A stretch of DNA of 64,000 bases from Diplonema papillatum (Eukaryota; Euglenozoa; Diplonemea; Diplonemida; Diplonemidae), in assembly GCA_030068145.1 (NCBI GenBank), contig JAPJBO010000121.1, positions 1 to 64,000 of the forward strand, read 5' to 3'. The position numbers were made by a program, and so were the translations under genes. The notes under the pieces were generated by a model. It had not been told where the DNA came from and searched no databases. It saw nothing but the letters and a program-made list of their open reading frames with translations. Below, piece by piece: positions 1 to 64,000 of this stretch (positions within the stretch are counted from its first letter, which is position 1; every line of letters begins with the position of its first letter).

Positions 1-2562
1 GGGAGTTTCCGGTCCCCTCACTTCTCTTCGTGCTGCCACGGCGGGCGTAAGTCGCTCCGGAGGCGCTCTGCAGGTTGCGGCTCTGCTTACAGTGAGTGGC
101 GACAAGAGGGAGACAATCGACACCAGGGTGGAGAGACGGAAGAAGTTCTGTCCGAGTCCGACGAGCTTACTGCCTTGCAGCTCTCATGTGCTGTAGTCCT
201 GCCACCTACCTCCGAGACGCGCGAAGAGGAGACGTGCTGCTGCAGAGGATACAATGCGAGGTGAAACTTGACGAACGTGTGTGATCATGGAGCGCAGCAG
301 AGCGCACGTGGTGCGCTGAGAGTACGCCGAAGCACGCCGCCCCTGGCGCACGTCCTCCGTTCGGTGGTAGGTATCTGTCGTCGCGTCCCCGCAGATACGG
401 AAGTACCACGGGGCAGCGTTTGCGTGCAAAAGATTCGAGCGCGGTGGCAGCACTCGGGACGAGGTGCTCCCTTCGCAAAGGCGGCATCCGGGTATGGGCC
501 GCCAGCAGTGCTCGCGCTAAGAAAAAAGCCGGTCATTTATGACTAAAAAAATCCATCGCTGAAAACTGATCGGTCATTTATGACCGGTCATTTTTGAGGC
601 AAAAAAGACCGGCTGACCAGTCATATTTGGGTCAAAAGTGACCAGCAGTGTTGTCGTGCCAGAGCAGCCGGGCAGGCCCTGCCTGCCTCCCACCTGGCTG
701 TGTTTTCTTCCTGGTGTCACAGTGGTGTACCCAATCACTGCACATGTGCCCTAATTACCGTCCGGAGCCGAAACCCAGCGACGACACTGAGCCGGCTAAC
801 ATGCTGCAGATCCAGCTGGCACAACGGCCAGTACTAACGTGTGATGAAGTGGACAACGACCAGCCGCACCTTTTTCCTGGGTCACTTTGATGCTTTGATT
901 CATAGAAAGGGCTGTGCCAGCTGGTGCTTGACCAATAAATCCAGTGAAAACCTGAACAAAAACTCAACATGGGGAGTGAACCGCCCTGACCAGGGGAAGG
1001 AAAACCGCCGAAAATACTGAAGCAGGCCACTTGGTTGGCATGGACCACGCCCAGTAGCCTCCACAAGTTGCGTGGACGGTGCGAGCCTTCAGCTCAGCCG
1101 AGCTCGATGAACTCAATGCCAACGTTCACGCACGACATACAGTTGGAGTGTCGACCTCGCACGAGGGCGCTGCACAGCGGCGGGTGAAATTGTCCAGAAA
1201 TGTCGCGATGTCCAGAAGGAAAGCCAGCAGCTATCATATAATGATAGCTAACGACTGGAGCAAATCTTTTTGTTCGGGGAAGGATCCTGCAGTCAGAAGC
1301 AACCCAGCCACCACAGATAGAGCACAAATGCCTCAGCGAGCCGAAGGATACCCGAATAGCTATCGACGGCATTTTGCACGAACCTTGGTCCAGTTAACCC
1401 AGATGGGTCATGCCTAGAACTCTTTCCTTACGCCATTCTGACGAAGCTGACTCAGCGACTGGGGAGGGGGCTCGCGACTCGGCCGTATCCAGGCTGCAGG
1501 TAAGCTCCATTGTGTACGTGGCTGCCTGCACTGAAACCCCTGGAAGACGAACACTAGTAAAAAAAGCCACACGCCTGAGATGCTTCGAAATAAAAAACTG
1601 CCCAGAGGCAGTTTTGAAAAATGACTGGGCCACCGGTCTTAAAGCGAGCACTGGCCGCCAGCGGAAAAAAATTTCAGAGTTTAACGTTCGCGTTTTTAGA
1701 GTTAAAGTTCGCTTGAAATTCCGGGGGTTTAGGGTCTCGTGACTGTTGACGAAAGAGTTCTCTTAGAGCAAGAAAGGGCTATAGGGTTACAGGTTGTATA
1801 TTTGGTGCACGCTTTCGTTATGGGTTATGGCTATGTCAGCTGGAGGTAGGCGTGGGCCCGTTATGAAAGCATCGTTGCTTGAAGTTTAAAGGCAAGTGCG
1901 GGTGCTTGGGACGGCGTGATATTGGGAGTAAGATAAACGTCGGGAGGAGGGATCGCATGCAGTGCTTGCAAAGCTTGTTGCCAGACTCGGCGAAAGCGGA
2001 GGTGGCGGGTGTTGTAGTTGTGTTAGTAAGATCAGCGAGCTGGATGTTTGTTGTTTCAAGAGAGAAAGTCAGATTGGTGCACGCCCAAACACTACCACAT
2101 TTAAGTGGCAAACACCAGTTCTACCGCTTTTAAGTGCAACCCCAGTTGCTACCCACTTTAAGAACAAAACAACAAGAAGACTAGCGGTATCCAACAGGCC
2201 CGAGTGCAACTGGGGGGGCGAGCTACTTGACCCTCAGTACCAAAAACGCAGGTCTTCTGCAGGAGTGGGCGGAGCGACTATCTCGTACATGTTCCAAGCG
2301 GCAATAGCCGAACAGGAACGCGAAGAAATGCAGAATGGGGAATGAAAGCTTGTCACTTCCCTGCAGACAAGAAGGTAATAGAAGAGAAGGACGAGGATCA
2401 AAAGAGAGAGAAAGAACGACAAAAAGAGAAAAGAAAGAAGAGTGAAAGAATGGAGATGAAGGAAGAAAAGATAGAAACAAAAGGAGAACAAAGTTTGTGA
2501 AAGAATGAACAGAAAAGAGCGACACAGTGTCCCTTTTTTAAACGAGATACTAACGGAAGGTG

Positions 2563-2640
2563 AACGGGGGGGGGGAAACATATTTTAATGGTTAGGCAGC
2601 GGGAACACTGCCTCTCATGCATGTTTGATGCTAGCATCAA
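2563..2640 (+). repeat. Dispersed G-run/TTTAATG motif, copy 1
   Basis: A run of G is followed by TTTTAATGGTTAGGCAG, a small hairpin (GGCAG...CTGCC), the palindromic CTCATGCATG and then GATGCTAGCATC. The same order of blocks recurs at 6623-6691 and 18226-18292, with shorter matches at 6080-6118, 9281-9306 and 18464-18512. Function is unknown. It could be the end of a short interspersed element or a shared promoter-like block. Confidence 0.5.
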
Positions 2641-2786
2641 CGACTCTTCATGAAAAGGAAACAGAGTACAAGAGTCCGTAACTTCGGAATGAACCCGTGG
2701 GGGGTCACTGTAATTTGGGTATGATTTAGGGAAATGAGAAGGGTAAAATAGTGTGGGATCTCCGACAGGGGGGGAAATATTAGTTA

Positions 2787-2945
2787 GTAGGGGGGGTTGC
2801 AAGAACGTGTTTGGAATGGATATGTACTCAACACCGCACTGGTCACGTCTGCGCCGTGTTCCGGTCCTGTAAGCCACGGACACTGCCAAGGCGGACCATC
2901 ATCAGCGCGGAACCTGAGTGTCTGCAGACAGGACCACGTGCTACT
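2787..2945 (+). repeat. Diverged dispersed repeat, copy 1 (partner at 17024-17155)
   Basis: This stretch and 17024-17155 share a colinear series of blocks: a G-rich start, GAGAACACG/AAGAACGTG, GGAAT, ATGTACTCAAC/ATGTGCTCAAC, TAAGCCACGGA, and GAGTGTCTGCAG. The divergence is substantial, so this is an old interspersed repeat. No coding frame is preserved between the copies. Confidence 0.45.
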
Positions 2946-3668
2946 AGAGTCCGGCACGGGGAGGAGGCCCCTACAACCTTAGTTCGTAGGGGGTGGGGGT
3001 GGGTGCTTCATTTAGCCGCGGTACGTTGCGTGCATCTGGTCGTCCTTCTGGGGGTTCGTTCTCACGATTCACGTACTGGTGAACACGGCAGCCTCGGTCG
3101 CTGGTGCCACGTTCATTAGCGTGTGCAAAGCGCACCCGCCCCTCGGCCGTGCACCTTGCACGGTGAGGTCCAGCCTCAGAAATGGATTTACACGCGTTTT
3201 GGTTGCAGCACACCCGCGTGTCGGGTGTGACTCGGGCACACCCTCTTTAACTCCAGCTTCTGAGGCTGGACCTCACCGTGTGAGAGACAGAAACCCCCAG
3301 GCATGTTTTTTGCTACTTACACCCAGTGCGCGCGCGATCAGCCGACTTGCCGGCTGGTTAAATTTCGAGTCCTTTTGTTACCAGCAGACTCGCACAAAAT
3401 CAGCCGATTTTCGACGGTGTAAGCTTTGCTATGCCGCCCATGGAGCGGAATCAGCTCGACGCACCGGCAAGATGCTGTCGTAAACCCCTTCTGATCGGCA
3501 GACCTTCCAAAAATCAGCCGGCTGATTCTCAGCCGGTCAGTTTTTCAAGAATATTTTTTTACGGCTGAAATCAGCCGCTTTTTTTCCACAGCGCGAACAC
3601 TGCTTACACCAGTGTTCTCGCAAAGGCCGATGGCCCCGCCTTTTTTTTTAAATGGCTCCTGGGCATAT

Positions 3669-4241
3669 CATGCTGGGTCAAAAGTTTGTGTCTTTTTTTG
3701 ACCTCACCTGCGGGGGAAAAAACACCCACATTTTGGCGCAGTACGTGATAAAACCATTTTTTTGGTGAAAAAAAGTGTGTTCATGGGATGCAATTTTTTT
3801 TCGGGTTTCTTGGCTGGGGCTCCAGCCAGAAAGGGAAACTAGAGTTTTCGTTGACCGCACTACCCTGAGCCCAAATCCTGGACGTGGTTTCAGGTGGCAA
3901 ATTTGGCAAATGATCATGATCAGAAGGTCCCACTTGGGCGTTTCAGTTTCCTCACACATTGCACGTGGCTAATTTTTTTTCCCCCCCAAATTTTTTTCTT
4001 GGGGGCCGTCGGCCCCGCGGCAGGATTGCCGACTGGCCCCTGGCAAAATGTGCTTCGTACTTTCTCCTACTCTCGCGGTGTACGGTTTTTGCTCAATTTC
4101 ATCAAAAAGCACCCCAGTATTTGTTCCAGAATTTTTGTTTAAAAAAAACTCGTTTTGTTTTCCGGAAAAAAATGGGTGGCCATTTTTTTTTGGGTCTAAC
4201 CCCCTGTTTACCAAAATGACACAAGGTTTTGACCCTGCATG
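3669..4241. mobile_element. Old copy of the CATG-ended MITE family
   Basis: The left end reads CATGCTGGGTCAAAAGTTTG and the right end is the inverse of CATGCAGGGTCAAAACCTTG. Both lie next to ATAT (3665-3668 and 4242-4245), which fits the 4-bp NTAN duplication seen at the younger copies near 50-64 kb. At about 573 bp it is longer than those (about 210 bp), and its left end has several substitutions, so it is an older or composite member. The G/C-rich core GCCGTCGGCCCCGCGG matches the core of the younger copies. No coding capacity is seen. Confidence 0.75.
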
Positions 4242-4851
4242 ATATGTTTTTCGTGCGCTAGCCCGTGGCTGGGTTTTTTCTCCAGTATGTGATCCACGGG
4301 AAGAGCTGCACCGTTCGGATTGAACGCACCAAGACTGGCACAAAATGCTGACCATCGTGCGCCTGGTAATGAATGTCTTTGCAATTAGCCCACTGCGCTA
4401 AGCACCAGCCGGCTCTTTTGTTTGCCCAGAAAAAAGGCCGGCTAGCCAGTCTTTTTTTGGGCGAAAAAGGGCCGGCCTTTTTTTGCCGGGTGTTTTTTTG
4501 GAAAATGTTTTTTGGTGTCTTAAAAGGCCGGCTTTTGCTAGCGTTATTTGTGGATTCGAAGGTCGGTATTTTAAAGTCTCCGGTTGACCGTAGAGGCTTG
4601 AGTATGGAGGGGGGTTGAGAAAAGTAAGAGGGTGCAGCTCGTTTCGGGTGTTGTGTCACTCCGTTGTGAAACCTTGTGAAGTCCCCTAACGCGTTTAGAG
4701 GGTGCTTGGGGTTGGGTAGGAGTTTTCCTTAGCGGGAGCACTGACTTACACGGCATCGTGTACATTGTGCTTGCTCTTCAGCGTGTGGCTGAAGGAGCCG
4801 CTTACCTTGTTCTGTCTGAATGGTCTGTTGAAGTGGGGTGTCAAATGGTAG

Positions 4852-5076
4852 TACCTACCCCCCCCCCGTGTTAGTGTCGCCTCCGTTTAGCCCTTGTCAG
4901 TCGCCTTTTCGCCTGAAAACGCGAGGCAAAACTAACACGGGAAGACGGTTCTCAATAGGGTTCCCTGTATTTGCATGGAGAATGTATCATGCTCACCAAC
5001 GGCTTCCCGTGTTAGTGTCGCCTTTTAGGAAAAGGTGCCTTTAGGTAGGCGACACTAACACGGGGAGGGGTAGGTA
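4852..5076. mobile_element. MITE with TACCTACCCC ends
   Basis: Terminal inverted repeats start TACCTACCCC and run on through a block of C into CGTGTTAGTGTCGCC, with the inverse at 5045-5076. TAG may be duplicated at the two flanks. The motif GTGTTAGTGTCGCC also occurs inside in both orientations (around 4920-4940 and 5006-5020). The element is 225 bp with no coding capacity, so it is a non-autonomous DNA element. Its autonomous partner is not in the window. Confidence 0.7.
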
Positions 5077-7111
<2,035 letters not shown>

Positions 7112-7247
7112 CTGAATTAGTAGCGAGAGGTTGGTTCCTTGATAGGTTCTTTTAGTTTCGTTCTTCTTTTTGCTCTGCCAGCAGGGCTTTCCCTCGGCTG
7201 CATACATCCGCCTTAATGTGTGGCGGCACCGACACGCCTGTGGAGGA

Positions 7248-7446
7248 ACACAGCCCTGTGCGCCCCACAGCCCTGCCCAGCGCCCCACAGCCCTGTGCGC
7301 CCCACAGCCCTGCCCAGCGCCCCACAGCCCTGCCCAGCGCCCCACAGCCCCGCCCAGCGCCCACAGCCCTGTGCGCCCCACAGCCCTGCCCAGCGCCCCA
7401 CAGCCCTGTGCGCCCCACAGCCCTGCCCAGCGCCCCACAGCCCTGC
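7248..7446 (+). repeat. GC-rich minisatellite (CCCCACAGCCCTG units)
   Basis: About eleven tandem units alternate between CCCCACAGCCCTGCCCAGCG (20 bp) and the shorter CCCCACAGCCCTGTGCG. All six frames are open because no stop arises in the unit, which explains several overlapping open frames here. The repeat lies about 140 bp past the GT tract, and no gene spans the two. Confidence 0.93.
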
Positions 7447-7449
7447 CGG

Positions 7450-8250
7450 GGTGATTCTCTCCTTCTTGGCATTTCGCCCCGTACGGCAGTTGTTTGGGTT
7501 CAGAATTGATAGGCCGTTCCTTATTTTCTTGGTTGGCGACTGTTTCGGGGGAAGATAGCTTCATCTGCTGCGCAAGACTTCCGTGCTACCGTAGAGTGAC
7601 TATTCCGATGCAGGGGAGAACCCTGGAGGCCCTCAGGTATTGACACCGCCGAGCGAATACTTTGGCGAGATGAGACTCTTTTTTTGCCTCTTTCTTCTTC
7701 TTTTTTTGCGTTGCTGCTGGAAGTACTCGGGAGAACTGACTTTCGGATCAGCCGTGACGCAGCCCTCGTTGCTGAGGGTAGAGTAAAAACAGGTAGTGCC
7801 GCTTCATTGTGTAAGTGGTGGGAAGAGAGGCGCGTTTTCCGCTTCCGGCAAGAGTGCGTGCTTCTTTCTTCGTCTCGTTTCTATCTGCTTTCTCAGCTAT
7901 ATACACGTGTCTAACCTGGTGCAGTTACTTCTTTTCAGGGTCAGTTCATTTGTAATAGACAGGGTTCGCTGCAGGGGACTAGGGTGGATCCGATTTTTTG
8001 ACTTTTACACGGTTTCGCGGTTTAGAAGATTTTTTCACTTCTGGAACTTCTTAGGCGTTGTGTAGTTGTCCCAGCAACACCTCACGCGCCTATCAAGGAG
8101 GCTGAAGCCCGGGTTCTCACGAGCTTACACTGAGAAGACTTACTCCTTCAGCCGTACCCGGGTCTCTGAACAGAATTTACCATCCCCTCTTTTGTGGGTC
8201 TGGGAGTGTCGAGTGAGAAGTGGAGACCGGGCAACAGCAGTGGTGTGCCA
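7450..8250. other. No gene seen
   Basis: The sequence is of mixed composition with short overlapping open frames on the plus strand only. No domain, repeat boundary or splice-consistent pair of frames was found. Confidence 0.5.
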
Positions 8251-8257
8251 CATAACT

Positions 8258-8616
8258 AGAGAGAGAGAGAGAGAGAGAGAGAGGGATCAAGAACTTCGTG
8301 AACGAAGTGAGTGAAGTTCTGGACGAACTTATACCGAAGGGCGGACTTGGCGTGCGGGGGGGTGAACCTGTTGGTCAAGTACGAAAAACACAAAGACCGC
8401 AGGAGCACACAGCAACTCCCCTGTTCGGGCGGTTTCATTTTGCAGACTCATGTTCTTTATGCGGCATGGTATCGAGATTTGTATCTTTCGTGGCACAAGT
8501 AGTGCAGTTTAGTGGTCTAGCTTGGTTTGCCGTTTATCTTTCTTGTTAGCAAGCACACGAGTGCGAGGTTTGAGGGCAGCAACGCGGCCGGTCCGAAATA
8601 AGCCCGAGGTAAGAAG

Positions 8617-8693
<77 letters not shown>

Positions 8694-8884
8694 GAGAGAG
8701 AGAAGAGAGAGAGAGAGAGAGAAGAGAGAGAGGAAGAGAGAAGAGAGAGAGAGAGAGAGAGACGAGAGAGAGAGACGGAGAGAGAGAGGATGAAGAAGAG
8801 AGATGAAGAGAGAGCGGAGAGAGAGAGAAGAGAAGAGAGAGTGAGAGAGAGAGAGAGACGAGAATCCGAGCTGGCGAGAGTGAT

Positions 8885-8932
<48 letters not shown>
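8258..8932 (+). repeat. GA microsatellites (8258-8283 and about 8620-8932)
   Basis: There is a 26-bp GA run, then a unique spacer (8284-8619), then over 300 bp of imperfect GAGAGA sequence with GAA, GACG and GGAGAG interruptions. The Arg-Glu and Ser-Leu open frames over it are repeat artefacts. Confidence 0.95.
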
Positions 8933-8935
<3 letters not shown>

Positions 8936-8999
8936 GTTAGAGAGCAGGGACCATCTCTCCGAGGAGTATCCCGTCGCCCCACTACTATCCATAACTATG

Positions 9000-11900
9000 C
9001 AGGTCCTTCAGCCCAACCGCCCAAAGAGCAAAATCCCAGATTCCGTCATTTTTGCTTTATTTTCCCCCACGCCGCAAAACCGTGATTTCGCCGTTTGGAA
9101 GCCGTGAAAAAAGACCACCCTATTCCCTTGGTTCGCTGCTCGGACGAGAACAACAAGAGACTGGCTTGTTTTTTTTGTGCTTCGCATAGCGGACGGCACT
9201 GTGTTCTTCTCATTCTCCTTCATGCGAGTCCGGGTGACCGTTGCCAAATGGGTTCTCAAGCGGTTTTTAGGGAGGAGAAGAAATCTTAGCTTAATGTTCA
9301 GACAGGGAGGGGGGGGCGGGCGGTGTGTACACTTTTTCAATACTGTTTATTGGTGGCCCAAGTTGGGGATCATTTGTGACTACCTGGCACCAAGTTCACG
9401 TCCGGGTAGGGGATGATATTGCCTTGGGCCCCCGTGCCTCGTTTTGCTTTCGTGCTCGTTTCTTCTGCTTTGCACGAACGTCGCGACTTTGCGGCCGTTG
9501 ATACGGTACTCCCGGGGGGTCAAGAAAGTTCTAGGAGGTTCGAAGTGAAACGCTGGGCACGTCTTGCGTTCGAATAGCTCTTCAACGCTCGGTGGTAGGT
9601 GGGCACCACGCCATGCCAAAAAGGTAGACGTGTCACTAGCCGAACCCGGAAAGTCGTTTTCGTTGAACGAATTGCCATGGACGTTTGTTTCTTGGCACAG
9701 GGCGCAAGGAAACAGCGTGGATGGCCTGCGACGCGTTCCTATTTCCTCTGGCATTGCATGTTCGGTAAAATAGAAATGATGATGCTAGGAGGAGGTGGGG
9801 CTGCAACCCACCCTCCTGAGAACCCTGTCGATCCAACCCCAGCGGGGGCATTGCGCATAACGCCGTTTTCCAGTGAAAGCGCGACGATCCAACGCATGGT
9901 GATTACAACACGTGGGAATTGCAGTGGGTCCACAGCTGTGAGGAGGAGTCGCCCACGCTGCAAGAGGAAACGGGGAGTGCAGTCTCCGCGGCGAAAGCGT
10001 CGGCCGCGACGCGAGTTCCCCTGCACCCGCAAATCCGGCAGTGCAGCAGCAAACCCGAACACCCCATCGCAAGACGTGTGCCTACGCGCGGTTCCTGCGT
10101 TCTTGCTCCCTGTGGTCACGCCAAGAAACACGCGGGCGGCAGCCCTTGTTGCTTGCGTCGTGGTTTGGTTGAGTCGGTTGCGCTATCAGCATCGGGTGTC
10201 CATGGGGAGACCAAATAAGATGTCAGCATCGACTGGTAGTCACTGTCTTCGTTCGGTTAGGCGGCCACCCGCAAGTGTGGACGGGATCTGTGGAGTGGAT
10301 ACAAAGGCTTCGAAATCGTACGGCGTCGGGGGCGCCAGGCTGTATACTTGCCGCTTGCATGGGGGAAAAGAAGGAATGCTGCTCCAAGCACGTCACCGTC
10401 TTGGGTGCCAGCTCAGCAGGAAGAATGAAGAGATGTCGGGGCGGGGAGAAGAATGGACGTGGAGCTGGCCGACGACGACGGGTACACACTTAAGGCACCG
10501 TCAACAAAAAAAATGTGTTGGACCGAACGGAAATGGTCCAACTTTCGTCCGGTCCCACATATTTCTGCTTACGGTATTTCTCTCGTTGCACGTGCCTGTT
10601 GCGCCCAGGGGGGAGCGCTGGAACCCCCGACGCTGGGTGAGTGTTGTGGTGCCTTTTCTGCGCTGCTTGTTGGTCGTCCAGAGCGATGGACGCGGGCAGC
10701 GGTGGCCCTGCGCTTGCCTGACTCGCGCGCGTGGGGTGGCTGGCAGGGGGTTGTCCGGGTCGCAAATGGCGAACACCCCGCGCCTCTTGCACAATGCAAT
10801 GCGCAGTTCAAAAAAAATACTCGGCGTAGCTGCTTTGACTCCGAATGGAAGGGAGGGGAACATACAATACAAACCGCAACCTGATTTGTTCCTCGCGCAC
10901 ACCGTTGCTTTTTCACTCAGGTCTTTTTTTCTTGTTGTGTTTGTGTGTCTTGTCGTGGAGGGGTAGACCCGCATAATCTACCCGCGTCCGTTCATTACGT
11001 GTTCGGCAGTTGCAACACTTGGGATCCCTTCGGTTCTTTGTCTGGCAGCTCTGTCAAGCATTTCCTTCCAAGCTGGCGCCTTCTGTAAAAAAAGAAAACG
11101 GGAAATAGCGAAATGGTGGTTTCAATTTTTCTTTCCTCGGCAGCAATTGATTGATAGATTACTGTGCTGCGGGGTTCTTTGACGGCGAACTTCAAGAATT
11201 ATTTCGTTCTCTTAGTAGTCACAGCGGTCTCTACGTAGGTTGGTTCGGTCGCCGACGCGCTCACAAGCCAAGAACCCGCTGCAGTTGAGCCTGCCGTTGC
11301 AACCTGCACTGGAACACCAGCTTCAAAACCTCCACGCGCGCATTGAGCCGCCTTGTCTTAAATGCAGAATGCGGGCTTCGGTCTTGCCATAGAGTCAACT
11401 ATGCACGCAAACCAAGCTTCCCTAGACAGGTTACTGTGTGGTTGCAGTTTGCGGCTACGGCTTAACTGGAGTGACTTGCAAGATTTCGTCTACGTGCCGA
11501 AAAGTACCTTTCAACGGTGGACTCTCTTCTTGTTCCTGCATACACTCCCGCACTACCGCCGCGAGAAGCTATGAGGTGATGGTGAAATGGCTCACGTGCA
11601 AACTGGGAATCGAATGAGAAGATGGCGCGTTCGTTCTGGAGTGTCTGTGCGGGTGCGGGTGTGCGTTTGGTACCTGCATTTCGAGTTGCCTTCTTCGCGG
11701 GTAAACGTACACGTGCTCACTAGGAAGGTGACGCGACTTAGCAATGCTGGAGACTGCTGCCCCGCGTGTGTGCGTGCTTGTCCAGCAAAGTTCTCTTCCT
11801 TCCAACCGAACAGACCGGACGATGGGGCGGGGGGTCTTCAATTGTGCTTCGCTTTTTCTCTCATGCTTCTCAAGATAGCACTTTCCAGTCTTTTTTCCGA

Positions 11901-13260
11901 AAAACTCGCAAGTGATCCGATCCGCTGATGGTGATCCCGAATGGAAATGCTCGTGTGGTGAATGCTCGTTCAAAACACTCCAAACACAAGACACGAAGCA
12001 ACAGCAATGTTTTTGTCCCTTCGGCACATTACGTTTGTACAAAACAACCTCACTGCGTATGCGAACTTTTTGGGTGCACGAAACAACCTCGCCGCATAGG
12101 CCAACTGTGTGGAAGGGGAATCATCGACGGGCAGCACCTTCGAGCATCCCCTACAAATTCAGCGATTAATCATTGTGCAAAATTAGAACAGAGCAAGCGG
12201 AAGAAACAGGAAAGCGCTGAGGGAAACCCATTGGAGGTGCTGGTGGGACTGAAGAGCCTTTTCGCGGACAGTGCGACGATGTTGCGCTGGTAGAGCCTGT
12301 GTGAGGTGGGGACGGGGGATGGCTCTTTCACTTCGAACGTCTCTGGCCAGGGGTTTGGAGGGGTCCGGGTGGGGACTGACCGGCCTCATTCGTCGGTTAG
12401 TCTCCTCCATCTCGCTCCCCGTAGAACCCCCCCGCATCGAAACTAAGTCGGCAATGAAGCAGGTATTTACATGCGTGTGGCTGCCCAGTAGGTCGTGCAA
12501 CGGGAACGTGTTGACTTCGGGCGTAACATGGTTGTGGGATACGGAAACGGTGTTGCAAAACTGATGTGCAGGGGAAAAGAAAAGAAGAAGAAAAAAGCAA
12601 AAAAAAAAAGAAGAAAAAAGACAAGAGATGTTGGGGGGGGGGGGGGGGAGGGGGGGGGAGGCAACAAAAAAGGGTCTGACCAGAAAATAGTGATGTGTTG
12701 TGTTGACTCGGTTGAGAGCAAGAATACACATTCGGCATGCTCAGGCTCCTCAGCACTCAGATCGAGCCCCGTGGCAGGCTGATTGATGGCATGAAAGAGA
12801 TGACCCGCTTTCGGGTGACACACTTTCCCGGAAGTTTCGAAGTAGTGCTGTCGTTGAGACTTGTGGGTGCTGCCGGAGGAGGCGAGGCAGGAATAGTTGA
12901 GTCCGGTCTCTGGCCGTTGAAGACGTGCGAACAGTGTTCAGCGTTTATTTGCAGTTTTTCTTACAACGGGGTTGTCGGTCCATGGACGCATTCAACGTTC
13001 GTCGTCTTGAGCAGTAGGCCTCGTCAACTATTCCCTGCAGCGGTTGCCTACTGTCAAAAAGAAATTAATCATCCGAGATTTGACCTTTGGTTGCCTTGGT
13101 ACAGTGGAGTTGTCAGTACAAGAAAGGAACGACAGATGTCTTGCCTGCCGAACCGAGTGCAGCAATGTGGTGGGAGCGTCATTGAACTATTCCTGCAGCG
13201 TGGGCGCTTACACCTGCGTGCAGTACACACAGGTGCACCGTCTCGGGTAGTGCGCCGTTA
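9000..13260. other. No confidently coding sequence; long overlapping open frames
   Basis: The longest open frame is 9599-10966 (plus, about 455 codons), but the opposite strand is also open over much of 9739-10131 and 10490-10974. The translation is rich in Arg, Gly and Ser with no domain I recognise, so chance openness in a GC-rich region is as likely as a gene. A purine tract with G runs at 12557-12660 explains the Pro- and Phe-rich minus frames there. The plus frame 12737-13261 (174 codons) is likewise unsupported. Confidence 0.4.
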
Positions 13261-16200
13261 ACTACGAGCAGGGACCTTTAAGGAGCATCTTGTTTTTCGG
13301 GTTGAGGGGGCCTTGTAGAGGTCCCTCGGGGGTGGAAAAGGCCTCTCGGCAGGGAAAACGGTCGCCACTCGGGACCCCTCCGGGGCCCCTCGTGGCAGGG
13401 CGTCCTGGGGGAATGAGCGCCTGGAAGCAAGGCCTACATGTAGCGAGTACGGGCTTGTTCCCATACTCAGGTGACAGTTCCACCACGCCACGCTCCTCTG
13501 GCGCTTACAGGCCCAGTAAAGCCTGTCCTGCTCATATACAAGAGCGTGTGCGCCAGGATCACACCCCCTGACCTTTTGACGCAAGCTGGTCGATGTTTGT
13601 CGCTGCAATGGGGCTTCCGAATCGTAGGATTGTTTGGATTGGACACGCCCGGGCGGAGAAGTCGGAAAGGCGTGGGAACAGAATTCGTGGTACGTGATCG
13701 ACGGGCCCGGCCTTGTTTTACGACTCGGTTCTGAAGAAACGGCTACAACGCTGAAGTCTTTGTCATTTCGATGCACCGGTTCGACCCATTGCCCATCCTG
13801 TAGGGACACATCTCTGTCCATCCGACTCTTGCGCTAGCAATAAGTTCTGTGTGTGTTCACGGTACTGCTGTCGATCGGAAGTGCGAGTCGCAGTCAACAG
13901 ACTTTGGCCACAATTTCTTCGTGTGTGTCGCGCGAGATTAAAAGTGCCGGGTACGTGAATTGACGAGGTTGGCAGAATAAGTCGTTCAGGCAGGGGCACG
14001 GGGCGAGCCAGTAGTTCACGAAAGAACGTGGGCATGCCGATGTGTCCTTCTCTTCGTTCTCTTGTTCGAGTCTGACTGAGAATCTAAGATTCTCCCCTGA
14101 AGGCACAGGACCGGTGGTTTTGTTGAGGTGTGCGTGTAAAATTCAACTATGGGTAACCCCTGTCGTTCGGAGTAGTCAACTGACACCCTAGTGGCCACGC
14201 GCTGTTCGGAACTGCAGCCTCGTTTGACGCCTGCTTCGTGGTCCGTGTGCTCCTGGTTACATGTGCGTGTTGGTGTGGATGTGTGGATGTGTGTGGAAGC
14301 ATTTCGTGTCTTCGATCGCCTGCGCAAACACTCACATGTTTACCGGCATCTGGCATGCGACGGAGAATCCGACTATGCAGTATCCAGCTGCAGAAAGCCG
14401 TAGGCATGTATGCGAAGGGGCGTCTACATGGCTCGCACTTCAGTGGTGTGTCAGGAACTCTTCTGCCCTTTTGTGCAATTTGACCTGTACGCGTTCAGGT
14501 TAAACCGCTGTCAACGTTCCTTTTTAGCTGTAACAAGTATGCTCACTAACGAGGTGGGTACTGGTTAAATTTACCGCAAAAAAAAAAAAATAACGGTCAT
14601 GAGAGTTGATTTATGTAGCCTCACCCGTTTTTTAGTGAAAATTCGCTTGCACGCAAAAAGAAAACGGAGTCTCTTGGTGACCTTCGAACAATGGATGATC
14701 TCTTGTCTGGTAGAATACTTCTCCACCACATTTTGATGCACGGTCGATGCTCGAGGGTATGGTATAGAATTCGGTGTGCACTCCCTTCCAGCTGCCGTCA
14801 ATCGGGGCTACAGGTGAAAGCCCTTGATACCGTTCGATTACACGGCGGAGAAGCCCGATTCTCGACTCGACAAAAAACGAAGCATGTAGTCGGTCGAGAT
14901 GGAGTGAAGTCGTATTGGGACGGGAGGGAATAGTGCGGTTGCTTGCGTTGTGTATTCGTAGTCGATTCTTGTACGAACTGCGTAATACGTAGGAACTTCG
15001 CTGCATTCAACGTTGTTCCATTCTCACGCCTGCACATAGATATTTGTGTCTTACGCCAGAAGTTTCCAAGCAAAGCGCGAGCATGGGGAGACTTATTTCG
15101 CAAAGTGACTGGTCCTAAAAATGCGCGCTTACTGTGGACCAGAGTGCCAGGAAGGCCTGGTTGTTGCTGGTTGCTGCACTGCAACGTCCTGAGATGCCGA
15201 CACTACTTCCACTGGATGAGAAGTCGTGCCTCCTAGCAAAGCGTGGCACCAGACTCCGCACGCCGTATGATAAAAACGGCACGTCGATCCCCCCCCCCTG
15301 TACAGGAGCCCGTACTGTCTTTTGTGCCTTGCTCTCTTATGCGTTTTACTCGCAGTACTTTTCTTAGACGAGGCCGAAATCAATAATGCCGGCAACCCTC
15401 GGAGAGTGGGGGAATTGAAAAACGGAATGGTACGCGCTCAACGCCGTGTCCCGTCTGCTTCGCTCTGAGAATCCACGGACACACAAGGCGAACTTAGTGC
15501 TTGCCGACAGGACAGCGTGTGAGCCTGGTTCACCCGATGGCTACGGGCTCGGAGCTCGTCACAACCAGGAATACCCACGCTACGGGGGGAAAAACTTAGT
15601 TGTAGTACAGGGGGGGGGTGTGGGTGGCTTTTTGATGTCTTACGATCGATCGCTCTTGAGGTTTCGCGGTTTCTTCTGTTCTGTCCAATTTCAGTTCTGC
15701 TTCGTCTTTTTTAGTCTTTTCCCAGGCATTTTTTTGTCCACGGTTTTCTGAGTCCTGAAGATTTGTACTTCACCGTTTTTTTCCGACAATGCCCCAACTT
15801 CACAGCCACAGCGGACCTCGGCAATGAAACCCGAGTATCGCGTGGTATGGAGTTAGCGAAGCAGCATTTCAGCTCTTGACTGCATCACTGTGAGGCCAGC
15901 TTTCAGCTGTGTTCACAGCTGTCAGCTGTAGATTGAACATGAAGGAAAGATTTAAAAAAAAAAAGTGACGTGGCTCTTATTATTTACGCACAGCAGGTCC
16001 ATGTCCTCACGTGATGGTACAGCCGGCATTTTTGTTTGTACGTATGTGCTGTCACCTGTATGGTAATTTCCACAGTACGCTGCCAACCGTCACTTTTTGA
16101 TAATGGCAACCGCGGTTGTTACCAGAAAAAAGAATGAAGAATTTCAACCATGACAGTGAAACGCGCGCTCCGCCCGCCCTCCGACTCGTCTCAGAATGCG

Positions 16201-17023
16201 CGCGCAACGCGCGTGATCCAAAGAAATGTCTGTTTTGATGCGGATCACGTCGTTCTGGGCGGACATCCTTCGACACGCAGTGGTAGCAGTAGGGAGTCGG
16301 TCGCGCGAATCAGAACAGCTCGGAACTGTCTTGGGGCTTCCGTCCATTACCTTGTCCAAGCACGTCTCCCAGGAAACACGAAAAACATGCGGGAAAACGC
16401 CGTTTCGCAAGCGGAAAGCAAGTTCTCCAGCCGAGCCGCTGTCTGACTCTGATCGCTCTGATAGAACAGAAAGTGCGTCAAGGAGGATACCGAGAATCAG
16501 ACGCGGAAGCAGAGCAGGCGAAGGATGTCGTGCGAGGAAGTGGCCCAATAGACGCTGCAAGAGGTTCAAACGACGACAAGCGTAGCGCCAAAAGTACCGC
16601 CCGAGGAGAGAAAAAGAGGTCTGAGGGGCCTTGGGTCTTGGCCCGTGGAACCCAGTTTTTCAATGCGTGGTTGACCTGGCTGCTAGCCTAGCACCTCGGA
16701 ACAACTGCGCCGGCGTTACGCGCGTTTCACTCAACAGGGTTTTCCAAAATCCCCCTTTAAGACGCCAGAAGTCTTCACTAAAAAAATCTGCTTTTGAATT
16801 TCCCCCTTTTTTTTTGCTTGTGTGCGTAACAGAAATAGGCGAACGTCATTGCCATTCGTTCTTTCGGATTAGCTTCTTGTATTGATTGTAGGTTCGCTCC
16901 GAACATTTGGTGACGAGAGGTAAAAGGAAACCCCTCCCCCACACGAACGAAAGTAGTCAGATAAATACCCTGGGGACGTGTAGTAGCCGTGCGTCTTTCT
17001 GCTCGCAGACAGAATGAGGGGAG

Positions 17024-17155
17024 GTTGCGAGAACACGCCTGGAATCGGTATGTGCTCAACCTGTCTGCACCGTGCTGCAATCCTTTAAGCCACGGATACA
17101 GAAGGCACACATTCAACAGCGCGAAACTCTGAGTGTCTGCAGGACAGCGGTGTAG
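17024..17155 (+). repeat. Diverged dispersed repeat, copy 2
   Basis: Partner of 2787-2945; it has the same colinear blocks, including TAAGCCACGGA and GAGTGTCTGCAG. Confidence 0.45.
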
Positions 17156-18225
17156 CCTGGTTTGTAAGTAGCTCGTCACACCCATACCAGGCAACGAGAG
17201 GGGAAAAGCCCTCCAACCGTAGGGGGCGCACGTCTCTGTGTTCGGGTGGGCTGCAACAAACCGCATGGTTTCAAGGTTTCGCAGAGGGTGCACGGCAAAA
17301 ACGGAGACAGAGGGTACACAACAACATCCCCTGGATGGCCTGAAGCAGGAAATAGCTTCGGATGCCTGTTTAAGCTTCGGGTTTTGGCGAAAGTTCCAAT
17401 AGGCCGACCGAAAGATAACACAAGGAAATGGAAGTAAAACGCCAGTAAAGGGCTTAGGGCCTGGAAAGCCAAACGTGAAAGCGTTCGGGTGACGCGTGCG
17501 GGTGGCGTCGTGAACGATAGTGCGTGGATTAGACCGGCATCGGGTTGGTGACAAAGTCTCAGGTGAGCCGTCTGGGTGTCCCCAGGAATTTGATCCAGGT
17601 GCCCATGGTATTGCGGTCGACGGTACGAAATGAGGTCACCCCTGTTTATTTCTTTTCATGCACATCCACCAGACACCCTGGTGGCATGACCTGAAAAATG
17701 GCCACAGATCGCTAAATCTTCGAAAGCATCCATTGAGTTGCATGGAGGAGGTTGGCACAATGGCGCACGGGTTTGGTCCCGTGCCTAAGACCCGGCTGAA
17801 CAATGACCTGCCTGGAGGCAGGGACACCTGTCAGCCCTGGTGCGCAGGCTGAAACCACATGGTTTTACAAAATGCCTGCCGGAACGAAGGAAAACACAAA
17901 CAAAAGAACAGATCCTGCCTTTCTCGATCACGACTGGATGGAGAAGATTCTATGGACTGGGAACATCGGCACGGTGCACGCGCTGGTGCTACTCGCAGTT
18001 TGTTGGGGCGTCTTCGTTCTCAGAGTTTGCGGGTTTGTTTCTTCTTGTTCTTTCACTCGGTAGCTCGTTCCTGTTCTCCGACCTTCTTTCTTCGCCGTAT
18101 CCACCAGGGAGTGACGACACGAGCGCACACTTCTCTCCTTCTCTCATTTTTTTGAGAACGCAGTCGGACGTTCTGGTAGCATGTCGTTATCGCACGTAAG
18201 AATGCTTCTTCGTCACAACGACCGG

Positions 18226-18292
18226 TGAGGGGGGAAATCTTAGTTTAATGTTTAGGCAGAATACTGTCTTGCATGCGTGTGCTCGCATCAAG
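18226..18292 (+). repeat. Dispersed G-run/TTTAATG motif, copy 3
   Basis: It carries GGGGGGAAATCTTAG, TTTAATGTTTAGGCAG and TGCATGC in the same order as the copies at 2563 and 6623. A shorter fourth copy follows at 18464-18512. Confidence 0.5.
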
Positions 18293-21231
18293 CCTTCGTC
18301 TTAGAAAAAGAGAAAGAGAAGGGACTGGGGCACTCTGCCTGTTGCGTACAATTTGTGTCATTGTTTTTTTTTCGCCACAGTGTTGTGCGCACCTCGCCGA
18401 CGGGTTTCGCTCGTGATCGCAGACCAGCGTAAATTTGGAGCTCACCGGTGGATCCTTTGAATGAGGGGGGGAAACCTTGGTTTAATGTTCAGGCCGACCG
18501 CTGCCTTTCACTTCCTTTTCTCCCTCGCGGGTTGCCCCGCGGCCGGGGCCTTAATTCCTCTCCGGTTCATTTTTGCCTTCGCCTGCTCGTCTTCGCGGCT
18601 CTGCTTCGGTTAGATGCGCGGGTTGTCCGCCTTTGGTGTGCGCTACTCGTTCGCGAGCGATCGCTTAGTTGCCGAAACAGCCGGAGACAGCAGGGGGCAG
18701 GTCCCGGTTTTGCGGGAAAATTGTAGTGGTCTCTACGCACTGGCCAGCTAGCGAAGGCTGCCGCAGGAAGGTCCCCCGACCGACGTGCTCACAAAAATAC
18801 CTGCAGACTGATAGCCCAGCGTTCTTCTGCTGTGCATTTACGAGAAGCAGAGAAGAATTGTCAACTGCGCCCACGAGTTTTTCCGTAATTTGTGCCTGCA
18901 CACGACCGATCCACAAGGTAAACACTTGAAGGTAGTGTTTGCACCACAACCTTCACGGGAGCGTGGGGTGTGGTAAGCTATCGGGCATAAGGTGAGTGGC
19001 AAGCCATCGGGCATAAGGTGAGATATGTGTATGTATTCCTCTGCTACGTGGTGCTATCTACGTGCGGTGTGTGGTACTACGTGTGCATACATACTATACA
19101 CGGTGTATGGTATGTGGTGTACTGATACTACGTGCGACGGATGGCCGAATAAAAGGTTACAGGATTGCTTGCTTCAAGTCCACGTCCAGTTCGACCACCG
19201 CAATGTTGAGCGGTGGGCGCTGCGGTCCCCCTTGCTAGCTCTCTTGTAAGGTCTCCCTCACGGTATTTGTCAAACGCCTGCACGTCTTCATGTGCACAGT
19301 TCGGGTAAGAAGAAGCCTTTGGGGTGAAATGCCGGAGTGCGTTACCAAATATAAAGTGATTGGTACTTACGTTCTCTCTCGTTGGCGGGTTCGTCTCGTT
19401 GGCGGGTTCGGACATTATCTACATATGGGTTGGCCTTCTTCAGCGCGGTGCCTTGGTAGGTGGCGGCCGTAGCCTGGTTGAATGCTGAAGACTTTCCGCA
19501 CGTCTCGCTCTTGTCGGTTTCATTTCTTTTCCAGGAGTTCTTTATTCCTTTCGTAGCGTGGTTTTTTTGTGTTACCGTCGATTTTGGTTTCGTATCCTTT
19601 TTGGGGGTTCACTTCTTATCATCGTTGTGTTGGTTTTATGTTTCCCTTCCTTTTTTATTTTTCCTTCTCGGCCGTATCTTTTTTCAAAACTCTTATCTTT
19701 CGGCCCAAGCCTCGTCTTTTTCAACAAGGTCCTTAGAAAAGGACATGCCGCTACCCCTAGTCTTCAAAAAAAAAGCCTTGAAAATCACCTTGCGATATTT
19801 CATTTCGAAGTTGAGATTGCAGCACTACACGACGACAATTGTCTGCAGACAATTGCCCGCGATGCCACCGAGCCGCCGAGGCGCCTATTCTGGACTGCAA
19901 TGGATTCAGAAGGCGAGAGTGAGCGGGCGAAAGGGAGAAGCCTACGACAGGTTCGTTCAGTGTCACTGCCCTTCTGGCTTCTTCTTCTGTGCTAGTTGCC
20001 GGTGATGCTCGTCGAGGAGGGCTGTGGATGAGTAGAAGCGTGTCAAAGAAACGGGCATGCGCTAATAATCGGAGAGGGAAGCAACGGTTCCCCGTGCAGA
20101 GGTGCGTGGCAACTGACCAACTGAGCACCAGCACCCGCTTTCGGTGCTCGAGAATTTTCTCTCTTTGTACCGAACTGCACAGCACTCTCGCATCCAATGG
20201 AGAAGAGAAGTGCTGACTATGCGTTTTGACAAATCTGCAAAATCGAATACTGACCGATGGACACACCGCCTACCTAATGGTCATATGATGTGTGGCCCAC
20301 ATAACAAATAAATAACGCGAGCAGGGGCAGCAGCTGGATCTGGCCGAGGCCAGATCCTTCAGGACGGATCTTGCAGGTGAGCAGCGACACCTCCCCTTGT
20401 TGCGAGCACGAGTGTACCGGGGAAAGCCGCTGCTTCACGCGTTAGGTGGTACTGCAGAGCTACAGGCGTACGGGTCAAGTGGCTACCGACTTCCAAACTA
20501 CAGCATCAAGGCGTGGCGCACCTTGGGGCTTGGCGCTCCTTTTAGAGACGGTCAGCCACAGGGCAGAGTAGACAGGGTTGTGGCACTGAGCTGCCTTCGA
20601 CTCAAGCTTTGCAAGCTGTGGTTGACCGTCACGTTCCTAGACCCGGGGCGGCCTTTTTCTTCTTTCTTCCTTCTTCGGAAATCCACTAATTAAAACACCA
20701 CTCACTAGAGTCCATTGCGGATTCCTCCAATCAACAATGGACGAACCTCGCATATGTCAGAATGAAATCAAGTAGGAAGCAAAATTACTCCTTCATCCCT
20801 CGCAAATGCCATACCCTGGAGTGTCCCTCAAATAGAAATGCATACTGTAGACACTATCCGACCTCGCCATATCACGTAGCATCGGTACAAAGTCACGGAG
20901 CTCAGTGTCGCTTTTGTCCTCGAACCACGACGTGCACGGGAGGGCGTTGCTGATGATTTATGAGGTATTTGACTCAAAAACGTGATTCGCGCGGCATTAG
21001 CAATTTAACGCGAGGTTCCGAAGAGTGTCACCGGTCGAGGGGCTCATAAGCATCAAGCATGTGCACCTTCGGCTTGGCACAAGCTGTGGCAGACGGGTGA
21101 CAGAAGTGCCAACACCGCCTCAGATTTTTGCAACAGTTGGTGCATTCGAAGTCGACACTTCATTCTGTCACAGGAGCCCGTAGTAGTAGTAGTTTGAACT
21201 TTCGATAGACTGCACAAGCCGCTACAGACTA

Positions 21232-22299
21232 AAGGGGGGGTAGACCTATTATCCACCCGATTTTCTTCCGGAAATTCCGCGAACATTAAAACTAGTGGCG
21301 TTAAAATTTGCTATTATCCAGGCTTTATCCAATGCTTATCCTAGGGCTATCCAGGGTTTTGTTGCAGGGTGGTGTTTTTTTCCTTCGCGCTTCGGCGCGA
21401 TATCGATTATTGTTTGGTAAACCCAACCTGTCCGTTCGAGTGTTGGGGGGTGCCCTTTGACAATTCTGCTTGTCTAGGTTAGTAAGAGCCGACATCGAAG
21501 GATTGAAAAGCAACATTGCTATGAACGCTTGGCTGCCACAAGCCCCCTTCCCTGTGGCAAAATTTTCTGTCACCTCTGGCTTCATCCCTAACATAACTGA
21601 GGGATTTCGATATCACAAGGCACTCCCACGACCGCCTGGCCGACGTTCCCTGCACTGGATGCGGTAGAATTCAAGGAAGAAGTGCCACCGAACAACCCAC
21701 AGGTTGACATACCAGCCGTATCGGCACCAGTTGCACCTGCACCGGGTCCGACCAATTGCTGAGTGCACTGAGACAACACAAACTAGACCACACCAGCCGG
21801 CGCTTCAGCCGTCCTCTTCACAGCACCAGCAAAGCAAAGCGCACCCACAGGGCGGCAGAGTGTGCTGGTTCACAACACACTACACCAAACCGCGGCCTTT
21901 GAGAAACCATTGATCAGCCTCTTTTCCGTTTTAACAGCTCTTTTTTTTTGTTTTCACTCTCTCGTTTTGCTTGTTGGCACCATTTACATTCTATGCTGTT
22001 TCCACACTTCTTCTCACTTGGTATGCTGGTGTTACACTCACAGCAGGTGGGTAGGCCCACTTCCATAAAAAAATTAGTATGGCGCTTTCTTTTGTTTGTG
22101 CGCACTAGCGGAACTCACCTGCTTTGGTAAGTTTCATGTAGTACGCTGCCAACTACTAATTTTTAGTACCAACAATGCATTGTTAACACAGAAATTTACT
22201 CGCCGCTGAAAAATTAAACAGTTAAATTTTTCTCCAAAACCAGTCGACCTATTATCCTAGGATAATAGGTCCCCCTGGATAGTAGGTCTACCCCCCCTT
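21232..22299. mobile_element. TIR element of about 1.07 kb with AAGGGGGGGTAGACC ends
   Basis: The left end (21232-21254) and the inverse of the right end (22277-22299) agree at 22 of 23 positions. TA flanks both sides (21230-21231 and 22300-22301), consistent with a TA duplication. Inside are short minus-strand frames. One of these (21914-22105) has Cys pairs (TCCECN, IECKWC) and a Lys-rich tail, resembling a small zinc-binding fragment. No transposase is recognisable, so it is a non-autonomous or decayed element. A related right end (AATAGGTCCCC...CCACCCCC) appears near 27538-27557. It lies within or 3' of the phosphatase gene. Confidence 0.65.
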
Positions 22300-22518
22300 T
22301 ACCTCTTTGCACGCGTCGTGTCATGCTTCGGTCGCTTCTTGCCCCGCGTACTGTTTGTCTCCGGTGCGCGCTTCACGTCCGATGTGCAGTTTGATGACGA
22401 GGAATCAGATGATTCGGCGCACTTCCTTTTCTCCCTCGCAGGTTGTTTCCGCGGCCGTAGTAGTAGTAGTTTCAGCTAGTGAGTTTTCATCAAAGTAGTA
22501 GTAGTAGTATGTGTCGTC

Positions 22519-22994
22519 CTAATCCGGGAACAAGTCAGAGAGAAGAACGGAGCAATCTTCACAAACAAACGAGTGACTTACGGTGGCCGCTTGAGCAGCG
22601 CCAATCCGAGCGCACACAGCAACAGTGACGCGTCGGCAGTATTTGCACTTCAGGATGGGGCTGCCATCATGAGCGTCGATGGCTAACGAGTGTCGGCAGA
22701 GGGTGCAGTGGTCGGAGCAAGCTTGAACGTGGCAGTGGTCGGTGCTGAACAAATGAGTTGATCGATGTACTTGTGCGAGTTCACCTTCCGCATGCGTCGC
22801 GCAGCCTGTGTGATCACACGCTTCCGGTCCCTCGCGCCTTCATGCCTTTCCGCGTCTTCCGCGGCGGCCGCACGGTACTCTGCCTGGTGGCCTCCACCAC
22901 CCGCTGGACCTTCGCGTCCCAAGCTACCCTGTCCGCCATCAGTTCCCGGATCTCCTCCATGTTCGACATGCACAGGAGCCGTAGTAGTAGTTGT
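22519..22994 (-). pseudogene. Cys-rich coding module, tandem copy 1 (frameshifted)
   Basis: Read on the minus strand, the module has an Ala/Arg-rich helical stretch (RKRVITQAARRMRKVNSHKY) and then CHVQACSDHCTLCRHSLAID, LKCKYCRRVTVAVC and SFVCEDC. The CxxC pairs suggest zinc binding. It ends LSDLFPD and a stop at 22519-22521. The helical part and the Cys part are in different frames in this copy. Comparison with copy 2 puts a 2-base difference (ACCACTGCC versus ACCTGCC) at the junction, so this copy is probably broken. It lies 3' of the phosphatase exon at 23480-23771 on the same strand and may be its old C-terminal region or an unrelated gene fragment. Confidence 0.45.
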
Positions 22995-23454
22995 AGTATG
23001 TGTCATCCTAATCCGGGAACAAGTCAGGGAGAAGACCGGAGCAATCTTTACAAACAAACGAGTGACATAAGGTGGCCGCATGAGCGGCGCCAATCCGCGC
23101 GCACACAGCAGCAGTGACGCGTCGGCAGTAGTTGCGCTTCATGAGCGTCGACGGCTAGCGAGGGTGCAGTGGTCGGAGCAAGCTTGAACGTGGCAGGTCG
23201 GTGCCGCACAAATGAGTTGGTCGATGTACTTGTGCGCGTTCACCTTGCGCATGCGTCGCGCAGCCTGCGAGATCACGCGCTTCCGGGGTCGTCCGGATCG
23301 GGTTCCACGTGCCTTCATGCCTTCGACGTCTTCCGCGGCGGCCGCACGGTTCTCTGCCCGGTGGCCTCCACCACCCGCTGGACATTCGCGTTACCCTGTC
23401 TGTCATCAGCTCCCGGATCTCCTCCGTGTTCGACATGCCGAGGTCAGGCACAGG
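22995..23454 (-). pseudogene. Cys-rich coding module, tandem copy 2 (deleted)
   Basis: This is a second copy of the module at 22519-22994, directly adjacent. It keeps the same C-terminal reading frame (SFVCKDCSGLLPDLFPD and stop). It has lost about 7 bases near 23385 and about 20 bases around 23140-23150, where copy 1 encodes CRHSLAID and what follows. The helical and Cys parts are in one frame here, unlike in copy 1. The two copies have thus decayed differently, which implies that the duplication came first and the loss of function afterwards. Confidence 0.45.
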
Positions 23455-23479
23455 AGTCGAAGAAAAACTAAAGACATAC

Positions 23480-23771
23480 TGTGACTGAAATAGGTACGCG
23501 ACCGGTGAATTGTCGATGATGCAAATCTTGTGCAGCGGACGGCCAAGAAGCGACAAGTCCTTCACATATGCACCATTGGTGTGTGAGCAGTGTTCGCGGA
23601 ACAGGCGATGCGGCCCCATGATCGCTTTCCCCGGATCGAGACGGTCCAACAGTGGATCAGCGTATTTCGAGAGCGATGCCGTGAAGACAACAACTTCAAA
23701 GAGTGGCTCTAAGAATCGCAGGAACTCATCCACGAAAGGTCGTTTCTTGACGTAGACGTGATACATTTGAC
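23480..23771 (-). CDS. SCP/FCP1-like phosphatase, exon 2 (catalytic domain, C-terminal half)
   Basis: This exon carries the second half of an FCP1/SCP (HAD-fold) protein phosphatase domain. That family removes phosphate from Ser/Thr, classically on the RNA polymerase II C-terminal domain. Visible are VYVKKRPFVDEFL, VVVFTASLSKYADPLLD, RLFRE, YVKDLSLLGR and the IIDNSP motif that supplies the acidic Mg-binding residues. The acceptor (CTTCCACAG) joins in phase to the exon ending at 33346 to give ...IDIDGQMYHVYVKK, as in SCP proteins. A GTATGT donor follows at 23479. Without splicing the frame runs on to SNTEEIREL, which resembles the family's SDTELHDLL stretch, and then loses homology. The terminal exon was not located. 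Confidence 0.85.
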
Positions 23772-24394
23772 CTGTGGAAGTGAGGATGCATACGTTCAGG
23801 AAGTACGTGCGGGCGAATGTTCGGAACGCGCGTGGCTTTCCTACTGAGGAAGTGGGAGACGCCCGCAACCAAGATAATTGACGGGTCTTCAAGATGTACG
23901 ATTTTGCTCCGAGTGTTGTTTCTGGTACCGAGGCAGGGGTTTTCCGCTTAGCCAACAAAACGAAATTGGCTGGCTAAAAATTTTCACGGTTCACAAAAAG
24001 AGGTCAATTATTTTTTCTCTCGACCGATCTTTTTGCATGGTGTTAGGAGTCGGCAGGTTGTAGGCTTCCGGGCTTGGGTTTGGGTTTGTGAGTTTGCTGT
24101 AGAACTGTGTGTAGATGGAATTCATAGCATGTCACAACTAAGCCACAAGAATACACGGTGGTCTGGGTAAGACGCCAACGCGACGGCTTTTGCAGCTCTG
24201 AACATCCCCGATACCCCACAGCGTGAAGCAAACAAGCTGATGACTCTCTAACTTGGTTCGTGATCATTGACGAGCCTACTGCTGTCACTTCATGACTCCT
24301 GATTGAGGAACCTTATCTACAAGGTTGACCGAGGGTTAACACTGCCTGGGCTACCCAATTATTTCGTCATTGAAAATCCTTGTGGCGAAAAGAA

Positions 24395-24984
24395 GTTTTA
24401 TTACCGGAATTCACTTTTTGTCCCTCCAAACGGTAGGCGGGCGAGGAAAATAAAAACCCCATTTTGTCCCGGCCGGGACAAAAAGTGATTCTAGTGCATT
24501 TTCGACTAAAAGTGAGAAAATTTCAGAACCTATGTATGAAATACCGAAAAGAATAGCCAGGGTCCTGGGCAAGCCCGAGAAAGAAGTTCAGCACTCACTG
24601 CGGCGGACAAGTGCAAAAATTGCGGCAGACAGTGGGGCCACTACCTTCGACCTACGCAGGCACTACGGGTGGGCGACCGAACGGACCCCTGCGACCGTCA
24701 GCAGCACGCCAGTCCCACATGGCAAATCTACTTGCACCGGTTCCATCCTCAGAGTCTCAGGTTACTCAGCAGGTTCCTTCTGAACCACCTGTTTCTACAG
24801 AACAGCGAGTTGCATCACAAGTCGTAGAGACAAGCTTGGGACATTCATAAGTAGAGCCTGGCCTAGAGCTTCGCTTCTTCAGTTTCTTCGTTTTCTCTTC
24901 CTTTTCTTTTGTACACTATCAATTCTTTTACTATTGCTTCTGGTCGAGAAGTCGTGACAAAAAGTGAATTCCGGCAATAAAACA
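24395..24984. mobile_element. TIR element of 590 bp with GTTTTATTACCGG ends
   Basis: The left end (24395-24422) and the inverse of the right end (24957-24984) match at 27 of 28 positions. A 22-bp palindrome centred near 24473 (CCCGGCCGGG flanked by TTTTGT/ACAAAA) lies just inside the left end. No clear target duplication is seen. Two short overlapping plus frames (24532-24783, 24611-24850) are Pro/Ser/Thr-rich and have no recognisable product. It is probably non-autonomous. Confidence 0.65.
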
Positions 24985-25089
24985 TCGTTTTACCGGATAA
25001 TGCGGGGGGCCCTCGGGAAAATACTCGGGCCAAAAAGCGCCCTCGGGACAGTACATGTGCGCCGGTAAAGACCGGCGCCCAGCGAGACT

Positions 25090-25962
25090 AGAGGCAGCAG
25101 ATAAAGTTCGGGAAACAGTAAAGTTCGGGCGAAGCTAAAGTTCTGGCGAAGCGAAGTTCTGGCGAAGCAAAGCATAGTTCGGGTGAAGCTAAGTTCTGGT
25201 GAGGCAAATGGGCGATGCTAAGTTCGGGCGAAGCAATGCATAGTTCGGGTGAAGCTAAGTCTGGTGAGGCAAATTCTTGAAAGCAAAGTTCGGGCGATGC
25301 TAAGTTCTGGTGCAAAGTTCGTTCGAAGCAAAGCAAAGTTCGGGCGATGCTAAGTTCTGGTGAAGCAAAGTTCGGGCGATGCTAAAGCAAAATTCGGGCG
25401 AATCAAAGCATAGTTCGGGCGATGCTAAGTTCTGATGAAGCAAAGAGTTCGGGCGAAGCAAAGCAAAGTTCGGGCGATGCTAAGTTCGGGTGAAGCAAAG
25501 TTCGGGCAAAGCAAAGCATGAGGCTAAGTTCTGGTGAAAGCAAAGTTCAGGCGAAGCAAAGCAAGTTCAGGGAAGCAACGTTCTGGTGAGGCAAATGGGC
25601 GATGCTAAGATCGGGCGAAGCAAAGCATAGTTCGGGTGAAGCTAAGTTCTGGTGAGGCTAATTCTGGTGAAGGCAAAGTTCGGGCGAAGCAAAGCAAGTT
25701 CGGGCGATGCTAAGTTCTGGTTAAGCAAAGTTCGGGCGAAGCTAAGTTCTGATGAAGCAAAGTTCGGGCGAAGCAAAGCATTGTTCGCGATGTTAAGTTC
25801 TGATGAAGCAAGGTTCGGGCGAAACAAAGCAAAGTTCGGGCGATGCTAAGTTCTGGTGAAGCAAAGTTCGGGCAAAGCAAAGCATGAGGCTAAGTTCTGG
25901 CGAAAGCAAAGTTCAGGCGAAGCAAAGTTCTGGTGAGGCAAATGGGCGATGCTACGTTCTGG
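25090..25962 (+). repeat. Degenerate minisatellite (AAGTTCGGGCGAAGC units)
   Basis: This is about 870 bp of imperfect 15-22 bp units that mix GTTCGGGCGAAGCAAA, GTTCTGGTGAAGC, GGCGATGCTA and AGCATAG. The block order suggests higher-order duplications, for example a segment near 25140-25290 recurring near 25570-25720. Repetitive frames (ASPEL... on the minus strand) follow from the unit and are not genes. Confidence 0.9.
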
Positions 25963-26093
25963 TAGGCTGACTCAAACTACCCAAGGTGGCCCAAAACCGC
26001 GAGATGTTGAGAAACTCTGCAAAAAACGCAAGTTTCGGGCACATTAGACCTGAAAACCAACAAACCCCGAAAAATCATTTTCGACCGGAAAAG

Positions 26094-26167
26094 TGTCCTC
26101 GGCCGGTTTCGAACCGGGGTCTTCAAGCCCTGAAGGCGCGCGCCGTTCACTCTGCCATCACGGTGTC
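26094..26167 (-). pseudogene. tRNA-like sequence with Pol III A and B boxes
   Basis: Read on the minus strand, it has an A-box-like TGGCAGAGTGAACGG and, about 40 bases later, a perfect B box GGTTCGAAACC within a T-arm-like hairpin. It is 74 bases long. The 5' and 3' acceptor strands do not pair well, and I could not fold a convincing anticodon arm, so it is probably a tRNA pseudogene or the tRNA-derived head of a SINE, not a working tRNA. The following sequence on that strand shows no clear SINE tail. Confidence 0.4.
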
Positions 26168-26394
26168 AGTTTCAGGGGGGAAAACTTCCTAAGGAGACCC
26201 TTTACGAAACGACACTATAAAAAAGTGCCCCTAAAAAGTGGGGTTGGCTCGATAGAGCTATTAGCATACCTCTAGTCTCGGAAAAAGGGGTATATTTCGT
26301 CCAGTGGCTTATATGGGTCTGGTGCTCGGACCAAGTCCGAGCCAGTGGCTTATATATGGGTGTGGTGCTCGGACCAAGTCCGAGCCAGGGGATC

Positions 26395-27060
26395 AGCTTC
26401 TATATCCACATTTGGACTGTCAATCCAAATTTGGAAAGGCCGCCGAGAAAAAAAGAAGAAAAAAAATGGCCACACCACCACCCAGGCCCGGCAGAGGTAG
26501 CCAAGTGCAATTCGAGGGCCACTCAGGGTCCAGCCTTGTCGTGAAGATACGTCGTGTAACAGAAGTTCGGCGAATACAATGTATCGAATGGGTCGGCGGG
26601 TGTGAGGCAACTTTTTTCTGTTCGCACTGCCCTTGCGACAGGGTGGTGGAGGAGGGAGCAAGCTAGCTTGGATGTCTGCGCATGATGGACAAACCCATTT
26701 CTGCGGGCCTGGAAACTTGGTGTACCATACCGTTTCTTTTCCGGCTCGCTACGCGAGCCGAAAAATTGATTAGTATTTGAAGAACACTGGGTGGAGATGA
26801 CCACTACACTACATTAGGGGGCCGCACATGTTACGACCATTAATTAGAGTACGTAGTGTGTAGCTCCATTCTTCGACTGTACTCAGAGACAAGATGCCGT
26901 ACCGAGGGTTCCAGTCGACAAAACCTGGCTGTTGCTTACACTGAAGGTTGAGGCCGGAGAGGTGGCAGAGACCTGTGCCTGGCAGGTGAGCCCCCTAAGT
27001 GCAGAAACTGCTGAAACAGTGAGAACGCAAAAAGCCGTTTGCGGTCCAAATCTGGAAAAT
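26395..27060. repeat. Interspersed repeat family R1, copy 1
   Basis: It aligns over its whole length with 42025-42766, sharing GGGGAT(C/T)AGCTTCTATATC at one end and GGAAAATGGGCTGGAGACCA at the other, plus a central block (GGGTCGGCGGGTGTGAGGCA) and small indels. Near the left end GGACTGTCAATCCAAATTTGG forms a hairpin. It is probably a non-autonomous interspersed element, and I see no conserved frame. It is preceded at 26300-26390 by two copies of a CTTATATGGGT...GCTCGGACCAAGTCCGAGC hairpin block. Confidence 0.7.
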
Positions 27061-29923
27061 GGGCTGGAGACCAAGCTAATGCCCTGGTCCGAGCCAGGGG
27101 ATTAGTTTCCGTTGCAGATTTAGACCGACGGTCTAAATCTGCAAACCGGACTTGGCCGGGAAGAAAAAAAAAAAAATGTTCAAAAACGGTGTCCAAAGTA
27201 AATATAGGCGGGGGGTGTGGTGTTTGTAGCGGAAGGCTGCTGAGCCTCCGCTGCTGAGACCCAGCCGCTGCCGTTCAATTGTGTTCAGCTTTGGGTCGGC
27301 AGGTTGCAGCTGCCACTGTGCTTCATTACCAGATCAAGGTCCTGTTTGCCAGTTGAGTATCCCACACGAGCTAAGAGTTGCCCATGTATGATAAAGGGGG
27401 GCGGAGTTATTTTTGCCCAAATTTTCCGTCGCGCCTTCGGCGCGATGTTGCTAAAAATAACGCTAAAAATGTTGTTGTAAGCACGGCGGCGCACACCAAA
27501 ACTGTGGACCTAATATCATAGGAATCATAGGAAAATAGGTCCCCAGGTCCACCCCCAGGCATCTTGTTAAGAACCATCCATCCATCCATCAGCCGGCTGA
27601 CCCCCCCCCCCTCAGGCTATTTTCACTGTGGAGGGGGGAGACGCTACCTGTCACACTCTAAGGTGGTCACCACGGTGGGCGGTCAGAAAAAAAAAAAAAA
27701 AAAATTGCCCCAAATACATGGCTTCCGATGCTTTTGGTCTCAAATTTAATTCACATGAGGAACGTGCGGAAAAGATCCAAAAAGGTGAAAAAAAAAAACT
27801 TTTCCGAGTTTCATGCAGCAGGGGTACAAGCTCCAGAAAAGGGTCCAGGGTGTAGTCTGGTAGGGAGAGGCTGCCCCCAACTTGCCATATTTGGGTCGCC
27901 AAGTCCACATTAGCATCACTTTGCGGGCTTCGTGGTTTTGTGCAGTTGGCTTGGTGCCACGGGATCTATCGGCTTGTTGCGGACCTCCTGCAAGAACACG
28001 AAGGAAAAGTACATAGTTGTTTGCAACGCATACTTGTTTTCCGGTAAGGAGTGGGCAGGACGTTTCAAAGGGGGAAAAGAGGAACACAAAGCACATGATT
28101 GCTTCTTGGAAATAGTAGGCGGGACGTTCTTGATTAGAGTGAAAGTTCGTAAGTAAGTTAATCACTCTGCTCGATGGTCGCTTCACACTGCCGCACATCA
28201 ACCTGCTCATCCTCCTTGGCTGTCAGCTGAGGCCTCTGCCCTTCATTGAAGGCGTCCGCGGCCAGGCATATTAGTATTGCCTCACAGGTTGATTAGCCAA
28301 GCCAAAAGACACATCCCAAAAGAAAAGAATCGGGCCAGGTTGACATTTACATAAGCCCTGCTCACAGTCCATGATCGCAAGCTGGGACCGGTGCCAGGAG
28401 GAACCAACACGTGTTGGTTTGGCGGGACCCAGTTCGTGGTCTACAAGGCGAAATGAGAGCAAGATTTCGTACAAGAACCTCAAGAACGTCCACGTTGCTT
28501 TTGTGTGTGCTAATGGTCCACGCAATCAGTCGATGGATTGTTGCCCGACTCGGATGTAGGACGGACCCACCCTTCGGTCCAAGGCTGGACGGAAACCCTG
28601 ACTGTGACAAACCAATGATAGTAGGGGGCTGATGTGAGAACTTTAATACATGCGGAAACACATGCGGAAACACGTACGGAATTCCGCACGTACGGAAAAT
28701 CACAATGGTATTCACGTGCGGAATTCCGTACGTTCCGCATGCGGAACGCAAGGCCTGCCCAAATACCCCAAATACCACACTTTGGAAAAATTTTGTGGGC
28801 CCACTTTTGGCAGAAAATTTTGACCATTTCACCTTAGAGAATTTGGCCACCCAGCCTCCAAGGCAACTGCACTGTAGAGGGGGCAAGGAAGAGTATTTTA
28901 CTGTAATTTATTGTATTTTATGTATTTTTCAGGCCCGAAAGTCTTTACATTCCAGCAGAACATCCAGCAGAGCACATAGGAAACATGCTACATTCACGCA
29001 AGTACTTTTTGCACATATGAGCACTGTCCTGTAGGTAAAGCAAAGCGCAAAAAGTCATAACAAGATGCCAAGGAAAACTTGCTGGGCCCAGGTACATCAG
29101 AAATGCTGAATGCGTGCAGAGGGAGCCAGCTGAAGCACGGAGTGGTTAGAGAAACGACACAGAGAAACGACGCCTAATTTTCCTGAGCATTTTCAATAAT
29201 TAGGTACGAGTAGAATGCTGTGGCACCCTAAAACCAACAGCAGCAAAGGAAGTCTACAAAACGGTAACAAAATCTAGCGAGACTTTTGGCCGCCAGCAAG
29301 GAAATCTACAAAACGGTAACAAAATGTAGCGAGACTTTTGGCCCAGGGTGCAAACCTGAAGAACTGCTACTGTTACCTGGTGCTTGTATTTTATTGTATT
29401 GTATTGTATTTTATTTTATTTTATCTTATTCAGGCTGAGTCAGTGTATTTTATCTTCCTGGGGGGGGGGTCTGGTTTATCCGGCCATCCGGCCAAAGTGG
29501 CTGATCCTTAACAAGAGCGCTGTCCACCCCCCTTCAGCTGCCTGATGAGACTGTCTGTTAACGATTTTGACTGTTTTTGGAGCGCGTCCCCATATGGCAC
29601 CCAACCCCACAGGGAACCCAGAAGCATTCAGAAACCCCCGAAACGCTTGATCCAGACTGGTGTAGGTTGAAAAAACGCCCGCAAAATGTGTCGCCAAACT
29701 GACGGGGTGACCATAATTGACCCTCAAGGAGCCATGAAGACCCCTCTTTTGCCGAACGAAGTTGTGGAGATGTGTCGGCTCCGCCCCAAGACGCCGTACA
29801 TCGGCGAAAACGGCACCGAAACACCGCCCAAAACCACCCCATAGTAACGGTCTAAATCTGCAAACCCTGGAAGCCTTCAAACTAATACCCTGGTCCGAGC
29901 AACGAAAAAAAAAAAAGCATAGA

Positions 29924-30400
29924 ATGCCCCGGCTGAGGGGCCCAGTAGTAGTGCTACAGTACAGCAGTCACACTAGCAGTACACAGCACCGGTTACTGCA
30001 CCTTTGGATAAGCAACGTACAGCCTCAATTTTGGAACCTGCGACTGGCCCAATAGCTTGAAAAATTTCCGCGCCTGCGGCGCTGGTATTTCTGGCTGTTT
30101 CATGACGTGTTGCCAAGAAAGCGAAGACCGCGGCTGTCCGCCGAGATTACCCCCTCAGGTGACACCACTTTATCTCTAGCCATACTTCAACGTTCTTGAA
30201 TGATCCCGGCACACTGCTACAGTACCCCAACACTTGCCTTCTTCGCATGGCTCTTTTGCTTCCCGAAGGACAGTCTCTGTGGTGGACAGTAGTGACAACC
30301 ACAAAAGAGGTGCACCCTGTCGGGTACATAAACGTGCAGTTGTGCCGCAACTGGGATTTTTAGTAACTCCGAGCAATTTATGGACAGTTACGTGGGAGAA
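29924..30400 (+). repeat. Interspersed repeat family R2, copy 1
   Basis: This is one of three closely similar copies (also 30469-30905 and 50134-50605). It starts ATGCCCCGGCTGAGGGGCCC after an A-run preceded by CTGGTCCGAGCAA. It runs through GAACCTGCGACTGG, TGTTGCCAAGAAAGCG and GGACAGTCTCTGTGGTGGA to GCAACTGGGATTTTTAGTAA. The family is non-coding. The A-run and fixed edge suggest a short interspersed element, and the perfect GCCCCGGCTGAGGGGC hairpin at the start is notable. Confidence 0.75.
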
Positions 30401-30468
30401 GTTTTTAAAAAAAAGGCCCTGGTCCGAGCAACCAAAAAAAAAAAAAAAAAAAAAAAAGACACAATGAT

Positions 30469-30905
30469 GCCCCGGCTGAGGGGCCCAGTAGTAGTGCTAC
30501 AGCAGTCACACTAGCAGTACACAGCACCGGTTACTGCACCTGTGGATCATCGTTGAAGCAACGTACAGCCTCAATTTTGGAACCTGCGACTGGGCCAATA
30601 GCTTAAAAAAATTTCCGCGCCTGCGGCGCTGGTATTTCTGGCTTGTGTATTGTTTCATGACGTGTTGCCAAGAAAGCGAAGACCGCGGCTGTCAGCTCTG
30701 CTGTTGCAGATTACTGCCAAGTGTTCTTGAATGATCCCGGCACACTGCTACAGTACCCCAACCTCGCCTTCTTCGCATGGCTCTTTTGCTTCCCGAAGGA
30801 CAGTCTCTGTGGTGGACAGTAGTGACAAACCACAAAAGAGGTGCGCCCTGTCGGGTACATAAACGTGCAGTTGTGCCGCAACTGGGATTTTTAGTAACTC
30901 CGGGT
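30469..30905 (+). repeat. Interspersed repeat family R2, copy 2
   Basis: It follows copy 1 by about 70 bp in the same orientation. The junction contains a second A-run after GGCCCTGGTCCGAGCAACC. Internal indels distinguish it from copy 1, for example an added TTGTGTATTG near 30645 and a replaced block near 30695-30725. The two are therefore separate insertions or an old tandem duplication. Confidence 0.75.
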
Positions 30906-31384
30906 CTGACGGGTACTGAGGCCCCATACCCTTCCTAAAACATCATTCTGCGTTCAAATACGCCCTCAGAAGCCTCCGGAGAGCCTTCTATGATGTCCCA
31001 AATGCGATTTTATGGGTTTTTGGGGGGTCCCCCCGTCTGCTGGCCGTAAACCGCCATAGAAGACACATATGCAACCTGATGCTGGGTCGCTCCTCGGAGC
31101 AAAATCCCGGCCTAAACACACGTATTCGGCGTTCTCTATCATTCTCCAGGTGCATTCGACCCTCGGACTTCATAAATTATCTCGCTTACAGGTGTTCCGG
31201 GGTGTGCAAAAACAAGGCAAATGGACCTACAGACCGTACCACGCCCTGCCTGTCTATACAGGCTTTGGGGTCGAATTGCGCCGCCTTGGCGCCATGTGCA
31301 CCGTTTTGGTCTCGTTTGTGCTGCTTACGTACCATATATAAGGCCCTGATTTCGTCCGGTAAGAAAGAAAAAAGGGGTATTTCC

Positions 31385-31573
31385 CTTCGAGCCATCAAAA
31401 CAAATTTAATTCCCTAACAGCCAGCAAAACAAATTTAATTGCCTAACATCCAGCAGAAACAAATTTAATTCCCTAACAGCCAGCGAAAACAATTGCATTC
31501 CCTCACAGCCAGCAAAACAAATGTAATTCCCTTACAGCCAGCAGCAAAACAAATTTAATTCCCTTATAGCACT
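31385..31573 (-). repeat. 30-bp tandem array, left arm of an inverted pair
   Basis: Six units of CAAATTTAATTCCCTAACAG plus CCAGCAAAA. The inverse of this array, also six units, lies at 33058-33247, so the 1.5 kb between could be the inside of a foldback-type element of about 1.9 kb with repetitive arms. A stray unit variant (CAATTGCATTCCCTCACAG) shows divergence within the arm. Confidence 0.8.
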
Positions 31574-31845
31574 TGACCAGAACAGTCCACCAGCCTGGAC
31601 AGCTAGTCCCACCAGTCTGGACGCCTGGACAGGATGACCAGTTCTACCAGCCTGAGTGGGAAAACGTTGGTTGCCCGACCTGTCCTGCTGTAGGAAGGAG
31701 TGGGGATGAAAGGACAAGATTGTTAAAAGTCACACGAATCACAGGAGGTAGAACATGATTCATGGCATTAAGTTTGAAAGTACGAATCACAGGACGTGGA
31801 ACATGATTCGTAGGACTGAGCACAAAGTTACCTAGTTTTCAAAAC

Positions 31846-32228
31846 ACCGCAACGGAGCAGGCGCCCTAGGCTCGGTCAGGACTGATCCCTCACACCGAAG
31901 TGATCACGGGTTGCCTTGTGAGCGTAGATGCGCGGGGCTGAACTCAGGCTGCATGAGGGGGTTTTGTCAGGAAACAATGGCCCACCACACCGGATCTCAA
32001 GAGTAAGCTTCGTTTCCAAAAGTCGTGATCAAGTCTGTATACCCACAGAAGGCGCGAACTTAACGCAAGGACCCTTCAGACGTGGAACGCATTGGTCAGA
32101 AAAGCAAACACCGCAACGGAGCAGGCGCCCGGCAGGCATTAGGCTCGGTCAGGACTGATCCCTCACACTGAAGTGATTATGGGTAGCCTTGTGAGCGCTA
32201 GGTGCGCGGGGCTGAACTCAGGCTGCAT
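31846..32228 (+). repeat. Two direct copies of a 110-125-bp block
   Basis: 31846-31957 and 32105-32228 share CACCGCAACGGAGCAGGCGCC, GGCTCGGTCAGGACTGATCC, GAAGTGAT and GCGGGGCTGAACTCAGGCTG, with one insertion (GGCAGGCATT) in the second. They lie between the two inverted 30-bp arrays. No coding function is seen. Confidence 0.75.
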
Positions 32229-33057
32229 AGTGGGTTTGCTGTACTGCCGTAGCATCGATCAGCGAGTAAACGTATCCATCCCTGGCCGTGGCGCTCGATG
32301 GCTTCGGTAAACCGCATCGCGTATACAGACGAGACTTGACTCCGTACTTAGAGAGCGAATTCTGTTGATCGTAGTGCAGATGGCTTTACGCAGGATGATG
32401 CAATATTACCCCCCCCCCTTCCCGCTTTGTCCTCCCAAAAAAAAAGGGGATACCTTCCAGGATGCATGCCTTTGACCAATGCCTCCAGATTTTGCTCATA
32501 ATTTGCGAAGTGCATTTCCCTGACAACAGTTGAGGAAAACAATTTCCGACAGGAGTCGCCGTTGACAGGGACTGGTCCCCTAAAGCACTGATCACTCCCC
32601 AGGAGCAATCAGTATCTTACTTCATCAATTCCAGCACCATAATCAAACTCACGTATAATCAAGGCGCTTCCTTTTGATTCAGAAAGGATTCATGTCCGCG
32701 CGAACCCCCTACGGCACTTTAAAATGTTGGGACAGCCCTAATCCTATTGCATGTTCGCGTGTTTCACAATAACCCGGTCGGTTACTCCATCTGTACGGGC
32801 TTGCTTTTGCACGCATGTGTATCCGCGTGCTTATCCCTTCCCTCCATCCCTTTGCTTAGTTCGTGAGCCATGATTGTTTCGTAAAAATGGCCAACACTTG
32901 GCCAAAGTCTAAACCCGGCAACAGAGGCCAAAATAGGCCAAACTATGGGCAAATCGGCCAATATGGCAAAAAATGGCCAAAATCTGGAAAATTTGCCAAA
33001 ATGGGTCAAAATAGACCTACATCCGGAAAATGTGAAAATCCAAAAAAAAGTGCTGTC

Positions 33058-33247
33058 GCTGGCTATAAGGGAATTAAATTTGTTTTTCCTGGCTCGAAGG
33101 GAATTAAATTTGTTTTTGCTGGCTGTAACGGAATTAAATTTGTTCTGATGGCTCGAAGGGAATTAAATTTGTTTTGCTGGCTGTTAGGGAATTAAATTTG
33201 TTTTTGCTGGCTGTTAGGGAATTTCATTTGTACCTGCTGGCTATAAG
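33058..33247 (+). repeat. 30-bp tandem array, right arm of an inverted pair
   Basis: Six units of GGGAATTAAATTTGTTTTTG plus CTGGCTGTTA (variants CTCGAAGG and CTATAAGG), inverted relative to 31385-31573. It ends only about 100 bases from the donor site of the phosphatase exon at 33346. Confidence 0.8.
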
Positions 33248-33345
33248 GTAAATTGCTCAAGAAAAAAACATGCCGCACAGAAAAAAAACACTGTCGAGGT
33301 ACCGGGATTCGAAAATTAGGTACGGGTTAATACGAAATAGCATAC

Positions 33346-33772
33346 CGTCGATGTCAATCGGAAGTACAATGTCCGGTGATTGTACCGGGCGGAATGAGCT
33401 GTGAACAAGTGTTTCATCGAGGTCAAGCACCATGCAAATCCTGTTCTTGTGGTGCTCGAAGGGCGGGGGTAGGAGAGGTTCGTATTGGCTGGCGATGACC
33501 GGCGAGAAGTTGCGTCCAGTGGCCGAAGGCTGTTGGACAGGTTGCTGGTGAGTGATCTGAACTCTTTCCTGCCCCTGTGTGACGAGGTCTGCCGCACCGC
33601 CCCTGCCCGAAGAAGGCTTGCTCCTGCTGGGGCTATCCTTCTCCTTGTCCTTCTTCAGCAGCGGCAAGCTGCTGGAAGAGCTTTTCGACGTAGCTTCTTG
33701 GTCATTTCTGTTTTCTCGGAACTTGCGAAAGTATGAGGTGACCTTCTCCCGCTTTGCACCTGCTGCACTCAT
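33346..33772 (-). CDS. SCP/FCP1-like phosphatase, exon 1 (N-terminus and DxDxT motif)
   Basis: This exon encodes about 142 residues and one base of the next codon. I start it at the first ATG of the open frame (33772-33770, MSAAGAKREK); the frame is open upstream, where TTTTGGCAG could instead be an acceptor. Residues 1-105 are charged and Ser/Gln-rich and look disordered. Residues 112-127 read ICMVLDLDETLVHSSF, with the DxDxT nucleophile motif at 117-121. In this family the first Asp takes the phosphate. The donor GTATGC at 33345 joins in phase to the exon at 23771. Together the exons give a nearly complete FCP1-homology domain. Expected place and role: nuclear or cytosolic Ser/Thr phosphatase, substrate unknown. 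Confidence 0.85.
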
Positions 33773-33849
33773 TCCGACGTCGCTTGCTCCCTCTGTTTCG
33801 CCTGCCAAAACGTCGTGTCAATGCCGTTGCGGTTGGCGAAAACTCTTCC

Positions 33850-35890
33850 GCAATGTTGCTTTCTCACCCGTTGATTATTTCCACGTTTTTTGAGTGTTTC
33901 GGGTGTAAAGATACTCTCGTGTTCTGTTGTGGTAGTGCCAGATGATGAACATGCGTATGTCCGCGGAGGTGGACTACATGCCAGGGAGAGAGCATAATTA
34001 TTATGAATAGGGAGCGAGAGAGTACGGGACGATGCGTTATGAGTACGGGACGATGCGTTATGACCTTTGCACGCACAGGGTATCCGTGGGAGATATGTCG
34101 CAGCTTTTGGCAGGCTTCGCCTATCCCCGAGGAGCTTCTCGCGGACGGTCGTCCTTCCTGGCCCGTGAATGCATGAATTGGAGCCACAAGAAGTCGTCTC
34201 TCCTGAGCTTGTGGTCATTCGTAGCACGACTCTAAACGAGCACAAACTCCCTTGAAAACGCTTCTGTGTGTGAGTGCGCCTCATTCTTTTCTCTATCCAC
34301 TTTCTGTGTTTCGGACGATCCCGTGTGGGCATAGTGTTGGGAATATTCGGAGAATGGCTTCGGTCCCTGAGTTTTTCAGGGTTGCTGGAAAATGGCGCTT
34401 CAGGCAGTGTAGTTGAAGGTCGAAGACGAGAACAAGCCATCTGTAAGGAGCATTCTCAGACGGTTTCCCGAGCACAAGTTTCTCTGTTCAAGCATGTGAA
34501 CTGGTATTTCGTTCACAGTACCCCTCGATTGTTCAGCACTGTACCGTACGATTAGGATTGAGATCTGCCACGCACCGTTTTGTTCCGTACCGTCTGTTCC
34601 GTGCTTTCCGTACCGTTCCAGACCTACCAGCGCCGGGCTGTTACACATGAACAATCTGCAGCGTTGACGCGTATTCCTGAAAGAAGTGGCTACAGCAAGA
34701 AGAGCGGCAACCAGAATCAACAGTGGTAACAGGAATAACAGGGGTAACAGGGGGGCGGGGGTGGCGGGGCGGAGCCGTGGGCTCTGCTTGCGTTGAGATC
34801 TGGGAGGGCGGAAGGAACATGGGTAACAGCTGTGCTCTTACTTTTCGTGAAGCTAATCCTATTCCAGGAGAGACGGGTAGAAACGGGGCCAACTCGAGCT
34901 CATAAGGGTATGCTCGGTTTACTTGGTTGGCTCTAGTCTGGCGTTTGAATGGGTACTGCGAACAGCCAAGCATCAGAAGAGGGGGAGAACGCCACAGGTT
35001 CCTGAAGATTCACATACAAAGAACTGTGTAGTTTTGGTGGGAACCAACGAACCGCGCCGACAGTAATTAGACGGCAAAGCGCGCTTCGTTTTCGATGTGG
35101 CTCCGGCTCCACCAGACTGTTTCGAGACTTTTCTTTTCGTTTTCTCTTCGGGAAGACAAAACGAACAGGTCGGAAACGGGGCAGGCAAATTCGGTTATTC
35201 TCCAGAAGGACTTTTTATGTGCGGGGTGGGCAGGAAGCCGAAGGAGTGTAGGGGTCGAAAGGCCGGAGGCTGAGGCTGGGCCGCCGACTGTAGGCCGTTT
35301 GCCAGCGAGGGCCGAGAGGCAGAGACAGGGATCGCCATCAACGGATTGCGCGAGCCATCTGCAAGGGAGACGCAAGAGCGCAGCAGAAAGGAAGAGAACG
35401 GAAGAGCAGAACTTGCAATGACCTGAAAATGAGATCAAAGCCCACAAGACAACGTCACGATTAACGCTTGCCACCACGTGTTACCACAGCCGACACTTTT
35501 AACTGACTTTGTTCATTGTGCCTGTAAGTAACCGTCCCTCCACCCAACCAATCGCACGCACGATTTGACTTTCTTCCTTTCCCTTTCCTCGATGCATCAG
35601 ACTGCTGAGACTCAGAGTAGGGTGCTTGGTGCAAAAGGCTCCGTGAGACACTGTGCGATGCAGAACGACTCGGTTCTCGAAACGATGAAGGCCTGGCGCA
35701 GGTCCGCGTCCCGCTGCGGCGTGCGCATGCTGCCGACGTTCTTCTCGAGGATGACGACCCTGTGTTCTGTGATCCCGCATGCTGCGCTCAGCTCCCCCCC
35801 CTCCTTTTTATTCCGGTGGCGGACATATGACGGCAAACCATAAACGTAAGGCCGAGTCCCCCCTCCCCATGTCGGACAATTTCTGCTGCG
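33850..35890. other. No gene seen; upstream of the phosphatase gene
   Basis: The promoter of the minus-strand phosphatase should lie just above 33810, but I see no clear TATA box or initiator. A tandem ACGGGACGATGCGTTATGA doublet lies at about 34023-34062. TACCGT/CCGTACC-type short repeats are around 34580-34620. The open frames in this stretch are short and overlapping. Confidence 0.4.
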
Positions 35891-35903
35891 GTCTAAATGA
35901 CAC

Positions 35904-36144
35904 GTTCCCGGAGGAACAGCAAATAATGCCGAGCCGGGTGTGAAGCTAATCCCCAGGTCCCTTCGCAGAGCTACTGCCAACAGCTTCCTCGAGTACTGTG
36001 GCAGAGAGAACTTGATGGGTACTTCGAACGCAAAAGGGAAGACTGCGCGCTGTGGTTGTACCACTCGATGTTGAACACGGGTGTAAGTAGCTGCTTTGCC
36101 TCCGAGTGGAACATCAACATGCGCAACGATTTCCAGATCCAATC
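35904..36144 (-). CDS. Possible exon of an unidentified host gene
   Basis: A minus-strand frame is open for 780 bases (35612-36391). Within it the segment after a good acceptor (TTCTTCAG ending at 36145) reads like a folded beta-rich domain: LDLEIVAHVDVPLGG, FPFAFEVPIKFSLP, LLAVALRRDLGISFTPGS. The pattern faintly recalls bacterial YbaY/YscW-type lipoprotein domains (…PFPFELPY…YAVRARI…), but I would not name it. No clear donor follows, and no second exon was found. It could also be a chance frame. Confidence 0.25.
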
Positions 36145-36983
36145 CTGAAGAAGTGGCAGAAGCAGGCAATACGTTCACCCCAGAAGAAATCGCAGTTCGT
36201 GGGGAAGGCTGCCGCAGCGCCCCAGGACGCGCTCTCATCACCTCTGCAATCGGGAAGAAAGTACGCCAGCCGGGAAAAAACACCATTCCTCCGAGAAATA
36301 CCAGGGTAAATGGCTCTCGGGATGTTTTTCTCGGGCCATCTGTTCCCCCTTGGTGGGTTTCGCTCCCGCCTCCGGCAGGACCGAAAACCACTTCGGGGGG
36401 AACGCCCTGCTACTTCCCGGAGAAATGTAGTATCCCTCATCCCATATTATTATATAACTTTTGCCAGCGTTTTTTGTCTTGCCGGCGCCAGAAACCCCCC
36501 TGAAAACGAGTGAACGGAAAAAAATGATAAGGTGTTCAGTCAGTCAGGAACACCGCAGGAGAAAGGACCGCCTTTCACCTTCTTAACAAGCCGGAACACT
36601 TACCTTAGCGGTATACAGGTCTGTTGCAAGGTCACGCCATGCTCAACAGTTTAACGAAGCTCGCGCCACGTGATTGACGTCTTCTGTAAGAGCGACGCAC
36701 AGAGTAGCGGGCGCAGGAGTGGAAATTAAAAAAGAAGACTTTAAGTTCGTACGGAATGCGAATGACAGAGAACTAAATTGGTGTGATCGGTATAACCATG
36801 GGGTACTACGGGGGAACTACGGGGAACTGGCCTTGGGGTGTCCTTTTTTTTTTTGGTGGTTCTTGAGGGGCATAGGTCTCATGTTTCCCTCAGACTGCGG
36901 GGGCTTTGGAGTTAGTTAAAGGGTTTGGGGCTTTTTGGGGGTGTTGGTGGACAGGGGCGCCAGGGGTCTTCAAACCGGCGCGT

Positions 36984-37402
36984 TTAAATTTAGGGAAAAC
37001 GACAAAGTGGATTCTATATAACTGGATTACGACAAAGTGGATTATAATCCACTTTGTCGTCAATCCACTTTGTCGCCTAATCCACTTTGTCGCCCCGTAT
37101 GACGGACCTAAGCTCACTTTTGATGGTTTCAATGAACTCAAACAGCTCAAAATAGTCACTTTCCCTGTGGGAACTTTTTGTGAAAGGGTCCCCCTATATA
37201 ATTCATGCCGGTTGTCAGAAGCGACAAAGTGGATTATCAAAAGCGACAAAGTGGATTATTACTGGATTATAATCCACTAATAATCCACTTTGTCGCGACA
37301 AAGTGGATTATAATCCAATTTGTCTCGACAAAGTGGATTATGAATCCACTTTGTCGTAATCCAGTTATATAGAATCCGTTTTGTCGTTGACCCTAAATTT
37401 AA
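36984..37402. mobile_element. Foldback MITE built of CGACAAAGTGGATTA units
   Basis: The terminal inverted repeats start TTAAATTTAGGG and run about 50 bp through ATTCTATATAACTGGATTAC. Inside, the unit CGACAAAGTGGATTA and its inverse recur about ten times, many back to back as palindromes (AATCCACTTTGTCG against CGACAAAGTGGATT). It has no coding capacity. It lies 190 bp upstream of the first frame of the candidate element and may be a separate insertion or its subterminal binding-site array. Confidence 0.75.
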
Positions 37403-37589
37403 CAGAGAAGCATTGCATAATAAAGCTAGACAGCTTTATGAAATGCTTCTCTGTGTTCTAACATCTGCTGCTGTAGCCTAAACGAAATGCGACCCCAATA
37501 CGATGCAATCGCCTTACAGGTGACTTTTGCATCCGGAATCTCAAGCGAGCTCGAACTCTAAATAAAGCGCAAATCATCTCTCTCGTAAA

Positions 37590-38348
37590 ATGATCGTTTC
37601 CATTGAACTGGCTACAAAAGAAATTACCCAAATAAAGGCACGAAATAAAATTCAAAAGCGTAAAATGCAATTCTGTATCGGCGTTACGTTTCACTGCTTT
37701 ACGAAATATCTCCAAGTCCGCACGACGGAAGAGCGTGAGGAGAACGACAACAGCGAGACCGAAGAAAGCGACACCATCGACCTGAAGGAAGAAGACATGA
37801 AGTACAACGCCGACTTTATGACTAACGGCTCGCTGCAAACGTTCCACGAGTCCACAATACGGCCGCACCTGCTGGAATGCGGAAACCAGCTTGCAGAAAA
37901 GAAAGACGCTCCTTTCCTTAGGGGGGCTACCGGTGTCGCACGTCGCTGGTTTTATAAGGAGCGCGACGACGAGACGGAAGTGCTCAACGACGCGGGACTA
38001 CAAAAGGTCGTCGAAAAGAAGTTGAACCTCCATATAGTGGTCCGTTTGGAGCTGAAAAAGCACTCGGCAAAGCACGTCCGAAAGCACCTGCTAACACACG
38101 ACGCGGAAGTGCACGACAACTCATACACATCGCGGGCGGACAGTAGCTCGATGATTACGAACAAGTTGGAGGAGGCGCTGTGTGACAGGTTCGGCAAGGT
38201 GGGGCTGAAGTTCGGACCCTCTTGGGTGCTTTGTATTTGTGGCACAAAGGTCAGCAACCCGCCGGACAGGCTTTCTGACGGGACGTCGTTTGTACGACAC
38301 GGTTGTCGATGCCCGAAGTTCTGTCAAAGAACGCGAAAGCAGACCTAA
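37590..38348 (+). CDS. Uncharacterised ORF 1 of the candidate element
   Basis: A 252-residue frame from the ATG at 37590. It is rich in charged residues (an EEREENDNSETEESD acidic run at about residues 47-61), then has a segment with FMTNGSLQTFHESTIRPHL, a Lys-rich helix (KKHSAKHVRKHLLTH) and a Cys-containing end (WVLCICGTK, CRCPKFC). I recognise no family. The N-terminus may be altered by splicing, because a possible GTAAAA donor precedes the ATG and an acceptor-like AG lies near 37713. It overlaps the next frame by about 45 bases, which points to an intron or frameshift near 38250-38345. Confidence 0.5.
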   Translation: MIVSIELATKEITQIKARNKIQKRKMQFCIGVTFHCFTKYLQVRTTEEREENDNSETEESDTIDLKEEDMKYNADFMTNGSLQTFHESTIRPHLLECGNQLAEKKDAPFLRGATGVARRWFYKERDDETEVLNDAGLQKVVEKKLNLHIVVRLELKKHSAKHVRKHLLTHDAEVHDNSYTSRADSSSMITNKLEEALCDRFGKVGLKFGPSWVLCICGTKVSNPPDRLSDGTSFVRHGCRCPKFCQRTRKQT

Positions 38349-38533
38349 AAGCTTTCAGAGAAAAAGAAGCTGCTAAAAATAAGAAGAAGGTGGCGGCCAG
38401 GAAGGATCTCACAAGGGGCATGTCCGAACAAGAAAAGGCCAACGCCAAAAAGATGTTTGAAATGGTTGGCTTCAAACGAAAGGCAGACGAGGAAGCAGAG
38501 GTCGAGAACCCACGCAAAGAGGCAAAAATCTAG
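38303..38533 (+). CDS. Uncharacterised ORF 2 of the candidate element
   Basis: A 76-residue, strongly basic and helical frame (KNAKADLKAFREKEAAKNKK, then RKADEEAE) in a different phase from the frame ending at 38348. It could be the second exon of the same protein, joined by a small intron, or the C-terminal tail after a frameshift. A 220-base gap without a frame follows (38534-38752), ending in the acceptor-like TTTGTTGCAG. Confidence 0.4.
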   Translation: MSMPEVLSKNAKADLKAFREKEAAKNKKKVAARKDLTRGMSEQEKANAKKMFEMVGFKRKADEEAEVENPRKEAKI

Positions 38534-38752
38534 CTTTCTGGTGATAGCCTCCATCGTAAAGGCATTTCTTTTTTTGTGTGTTCCCGACGATCAATTATAG
38601 TTTTTTGTTGTCTCAATTCTCTTTTGTTCTGGATGTCCATTGGAAGCGACGGCCTGTCTATCCGGCGGCAACTCGGGTATTCGACTAGCTGACGAAGAGA
38701 AATTAACGTTTGTAATGTCGGTGTGTTCAAAACCAATGCAGGGGTTTGTTGC

Positions 38753-41106
38753 AGGAAAAGGAACGAGAGCGAGTCAGGAAAGCCTGGAACAACGGGGAGA
38801 TGAAGATTGACGTTACTTTCGTGAAGCCGTGTGGAATGCGCCATGAAGGTTTTCTCGTCGAGAATGCTGACTGGAACGCTATCGTAGGACTTGCGAAGTC
38901 GGTTGGCTACGCGCTTGCTGGGACATATGTGCGCCTCGCTACCGGCCCCCCTTCAACAGTTTGTCTGGCCGACTGTCCTGTTGTTCTCAGAGAGGACTTG
39001 TGGAAGCTCAGTTGCGGCCATTGCGTGCTTGTACCAGTCCTCGACAAGAATCGCGCTGTGGTGACGGACGGCGGAGGCCTGGCCGACGGAGAACTGCGAG
39101 GTATCGTAGACAGCCTGATGGCGGAAGATGTCAAGATCCGACGCATACCCCGGGTACTCCTCATTATCCAGCGAGTAAAAGTGAGTCGTTTCAGGGTTGA
39201 GCGAGCATGGCAGAGCAACCTGGTTGCGCGTGATATCTCGTTTTTGTGTGCCATCGAAGACAAGGATGTCGCCTTGCAGCACGATAGCACACCTGTTAAC
39301 GAGAATTGGCATGCAATCCACTTGACAGCAACTTGGATGCAAGGAACATCACAAAGGCACCATTTCCTGAAGGCGTGCCTTTCAACCGTGCACGATGGCA
39401 GCATGGTGGAAGACGCAGTGACAGAAATCTGTTGCTACTTCTCGTCTCTCACGCAAGAACTTCGAGGGCTTGGCGTTCTCGGCCCTGATGCCTTTTTCGA
39501 GCAAGACCGCTTCTGCTGTATGTTTACGGACCGCGGAGCAGGTGTGGGGGGCCTCAAACAACCCCGGGTATACGAACCAGTGCACAGGTTGCATCGGACG
39601 ATGAGCAGGGTTGTGACCGAGCTCAAGATTGGGAAGGAGATGACGTTCCTGTGTGCAGCAGCGAACGACGTGGCATCTTCACCTGCATTTGCTGTATGGC
39701 TGCGGGAACAGGGCGGCCCGGAGTTGAAAGGTGTGTTGTGGCAGAGGGCGACGACAGGGAGATTCGGAACGTCCTGGGCAGCCGCGTGGTCTCTATCATG
39801 CACCGTTGGTCAGAAGACCCTATTGGGATGGTACTTGGACTTCCTCGGCAGCTTTGATGAAACGACAGAGTATTCGAAAAAAAAGAAGAATATCGTCATG
39901 TACCTGACTCCTCGTGGTACCCAGGAGCGCTTCCGTCGAATAGGTTTAGCATTTGAGATCATTGCATATCCGGCGTTGAGGCGAATCTGGCAGTACGCTG
40001 GGGAAGAAGTACTCGACGACGACTTTACTGCCGGCTTTGCCAGCGATTTGATGGCTACCCTGGGTCTCTATTTCACAAAAATTCGAACTGGAAAGGACAT
40101 TTTCGGGAATCCGCTGTGGATGGAAAAAGCGAGACGAGGTGTGACATTTCCTACGAAGGCCCCGGAAGTAAAGTTTGTGTGCCAGCGGAACTCCGTTCAG
40201 CAGTTCATTCGGCGTATGAAAGCCCACTTAGACGCGGCTGGCTCTATTGCGAGCTATTACGGAGGTCCCGGCGTGCAGATGCCAACCATTAAACCCATAG
40301 ACGAGGCAACAGATTCAGCTTTCCTGTCTTCTGTTGCCCACAGGTTTGCCTGCGGCATTGTTGCAGAGCTGACCATGTACAGCAAGGCAACAGCGGATAC
40401 CCCAAGACCCGTAAAGCTAGGACCGAGTCTCATAGAGGGCACCGTTGGATCCATGAAACGTCACCTGCAACAGCAGACAAACACGCGCATCCGCGATGAA
40501 TGCATCAGGGCAAAGCTATCGAGCACCAACGCTCACCTGAGCATTCACCAGCCCTACCCAAAGACAATTCAGCAATATGCTGCGCAAAGGATAGAAACTA
40601 TCCAGGCGAGGAAAGACCGATGCGGTTTGCTGAAGTTGACCCACTACAAGGCGAAGCAAGTTTCTCATGACGACAGGAAAAAGTGGCAGGCAGAACGCAA
40701 TGACTTCATCAAAAGGATTCCTTGGCGATTCGATGCAGACAGTCATTGGCGAAAGGATGCGCTTGTGCAGCAAGCTGAACGGCGAGGTATCAAGTCCTGC
40801 CAAAACTGGAGCAAAGACAAGCTTGTGTCTGCATGTCAGGAAGCTGATGAGAAGTTGCTTCTTGACGAGCTAAAACAGCACGCCCTTGCCCGAAGCATGC
40901 GATTCCGGGCTAATGTTGTTGCTGGCAAGTTGCTCCATGACCTGGAACAGAAGGATGCAAAAACCGAAGAACCCGAGGCTTTGCCGCGTCCGAGGTCTCC
41001 CTCCCGGCAGCGAAAGAAGCAACCCCAAGAAGACGAGCCCCCCCTGAAAAAGGTGCGCTTCGAGACAGCTAATAGCGAGGATAGTGAAAGCAGCGAGGAG
41101 ATGTAG
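38753..41106 (+). CDS. Uncharacterised 784-residue protein, possible transposase/recombinase
   Basis: The frame is open from at least 38746. I place its start at 38753, right after the acceptor-like TTTGTTGCAG, because the only upstream start is TTG; the first ATG is at 38802. Visible: a Cys/His stretch (LWKLSCGHCVLVPVLDKN) near residue 90, a central conserved-looking block (FEQDRFCCMFTDRGAG; RRIGLAFEIIAYPALRRIW), a second block (LGPSLIEGTVGSMKRHLQQQ), a SAP-like helix pair (LVQQAERRGIKSCQNWSKDK) near residue 670, and a basic/acidic disordered tail ending in SEDSESSEEM. SAP motifs bind DNA. Spaced acidic residues could form a DDE-type site, but no known triad can be assigned. Confidence 0.6.
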
Positions 41107-41471
41107 CGCAGAAACGTCACAGGTTTGCAGACTGGGTTATTTCATCAAGATGTTGGAACCGTTTGACCGTCGAGATCCCACAAATTTCGCTTTCCAATTT
41201 CCGGAGGACGTGTGCCGTCTTGTTTTTTGGTCGTTTTATTTTGTTTTTACGCAGTGTCTTCTTCTTCATCCTCTTGGCTTTCCGACCTTCGTGGGCCAAA
41301 TATCATCAGAATTGTCCACATTGTGTGACAGAAAGGTGCAAAGTCGCTAGGAAGTGCTCGCCAAGATCAAGAATCACAGCCCTGAAGTACTCAGCAAAAA
41401 CTGAAAAAGCAAAAAAAAAAACGACACCCCCCCCCCTGGTTGAACTACGGGGGAACTACGGGGAACTGGCC

Positions 41472-42024
41472 CACCGACCACACCATAAATAGTCTTTTAT
41501 TCTCGATTAGTCAACCTCGGCGACCGCGCAGGAAACGTCTTCGAAGAAGAAGTCTCACGTACACTACGTACAGAGAAAAGTTTCAAAAGGGGGGTGGAAA
41601 CATCTCTGTTGAAGACCTGGATTCCTCAGTTTCGGAGCGTACCAGATGCAGATCTTACTCGGAGTGGCTCTGCGTATCGCCCGAACTTACCCATCGCAGA
41701 CGAGTCGTCCAGGAAGAAAGACTCGCCAAAAGATAGTATGAAGATGTTATGTCTTGTAGCACAGGGAGCTGCGCAGGGCTTGCGCCATCACTGCCGTCTG
41801 AGACGAAGAGTTGACCGCGAAAATAAAGATTCTGCAGGCTGTACGTGGGAAGTGCGCCTACAAACAGGCAATACCCGAGTAACTTAGTGCACCATAGGAC
41901 ACGGGGCTTCAGAAGGGCAGGGGTGGGTGGGCAAGACTAAACTACGAGCGACGGGTGGTATTAATCTTGTACGAGTGTTAGGTATCCGTCGGATATATTC
42001 ATCTTCTAAGATCTGCGATCTTAC
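41472..42024. other. No gene seen
   Basis: Short plus-strand frames only (41440-41736, 41594-41887), without a domain. G runs occur near 41590 and 41925. Confidence 0.45.
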
Positions 42025-42766
42025 AGGGGATTAGCTTCTATATCCACATTTGGACTGTCAGTCCAAATTTGGAAAGGCCGTCGAGAAATAAATAAATAAA
42101 AAATGGGACTACACCACCACCAAGCCCCGGCAGAGTGGCCAATGTGCAATCCGAGGCCCTCTCAGGGCCCAACCTTGTCGTGAAGATACGTCGCGTCGCG
42201 CTGCATTGAGCCTATTTCCTGGGCTGCAGGTCTTTCGAAGAATTCGGCGAATACAATGTATCGAATGGGTCGGCGGGTGTGAGGCAACTCCTGTTCGCGC
42301 TGCCCTTGCGACAGGGTGGTGGAGGAGGGGAGCAAGCTAGCTTGGATGTCTGTGCATGATGGGCAATACTTTCTTCGGGCCTGGAAATTTGGTGTACCAT
42401 ACCGTTTTTTTCCGGCTCGCTACGCGAGCCGAAAAACTGATTATTAGTATTTGAGGAACACTGAGTGAAGATGACCAATACACTACATTAGAGGGCCACA
42501 CATGTTACGACCATTAGCTAGAGTGCGTAGTGTGTAACTCCATTCTTCTACTGTACTCAGAGACAAGATGTTGTGGTACCGGGGGTTCCAGTCGACAAAT
42601 CCTGGCTGTTGCTGCACCGTGACATAGAGGCTGAGGCCGGAGAGGTGGCAGAGACCCGTGCAACACTGGCAGGTGAGCCCCCTAAGTGCAGAAACTGCTG
42701 AAAAACAGTGAAAACGCAAAAAGCCGTTAGCGGTCCAAATTTGGAAAATGGGCTGGAGACCAACCT
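42025..42766. repeat. Interspersed repeat family R1, copy 2
   Basis: It is colinear with 26395-27060. Differences include a 50-base insertion near 42190-42240 (CGCTGCATTGAGCC and following) and many single changes, so the two copies are independent old insertions. It ends GGGCTGGAGACCAACC. Confidence 0.7.
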
Positions 42767-42769
42767 GGA

Positions 42770-43440
42770 TCTTATACGACCAAAAAAAAAAAAAGAAACC
42801 CTGCCAGAGACAAATGAGGGCGGAATGTAAAGCTGTAATCGGTCGTGTTGGCATGCTTGGATGGGAACATTTTTAAGGCTAAGACCGTCGCAGAGGTGAC
42901 TTTTCGTTCAAAACAGAGAGTTGTTTGCAGCCTGTATAAATAGCAAATATGGATGATCCTGTTGGGCGCGTCTTCCAATGCCCCTGCAAGTCTGAAGGAC
43001 ACCAGGATTTCCCGCGGAATCGAGGAGCAATGCTGTCGGACAAGCCATGCTAGCCAGCCGCAACGTTCAATGCGACTCGTACCGAAGACGTTACAAAACC
43101 TCATTGTGACGAAACAACACCTCTGCGCTGGGTTCTTGTTTCTCCGCAGTGCGAAGGAGCTTGAACGTGTAAAACAACACAGGGGAGATAAACGTACGAC
43201 ACCTAAATAACAAAGCGACTGCGAAAGCAAGAGCTCGACGTTCCTTGCGGTGTGAGCCGTGGTGGTCCTTCGGTAACCAACAAGGAAAGAGACCAACGAG
43301 TTGAGGTGGGGGTACTGAGGAACTGTTTCAATGTGACGGAAGTTCGATGAGAAAGTGACGCTTGCATCTTCAACTACCAAGCGCACGCGCGTGTGCCTGG
43401 CTGGCCGTCGATTTAGACACAGGAGCTGGATGAAACAACA
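42770..43440. other. Open minus frame without support
   Basis: A minus-strand frame is open from 43587 to 42772 (about 271 codons), but its translation has no recognisable domain and its start is not an ATG. It lies downstream of the EF-hand gene and may be partly 3' UTR. Confidence 0.3.
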
Positions 43441-43444
43441 GGCG

Positions 43445-43493
43445 TCAAGCTTCGTAAACACCGCGGGTCGGCGACACGCGTCCATTCTCGTGG
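43445..43493 (-). CDS. EF-hand/coiled-coil protein, proposed last exon
   Basis: After the GTATGT donor at 43618, an acceptor GAATTCAG at 43494-43501 would add 16 codons in phase and end at the TGA at 43445-43447. The resulting intron is 125 bases, close to the 144-base first intron. An alternative acceptor (ATCGAACAG) slightly upstream gives the same frame and stop. No homology supports the tail, so this is a prediction from splice sites alone. Confidence 0.4.
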
Positions 43494-43618
43494 CTGAATT
43501 CTCGATGCGCGCTGTTCGATGGTTTTGGTGTCGAAGGTAGATACATGCTGGGATGAGCTGATACCAGTGTACCACCACGGTAAGCACTATCCCTTGTTAA
43601 ATGCGCAGCCAAACATAC

Positions 43619-44466
43619 CTCCGTAAGAAGTCTTCTTTTCGTTCAACAGCTTCTCTCTGCTCGCGCAAACGGACCTCCATCTGCAGGAGCTCGTTTTCCT
43701 TCGCCTCCTGCTCCTCGCGCTTCGCGTCCATCTCTTCCTCCCGCGCCTCTGCCTGTTCGATTGCAGCACGCTGATCCTCGACGGCCTTTGCAGACCGCTG
43801 TTCTGCCGACTTGCGCTGTGACTCCTTCATACCAGCCGACGAAACTTCTTTTTCCGCTAGCTGCTTCTGTTGCTGAACCTGCGCCACTGTTCTCTGCGCA
43901 TTTCTCAGATCCTGTGCGCGGTCGTTCTCAATTTGCACGGTCTTCTTCAAGTCATCTTCGGCTTCTAAACACGCCTTCTGCTTATCCTGCGCCTCCCGGT
44001 CTAATTGAGGGTCGTCAAGCTCGCGCGCCTTTTTCTCGCAGGTGTCAATCTCTCCTTCAGCACTCTTGACGTTGCGTTCCTGTCTTTCAATTTCTGCCTG
44101 TTTCTCCTGAACCTTTCTTTGAAGAGCTTCCAGCTCCCTACCGAGCTTATCCAGTTCGCTCGTTTCCTGCTTGTGCTTTTTCTCGGCGGCTTCGACGGTG
44201 CGCTGAGCTGCCCGCTGCGACGTTTCTCGCCTCTTCAATTGCTCCTTTACCTGCGCTTCGTCGGTCTTCGCATTTCTCAATCTATCCCGCGCACGTTCCG
44301 ACCCATTGTGCGCGTCTTGCTTCGTCTGCAGAGCTTCGCTCTCTCGCCGCTTTGCTGATTCGAGCTCGCCATCCGCCTCGTCGATCTTTCTCTGAGCTAC
44401 CATGGCTTCGTTCTCGGCCTCGATCGCTGCCTGACGGGCTTCGTCGTGTTTTTTCTCGAGCTCGGT
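43619..44466 (-). CDS. EF-hand/coiled-coil protein, exon 2 (coiled coil)
   Basis: This encodes about 282 residues, nearly all heptad-like and rich in Glu, Lys, Arg, Gln and Ala (for example KARELDDPQLDREAQDKQKA and EEEMDAKREEQEAKENELLQ). It is a long parallel-type coiled coil. The acceptor (TTACACTCACAG) gives TELEKKHDEARQAAIEAENE in phase with exon 1, and the GTATGT donor at 43618 ends it. The coiled coil suggests a structural or scaffolding role, probably cytoskeletal. The plus strand over this exon is also open in places, which is a side effect of the biased composition. Confidence 0.85.
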
Positions 44467-44610
44467 CTGTGAGTGTAAGTAAACACTGCACTCTCAAAAA
44501 TGATCGTCAGTCCACGCAGCCCACGGGGCACGCTGTAGCCACGCACCTTTTCAGGAGAACCCGTCTGAAGACTTTTCGCCCTAAAGAAAACTACCTTCGG
44601 TTTTACTTAC

Positions 44611-45414
44611 GAAGCATACCATGTGAGCATGCTGCTGCTTGATACGATCCTTGCGCATCATTTCCTGCTGGTGCCGTTTACTTCTGTAATACATGCTGTC
44701 TAGAAGCTTCGGGTACACTTCTGAGAATTGTTGGAACTCGGGAAAGGAGACGACGCCGTCTTCGTTGCGGTCAGCTTTCTTATGGAACAGGTCGTCGACG
44801 GTCGCATCGGTAAGCATATCGCCACCACCGGTAAGTCGTAGGCGTTGGAAGCACGTATTCCAGTCGTCAACACTGACGGCCCTCGTTTTGTTGGCGTCGA
44901 GCTCTTCGTATACAACGCGCACTTTGTCGGTGTACGTGGATTGATCCAAGCCAGGGCTGTGGGTTGTGTAACCACGGATCGGGCTGTTGCCAATGAACGG
45001 TGAGCCGAATGCGCTGGAAGAGTCGTAAAGTGGGGCGATGTACGATTCGTACGGCGGAGGCGTGCCTGATCGACGATAGTGCGGGCTCGAAGCAACAGGC
45101 TTCGTAGGGGGTGGAATCCGGCCCGGTGTCTCCTTATGCCACAGTGATTCCTTCTGAAAAATGTAGACCTGGCAGTAATCTTCGAGCTGACTTGAAGCCA
45201 CCAAATCAACCCACATTTCCATTCTCTCATCAAAAACCTGAGCTCTGTGGACTTGAAAAAGCCCAGCCTGCGGCGGGCGGCGCAGAGCAGCTTCGGCAGA
45301 CATCACTTCGTCAATTCTGTCACGTAGTTCGCTGATGGTAGGCACTGTGGGAAAGGACAGCTCATAGTTGCACTTTCCACCAAGATCGACAGCAGTAAGG
45401 ACGGTGAACACCAT
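44611..45414 (-). CDS. EF-hand/coiled-coil protein, exon 1 (N-terminal domain and two EF-hands)
   Basis: 268 codons from the ATG at 45414-45412 (MVFTVLTAVDLGGKCNYELS); an earlier in-frame GTG is not used as a start. Residues 1-100 look like a compact alpha/beta domain, residues 100-160 are Pro/Ser-rich, and then come two EF-hands. The first loop (DANKTRAVSVDD) is poorly canonical. The second (DRNEDGVVSFPE) has the expected Asp, Asn, Asp, Gly and final Glu for calcium. A basic helix (YYRSKRHQQEMMRKDRIKQQ) leads into the coiled coil. The GTAAGT donor at 44610 is phase 0. It probably links calcium to a filament or basal-body structure, by inference from architecture only. The frame and domain order support a real gene. 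Confidence 0.88.
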
Positions 45415-45454
45415 GACTACTCCCCTCCCTATTGTTTTCACAGTCCTAAGGTTT

Positions 45455-46369
45455 CAAACCATGACAACAGAACCAAATGCAGAAGTGGCAAGTGTCAGCC
45501 AGGAAATGGAATGCTGGTGAAAATCGTTGCCATTAAAAGGAAGTAGACTCTCACCTGACGCGTGGAATATGACTCTGTCATATCTACCTTTGCGTAAGCT
45601 GTAGGGGTGTATCAACACATTTCTGCATGTGGCGGTTCTATGGCAGCATGTTCGGAAGGGAGCATGACTTCCTGTCGGGATGAACCCATGAGGGGTTTCT
45701 TTCTTCACGGCGGTACAGAAGACGTGGTGTGCGCACCACGTCTTCTGTTCGCTCGTGATCACCAGACCAATCCAAAGTTAGAGCTCAGCCGTGGGTCGTT
45801 TGGAAGGGGATTCTCAGTGTTGCATCGGTGCGAACTCAACTTTTGGTTCCAGTGGGGGGGCATCTGTTGGAATTCCAGGGACAACGTTCGTGAAAGGGGG
45901 GAAAATGTTTCTTGGGTTTGAAGAGCGCGTGGTGCTTGCACCACTGAGGCCAGGTTATTTAACCGCGGATTTAGTGAAGGATTGTTCAGGAAACGGTCGC
46001 GAGCGAAACCCGACCAGGTAACGACCATTTCACAGTCTTCTTGGTAGGAGGGGGTCGTTGTTATTGGTGCTGGTTTTGAGGGATAAGGAAACATTAGAGA
46101 TCTTTTTGCGGTGGTCTCCGCTGGCCCGGTAGTTTGTGCGTGCTACCGCCAACTTCTTTTACACTCGTTCTCTTCTCTACTCACTACTGTTCGTACTATT
46201 TCGCTCTTTTTCTCACTTTGGCTAGCCAAAAAAAGGAAACTCCCGCGACCGACGCCACGAACACATTCGCAATGAATGTGGCCCTGGCCCCCCTGCATAC
46301 ATGTTGAGCATTGAGTTCTTTTAAGTACATGAACCACATGGATTAACATGCACTGCCTTGAAAGTCAGG
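45455..46369. other. No gene seen; upstream of the EF-hand gene
   Basis: This lies between the minus-strand EF-hand gene and the retrotransposon. It contains an inverted repeat at about 45718-45743 (AGAAGACGTGGTGTGCGCAC against its inverse) that can form a 26-base perfect hairpin. No domain-bearing frame was found. Confidence 0.45.
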
Positions 46370-46778
46370 TTATCGGATGACGTCGTCACCTGCCATTGCG
46401 TCGTCAAGGTCGAGCATTTGTGGAGCTAGCGGGGTTTGGCTTTCTTGCGATTCCAGAGACTGAGTCGGCGAGTACGAGGGCGGGCACGTGTGCCCGTTTT
46501 TCACTTTCGAGGCCATTGGCGTGCCCGTGGTCCCCGGTCGTTTCTGAGAGCTGCTTGCCCTCGGAACCTTCTTCTTCCTTCGATGCATCCCTGAGTCGCC
46601 TTCGTCTTCTTCCGCTTGCGGCCGGCGATCGGGCCTTCCTTCGGGGTGCCAAGCACCCTCTTCTTCAGCGCTGGTCGTTCGCTGGTTCCTGGCGTTGGTG
46701 GCGGCCTCTTGGTCGCCCGTCCGGTTGCCGCCGTCTCCTTTTTCGTTGCCGCGGGCGGCGCTTGCGCCGCTCGCTTTC
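46370..46778 (-). pseudogene. Possible frameshifted C-terminal extension of the reverse transcriptase
   Basis: Beyond the stop of the main frame, two other minus frames stay open and read as one basic/acidic tail: a Lys/Arg/Pro-rich stretch (46501-46778, in the frame that is open from 47130), then a segment ending SQTPLAPQMLDLDDAMAGDD and a stop at 46370-46372. This suggests that two frameshifts have broken an originally longer protein. A chance explanation is possible because the region is GC-rich. Confidence 0.35.
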
Positions 46779-49700
46779 CTATTGGCGTTCCCCGTTGTAC
46801 GTGGGTGAGGAGGGCCTCTTCTTCTTGTTGCGTCCGGGGGTTGACGGGACGTTCGGTTCGTTGGACTGGTGGTGGCCGCGGCTGCAACATGCCGCCGGTC
46901 GCCTCTGCGTCAGCGTAGGGAGCCTCTTGCACTCTTGGCAGGTTCCTCTGCCATGCGTGCGGCAGGCATGATGCCCGCTGCGGCAACACGCCGCCGCCGT
47001 CTTGCACTCGCCGCACTTCGTCGTGCTGTGCTCTGTGCACACCGCGATCGGCTGCCCATCGTTCGCGTGGTGATGGTGCCGGCAGCACATCTCTACCGTG
47101 GGCACGTCCCTTCGGACGAGTGCTCTGCACGCCTCACACTTCCCTTTGTGATGGGTCGCGCACGTGACGAGTGCCTTCTCTATATCGACACCCGGCATAT
47201 GCACGGGGTCTGGGTGCAGTTGTGGTGGGGCAGGCAGGGCCCACCTCGCCGCTCTCCCGATCGTCCAGTCAGGGTACGCCGGGCACTGCGTCCCTACATC
47301 GCTTCCTTTCACTTGTTCCTCAAGTATCGTCCCCGTGTGTGCCTCGCGAAAGCGTGGCCTGGGCCGTACACCCGATATCCCCGAGATGCCCATGAACGAC
47401 AGCGACGTCGTCGGGCACACCCTCTCCCCTCTCATGCAGCTTCCCAGCCCTTGCTGTGCCGCCAGCTTGTCCAACGCGCTCATCATGCAGCGCAGGACGT
47501 TTCCCCGTTCTCTCACCCCCTTCGGCGCATTCCCGTGCAGCGGCATGCTGAGGCCCGAGAAGAGTTCAAAGTCGATCGCAAGCTCTAGCATTGACGCCTG
47601 CCCGCTCTCGGTCCACTGCATGTCAGACAGCCACGCTACCAACGCATAAAACGTCGGTAGTCCCCAGGTCTTGTTTCGCTCCCACGTCCATGCCGGGGCA
47701 ATCCGCGCAAAGGGGTGGTCAAATTTCTCGGCAGGCATCGCATCCGCTCTCGACCAGGGGGTCGTGGGGTTCCTGGCTACCCAGCCACGTGCTTCGAGCC
47801 CTGCCCGTTCCGCAAGGATTTCAGCCATCATCTCCTGGAGCCGCCTCGATAAGTGGGCGTTCCCCGGTACAACCACACCATGTTCCAGCGTGCATCGGGG
47901 CCACTCGGTTCGGTTGGCCGCCATCAGCCCGGCGTGTGCTTCCCGCCGGCGAATGTGTGAGTATGCGTCGCAGTCCCAGTAGATATGCTGTTCGTTCTCC
48001 GTCACGCCGCTCCCACAGTGCTTGCAGCTGGGCGCCTGCGGCTCAGCTCCGGCCTGCCTCATCCGCGACGTGAACTCCGCCGTGTTCACACCCCCCGCAA
48101 TCGCGACTCGAATTAGCTTCGCCGTGTGCGCGGAACATTCCCTCGTCTTCCAGAACGCATTCGTGCGCTCCAAGTCGGCTCTTTCCAGCCCCTGATATCC
48201 TGGCCTTCTCGCCATCAGTCGGGCCCACGTCCTCGTTCTCAGGTCCGCCCTCACTTCGTGCCCCCTCTTCGAGGGCGACGAGGCCAGCGGGTCGAACACT
48301 GCACCATTCCGTCGTAGCGTGCGAGATAGGGGCCCAGGTTCCCATATGTGTCCACACTCCTCCATGCTCCTCATCGCCAGCCCGACTGGGCCGAGGGGTT
48401 GGTCCCCCTCGGCGTACCGCCCCCGGATACTCTCCATCAGAGGTAGCAGTCGCGGTAGCCTCTCGCACGCCGCGTAGAACGCCGTCGTCACCCGGTACGC
48501 TAAACACGTACCGGGGTCCGTCAGGTGGCCCTTCTCCTGGAAGTTCAGGACCATTTCTCTCGCGCGCTTCGGGTTTGCTCCACCCCAGATCAGACCCATC
48601 ACCGACGTCGTCAACCGCTTCATCGCCACCTTCGACACCGGCGCGAAGGAGCAGCCTGATAGCGCTGCCGGCAACACATTCGACTGCACAATACGGACCC
48701 GCTTTTCGTACCGGAATGGCGCGTGGCGGAGGCCTTCCGCTAGGGCCGCCGCCCTCTCTACCCTCTTAGAGTCGGACCTCTCCTTTCTGTTCTTCGCCGT
48801 TGAGACTAGGGCCCCCAGACACGTGACGGACTTGCTAAATCGCAGCAGCGCATTTCCGCTTCGGAGTCTGAGCGTCGACTGGTGCCTCTGCCTCGTCGAG
48901 AATGCGATGGTCTTCTCGAGGTTTAGCTGCATTCCGGTGAGTGTGCAGAACTCGTCAACAATGTCGACTCCCTTTTGCAATGCGGCCTCTGACAGCCTGG
49001 ACAGTAGTGTGGCATCATCCGCGTACGACTTAGGACTCACACCCTCAGCTTCTTTCTTGACCGCTTTCATCACTACCGACAGCAGGGCATTGATGAGTAT
49101 GACGGACACAGGGCACCCTTGAAGGATACCGTTGGTCACACTAAACTCCCTGCCCACCCCTAGCGGCAACTTGAAGCGTCTCGCGAGCAGACTGTAAATC
49201 GCCCTCAGCGGCTTGAGAACCCGACCGTGCAGTCCTAAGTCCTCAGCCAAGCGTAGCACTACCTCTCGCGGGACCATGTCGAAACACTTCCGGAAGTCCA
49301 GCGCCACTCCGTAGAGCGGCTCTCCGTCCAGCAAGGCGTCCTCCACCTCGAGCCCTATCTCCATCAAGACGTCCTCGATCCGGTGGCCCGGCCGAAAGCC
49401 TTTCTGTCCTTCTTCGATCCACCCCTCCTGCCACAGGACAATGTCCGCAAGCCTGCGGCAGGCCCACAAGCGGTACACGGCGGATGTGACGGTTATCGGC
49501 CTCGTGTGCAGCGGGTCTTGGCTCTCATCTTTCGGCACCATCGACACCAGCGCAGTTGTCATGCTTGCCGGCCAGTCCCCAGTCGCTTCGACCAGGTTCA
49601 TGACGTCTGCAAGTGCATTCAGCAGGGGGAGCGGCAACTCCCGCAGTTCAGCCATACGCCAGCCACCCACCCCTGACGCGCTTTTCTTCGGCTTCTTCCT

Positions 49701-49967
49701 CAGCAGAATTCGCAGCTCCTCCCCCGTGATTGTTCCGGCTTCCATCAAGTGTGGGCCGATGTGATCCTGGAACCTATCCCGAAACGGCTCGTACTCCGGC
49801 TCTGGCCCGTCCTTGTCCTTACGCAGGATAGGGTCCCACGCAGTGTTCAGCGCCTCGTCCATCTCGTCAACATTTGCAATCACACCCGCCCCCGACGGCT
49901 CAGCGCGTCCGGCACAGATGGTTGTCAGACATCGTCTGCTCGCATCGGCCCTCTCGTTCAGCTTGTC
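46779..49967 (-). CDS. Non-LTR-type reverse transcriptase, 5'-truncated
   Basis: The frame is open from 49967 (just after an in-frame TGA) to 46779, about 1062 codons, with no ATG near its start. It reads as the truncated 3' part of a LINE-like element. RT motifs are clear: HTRPITVTSAVYRLWACRRL, GQKGFRPGHR, GVALDFRKCFDMVPREVV with the first catalytic Asp, GILQGCPVSVILINALLSVV, and SYADDATLLS with the YADD core. A thumb/connection region, a Cys-His motif (CKHCGSGVTENEQHIYWDC) and a long Cys/His-rich tail (CEACRALV, CCRHHHH, CGECKTAAACC, CQECKRL, CCSRGHH) follow. No endonuclease domain is present; it would lie in the missing 5' part. A MITE fragment (49975-50028) abuts the 5' end. No poly(A) tail was seen downstream. 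Confidence 0.9.
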   Translation of the reverse strand, partial: DKLNERADASRRCLTTICAGRAEPSGAGVIANVDEMDEALNTAWDPILRKDKDGPEPEYEPFRDRFQDHIGPHLMEAGTITGEELRILLRKKPKKSASGVGGWRMAELRELPLPLLNALADVMNLVEATGDWPASMTTALVSMVPKDESQDPLHTRPITVTSAVYRLWACRRLADIVLWQEGWIEEGQKGFRPGHRIEDVLMEIGLEVEDALLDGEPLYGVALDFRKCFDMVPREVVLRLAEDLGLHGRVLKPLRAIYSLLARRFKLPLGVGREFSVTNGILQGCPVSVILINALLSVVMKAVKKEAEGVSPKSYADDATLLSRLSEAALQKGVDIVDEFCTLTGMQLNLEKTIAFSTRQRHQSTLRLRSGNALLRFSKSVTCLGALVSTAKNRKERSDSKRVERAAALAEGLRHAPFRYEKRVRIVQSNVLPAALSGCSFAPVSKVAMKRLTTSVMGLIWGGANPKRAREMVLNFQEKGHLTDPGTCLAYRVTTAFYAACERLPRLLPLMESIRGRYAEGDQPLGPVGLAMRSMEECGHIWEPGPLSRTLRRNGAVFDPLASSPSKRGHEVRADLRTRTWARLMARRPGYQGLERADLERTNAFWKTRECSAHTAKLIRVAIAGGVNTAEFTSRMRQAGAEPQAPSCKHCGSGVTENEQHIYWDCDAYSHIRRREAHAGLMAANRTEWPRCTLEHGVVVPGNAHLSRRLQEMMAEILAERAGLEARGWVARNPTTPWSRADAMPAEKFDHPFARIAPAWTWERNKTWGLPTFYALVAWLSDMQWTESGQASMLELAIDFELFSGLSMPLHGNAPKGVRERGNVLRCMMSALDKLAAQQGLGSCMRGERVCPTTSLSFMGISGISGVRPRPRFREAHTGTILEEQVKGSDVGTQCPAYPDWTIGRAARWALPAPPQLHPDPVHMPGVDIEKALVTCATHHKGKCEACRALVRRDVPTVEMCCRHHHHANDGQPIAVCTEHSTTKCGECKTAAACCRSGHHACRTHGRGTCQECKRLPTLTQRRPAACCSRGHHQSNEPNVPSTPGRNKKKRPSSPTYNGERQ

Positions 49968-49974
49968 TCAGTAC

Positions 49975-50028
49975 CATGCAGGGTCAAAACCTTGTGTCTT
50001 TTTAAAACGCTCCTGCGGGGCCGATCAG
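49975..50028 (+). mobile_element. CATG-ended MITE, left end only
   Basis: It starts CATGCAGGGTCAAAACCTTG next to GTAC and breaks off in the G/C-rich core after CCTGCGGGGCCGATC. It sits immediately 5' of the reverse transcriptase remnant. Confidence 0.8.
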
Positions 50029-50133
50029 GGGGTTATGCACTGCAGCGGTTGGGTGAGGTAACTCCAGTGGCTTATATATGGGTCTGGTGCTCGGACCAAG
50101 TCCGAGCAACGAAAAAAAAAAAAATAGCACAAA

Positions 50134-50605
50134 ATGCCCCGGCTGAGGGGCCCAGTAGTAGTGCTACAGCACAGCAGTCACACTAGCAGTACACAGCACC
50201 GGTTACTGCACCTTTGGATAAGCAACGTACAGCCTCTATTTTGGAACCTGCGACTGGCCAATAGCTTGAAAAATTTTCCGTGCCTGCGGCGCTGGTATTT
50301 CTGGCTGTTTCATGACGTGTTGCCAAGAAAGCGAAGACCGTGGCTGTCCGCCGAGATTACCCCCTCAGGTGACACCACTTTTTTAGCCATACTTCAACGT
50401 TCTTGAATGATCCCGGCACACTGCTACAGTACCCCAACACTTGCCTTCTTCGCATGGCTCTGCCCGAAGGACAGTCTCTGTGGTGGATGGTAGTGACAAC
50501 CACAAAAGAGGTGCACCCTGTCAGGTACATAAACGCGCAGTTGTGCCGCAACTGGGATTTTTAGTAACTCCGAGCAATTTATGGACATTTACGTGGGATG
50601 AGTTT
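50134..50605 (+). repeat. Interspersed repeat family R2, copy 3
   Basis: It is about 95% like copies 1 and 2 by eye and is preceded by the same CTTATATATGGGT...CTCGGACCAAGTCCGAG hairpin block and an A-run. A CATG-ended MITE lies directly at its 3' end (50615). Confidence 0.75.
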
Positions 50606-50614
50606 TATATATAA

Positions 50615-50821
50615 CGGGTCAAAACCTTGTGTCTTTTTGAAAATGGCAAAAAAAAAATTTCCGGAAAAAAAATGGGTTTGTTGAATTTTAAAAGTTTGGA
50701 ACAAACTCTGCAGTAATTTTTAAAGAAGTTGAGCAAAATTTTTTTTTTCCAAAATATTTCTTAGGGCTCCATCGGCCCCGCAGGAGCGTTGTAAAAAGAC
50801 ACAAGGTTTTGACCCTGCATG
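50615..50821. mobile_element. CATG-ended MITE, left end damaged
   Basis: The left end has lost ATGCA, so it reads ATAACGGGTCAAAACC. The right end is intact and ATAA flanks both sides (50611-50614, 50822-50825). It is about 207 bp. Confidence 0.85.
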
Positions 50822-50884
50822 ATAAGGCCACCCAAAAAAAAAAAAAAAAAATCGAAAATTGGGTGGGAGGTTGGGTTGATTTAC

Positions 50885-51306
50885 CATGCAGGGTCAAAAC
50901 CTTGTGTCTTTTTAACATGCAGGGTCAGAACCTTGTGTCTTTTTAAAACGCTCCCGCGGGGCCGATGGACCCCAAAAAAAAAAATTGGCAAAAATTTTTT
51001 CTGCTCAACTTCCGCAAAAATTACCGCAGAGTTTGTTCCAAAATTTTAAAATTCAAAAAACCCATTTTCTGGAAATGAAAATTTGGCCATTTCCAAAAAG
51101 ACACAAGGTTCTGACCCTGCATGTTAAAACGCTCCCGCGGGGCCGGTGGACCCCAAAAAAAAGGTTTGGCAAAAAAAAATTGCTCAACTTCATTAAAAAT
51201 TACTGCAGAGTTTGTTCCAATATTTCAATATTCAAAAAACCCAAAAAATTTCCAGAAATTTTTTTTTTGCCATTTCCAAAAAGACACAAGGTTTTGACCC
51301 TGCATG
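50885..51306. mobile_element. CATG-ended MITE, outer copy containing a second copy
   Basis: The outer copy is 50885-50915 plus 51128-51306. A full second copy is inserted 31 bases in. The left flank is TTAC and the right flank GTAT, so the outer duplication is not preserved. Confidence 0.85.
50916..51123. mobile_element. CATG-ended MITE nested in another copy
   Basis: This 208-bp copy has both CATGCAGGGTC ends and is flanked by TTAA (50912-50915, 51124-51127), so removing it with one TTAA restores the outer copy's end sequence. It shows directly that the family is mobile and uses NTAN targets. Its ends carry the CAGAACC variant, also seen at 55165 and 63953. Confidence 0.9.
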
Positions 51307-51410
51307 GTATATAATTTACATTACGAGGCGCTTACACAGACCCCTTACAGGGCTAGAACACCGCACAAAGGGGCGGGGATGGCTAACTAAAGGCACTGCA
51401 GACAGCAGCC

Positions 51411-51888
51411 TTGGAGGAGCTGCGTCTCCAGAATGAGGCAAGCGAGTTCGTTGCTGTCGGGTCCGAAAGTGGAAGCGAGTTCTCCGAGCTTGAAGACAAT
51501 CCCGGGGCTGTAAGCACAGACGGGGGCTCCGACGGTGACGTGGCTTCGTTCGCCGGCGGAGACGACGACGGCACAGACGAGGAAGGTGAAGGCAAGGAAG
51601 ACGAAGATGGGAATAAAGCTGAGGAGAGCGACTCTGGTGATGGGGACCCGGAGGAAGAGGGTGGTGCACCGCCTGCTGCAAAGAAGGTGAAGCTGGAACG
51701 TGGGGTTGCTAAGAGGGCGAACAGGAGAACAACATGCCTCGAGTCCAAGGGCAAGATTGTCCGGAAGTTCGACGAACTGGTGGTCGCAGTGGGGGAGAGG
51801 GAGGCGGCAAAGCCAGAGGCAACAAGGAAGAACCCGAATTCGCAGAGTCGTGAGGTGATGAGCTCGCTGCGGAGTTGGGCAAAGGAAA
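51411..51888 (+). pseudogene. 5' part of a split gene (acidic region, likely pogo-like transposase N-terminus)
   Basis: The frame encodes a long acidic, disordered stretch (DDDGTDEEGEGKEDEDGNK), then a basic segment (KKVKLERGVAKRANRRTTC) and a helix-turn-helix-like end (ESKGKIVRKFDEL ... SSLRSWAKE). There is no ATG start; CACTGCAG just upstream may be an acceptor. The frame is cut at 51888 by the Merlin-like element. Joining across it at the AAAGGAAA duplication stays open for about 14 more codons. The rest of the gene is at 60687-61411. Confidence 0.5.
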
Positions 51889-52036
51889 GGCGGGAGTCTA
51901 AAGTCCCCAAAGTCTAAAGTAGGACTTTAGACTTTGGCCCAAGCAATCTTGGGTTCAAAATCTCAAAGTCTAAAGTCCCAAAGTCTAAAGTCCTACTTTA
52001 GACTTTGGGGACTTTGGACCCTGGCTACTTTGAACC

Positions 52037-52315
52037 TTGGGTGCTTGGTCAAAATTTTGGGTCAAATTTTTGGGTCGAAAATTTGGGTCGAAAATTTGGG
52101 TCAAAATTTTGGGTCAAAATTTTTGGGTCAAATTTTTTGGTCGAAAATTTTGGGTCGAAAATTTTGGGTCAAAATTTTGGGTCAAAATTTTGGGTCAAAA
52201 ATTTTGGGTCAAATTTTTTGGTCGAAAATTTTGGGTCGAAAATTTTGGGTCAAAATTTTGGGTCAAAATTTTGGGTCAAAATTTTTGGGTCAAAATTTTT
52301 GGGTCAATTTTGGTT
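52037..52315 (+). repeat. Left subterminal array of the Merlin-like element
   Basis: About 18 units of GGGTCAAAATTTT with variants GGTCGAAAATTTT. Its inverse is at 55853-56056. Arrays at matching places near both ends are typical of transposase-binding subterminal repeats; here that role is inferred. Confidence 0.85.
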
Positions 52316-53117
52316 GCCATTTCCTCACCACCAGAGCCTCAGTGAGGGTGGTAGACAACAAGGTGCGTTTTTTTTTTTTAGGTGGAGTGTCGAGGACTTG
52401 TGGCATTGCCTGCCCCCCTAATCTCCACCCCTCCCATTACTGTTGGGGGGAGGACCCCTTTTTTCAAAGTTGGTGTTCAGCTGAACAAGTTTCAGCAACA
52501 CCTCCCTTCTGGAATTCATCTCGCTGTTGTACAGAAAACGTGAGTGGAGAACACAAGGAATAAACTGGAGCCGATGCCAGGAACACAAGAGGAAACAAAG
52601 AAATGTGGGAGCTAAACTAACGCGGTGCATGTTGTGCAGCTTCACCAGGGGAAGGGCACGCAAAAAGAAGTTGCCCAACCCTACCGCCAACACCACCCAA
52701 CCTGGGCTCGTGGTGAGTTAGGGATCCGGGGGCAGAATTCCCCGCAGCAAACTTAGAGACTTCAGAATGACAGAGAAAGTAGTGAAAGGAAGTGGAAGAG
52801 AGGGAGAGAGAGAGAGATACCATGCAGGGTCAAAACCTTGTGTCTTTTTAAAACGCTCCCGCGGGGCCGATGGAGCCCTAAAATTTTTTTTGGAAAAAAA
52901 AAAATTTGCTCAACTTCCTCAAAAATTACTGCAGAGTTTGTTCCAAACTTTTAAAATTCAAAAAACCCAATTTTTTCTGGATTTTTTTTTTTTGCCATTT
53001 TCAAAAAGACACAAGGTTTTGACCCTGCATGATACTTTGAAACTTGGTGTTCAGCAACACCTCCCATTCTGGACTTCAGAATGACATCCAACAGAGAATG
53101 TAGTGAAAGCAAAGTGG

Positions 53118-53153
<36 letters not shown>

Positions 53154-53237
53154 GAAACTTGGTGTTCAGCAACACCTCCCATTCTGGACTTCAGAATGAC
53201 ACCTAACAGGGGGGAAGGAAACAATGAAAGAGGAGTT
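52316..53237. other. Non-coding part of the Merlin-like element
   Basis: It contains a T-run, a MITE (52821-53031) and two direct copies of a 50-base block (53036-53085 and 53155-53205: TTGAAACTTGGTGTTCAGCA and following) separated by a GA run at 53118-53148. A related block is at 52465-52515. Confidence 0.6.
52821..53031. mobile_element. CATG-ended MITE
   Basis: A 211-bp copy with both ends intact and flanked by ATAC (52817-52820, 53032-53035). It is inserted in the 3' non-coding part of the Merlin-like element. Confidence 0.92.
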
Positions 53238-55561
53238 TTAGTTTCGTAGTCTGAGCCTGCGTCTTTTGGATGGTGTATCCTGCTCTTCTAGGTCAAACAC
53301 AGGGGGGGTTAGTTCTGGGGTCTCTTCTCGAGCTCTCTTCCCAAAAGTCAGGGTGAGTGGAGACTTTGGTGAGTCAGGGGCAACAACTTTGGTGTCCACT
53401 TTGGCATTTGCCTTGAGTTTCCGGTCTAGCTCTGGCTTCTTTGCATCAAAGGTGTGGCAAGCCACCTTTTCAGCAGCCTGAGATGCTGAGGCTGGTGCTG
53501 GAAGCCTTGTGAGGATCAAGCTCTCCAACAATTTCATGTGGTCAGAAAGCTCTGTCACAGCTGACTTCCAGGGTTCTACAGGTGGGGCTTCCTTTTCTTT
53601 GGCAGCAGCAACTTCTTCCTTCTCTTCAACTTCCTCAAAAGCTTCTTCCTCAACCTCAGGAACCTCAGGAAGAGGCTGGTATTCCCACAGGGGCTCAATT
53701 TCAACTTCTTCTTGTTTCACAACTGCCTCAGCTTCAACAAGGGTGTCACCAGCAGCATCTGCAGCTTCCTGTGCTTCAGCAACAGCCTTGATGCAGGCAG
53801 CTGCAGCCCTTGCACTCCTTTTTTTAGATGGTTGGGCAAGAGGGATTTCTTCTTCTTCATCTTCTTCTTGCTTAATATCAAACTCTAGAACCTGCAGTGG
53901 TGATGGCATGAAACGGTAGAAGGGACGCAGCCCATCTCCAACAGCCATCATGGCGCAATGAAAAAGGTCACCATCTCCTCCTGTTATGGAAAGCCTCCAT
54001 GCCTGGACCAACACACCACCAACCTTGTCTCTGGTGTTGAAGCCTCCAGTCTTGATGGAAGCTTTGAGGCGTGCCCATGTTCCATCTGCAAGCTGTGTTC
54101 CTGCAAACCAGTTAACCAGATTGTACTTGTGGTGCAGCTCCAAGCCTGCATCTCCCTGCAAGTTTCCTTTTTTGATGGCTTCCAAGACACTTGTTTCTTG
54201 GGCGAATGTGGCACCAACACCAAACTTCTTTTCTAACTTGGTGGATTTTTGCACCCATGAAGTCACCAATTTGGTGAACTCATCCTTCCCATGGTTCACC
54301 CATGCGTACTTCACCTTTCCTCTTGACTCTTTTTCTTCACGCCAAAAGAACTGGTCAGACATGGGGTTGAGGAGTGAGCGGTAGGTGGCTGCTCCGTCGG
54401 ATGTGATAAACAGAGGGGATGAAGCGGTCCCCAACTCAATAATGTCCTCGTCAAGGACAGCTGAAAGCTCTTCAGCAGAGATCGGTGGCGGTGGGGGTAC
54501 TACAGACACATCTGTTGAGTTTGTCCACTCACCGTGCCCGGATGGCAGAGTCACTTTTGATTGGGGTTTGATTAGGCTCATCCACTTCTGTGGAAGCTGC
54601 CTGATCACCATCTTGCACCCCTCCCCTCTCTGCACAATACCAAGAAATCGCAAGTAGGAGTACTCCCGCTCACCCTTGCTGTTCTTCCGTTTCTCTGTTC
54701 CCACAGAGAATTCGTCTAACTCCAGGCACTTGCCTGGGCCTCCAAGAGGCAGATTCTGTGCTTCCAGCAGCCGGAGGCCACTATGAGTGAGGTGAGTCAG
54801 GATCTTGTTGTACTTTGCATGCGTTCCCTTGGACATGTGGATGAAAGAATTTTGTGCTCTGTGAGACAGGCCATGAGCAAACCCACAAATCTTTTCCAAG
54901 AATTGCAAGGGTGAGATGAGAATGGTCTTCACGATGTCTGCAAGCTCCTTCTTCCTCTCTTCCTTGTTTGCACATGTTGCCTTGATCGACAAGCTCACCG
55001 CCTTTCCGAGGGCATCCCCAAGAACAGAACAGCCCCCAACGCAGCTGCCACACCTGCAAGACCATGTTGGCCAACCAGCTGAACTTGTTGTTGTTGACAG
55101 CTTCCACTTAGTCAGCTTTCGCTTGCAACCAGTGCACTTCACTGACATTGGAAGCACTTGGTATCATGCAGGGTCAGAACCTTGTGTCTTTTTAAAACGC
55201 TCCCGCGGAGCCGATGGACCCCAAAAAAAAATGTTGGAAAAAAAAATTTTTGCTCAACTTCCTCAAAAATTTCTGCAGAGTTTGTTCCAAACTTTTAAAA
55301 TTCAAAAACCCCATTTTTTTTCTGGAAATTTTTTTTTGCCATTTTCAAAAAGACACAAGGTTTTGACCCTGCATGGTATGCCATGAGTGTCTCTATTACA
55401 CTTTCAGCTCCCTCTGAGGCCACCTTCAGAAGCTCCAATTCAGGCTTTGCGAGCCGGGCTGAGCGAATCACTCCTGAATACAACAGTTTTCGGTCACCCC
55501 CACGCGTACCAGTCAGCCATCTTCTTTGTTTTCCTTTCTGGAGGTGTGCTTGTTCCGCCAT
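53238..55561 (-). pseudogene. ISXO2/Merlin-like transposase, interrupted by a MITE
   Basis: It starts at the ATG at 55561 (MAEQAHLQKG). The frame is cut at 55165-55375 by a MITE. Removing the MITE and one GTAT leaves 2109 bases, 702 codons plus stop, so the host frame is intact. Visible: a Cys cluster (VKCTGCKRKL ... WSCRCGSCVGGC), then the catalytic segments CLELDEFSVG (first Asp), LFITSDGAATYRSL (second Asp) with AWVNHGKDEF after it, and LADGTWARLKASIKTGG. In the IS1595/ISXO2 family the last segment has Glu three residues before Trp; here it is Asp. A long acidic, Ala/Glu-rich tail and a basic end (PSKRRRLRLRN) are eukaryotic-looking additions. Unless the MITE is spliced out of the RNA, the gene is dead. 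Confidence 0.85.
55165..55375. mobile_element. CATG-ended MITE inside the transposase gene
   Basis: A 211-bp copy flanked by GTAT (55161-55164, 55376-55379). With the duplication it adds 215 bases, which breaks the transposase frame. It carries the CAGAACC variant at one end. Confidence 0.93.
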
Positions 55562-55852
55562 GTTTGCTCTGTTTTTTTTTCTTCACCTGCAATTGCAATT
55601 GTGTTTTGTGTTTGCCTCATCTTGTTGCACAGTGGGACATAGATCAGAATGAAAGGGTGCTGAAAGGGACCAGAGAGGAAAACAATCTAATCTGGAAGCT
55701 AGGGAGAAGGAAGATTACCCAACATGGAGCAGGTGTCCACATCCTGTGTGATAGGCTGCCGCGTTTTTTTTGCAAATAGAAAATTTTGGCATGCCCCAGT
55801 GCAAAAAACTCGGAATTTCTCCGAAATTTTTTTTTTCTGTGAAAAAAAATGA

Positions 55853-56056
55853 CCCAAATTTTTTGAAATTTTTGACCCAAAAATTTTGACCAAAAATTTT
55901 GACCAAAAATTTTGACCCAAAAATTTTGACCCAAAAATTTTGACCAAAATTTTTGACCCAGAATTTTTGACCAAAAATTTTGACCAAAATTTTTGACCCA
56001 AAATTTTCGACCCAAATTTTTGACTCAAAAAATTTGACCCAAATTTTTGAACCCAA
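55853..56056 (-). repeat. Right subterminal array of the Merlin-like element
   Basis: About 15 units of AAAATTTTTGACCC, inverted relative to 52037-52315. It is followed by the CTAAAGT/ACTTTAG palindromic block that makes up the element's right end. Confidence 0.85.
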
Positions 56057-56245
56057 AATTGCTTGGGCCAAAGTTTAAAGTCTACTTTAGACTTTGGCCC
56101 AAGCAATCTTGGGTTCAAAATCTCAAAGTCTAAAGTAGCCAAGGTCTAAAGTAGGACTTTAGACTTTGGGACTTTAGACTTTGAGATTCTGAACCCAAAA
56201 TTGCTTGGGCCAAAGTCTAAAGTAGACTTTAGACTTTGGCCCAAG

Positions 56246-56368
56246 GAATCGTCTTCCCTGCGCTTTCAGCCACGTAGAAATAAGAAGAAGGCAAATGAGA
56301 AACAAGCTCAGGATCTTAGACAAACGTTGTGGAAGAAACAAGAAAGCCTTGTGGAGAACAAGGTCACA
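56246..56368 (-). repeat. Split direct repeat B2
   Basis: 123 bp, same sequence as 56497-56619. It starts GAATCGTCTTCCCTGCGC on the plus strand and forms the 3' terminus of the retroelement. Confidence 0.92.
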
Positions 56369-56386
56369 GGGGGATGGGTGGGCGGG

Positions 56387-56496
56387 CTTCAAACTTTCGG
56401 TTTTCACCCCTTCACCGCCCTCCTGGATCACGGTTCGTTGAAAAGCGACACCGGAGTGGCAATCTTCGGGTCGTTGATTCCCCAGATGAATCTGCA
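56387..56496 (-). repeat. Split direct repeat A2
   Basis: 110 bp, same sequence as 60509-60618. It lies between B1 and B2, with an 18-bp G-rich spacer (56369-56386) next to B2. Confidence 0.92.
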
Positions 56497-56619
56497 GAAT
56501 CGTCTTCCCTGCGCTTTCAGCCACGTAGAAATAAGAAGAAGGCAAATGAGAAACAAGCTCAGGATCTTAGACAAACGTTGTGGAAGAAACAAGAAAGCCT
56601 TGTGGAGAACAAGGTCACA
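56497..56619 (-). repeat. Split direct repeat B1
   Basis: 123 bp, directly abutting A2. The retroelement's RT frame ends at 56631, 12 bases away. Confidence 0.92.
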
Positions 56620-56630
56620 TGCCGCCTCCA

Positions 56631-59501
56631 CTACGCCAGTCCCGAGAAAAACCTCCTCACCGCCAGTGATACCTCCTTCTCGTTGTCCTCTGACATTTTT
56701 GCTGGATGAACCCGTGAAGGCAGATCCGCCGGATTGGATGCTGATTTCACCCACTGAAGGGAGAACACACACCTTCGATCCTTTAACAGTTGCAACGCAC
56801 CAACGACCGAATCGTTTAATAACTTGCTTTTGGCGCAATGTTTCTTTCTCGTTGCGCCCACTACTGTCGTGTTGTCGACAAAAATACTGATCGAACAACC
56901 AGCAGCCTGACATGGTAGTACCTGCAAAACACAAAACAAGGCACGTGCTTCCAACTCATTAATATGGCGTGTTTTGAAATAGGGCGACCATTCTTCACCG
57001 TGAATAAAAACTTCGATTGTGTCATTGTTCACGATGACACCTCCCCATCCTTTCAAGCTAGCATCCACAAAAACAGTGAACGCTGATTTGGCTTTGGTGT
57101 GGACTTTTCTTTCCTGCTGTGCTTCCCGCCGCCATCTTGTTAACTCGCCTGAGACGGAGGGTGGAATGTGGACCAAAGAGTTTGGTTGCCTTGTGCCGCG
57201 GTTCAAGTGATTCACCACTCTCCGTAAAAACTTCAAGGCAAACCAGTAAGTCCCCGGAAACACCCCAGAGACAGCAGAAGCATGCAACAACCTGCCGCCT
57301 AGCGACTCCAGCTCGGCGGCTGTTAGTTTTTCAGACACATCGACTGCCTCGAGTCTATCTCTCGTTTTAGCAGAAGGCCGAACGACTCCTTGTTGATGAT
57401 CCCAGTCTACACCTAAAAATGTGTACTGCTTTGCATCTGTCTGTGAGTCTTCATGCTTCCATGAAATCGCACACTGCTCGGCTGTTCTGTCTAAGCGGGC
57501 TGACTCCCTTTTCACTGCATTGGTTCGGCCAGTGTATCGGATGTTGTCAATCCATACGTGTACAGTCACACCCTTGGCCGCATATGCTGGTCGCACATAA
57601 ACTGGATCACCCGCTGCCACAGCAGCTAGTGTGTGCATCAATTCGGGAGCACAACAGTGTCCCATCGGCAAGCGGTTCATCGCCCACCAATTGCCATCCG
57701 CATCGGAAAAGCGGAATAGCCACCGGCACTGAACAGGTATTTCAATTGCGTAAAACCCAGTTCTAAAGTCCCGTGTTGTGCCGCTGTCGCTGTTTACGGC
57801 AGGCAGGTAAGCTGATATGTGCTCAATCGGCACTTGTGCCTCATATCCTTGATTTCCGAGGAGTTCATTTGCCTCCCTCGTCCACAGGATGAATCTCTGA
57901 CGCAGACCGCTCTCTTTCTCTTCAAGAACAGTGAAAGGGATATTCTGATACGGTCCTGGCCCTTCGGCTTTTGAAACGATGCCGCGTTCAAAGAGTGTTA
58001 CAGCGTGTGATCTTGTGAACATCGATGGCCGATCGTAAAAGCTCTGTGTGGCATTCTTGAAGTCCTGAGAGAAAAAGGTCAAGCGCCATACTTTTTCGAA
58101 TCTACGAAGGGCTGACGGTGACATTCTGCTCTTCAGCTCTTCGACATCCATGGGCGGAATGCCTGAAACATGCAGAGGCGATGCCCTCTCAGTCTCTGAC
58201 TCCGGCAACCTTGTCCTCTTGCTTCTCCTGGTGATAGAGAACCTGCTATGTTGTTGGAACAGAGGTTGCGAAAAAGAAGTCAGAAACCCATCTAAAGGAG
58301 AGAGGTAACCGTCGCGGTGGCCAGCAATCTTGCCATTGCCACAGGGTCGCCCCCGTAGCGCAGCGTCGTGTCGGCGATTTGCTCCGGCGCCTTGTGCTTC
58401 GCGAGCCTCGATATCAGCACCACTGGGAACTGCTCGCCCTCGTCGGCCTTGCGAAAAAGGTGGGTCACCGCACCCCTCTTGATGCTGTGGGCTGTGTACC
58501 CCACCATGTTGGGACTTTTCCGCCACTCTGCTATGAGCATCGCTGTCGTCCAAGTTGTGAGTTTCTGGAACGGCAACAACGACTTCAGCAACACGTAGAT
58601 TGCCTGTGTCCAGTCGCCCTTGATGACCGTCCACCTGGAGGGTGTGAACGGCATTGCTCGGCGTCCCTTTGGAAGAGTAAACCAGTCGATCACAATCTCG
58701 GTGGGGCTGACGAGAAGGAAGTTCGCTGTGGACAACTTTGTCACTTCCTCCCACCGTGAAGCTGACTTCCACGCTATCAAGGCCGCGAGACACAGCCGAG
58801 GTTGCTGGCTGAATGCCCACGCACCCAGAAGATGCTTTTCCATCGGCAATGCCTGCCGTATCGGAACTGCGGCCCCGACAGCCCGCAGTGCGGCTGCCAT
58901 GCTCAGCAGAGGCTGGTTGGGCACTCCCATGTGGCGAAACATGCCGGAGAAGCTCTTCGCATAGGCCAGCATTCCCTGTCTCCGTATACCGGTAGCCGCC
59001 ACAAAAAGGCATGCTGAATCCGGATTGGTCGGAAGGTTGTTGGAAGTGGTCCAAGCTTGAAAGCGCCTCCACAGGTGCCGGCGCTGGGCTGTTGTTGAAT
59101 GTGCCCACATCTGTGCCACGAGCTCTTGCAGTCGTGCTGTCGCTACCTCGGTTGTAGTCTTGTTCTCGCCAGTTCTGCGACCCGTCGTAGGGCTCATGCC
59201 TCCAGCAAGATGCTGAAGGACCATACGTCCGAGAAGGGTAGTAGGTTGAGCCTCGACTGGGGCCCCGTTGCCATATGTAGGGCCGAGTTGATTGGTGTCG
59301 AGAGTGCAGTGGCACGAGCGTGCATTCACAGGCGCGCTTGGAAGCCCGCTTTGTAATACGTTGTAGGGCGTTGAGGCCGTCATGGAACTTACGGACTTTC
59401 TTTTCACTTTGCCGTTGCTGACGTGGAAGAATTGCATAGTTTTGTTGTTGTTGTTGTTGAATACTGGCGTTGTTGGTTGCAGCCGGAGCGGACCCAGTCA
59501 T
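56631..59501 (-). CDS. Reverse transcriptase/RNase H of the tyrosine-recombinase retroelement
   Basis: The ATG at 59501-59499 overlaps the gag stop as ATGA, which is why I choose it over the TTG at 59540; this gives 956 codons. Residues to about 410 are low-complexity and overlap the recombinase gene in another frame. RT follows: TRDFRTGFYAIEIPV with the first catalytic Asp, NRLPMGHCCAPELMH, and VHVWIDNIRYTG, where the usual YxDD core is WIDN. Then come QYTFLGVDWD and RNase H (FTVFVDASLKGWGG, HINELEARAL, SIFVDNTTVVGA, LQWVKSASNPADLPSR). No methyltransferase domain is seen. The Asp-to-Asn change may lower activity or be a lineage trait. The frame is otherwise unbroken, so the copy is young. 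Confidence 0.88.
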   Translation of the reverse strand: MTGSAPAATNNASIQQQQQQNYAILPRQQRQSEKKVRKFHDGLNALQRITKRASKRACECTLVPLHSRHQSTRPYIWQRGPSRGSTYYPSRTYGPSASCWRHEPYDGSQNWREQDYNRGSDSTTARARGTDVGTFNNSPAPAPVEALSSLDHFQQPSDQSGFSMPFCGGYRYTETGNAGLCEELLRHVSPHGSAQPASAEHGSRTAGCRGRSSDTAGIADGKASSGCVGIQPATSAVSRGLDSVEVSFTVGGSDKVVHSELPSRQPHRDCDRLVYSSKGTPSNAVHTLQVDGHQGRLDTGNLRVAEVVVAVPETHNLDDSDAHSRVAEKSQHGGVHSPQHQEGCGDPPFSQGRRGRAVPSGADIEAREAQGAGANRRHDAALRGRPCGNGKIAGHRDGYLSPLDGFLTSFSQPLFQQHSRFSITRRSKRTRLPESETERASPLHVSGIPPMDVEELKSRMSPSALRRFEKVWRLTFFSQDFKNATQSFYDRPSMFTRSHAVTLFERGIVSKAEGPGPYQNIPFTVLEEKESGLRQRFILWTREANELLGNQGYEAQVPIEHISAYLPAVNSDSGTTRDFRTGFYAIEIPVQCRWLFRFSDADGNWWAMNRLPMGHCCAPELMHTLAAVAAGDPVYVRPAYAAKGVTVHVWIDNIRYTGRTNAVKRESARLDRTAEQCAISWKHEDSQTDAKQYTFLGVDWDHQQGVVRPSAKTRDRLEAVDVSEKLTAAELESLGGRLLHASAVSGVFPGTYWFALKFLRRVVNHLNRGTRQPNSLVHIPPSVSGELTRWRREAQQERKVHTKAKSAFTVFVDASLKGWGGVIVNNDTIEVFIHGEEWSPYFKTRHINELEARALFCVLQVLPCQAAGCSISIFVDNTTVVGATRKKHCAKSKLLNDSVVGALQLLKDRRCVFSLQWVKSASNPADLPSRVHPAKMSEDNEKEVSLAVRRFFSGLA
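58292..59437 (-). CDS. Tyrosine recombinase of the retroelement, nested in another frame
   Basis: 381 codons from the ATG at 59437 (MQFFHVSNGK), lying wholly inside the RT frame but in a different phase. The C-terminal half has the tyrosine-recombinase residues: SASRWEEVTKL (Arg about 228), AHSIKRGAVTHLF (His about 317, Arg about 321), and HKAPEQIADTTLRYGG (nucleophile Tyr about 361). It would insert a circular DNA intermediate without target duplication, in line with the empty site. An extensive overlap of recombinase and RT frames is known from DIRS-1. Here it occurs with split direct repeats instead of inverted ends. Confidence 0.87.
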   Translation of the reverse strand: MQFFHVSNGKVKRKSVSSMTASTPYNVLQSGLPSAPVNARSCHCTLDTNQLGPTYGNGAPVEAQPTTLLGRMVLQHLAGGMSPTTGRRTGENKTTTEVATARLQELVAQMWAHSTTAQRRHLWRRFQAWTTSNNLPTNPDSACLFVAATGIRRQGMLAYAKSFSGMFRHMGVPNQPLLSMAAALRAVGAAVPIRQALPMEKHLLGAWAFSQQPRLCLAALIAWKSASRWEEVTKLSTANFLLVSPTEIVIDWFTLPKGRRAMPFTPSRWTVIKGDWTQAIYVLLKSLLPFQKLTTWTTAMLIAEWRKSPNMVGYTAHSIKRGAVTHLFRKADEGEQFPVVLISRLAKHKAPEQIADTTLRYGGDPVAMARLLATATVTSLL

Positions 59502-60508
59502 TTCGCCCCGGCCGTGGCTTTTCCCTGACTCTTCTTCCAAGCTGGAGTTGAACGCTGCACTTTCTTGTTCATGCGCTGCATGACAACCGCCGCAGCTTTG
59601 TCGACGGTGTTCGTAGGACCTGAAGGGCCCTCACCCTGCTTCGCCAATTCGACCTTCAACTCGCGTCTGGGGACCTTGTACCGCACATAGTTGTATTGCA
59701 TGCGGACCAACCTCAACAGATTGTTGCCGGCTTCTCGTTGTGGAGTCCCCTGCCATCCATCGAAGTACGCAACCCCCATCACCCACAATCGTAGACTGTG
59801 AAATGCCTCCTCCAACTGCTCTCCACCTGGCAGATGGGCCATGCCACTCAGGTACCTTGACTCCAGATGGTAGATGAGCCGATGCGGGTCCGCCCCAATG
59901 TCATCAGCCCATTGCACGACATCATCAGCATCCGCCGGAAACACCACCTTCGAGTTGTCCTCTTCTGCTGGCGCCTTGTTGCCTGCCACCATTCCACTGC
60001 CCTGTGGAGTCAGTTCTTCAAGCTTGTTCAACAAAGCTGTCACTTGCAGCTGCAAGGCCTTGAGTTGCTCATCCTTCAAAGCCGCTTCGCTTTTCAATCC
60101 AGCAATGACATTGACTGCCTGCTCTGTTTGATGCACTGTGGCATCCAGAATGCGGCTGTATGTGTACCCGTCCGCAGGGAGTGGATAGACTTGCTCTGGG
60201 CCCGTGTGCTGAACCACCCCATGCAGTTCGTTATTTGCTACTGATGCCCGCACTTCATACCGTTCACCACTAGTTGCCAGATGCCCTGCATGCAGCTTGT
60301 ACGGCTCATTGGAACCCACAGGTCTTAGCGAGTACACGACCACCTTTCCGACCAAAACACGACACTGGTCGTGCAATTGCCGTTCTGACATGTGCTGTGG
60401 AGCTGGAATTCCCGCCTGGCCAGCACTGGCTGATGGTGCAACAGAGCGAGCTCTTTCAGTTTCCGATTCTGACGAAGAGCGAGGTGGTTCAGGAGAAGCT
60501 GCTAACAT
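59498..60508 (-). CDS. Gag-like protein of the retroelement
   Basis: 336 codons from the ATG at 60508-60506 (MLAASPEPPR), which follows the A1 repeat by one base; the frame is also open through A1 but has only a GTG there. Visible: IPAPQHMSERQLHDQ, LVGKVVVYSL, YPLPADGYTYSRI, a coiled coil (residues about 135-170), ESRYLSGMAHLPGGEQLEEA and a basic C-terminus (NKKVQRSTPAWKKSQGK). There is no CCHC knuckle. It is clearly homologous to the frame at 62085-63317. It presumably packages RNA. The stop overlaps the RT start. Confidence 0.85.
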   Translation of the reverse strand: MLAASPEPPRSSSESETERARSVAPSASAGQAGIPAPQHMSERQLHDQCRVLVGKVVVYSLRPVGSNEPYKLHAGHLATSGERYEVRASVANNELHGVVQHTGPEQVYPLPADGYTYSRILDATVHQTEQAVNVIAGLKSEAALKDEQLKALQLQVTALLNKLEELTPQGSGMVAGNKAPAEEDNSKVVFPADADDVVQWADDIGADPHRLIYHLESRYLSGMAHLPGGEQLEEAFHSLRLWVMGVAYFDGWQGTPQREAGNNLLRLVRMQYNYVRYKVPRRELKVELAKQGEGPSGPTNTVDKAAAVVMQRMNKKVQRSTPAWKKSQGKATAGAK

Positions 60509-60618
60509 CTTCAAACTTTCGGTTTTCACCCCTTCACCGCCCTCCTGGATCACGGTTCGTTGAAAAGCGACACCGGAGTGGCAATCTTCGGGTCGTTGAT
60601 TCCCCAGATGAATCTGCA
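60509..60618 (-). repeat. Split direct repeat A1
   Basis: 110 bp, same sequence as A2. It forms the 5' terminus of the retroelement and probably holds its promoter, an inference from position. Confidence 0.92.
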
Positions 60619-60686
60619 CAATTTTGGGTTCAGAATCTCAAAGTCTAAAGTCCTACTTTAGACTTTGGGGACTTTAGACTCCCGCC

Positions 60687-61411
60687 AAAGGAAAACGTGG
60701 ACAACGGTGCCACAACCATCCACAACCAGCCAGGTTGAAAGCTTCCGGAAGGCTGTGACATCGTCCAGGGGTAGCGGCTCTCTACGCGTGAAGCGCAGAA
60801 TGAGGCACAGGAAGAGCGCTTGTTGAGGCATGCCTGAAGGTGTTTGTCGTAGAGAAGCGCAAAGACAATCGGAAAGTGACACTGCAGACGTTGAAGACGC
60901 AAGCGGAGGCTCTCCTCCAGGACGATGATAATAATATCTGCAGGAACGTGAGGAGTGTCTCCACAACGTACCTGCGAAACTTCCTGAGCAGGAACCGCTT
61001 TCGAGTCAAAGTGGTGCAGAAGCAGACCCCCTTTGTAAACGCGGGACGACATCTGTGCGAAAGCACAGGTGTTCCACACACACCTCCACCACGTTCTCCC
61101 CATGTCGACGGTGTCCTCAACATGGACGAAGTCCCGTGCTCCCTTTCGGGTAGCATGGGGAAATCAAAACCGTCGCCGCCATTGGCGACAAGGATGTTCG
61201 TGTCAACCACGATGCCAATGCCAGCAAGAGGTCCGCAACGCTCCTTGCCTTTGCAGCAACAAAAAAAGGTGGCCCTGACTTTTCCCCATTCCACGTCCCA
61301 CCCATTCTCATGCTCAAGGGCCAACCTCGCCGCGACTCCATTAAGCAGGAGAAGTACGACACCCGGGTCAAGGTCATTTGGACCCCGAAGGGCGTGGTGA
61401 ACAGCGAGACT
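60687..61411 (+). pseudogene. pogo/Tigger-like transposase relic (3' part of the split gene)
   Basis: Several frames must be joined. One gives EAQNEAQEERL and then, after a +1 shift, EACLKVFVVEKRKDNRKVTL and LRNFLSRNRFRVKV (the second helix-turn-helix of CENP-B/Tigger-type proteins). Further on is LNMDEVPCS with the first catalytic Asp. Then, in another frame, come TVAAIGDKDVRVNHDANASK, ATLLAFAATKKGG, PPILMLKGQPR and VIWTPKGVVNSE. These match the pogo/DDE_1 layout (NxDE ... TV...G...V ... F.G.P ... PKG). At least two frameshifts and in-frame stops upstream make it a relic. A MITE sits at its 3' end. Confidence 0.65.
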
Positions 61412-61415
61412 ATAC

Positions 61416-61689
61416 CATGCAGGGTCAAAACCTTGTGTCTTTTTAAAACGCTCCTGCGGGGCCGATGGAGCCCAAAAAAAAAAGTTGGAAAAAAAAAAAT
61501 TTGCTCAACTTCATCAAAAATTACTGCAGAGTTTGTTCCAAACTTTTAAAATTCAAAAAAAAATTGCTCAACTTCCTCAAAAACTCCTGCAGAGTTTGTT
61601 CCAAACTTTTAAAATTCAAAAACCCCAATTTTTTTCCGGAAACTTTTTTTTGCCATTTTCAAAAAGACACAAGGTTTTGACCCTGCATG
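61416..61689. mobile_element. CATG-ended MITE with internal duplication
   Basis: A 274-bp copy flanked by ATAC (61412-61415, 61690-61693). The segment TTGCTCAACTTC through to AAAATTCAAAAA occurs twice, which explains the extra length. It sits at the end of the pogo relic. Confidence 0.9.
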
Positions 61690-61737
61690 ATACCCTTTCC
61701 ACTCAGAATGTGAAGGAATTTCACCGCAGCTTTGCTA

Positions 61738-61946
61738 ATGCAGGGTCAAAAACCTTGTGTCTTTTTAAAACGCTCCTGCGGGGCTGATGGAGCCCTAAAA
61801 AATTTTTTGGAAAAAAAAAAATTGCTCAACTTCCTAAAAACTCCTGCAGAGTTTGTTCCAAACTTTTAAAATTCAAAAACCCCAATTTTTTTCCGGAAAC
61901 TTTTTTTTGCCATTTTCAAAAAGACACAAGGTTTTGACCCTGCATG
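61738..61946. mobile_element. CATG-ended MITE copied with its flank
   Basis: The right flank, ATACCCTTTCCACTCAGAAT and onward to GTGAAGG, is the same as the right flank of the copy ending at 61689. The left end lacks the first C and any duplicated flank. This copy therefore arose by local duplication of the previous MITE and its flank, not by a fresh insertion. Confidence 0.8.
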
Positions 61947-62084
61947 ATACCCTTTCCACTCAGAATGTGAAGGCTCCAATTTCATCGCAGTTCACTGGGG
62001 GAATCCAGACAAGTCAAGTCACTTGAACAACACAGCCGAACAGGTTGGGTTTAGGGGGGCGGCACAGAGCAATCACTTTTCCTG

Positions 62085-63317
62085 ATGGACGCAAATGTTG
62101 AACCCCGTAGCAGATCACAAAGCGTTTTTGTTCGGAATGAGGCGAGGGAAAACACACCGGCGGCCACTGGTGGTGAGGGTGGTGTACCAGCGCCACAGTA
62201 CATGAGTGCCGAGAATCTGAAAGATCAGGCAACCCGGCTTATCGGACGTGTAATCGTGTATACCGCAGGAGAAGAAGGACACCCTGCTCGTCAGTACGGC
62301 GGCCTCCTCAATCGCGGCCCGAACAACACCCTCAACGTTCTGCGCAGCCGTGCCTATAACTACCTTGAAGGGTGTGTTGAACACAATGGAGAAGACGAAT
62401 TTGTGCCGATGCCAGCAGAAGGATGGTATTACACCCGAATTGTGGCAGATGCCATCCACCAAACAGAGAAGGCACGGGCTAGTATCGAAGCCCTAGAGAC
62501 ACAGCTGGCCCAAGCACGTTACCGAGAGCAAGCATATGTTGCTACCCAAATGTCACACGGCGACCGTGACGCATCGGCAGGGGTCTCCCAAATGCCTCAA
62601 CAGCACCCTCTACCTCCTGCACTTCCGGAGCCTGACAACCTGGCGTTAACTCACCCGGCAGATGCTCATGATGTGCGTGCGTGGGAGAGCGCCATTGCCA
62701 ACAGCCACGAGTTGTTAATTACTCAACTGGAATCTCGCTTGTTAGCTGGGTTGGTACACCTTCCGGGGGGTCAGATCTTACAAGAAGATTTTGACACCGT
62801 GAGAGGATGGATTGTATGTGCTTCGTGGTTGCAAAATTGGGCGTCAACTCCGATGACAGCATTGGGTAACATGCAGGGTCAAAACCTTGTGTCTTTTTGG
62901 AAATGGCCAAAAAAAAATTTCCGGAAAAAAAATGGGTTTTTTGAATTTTAAAAGTTTGGAACAAACTCTGCAGTATTTTTTGAGGAAGTTGAGCAAATTT
63001 TTTTTTTTCCAAAATTTTTTTTTGGGCTCCATCGGCCCCGCGGGAGCGTTTTAAAAAGACACAAGGTTTTGACCCTGCATGGTAACAAGGTCTTCCAACG
63101 CTTGCTAATACAGTATCAGTACGTTGTTCACAAGAAGCCTCGCCACCAAATTGAAGAAAAGCTTACTCTTCACAATCCCCACGTTCACCCGGTCCTGAAA
63201 GCTGCGGCTGCTGTCAAACAGCAACCATCATCGCGTGGGAAAGGACGTGGGCGCGGTTTCTCGATGCAACCACCACAGCGAAGACAGGGAAACGCCAATG
63301 CTGGGAAGGGTCATTGA
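62085..63317 (+). pseudogene. Gag-like gene of a second tyrosine-recombinase retroelement, split by a MITE
   Basis: It starts at the ATG at 62085 (MDANVEPRSRSQSVFVRNEA). Homology with the gag at 59498-60508 is visible in VPAPQYMSAENLKDQ, LIGRVIVYT, EDEFVPMPAEGWYYTRI, IHQTEKA and LESRLLAGLVHLPGG. The MITE at 62870-63081 interrupts it. Leaving out the MITE and one GTAA restores one frame of 338 codons plus stop, close to the 336 of the other gag, and ends in a Gly/Arg/Gln-rich basic tail (GKGRGRGFSMQPPQRRQGN). No ATGA-linked downstream frame follows; a satellite begins 80 bases later, so the rest of this element is missing or displaced. Confidence 0.8.
62870..63081. mobile_element. CATG-ended MITE inside the second gag gene
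   Basis: A 212-bp copy flanked by GTAA (62866-62869, 63082-63085). The empty site, read from the two flanks, is ATTGGGTAACAAGG, and it keeps the gag frame. Confidence 0.94.
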
Positions 63318-63393
63318 CTGGGACCTTCTCAGCTTCTCGCCGTCCAGTCGGTAGACAACTACCCCCCAAAACCCGTGTACGTTATGGGCAGCT

Positions 63394-63950
63394 CTTCGGT
63401 TAGAGTCGCACAAGGCATTTCCATTACAAAAAACTTCGGTTAGAGTCGCAAGCCATTTTCATTGAGAAAAACTTCGGTTAGAGTCGCGTAGAGCATTTCC
63501 ATTACAAAAAACTTCGGTTAGAGTCGCAAGCCATTTTCATTGAGAAAAACTTCGGTTAGAGTCGCGTAGAGCATTTCCATTACAAAAAACTTCGGTTAGA
63601 GTCGCAAGCCATTTTCATTGAGAAAAACTTCGGTTAGAGTCGCGTAGAGCATTTCCATTACAAAAAACTTCGGTTAGAGTCGCAAGCCATTTTCATTACA
63701 AAAAACTTCGGTTAGAGTCGCAAGCCATTTTCATTAGAAAAACTTCGGTTAGAGTCGCAAGCCATTTTCATTACAAAAAACTTCGGTTAGAGTCGCAAGC
63801 CATTTTCATTACAAAAAACTTCGGTTAGAGTCGCAAGCCATTTTCATTACAAAAAACTTCGGTTAGAGTCGCAAGCCATTTTCATTACAAAAAACTTCGG
63901 TTAGAGTCGCAAGCCATTTTCATTGAGAAAAACTTCGGTAAGAGTCGTGT
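63394..63950 (+). repeat. 38-bp satellite (CTTCGGTTAGAGTCGC units)
   Basis: Fifteen tandem units start CTTCGGTTAGAGTCGC. Early units alternate between 40-bp forms (GTAGAGCATTTCCATTAC) and 38-bp forms (AAGCCATTTTCATTGAG), while later ones are homogeneous at 37-38 bp. The last unit is diverged (GGTAAGAGTCGTGTAA) and its GTAA is the target of the next MITE. Confidence 0.95.
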
Positions 63951-63952
63951 AA

Positions 63953-64000
63953 CATGCAGGGTCAGAACCTTGTGTCTTTTTAAAACGCTCCCGCGGGGCC
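63953..64000. mobile_element. CATG-ended MITE, cut by the window edge
   Basis: It has an intact left end (CATGCAGGGTCAGAACCTTG) next to GTAA, followed by the family's G/C-rich core. The rest lies beyond the window. Confidence 0.88.

Follow-up and report, generated by a model that had tools for sequence, protein, structure and literature searches.

Among the described tyrosine-recombinase (YR) retroelements, those closest to the one considered here are VIPER, known from Trypanosoma and other kinetoplastids, and TATE, also of kinetoplastids. The published coordinates of T. cruzi VIPER place ORF1 at 169-1509, YR at 1510-2517 and RT/RH at 1386-4214 (PMC5146736); by arithmetic, therefore, its YR follows the gag stop in the gag frame and its RT/RH lies in the -1 frame. 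The same gene order (gag, YR, RT/RH), with a -1 RT/RH frame that spans YR (PMC5146736), and the same split direct repeats in the arrangement A1...B1-A2-B2 (PMC6681497) recur in the element reported here, and both lack a methyltransferase. The two differ in that the account of the VIPER coding regions mentions the overlap and alternative RT starts and reports no recoding signal (PMC5146736), and in that the host here is probably not a trypanosomatid. TATE, compared by description only, likewise has a YR that overlaps RT/RH as well as split repeats (PMC12278014), and two copies from Bodo saltans carry gag, YR and RT/RH in one ORF (PMC6681497); it is set apart by being described as telomere-associated and by a longer YR ORF in L. 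braziliensis (PMC6681497).

Structure of the element and its relatives

In the window, that is, the whole stretch of 64,000 nucleotides analysed here, the first-pass annotation had recognized an intact-looking YR retroelement with split direct repeats and a 381-codon recombinase frame lying wholly inside the RT frame, and all three observations hold. The element occupies 56246-60618 on the minus strand (4,373 bp, with its 5' end at 60618) and its repeats follow the order A1...B1-A2-B2. Its main features, from 5' to 3', are:

60509-60618, minus strand: A1, the 5' split direct repeat, identical to A2 over 110 nt
59501-60508, minus strand: gag-like ORF, 336 aa from the first ATG (60508) to the stop, with gag relatives in the same genome
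58292-59497, minus strand: YR frame, in the gag frame, 401 codons from the gag stop; 11 aligned sequences all share R, K, H, KR, H and Y
59437-58292, minus strand: YR frame from its ATG, an ORF of 381 codons inside the RT frame
56631-59501, minus strand: pol frame, -1 to gag, 956 aa, of which about the first 402 codons overlap YR, followed by putative RT and RNase H; open across YR in 11/11 families and matched weakly by Pfam RNase H and by PDB profiles
56497-56619, minus strand: B1, identical to B2 over 123 nt
56387-56496, minus strand: A2, identical to A1 over 110 nt
56246-56368, minus strand: B2, the 3' end of the element, identical to B1 over 123 nt

To the ATG-initiated recombinase frame we add that the YR reading frame, which is that of gag, is already open immediately after the gag stop. 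A longer match between A1 and A2 (114 nt, 99%) extends 4 nt beyond the element end and has its single mismatch in those 4 nt. When the flanks are joined without a duplication they yield a 24-mer of which the neighbouring repeats contain two intact copies, which agrees with an insertion that left no target duplication.

The window holds further features of note. At 62055-63360 on the plus strand lies part of a second, broken YR element with an interrupted gag-like ORF (62055-62948); its junction (63287-63321, plus strand) has GGGAAAC, TTGACTGG and an S1 stem that differs in sequence. A GC-rich open frame of 1062 aa at 46782-49967 (minus strand) matches RVT_1 (E 4.3e-19) and represents another retroelement. 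The gene at 44584-45453 (minus strand) has EF-hands and a match to BILBO1_N (E 1.2e-5; 25.9 bits, below the cut-off of 28.3), BILBO1 being a flagellar pocket protein of kinetoplastids, so that the match points towards a euglenozoan host. Finally, an isolated LSU rRNA fragment at 21411-21544 (minus strand) may be set beside the roughly 3,600 scattered 28S pieces described for Diplonema papillatum (PMC10161547).

Searching the genome (271 Mb in 2,910 contigs) with YR gave 108 scored matches among 1,902 first-look candidates, and with RT at least 87 matches, 83 of the 2,975 candidates having been scored. From these loci we defined 11 families with one representative each: F1, the window copy (L031); F2, L039; F3, L043; F4, L046; F5, L048; F6, L049; F7, L052; F8, L060; F9, L061; F10, L063; and F11, L064, with F7-F11 covered to the ends of their sequence pieces. 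Their YR proteins are 42-73% identical, and four-fold sites between families are near saturation (identity 21-46% for YR and 15-42% for the pol and gag controls). The representatives were chosen for a long YR frame and a junction and are thus no random sample; moreover, as they are mutually related, a count of 11/11 does not amount to 11 independent trials. The repeat order seen in the window recurs in F4 (locus L047), F5 and F6.

The recombinase and polymerase proteins

The identity of the recombinase is probable from five residues, R, K, H, H and Y, that never vary in an alignment of 11 sequences (from 10 families and L059, a lake metagenome contig taken up below), box II having Lys for the usual Arg. 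Box II reads HSxKRG in 11/11 aligned sequences (the window, 58292-59437 on the minus strand, and its relatives), with the Lys at the place of the HxxR Arg. Profile searches returned no Pfam family for the window YR protein, two chance-level Pfam families among seven YR members (each in 1/7), two PDB chains at E of about 0.4 for YR, and nothing at E up to 5 for a YR profile of 11 sequences.

On the pol side, Pfam RT_RNaseH is matched by five of seven members (best E 1.4e-4) and a PDB chain, 8r0s ('Enzymatic polyprotein'), at E 0.005 in a profile search; RNase H is the sole Pfam listing for the window pol at E up to 1. By its motifs, together with these weak profile matches, pol is identified as a putative RT/RH. 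Pol ends about 30 residues past the DLPSR motif of RNase H, and a methyltransferase domain is absent. The RT motif C is WIDN, not YxDD, in 7/7 aligned sequences (the window, 56634-58199 on the minus strand, F2-F6 and L059). Structures predicted from two-row alignments had a mean pLDDT of 38.2 for YR and 39.7 for RT.

Selection for an open frame across the recombinase gene

The pol frame is open across YR in all 11 families (in F7 to the end of the piece, 402 codons). The first-pass annotation had argued from a chance estimate that the overlap is maintained; that estimate was of the right kind, and the comparison of further copies it proposed, which found no stop in the overlapped RT frame of any of the 11 families, makes the case far stronger. 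As a null model we fixed the YR protein and its codon usage and shuffled codons within amino acids (1,500 shuffles per family). Not one of the 16,500 shuffles over the 11 families was free of stops in the RT frame; family by family they averaged 6.5-12.5 such stops, with a minimum of 1. For the window copy, zero RT-frame stops are seen against 10.5-10.7 expected (minimum 3 in 3000 shuffles, 2 in 1500), and the third frame has 15 stops against 15.6-15.7 expected; over the families, the third frame has 14-25 stops, with 13-23 expected.

The same avoidance can be read at single positions. A stop arises in the RT frame only where T is the last base of a YR codon and the next codon begins with AA, AG or GA. 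T is found at none of 750 eligible codon ends in the 11 families, as against 643 of 3,637 elsewhere. Using stop-free shuffles as the null for seven families (21 pairs), we found the RT-frame amino acids across YR to be near the null in 14 of the 15 pairs that involve F5, F6 or F7, the exception being F4-F6 (z 2.9). The six pairs among F1-F4 show an excess of RT-frame amino-acid conservation (z 1.7-5.3), which reflects shared ancestry or a weak constraint.

Since openness is kept and the amino acids are near the null, the RT frame appears to need to be passable, its sequence mattering little. An open RT frame within YR thus fits entry of ribosomes to pol upstream of YR, not a start of RT after YR. 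Hence, judged by these comparisons, the overlap is kept by selection for an open frame, and the nested YR and pol genes would offer a natural instance in which selection keeps a frame open while acting little on the amino acids it encodes.

The junction at the end of gag

In all 11 families, gag and YR share one frame, split by a single TGA, and pol is in the -1 frame. The features around this TGA in the window copy are:

59519-59525, minus strand: predicted -1 slippery heptamer G_GGA_AAA in the gag frame; a heptamer lies at -25 or -28 in 11/11 families
59504-59512, minus strand: 5' arm (GCCGGGGCG) of predicted stem S1
59501-59498, minus strand: ATGA, joining the end of gag and the start of the RT frame, as read in the sequence
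59498-59500, minus strand: gag stop TGA, the predicted readthrough codon, with CTGG after it; TGACTGG in 11/11 families
59494-59498, minus strand: 5' arm (ACTGG) of a possible pseudoknot stem S2, a predicted stem
59482-59490, minus strand: 3' arm (CGCTCCGGC) of predicted stem S1
59463-59467, minus strand: 3' arm (CCAGT) of S2; CCAGT in 10/11 families, TCAGT in F5

The heptamer, G_GGA_AAM of the form X_XXY_YYZ, starts 25 or 28 nt upstream of the gag stop (GGGAAAC in eight families, GGGAAAA in three). A scan of the 120 nt before the stop met three further heptamers of this form, a single one in each of F2, F3 and F11. In F11 the open part of the pol frame ahead of the stop begins no earlier than -34, and the heptamer at -25 falls within it. 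TGA CTG G stands at the gag stop in every family.

The predicted stem S1 closes over the stop, with a mean z of -3.1 against shuffled arms and a nominal p <0.05 in 10/11 families (0.077 in F5). Of the 88 cells that make up its eight core pairs, 83 hold standard pairs, as against 29-52 with the 3' arm slid by 1-3 nt, a count favoured because we picked the arms from predicted stems and chose the register in F6; with the second junction of the window included the figure is 91/96. Both sides change in some families at five of the eight positions (3, 5, 6, 7 and 8). The ACTGG around the stop can pair with the downstream CCAGT to form an H-type pseudoknot, S2 by itself being nominally significant in only 5/11 families. 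The folding energy of the full junction region is unremarkable in several families (z +0.3 to -3.0), and the single Rfam match at the junction is at chance level (E 7.7). The predicted spacer from the heptamer to the first pair is 3-6 nt, 3 being the minimum that our script allowed; 6-9 nt is typical of -1 sites (PMC3835772). The junction would accordingly combine the hallmarks of a -1 frameshift signal: an in-frame X_XXY_YYZ heptamer, a spacer at or below the typical length and a predicted structured stimulator.

The pattern GGGAAAM-N15..24-TGACTRG occurs 743 times in the genome (377 and 366 by strand) against 46 times for the reversed control; these matches are copies, not independent events, and since the pattern fixes CTR after the stop, other stop contexts go uncounted. 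By spacing (control in brackets) there are 65 at N15 (7), 19 at N16-17 (7), 455 at N18 (0), 8 at N19-20 (10), 179 at N21 (6), 12 at N22-23 (11) and, by subtraction, 5 at N24 (5); spacings that preserve the frame thus account for about 704 matches (18) and those that break it for 39 (28). Among the matches listed there are junction types beyond the 11 families, many with GTGA or TTGA, and the junction families of the genome include TGACTAG and GTGACTGG types. The TGACTAG variant has 61 matches (control 21), of which 40 rows belong to two repeated junction types and four are copies of the window family.

In the loci themselves, 54 motif matches fall in 53 loci; 49 of the 54 open into a YR frame of at least 370 codons from the stop, and in 49/49 of these the pol frame runs past the end of YR, though some loci overlap and copies are counted twice in both figures. 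The five others are in L010 (343 codons), L015 and L026 (194 codons each, hence a frame break in YR), the second copy of L044, whose junction carries an insertion of 4 nt, and L054. The last has its junction at the end of the piece and a YR lying head to head with an inverted gag end that carries its own junction, which is a rearrangement or a nested insertion. The motif is absent from 11 of 64 loci: L004 and L034 (one place), L009 and L038 (one place), L012, L013, L014, L056, L057, L058 and L059. Unrelated sequence precedes YR in L004, L009, L012 and L014; L056 is truncated ahead of about residue 67 in a YR of F6 type; L057 and L058 reach a contig edge; and L059 has a junction type of its own without the genome motif. 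Further out, gag or pol is broken in many copies.

A proposal for the translation of the nested genes

The layout, the frames, the selection for an open frame, the conserved in-frame heptamer, the stem and the stop context are all observed in the sequence; frameshifting and readthrough, their rates and transposition are inferred. We propose, with a probability of about 0.6, that this VIPER-like YR retroelement makes three products from one mRNA by means of two recoding events at the end of gag. Most ribosomes would translate Gag and stop at the UGA. A fraction would slip back one base at G_GGA_AAM to yield Gag-RT/RNase H, the ribosome being held by a pseudoknot with S1 over the stop and the loop ACUGG pairing with the downstream CCAGU. 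Another fraction would read through UGA-CUG-G to produce Gag-YR in the gag frame. RT would then copy the RNA through the split repeats, and YR would insert the circle without target duplication, as is suggested by the YR retroelement family at large. As the slipped ribosomes would cross the whole of YR in the -1 frame, that frame would have to be stop-free and its amino acids would matter little.

The comparison of families argues well for production of Gag-RT/RH by -1 frameshifting, which we consider very probable. Given the frameshift, UGA readthrough is a likelier source of Gag-YR than reinitiation, and we hold it to be probable. We prefer readthrough because the UGA is followed by C, YR is in frame without a shared ATG, and CTA follows the stop in two junction types; YR is in effect a conserved in-frame extension past the gag stop. 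The published high-readthrough motif is UGA CUA G (PMC12233894), from which the UGA CUG G found here differs, and the CUG that most copies carry is also a possible start. More tentatively, and at somewhat worse than even odds, a single RNA pseudoknot with the gag stop in its loop may serve as a three-way branch (terminate, slip or read through) that sets three doses; such a branch may be ancestral to VIPER-like elements across Euglenozoa and may force a pol stretch of 400 codons to stay open with almost no demand on its sequence.

The question of how YR is translated had been rightly raised in the first-pass annotation, and it is here that the strongest alternative lies. In this account the -1 frameshift makes Gag-RT, and YR is a separate product of termination-reinitiation at the post-stop CUG or a nearby AUG; TGA CTG G would supply such a start, the CUG that immediately follows the stop, and YR could arise in this manner. 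The CTG G after the stop in 11/11 families, an ATG one codon past the stop in L059 and the annotation of VIPER YR from the base after the gag stop (PMC5146736) all speak for it. The stretch from the gag stop to the first YR-frame ATG is open in 11/11 families, yet by itself this has a joint P of about 0.006. Against reinitiation, 40 of the 61 TGACTAG rows, known from their junctions alone, have CTA after the stop, which is no usual start codon, and four more such rows are copies of the window family; further, the first YR-frame ATG is 8-56 codons on and unaligned among the families compared. Once the frameshift is granted, we regard reinitiation as rather unlikely, and the joint account of frameshift plus separate YR as slightly less probable again.

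Two further alternatives fare far worse than reinitiation. As the host is in Euglenozoa, a group with spliced-leader trans-splicing (PMC10161547), YR and RT might each have a trans-spliced mRNA of their own, in the manner of euglenozoan genes. An RT mRNA beginning after YR, however, would need no open RT frame inside YR, and that frame is strictly kept, leaving trans-splicing very unlikely.

A shade less likely still is the proposal of the first-pass annotation that RT starts by stop-restart at the ATGA. The fusion of the gag stop and the RT start as ATGA at 59501-59498 is real, recurs in 8/11 families, and stop-restart coupling is known in other elements. Its A, however, is not conserved, the first triplet being ATG in eight families, TTG in two (F5 and F6) and GTG in one (F8). 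In these three the first RT-frame ATG lies 58, 130 and 90 codons downstream, respectively, the frame before it staying open; none of the 48 eligible codon ends there has a T (joint P about 1e-5, to which F6 contributes most). Stop-restart also leaves the in-frame heptamer and its spacing unexplained, and on account of the TTGA and GTGA families we reject it as the general mechanism. Lastly, an accidental overlap, through composition or the recent common origin of mutually related families, can be all but dismissed given near-saturated four-fold sites, 14-25 stops in the third frame and the failure of every shuffle to yield a stop-free RT frame.

Comparison with known systems

A search for relatives in genome contigs beyond the host returned 279 stretches with the pattern, of which one was confirmed; among viral contigs, 20 such stretches were found and none was confirmed. 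The confirmed case, L059, is a metagenome contig from Lake Erken assigned to a delta-proteobacterium bin, in which gag, a TGA and YR lie in one frame and pol, at -1, is open across YR. It shows 40% identity in YR (42% in the best segment) and 37% in RT. The only heptamers in frame at its gag end are G runs, at -28 and -16, where the sequence is rich in G, and a hairpin is predicted to surround the stop; the layout is hence shared and the recoding signal uncertain. Given that L059 contains a VIPER-like element, its bin is probably contaminated with a eukaryote.

The first-pass annotation had likened the overlap to DIRS-1 and the repeats to Ngaro, PAT and VIPER. The match to VIPER stands and the mixture of DIRS-1 with Ngaro does not. 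DIRS-1-like elements share a long YR/pol overlap, described for half of 28 elements (PMC3266345), and differ in having inverted terminal repeats and a methyltransferase, and in that the overlap excludes the catalytic part of YR in the elements so described (PMC3266345) and includes it here. Membership in DIRS-1 was rejected on account of the direct repeats at the ends and the lack of a methyltransferase, inverted repeats being present only in the flanks. Ngaro and PAT have split direct repeats too, as described. Ngaro, however, is described with the order gag, pol, YR and usually without ORF overlap; the position of YR upstream of RT/RH, where Ngaro needs it downstream, excludes the element from that group. 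PAT differs in being described with a methyltransferase.

We file the element as VIPER-like because the VIPER coordinates imply an equal frame layout; the gene order with its overlap, the split repeats and the lack of a methyltransferase point the same way, the placement being one by layout, not phylogeny. A described group with this layout, which the first-pass annotation had named as part of what would refute its reading, is found in VIPER in the same sense.

As for the junction, its closest counterparts are found outside YR retroelements. GGGAAAC with a downstream pseudoknot is described for several retroviruses (PMC3835772), and GGGAAAC is the slip site of PEG10 (PMC2800197). The retroviral and PEG10 sites differ in that the accounts of them describe no second enzyme gene that continues the gag frame past its stop. 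For frameshifting or readthrough in YR retroelements, no report was found by a full-text literature search that did not extend to Lorenzi et al. 2006 and the papers of Poulter and Goodwin, or by a term search of the review PMC5009743 in the portion covered. Thus, the overlap of YR with RT/RH and the gene order are already known for VIPER and TATE from the descriptions at hand (PMC12278014, PMC6681497, PMC5146736), and the recoding signal is the part for which we found no report. Such a signal would be a directly testable answer to how nested YR and RT genes are translated, and would bring -1 frameshifting, and possibly readthrough, together at a single site of a retroelement equipped with a recombinase instead of an integrase.
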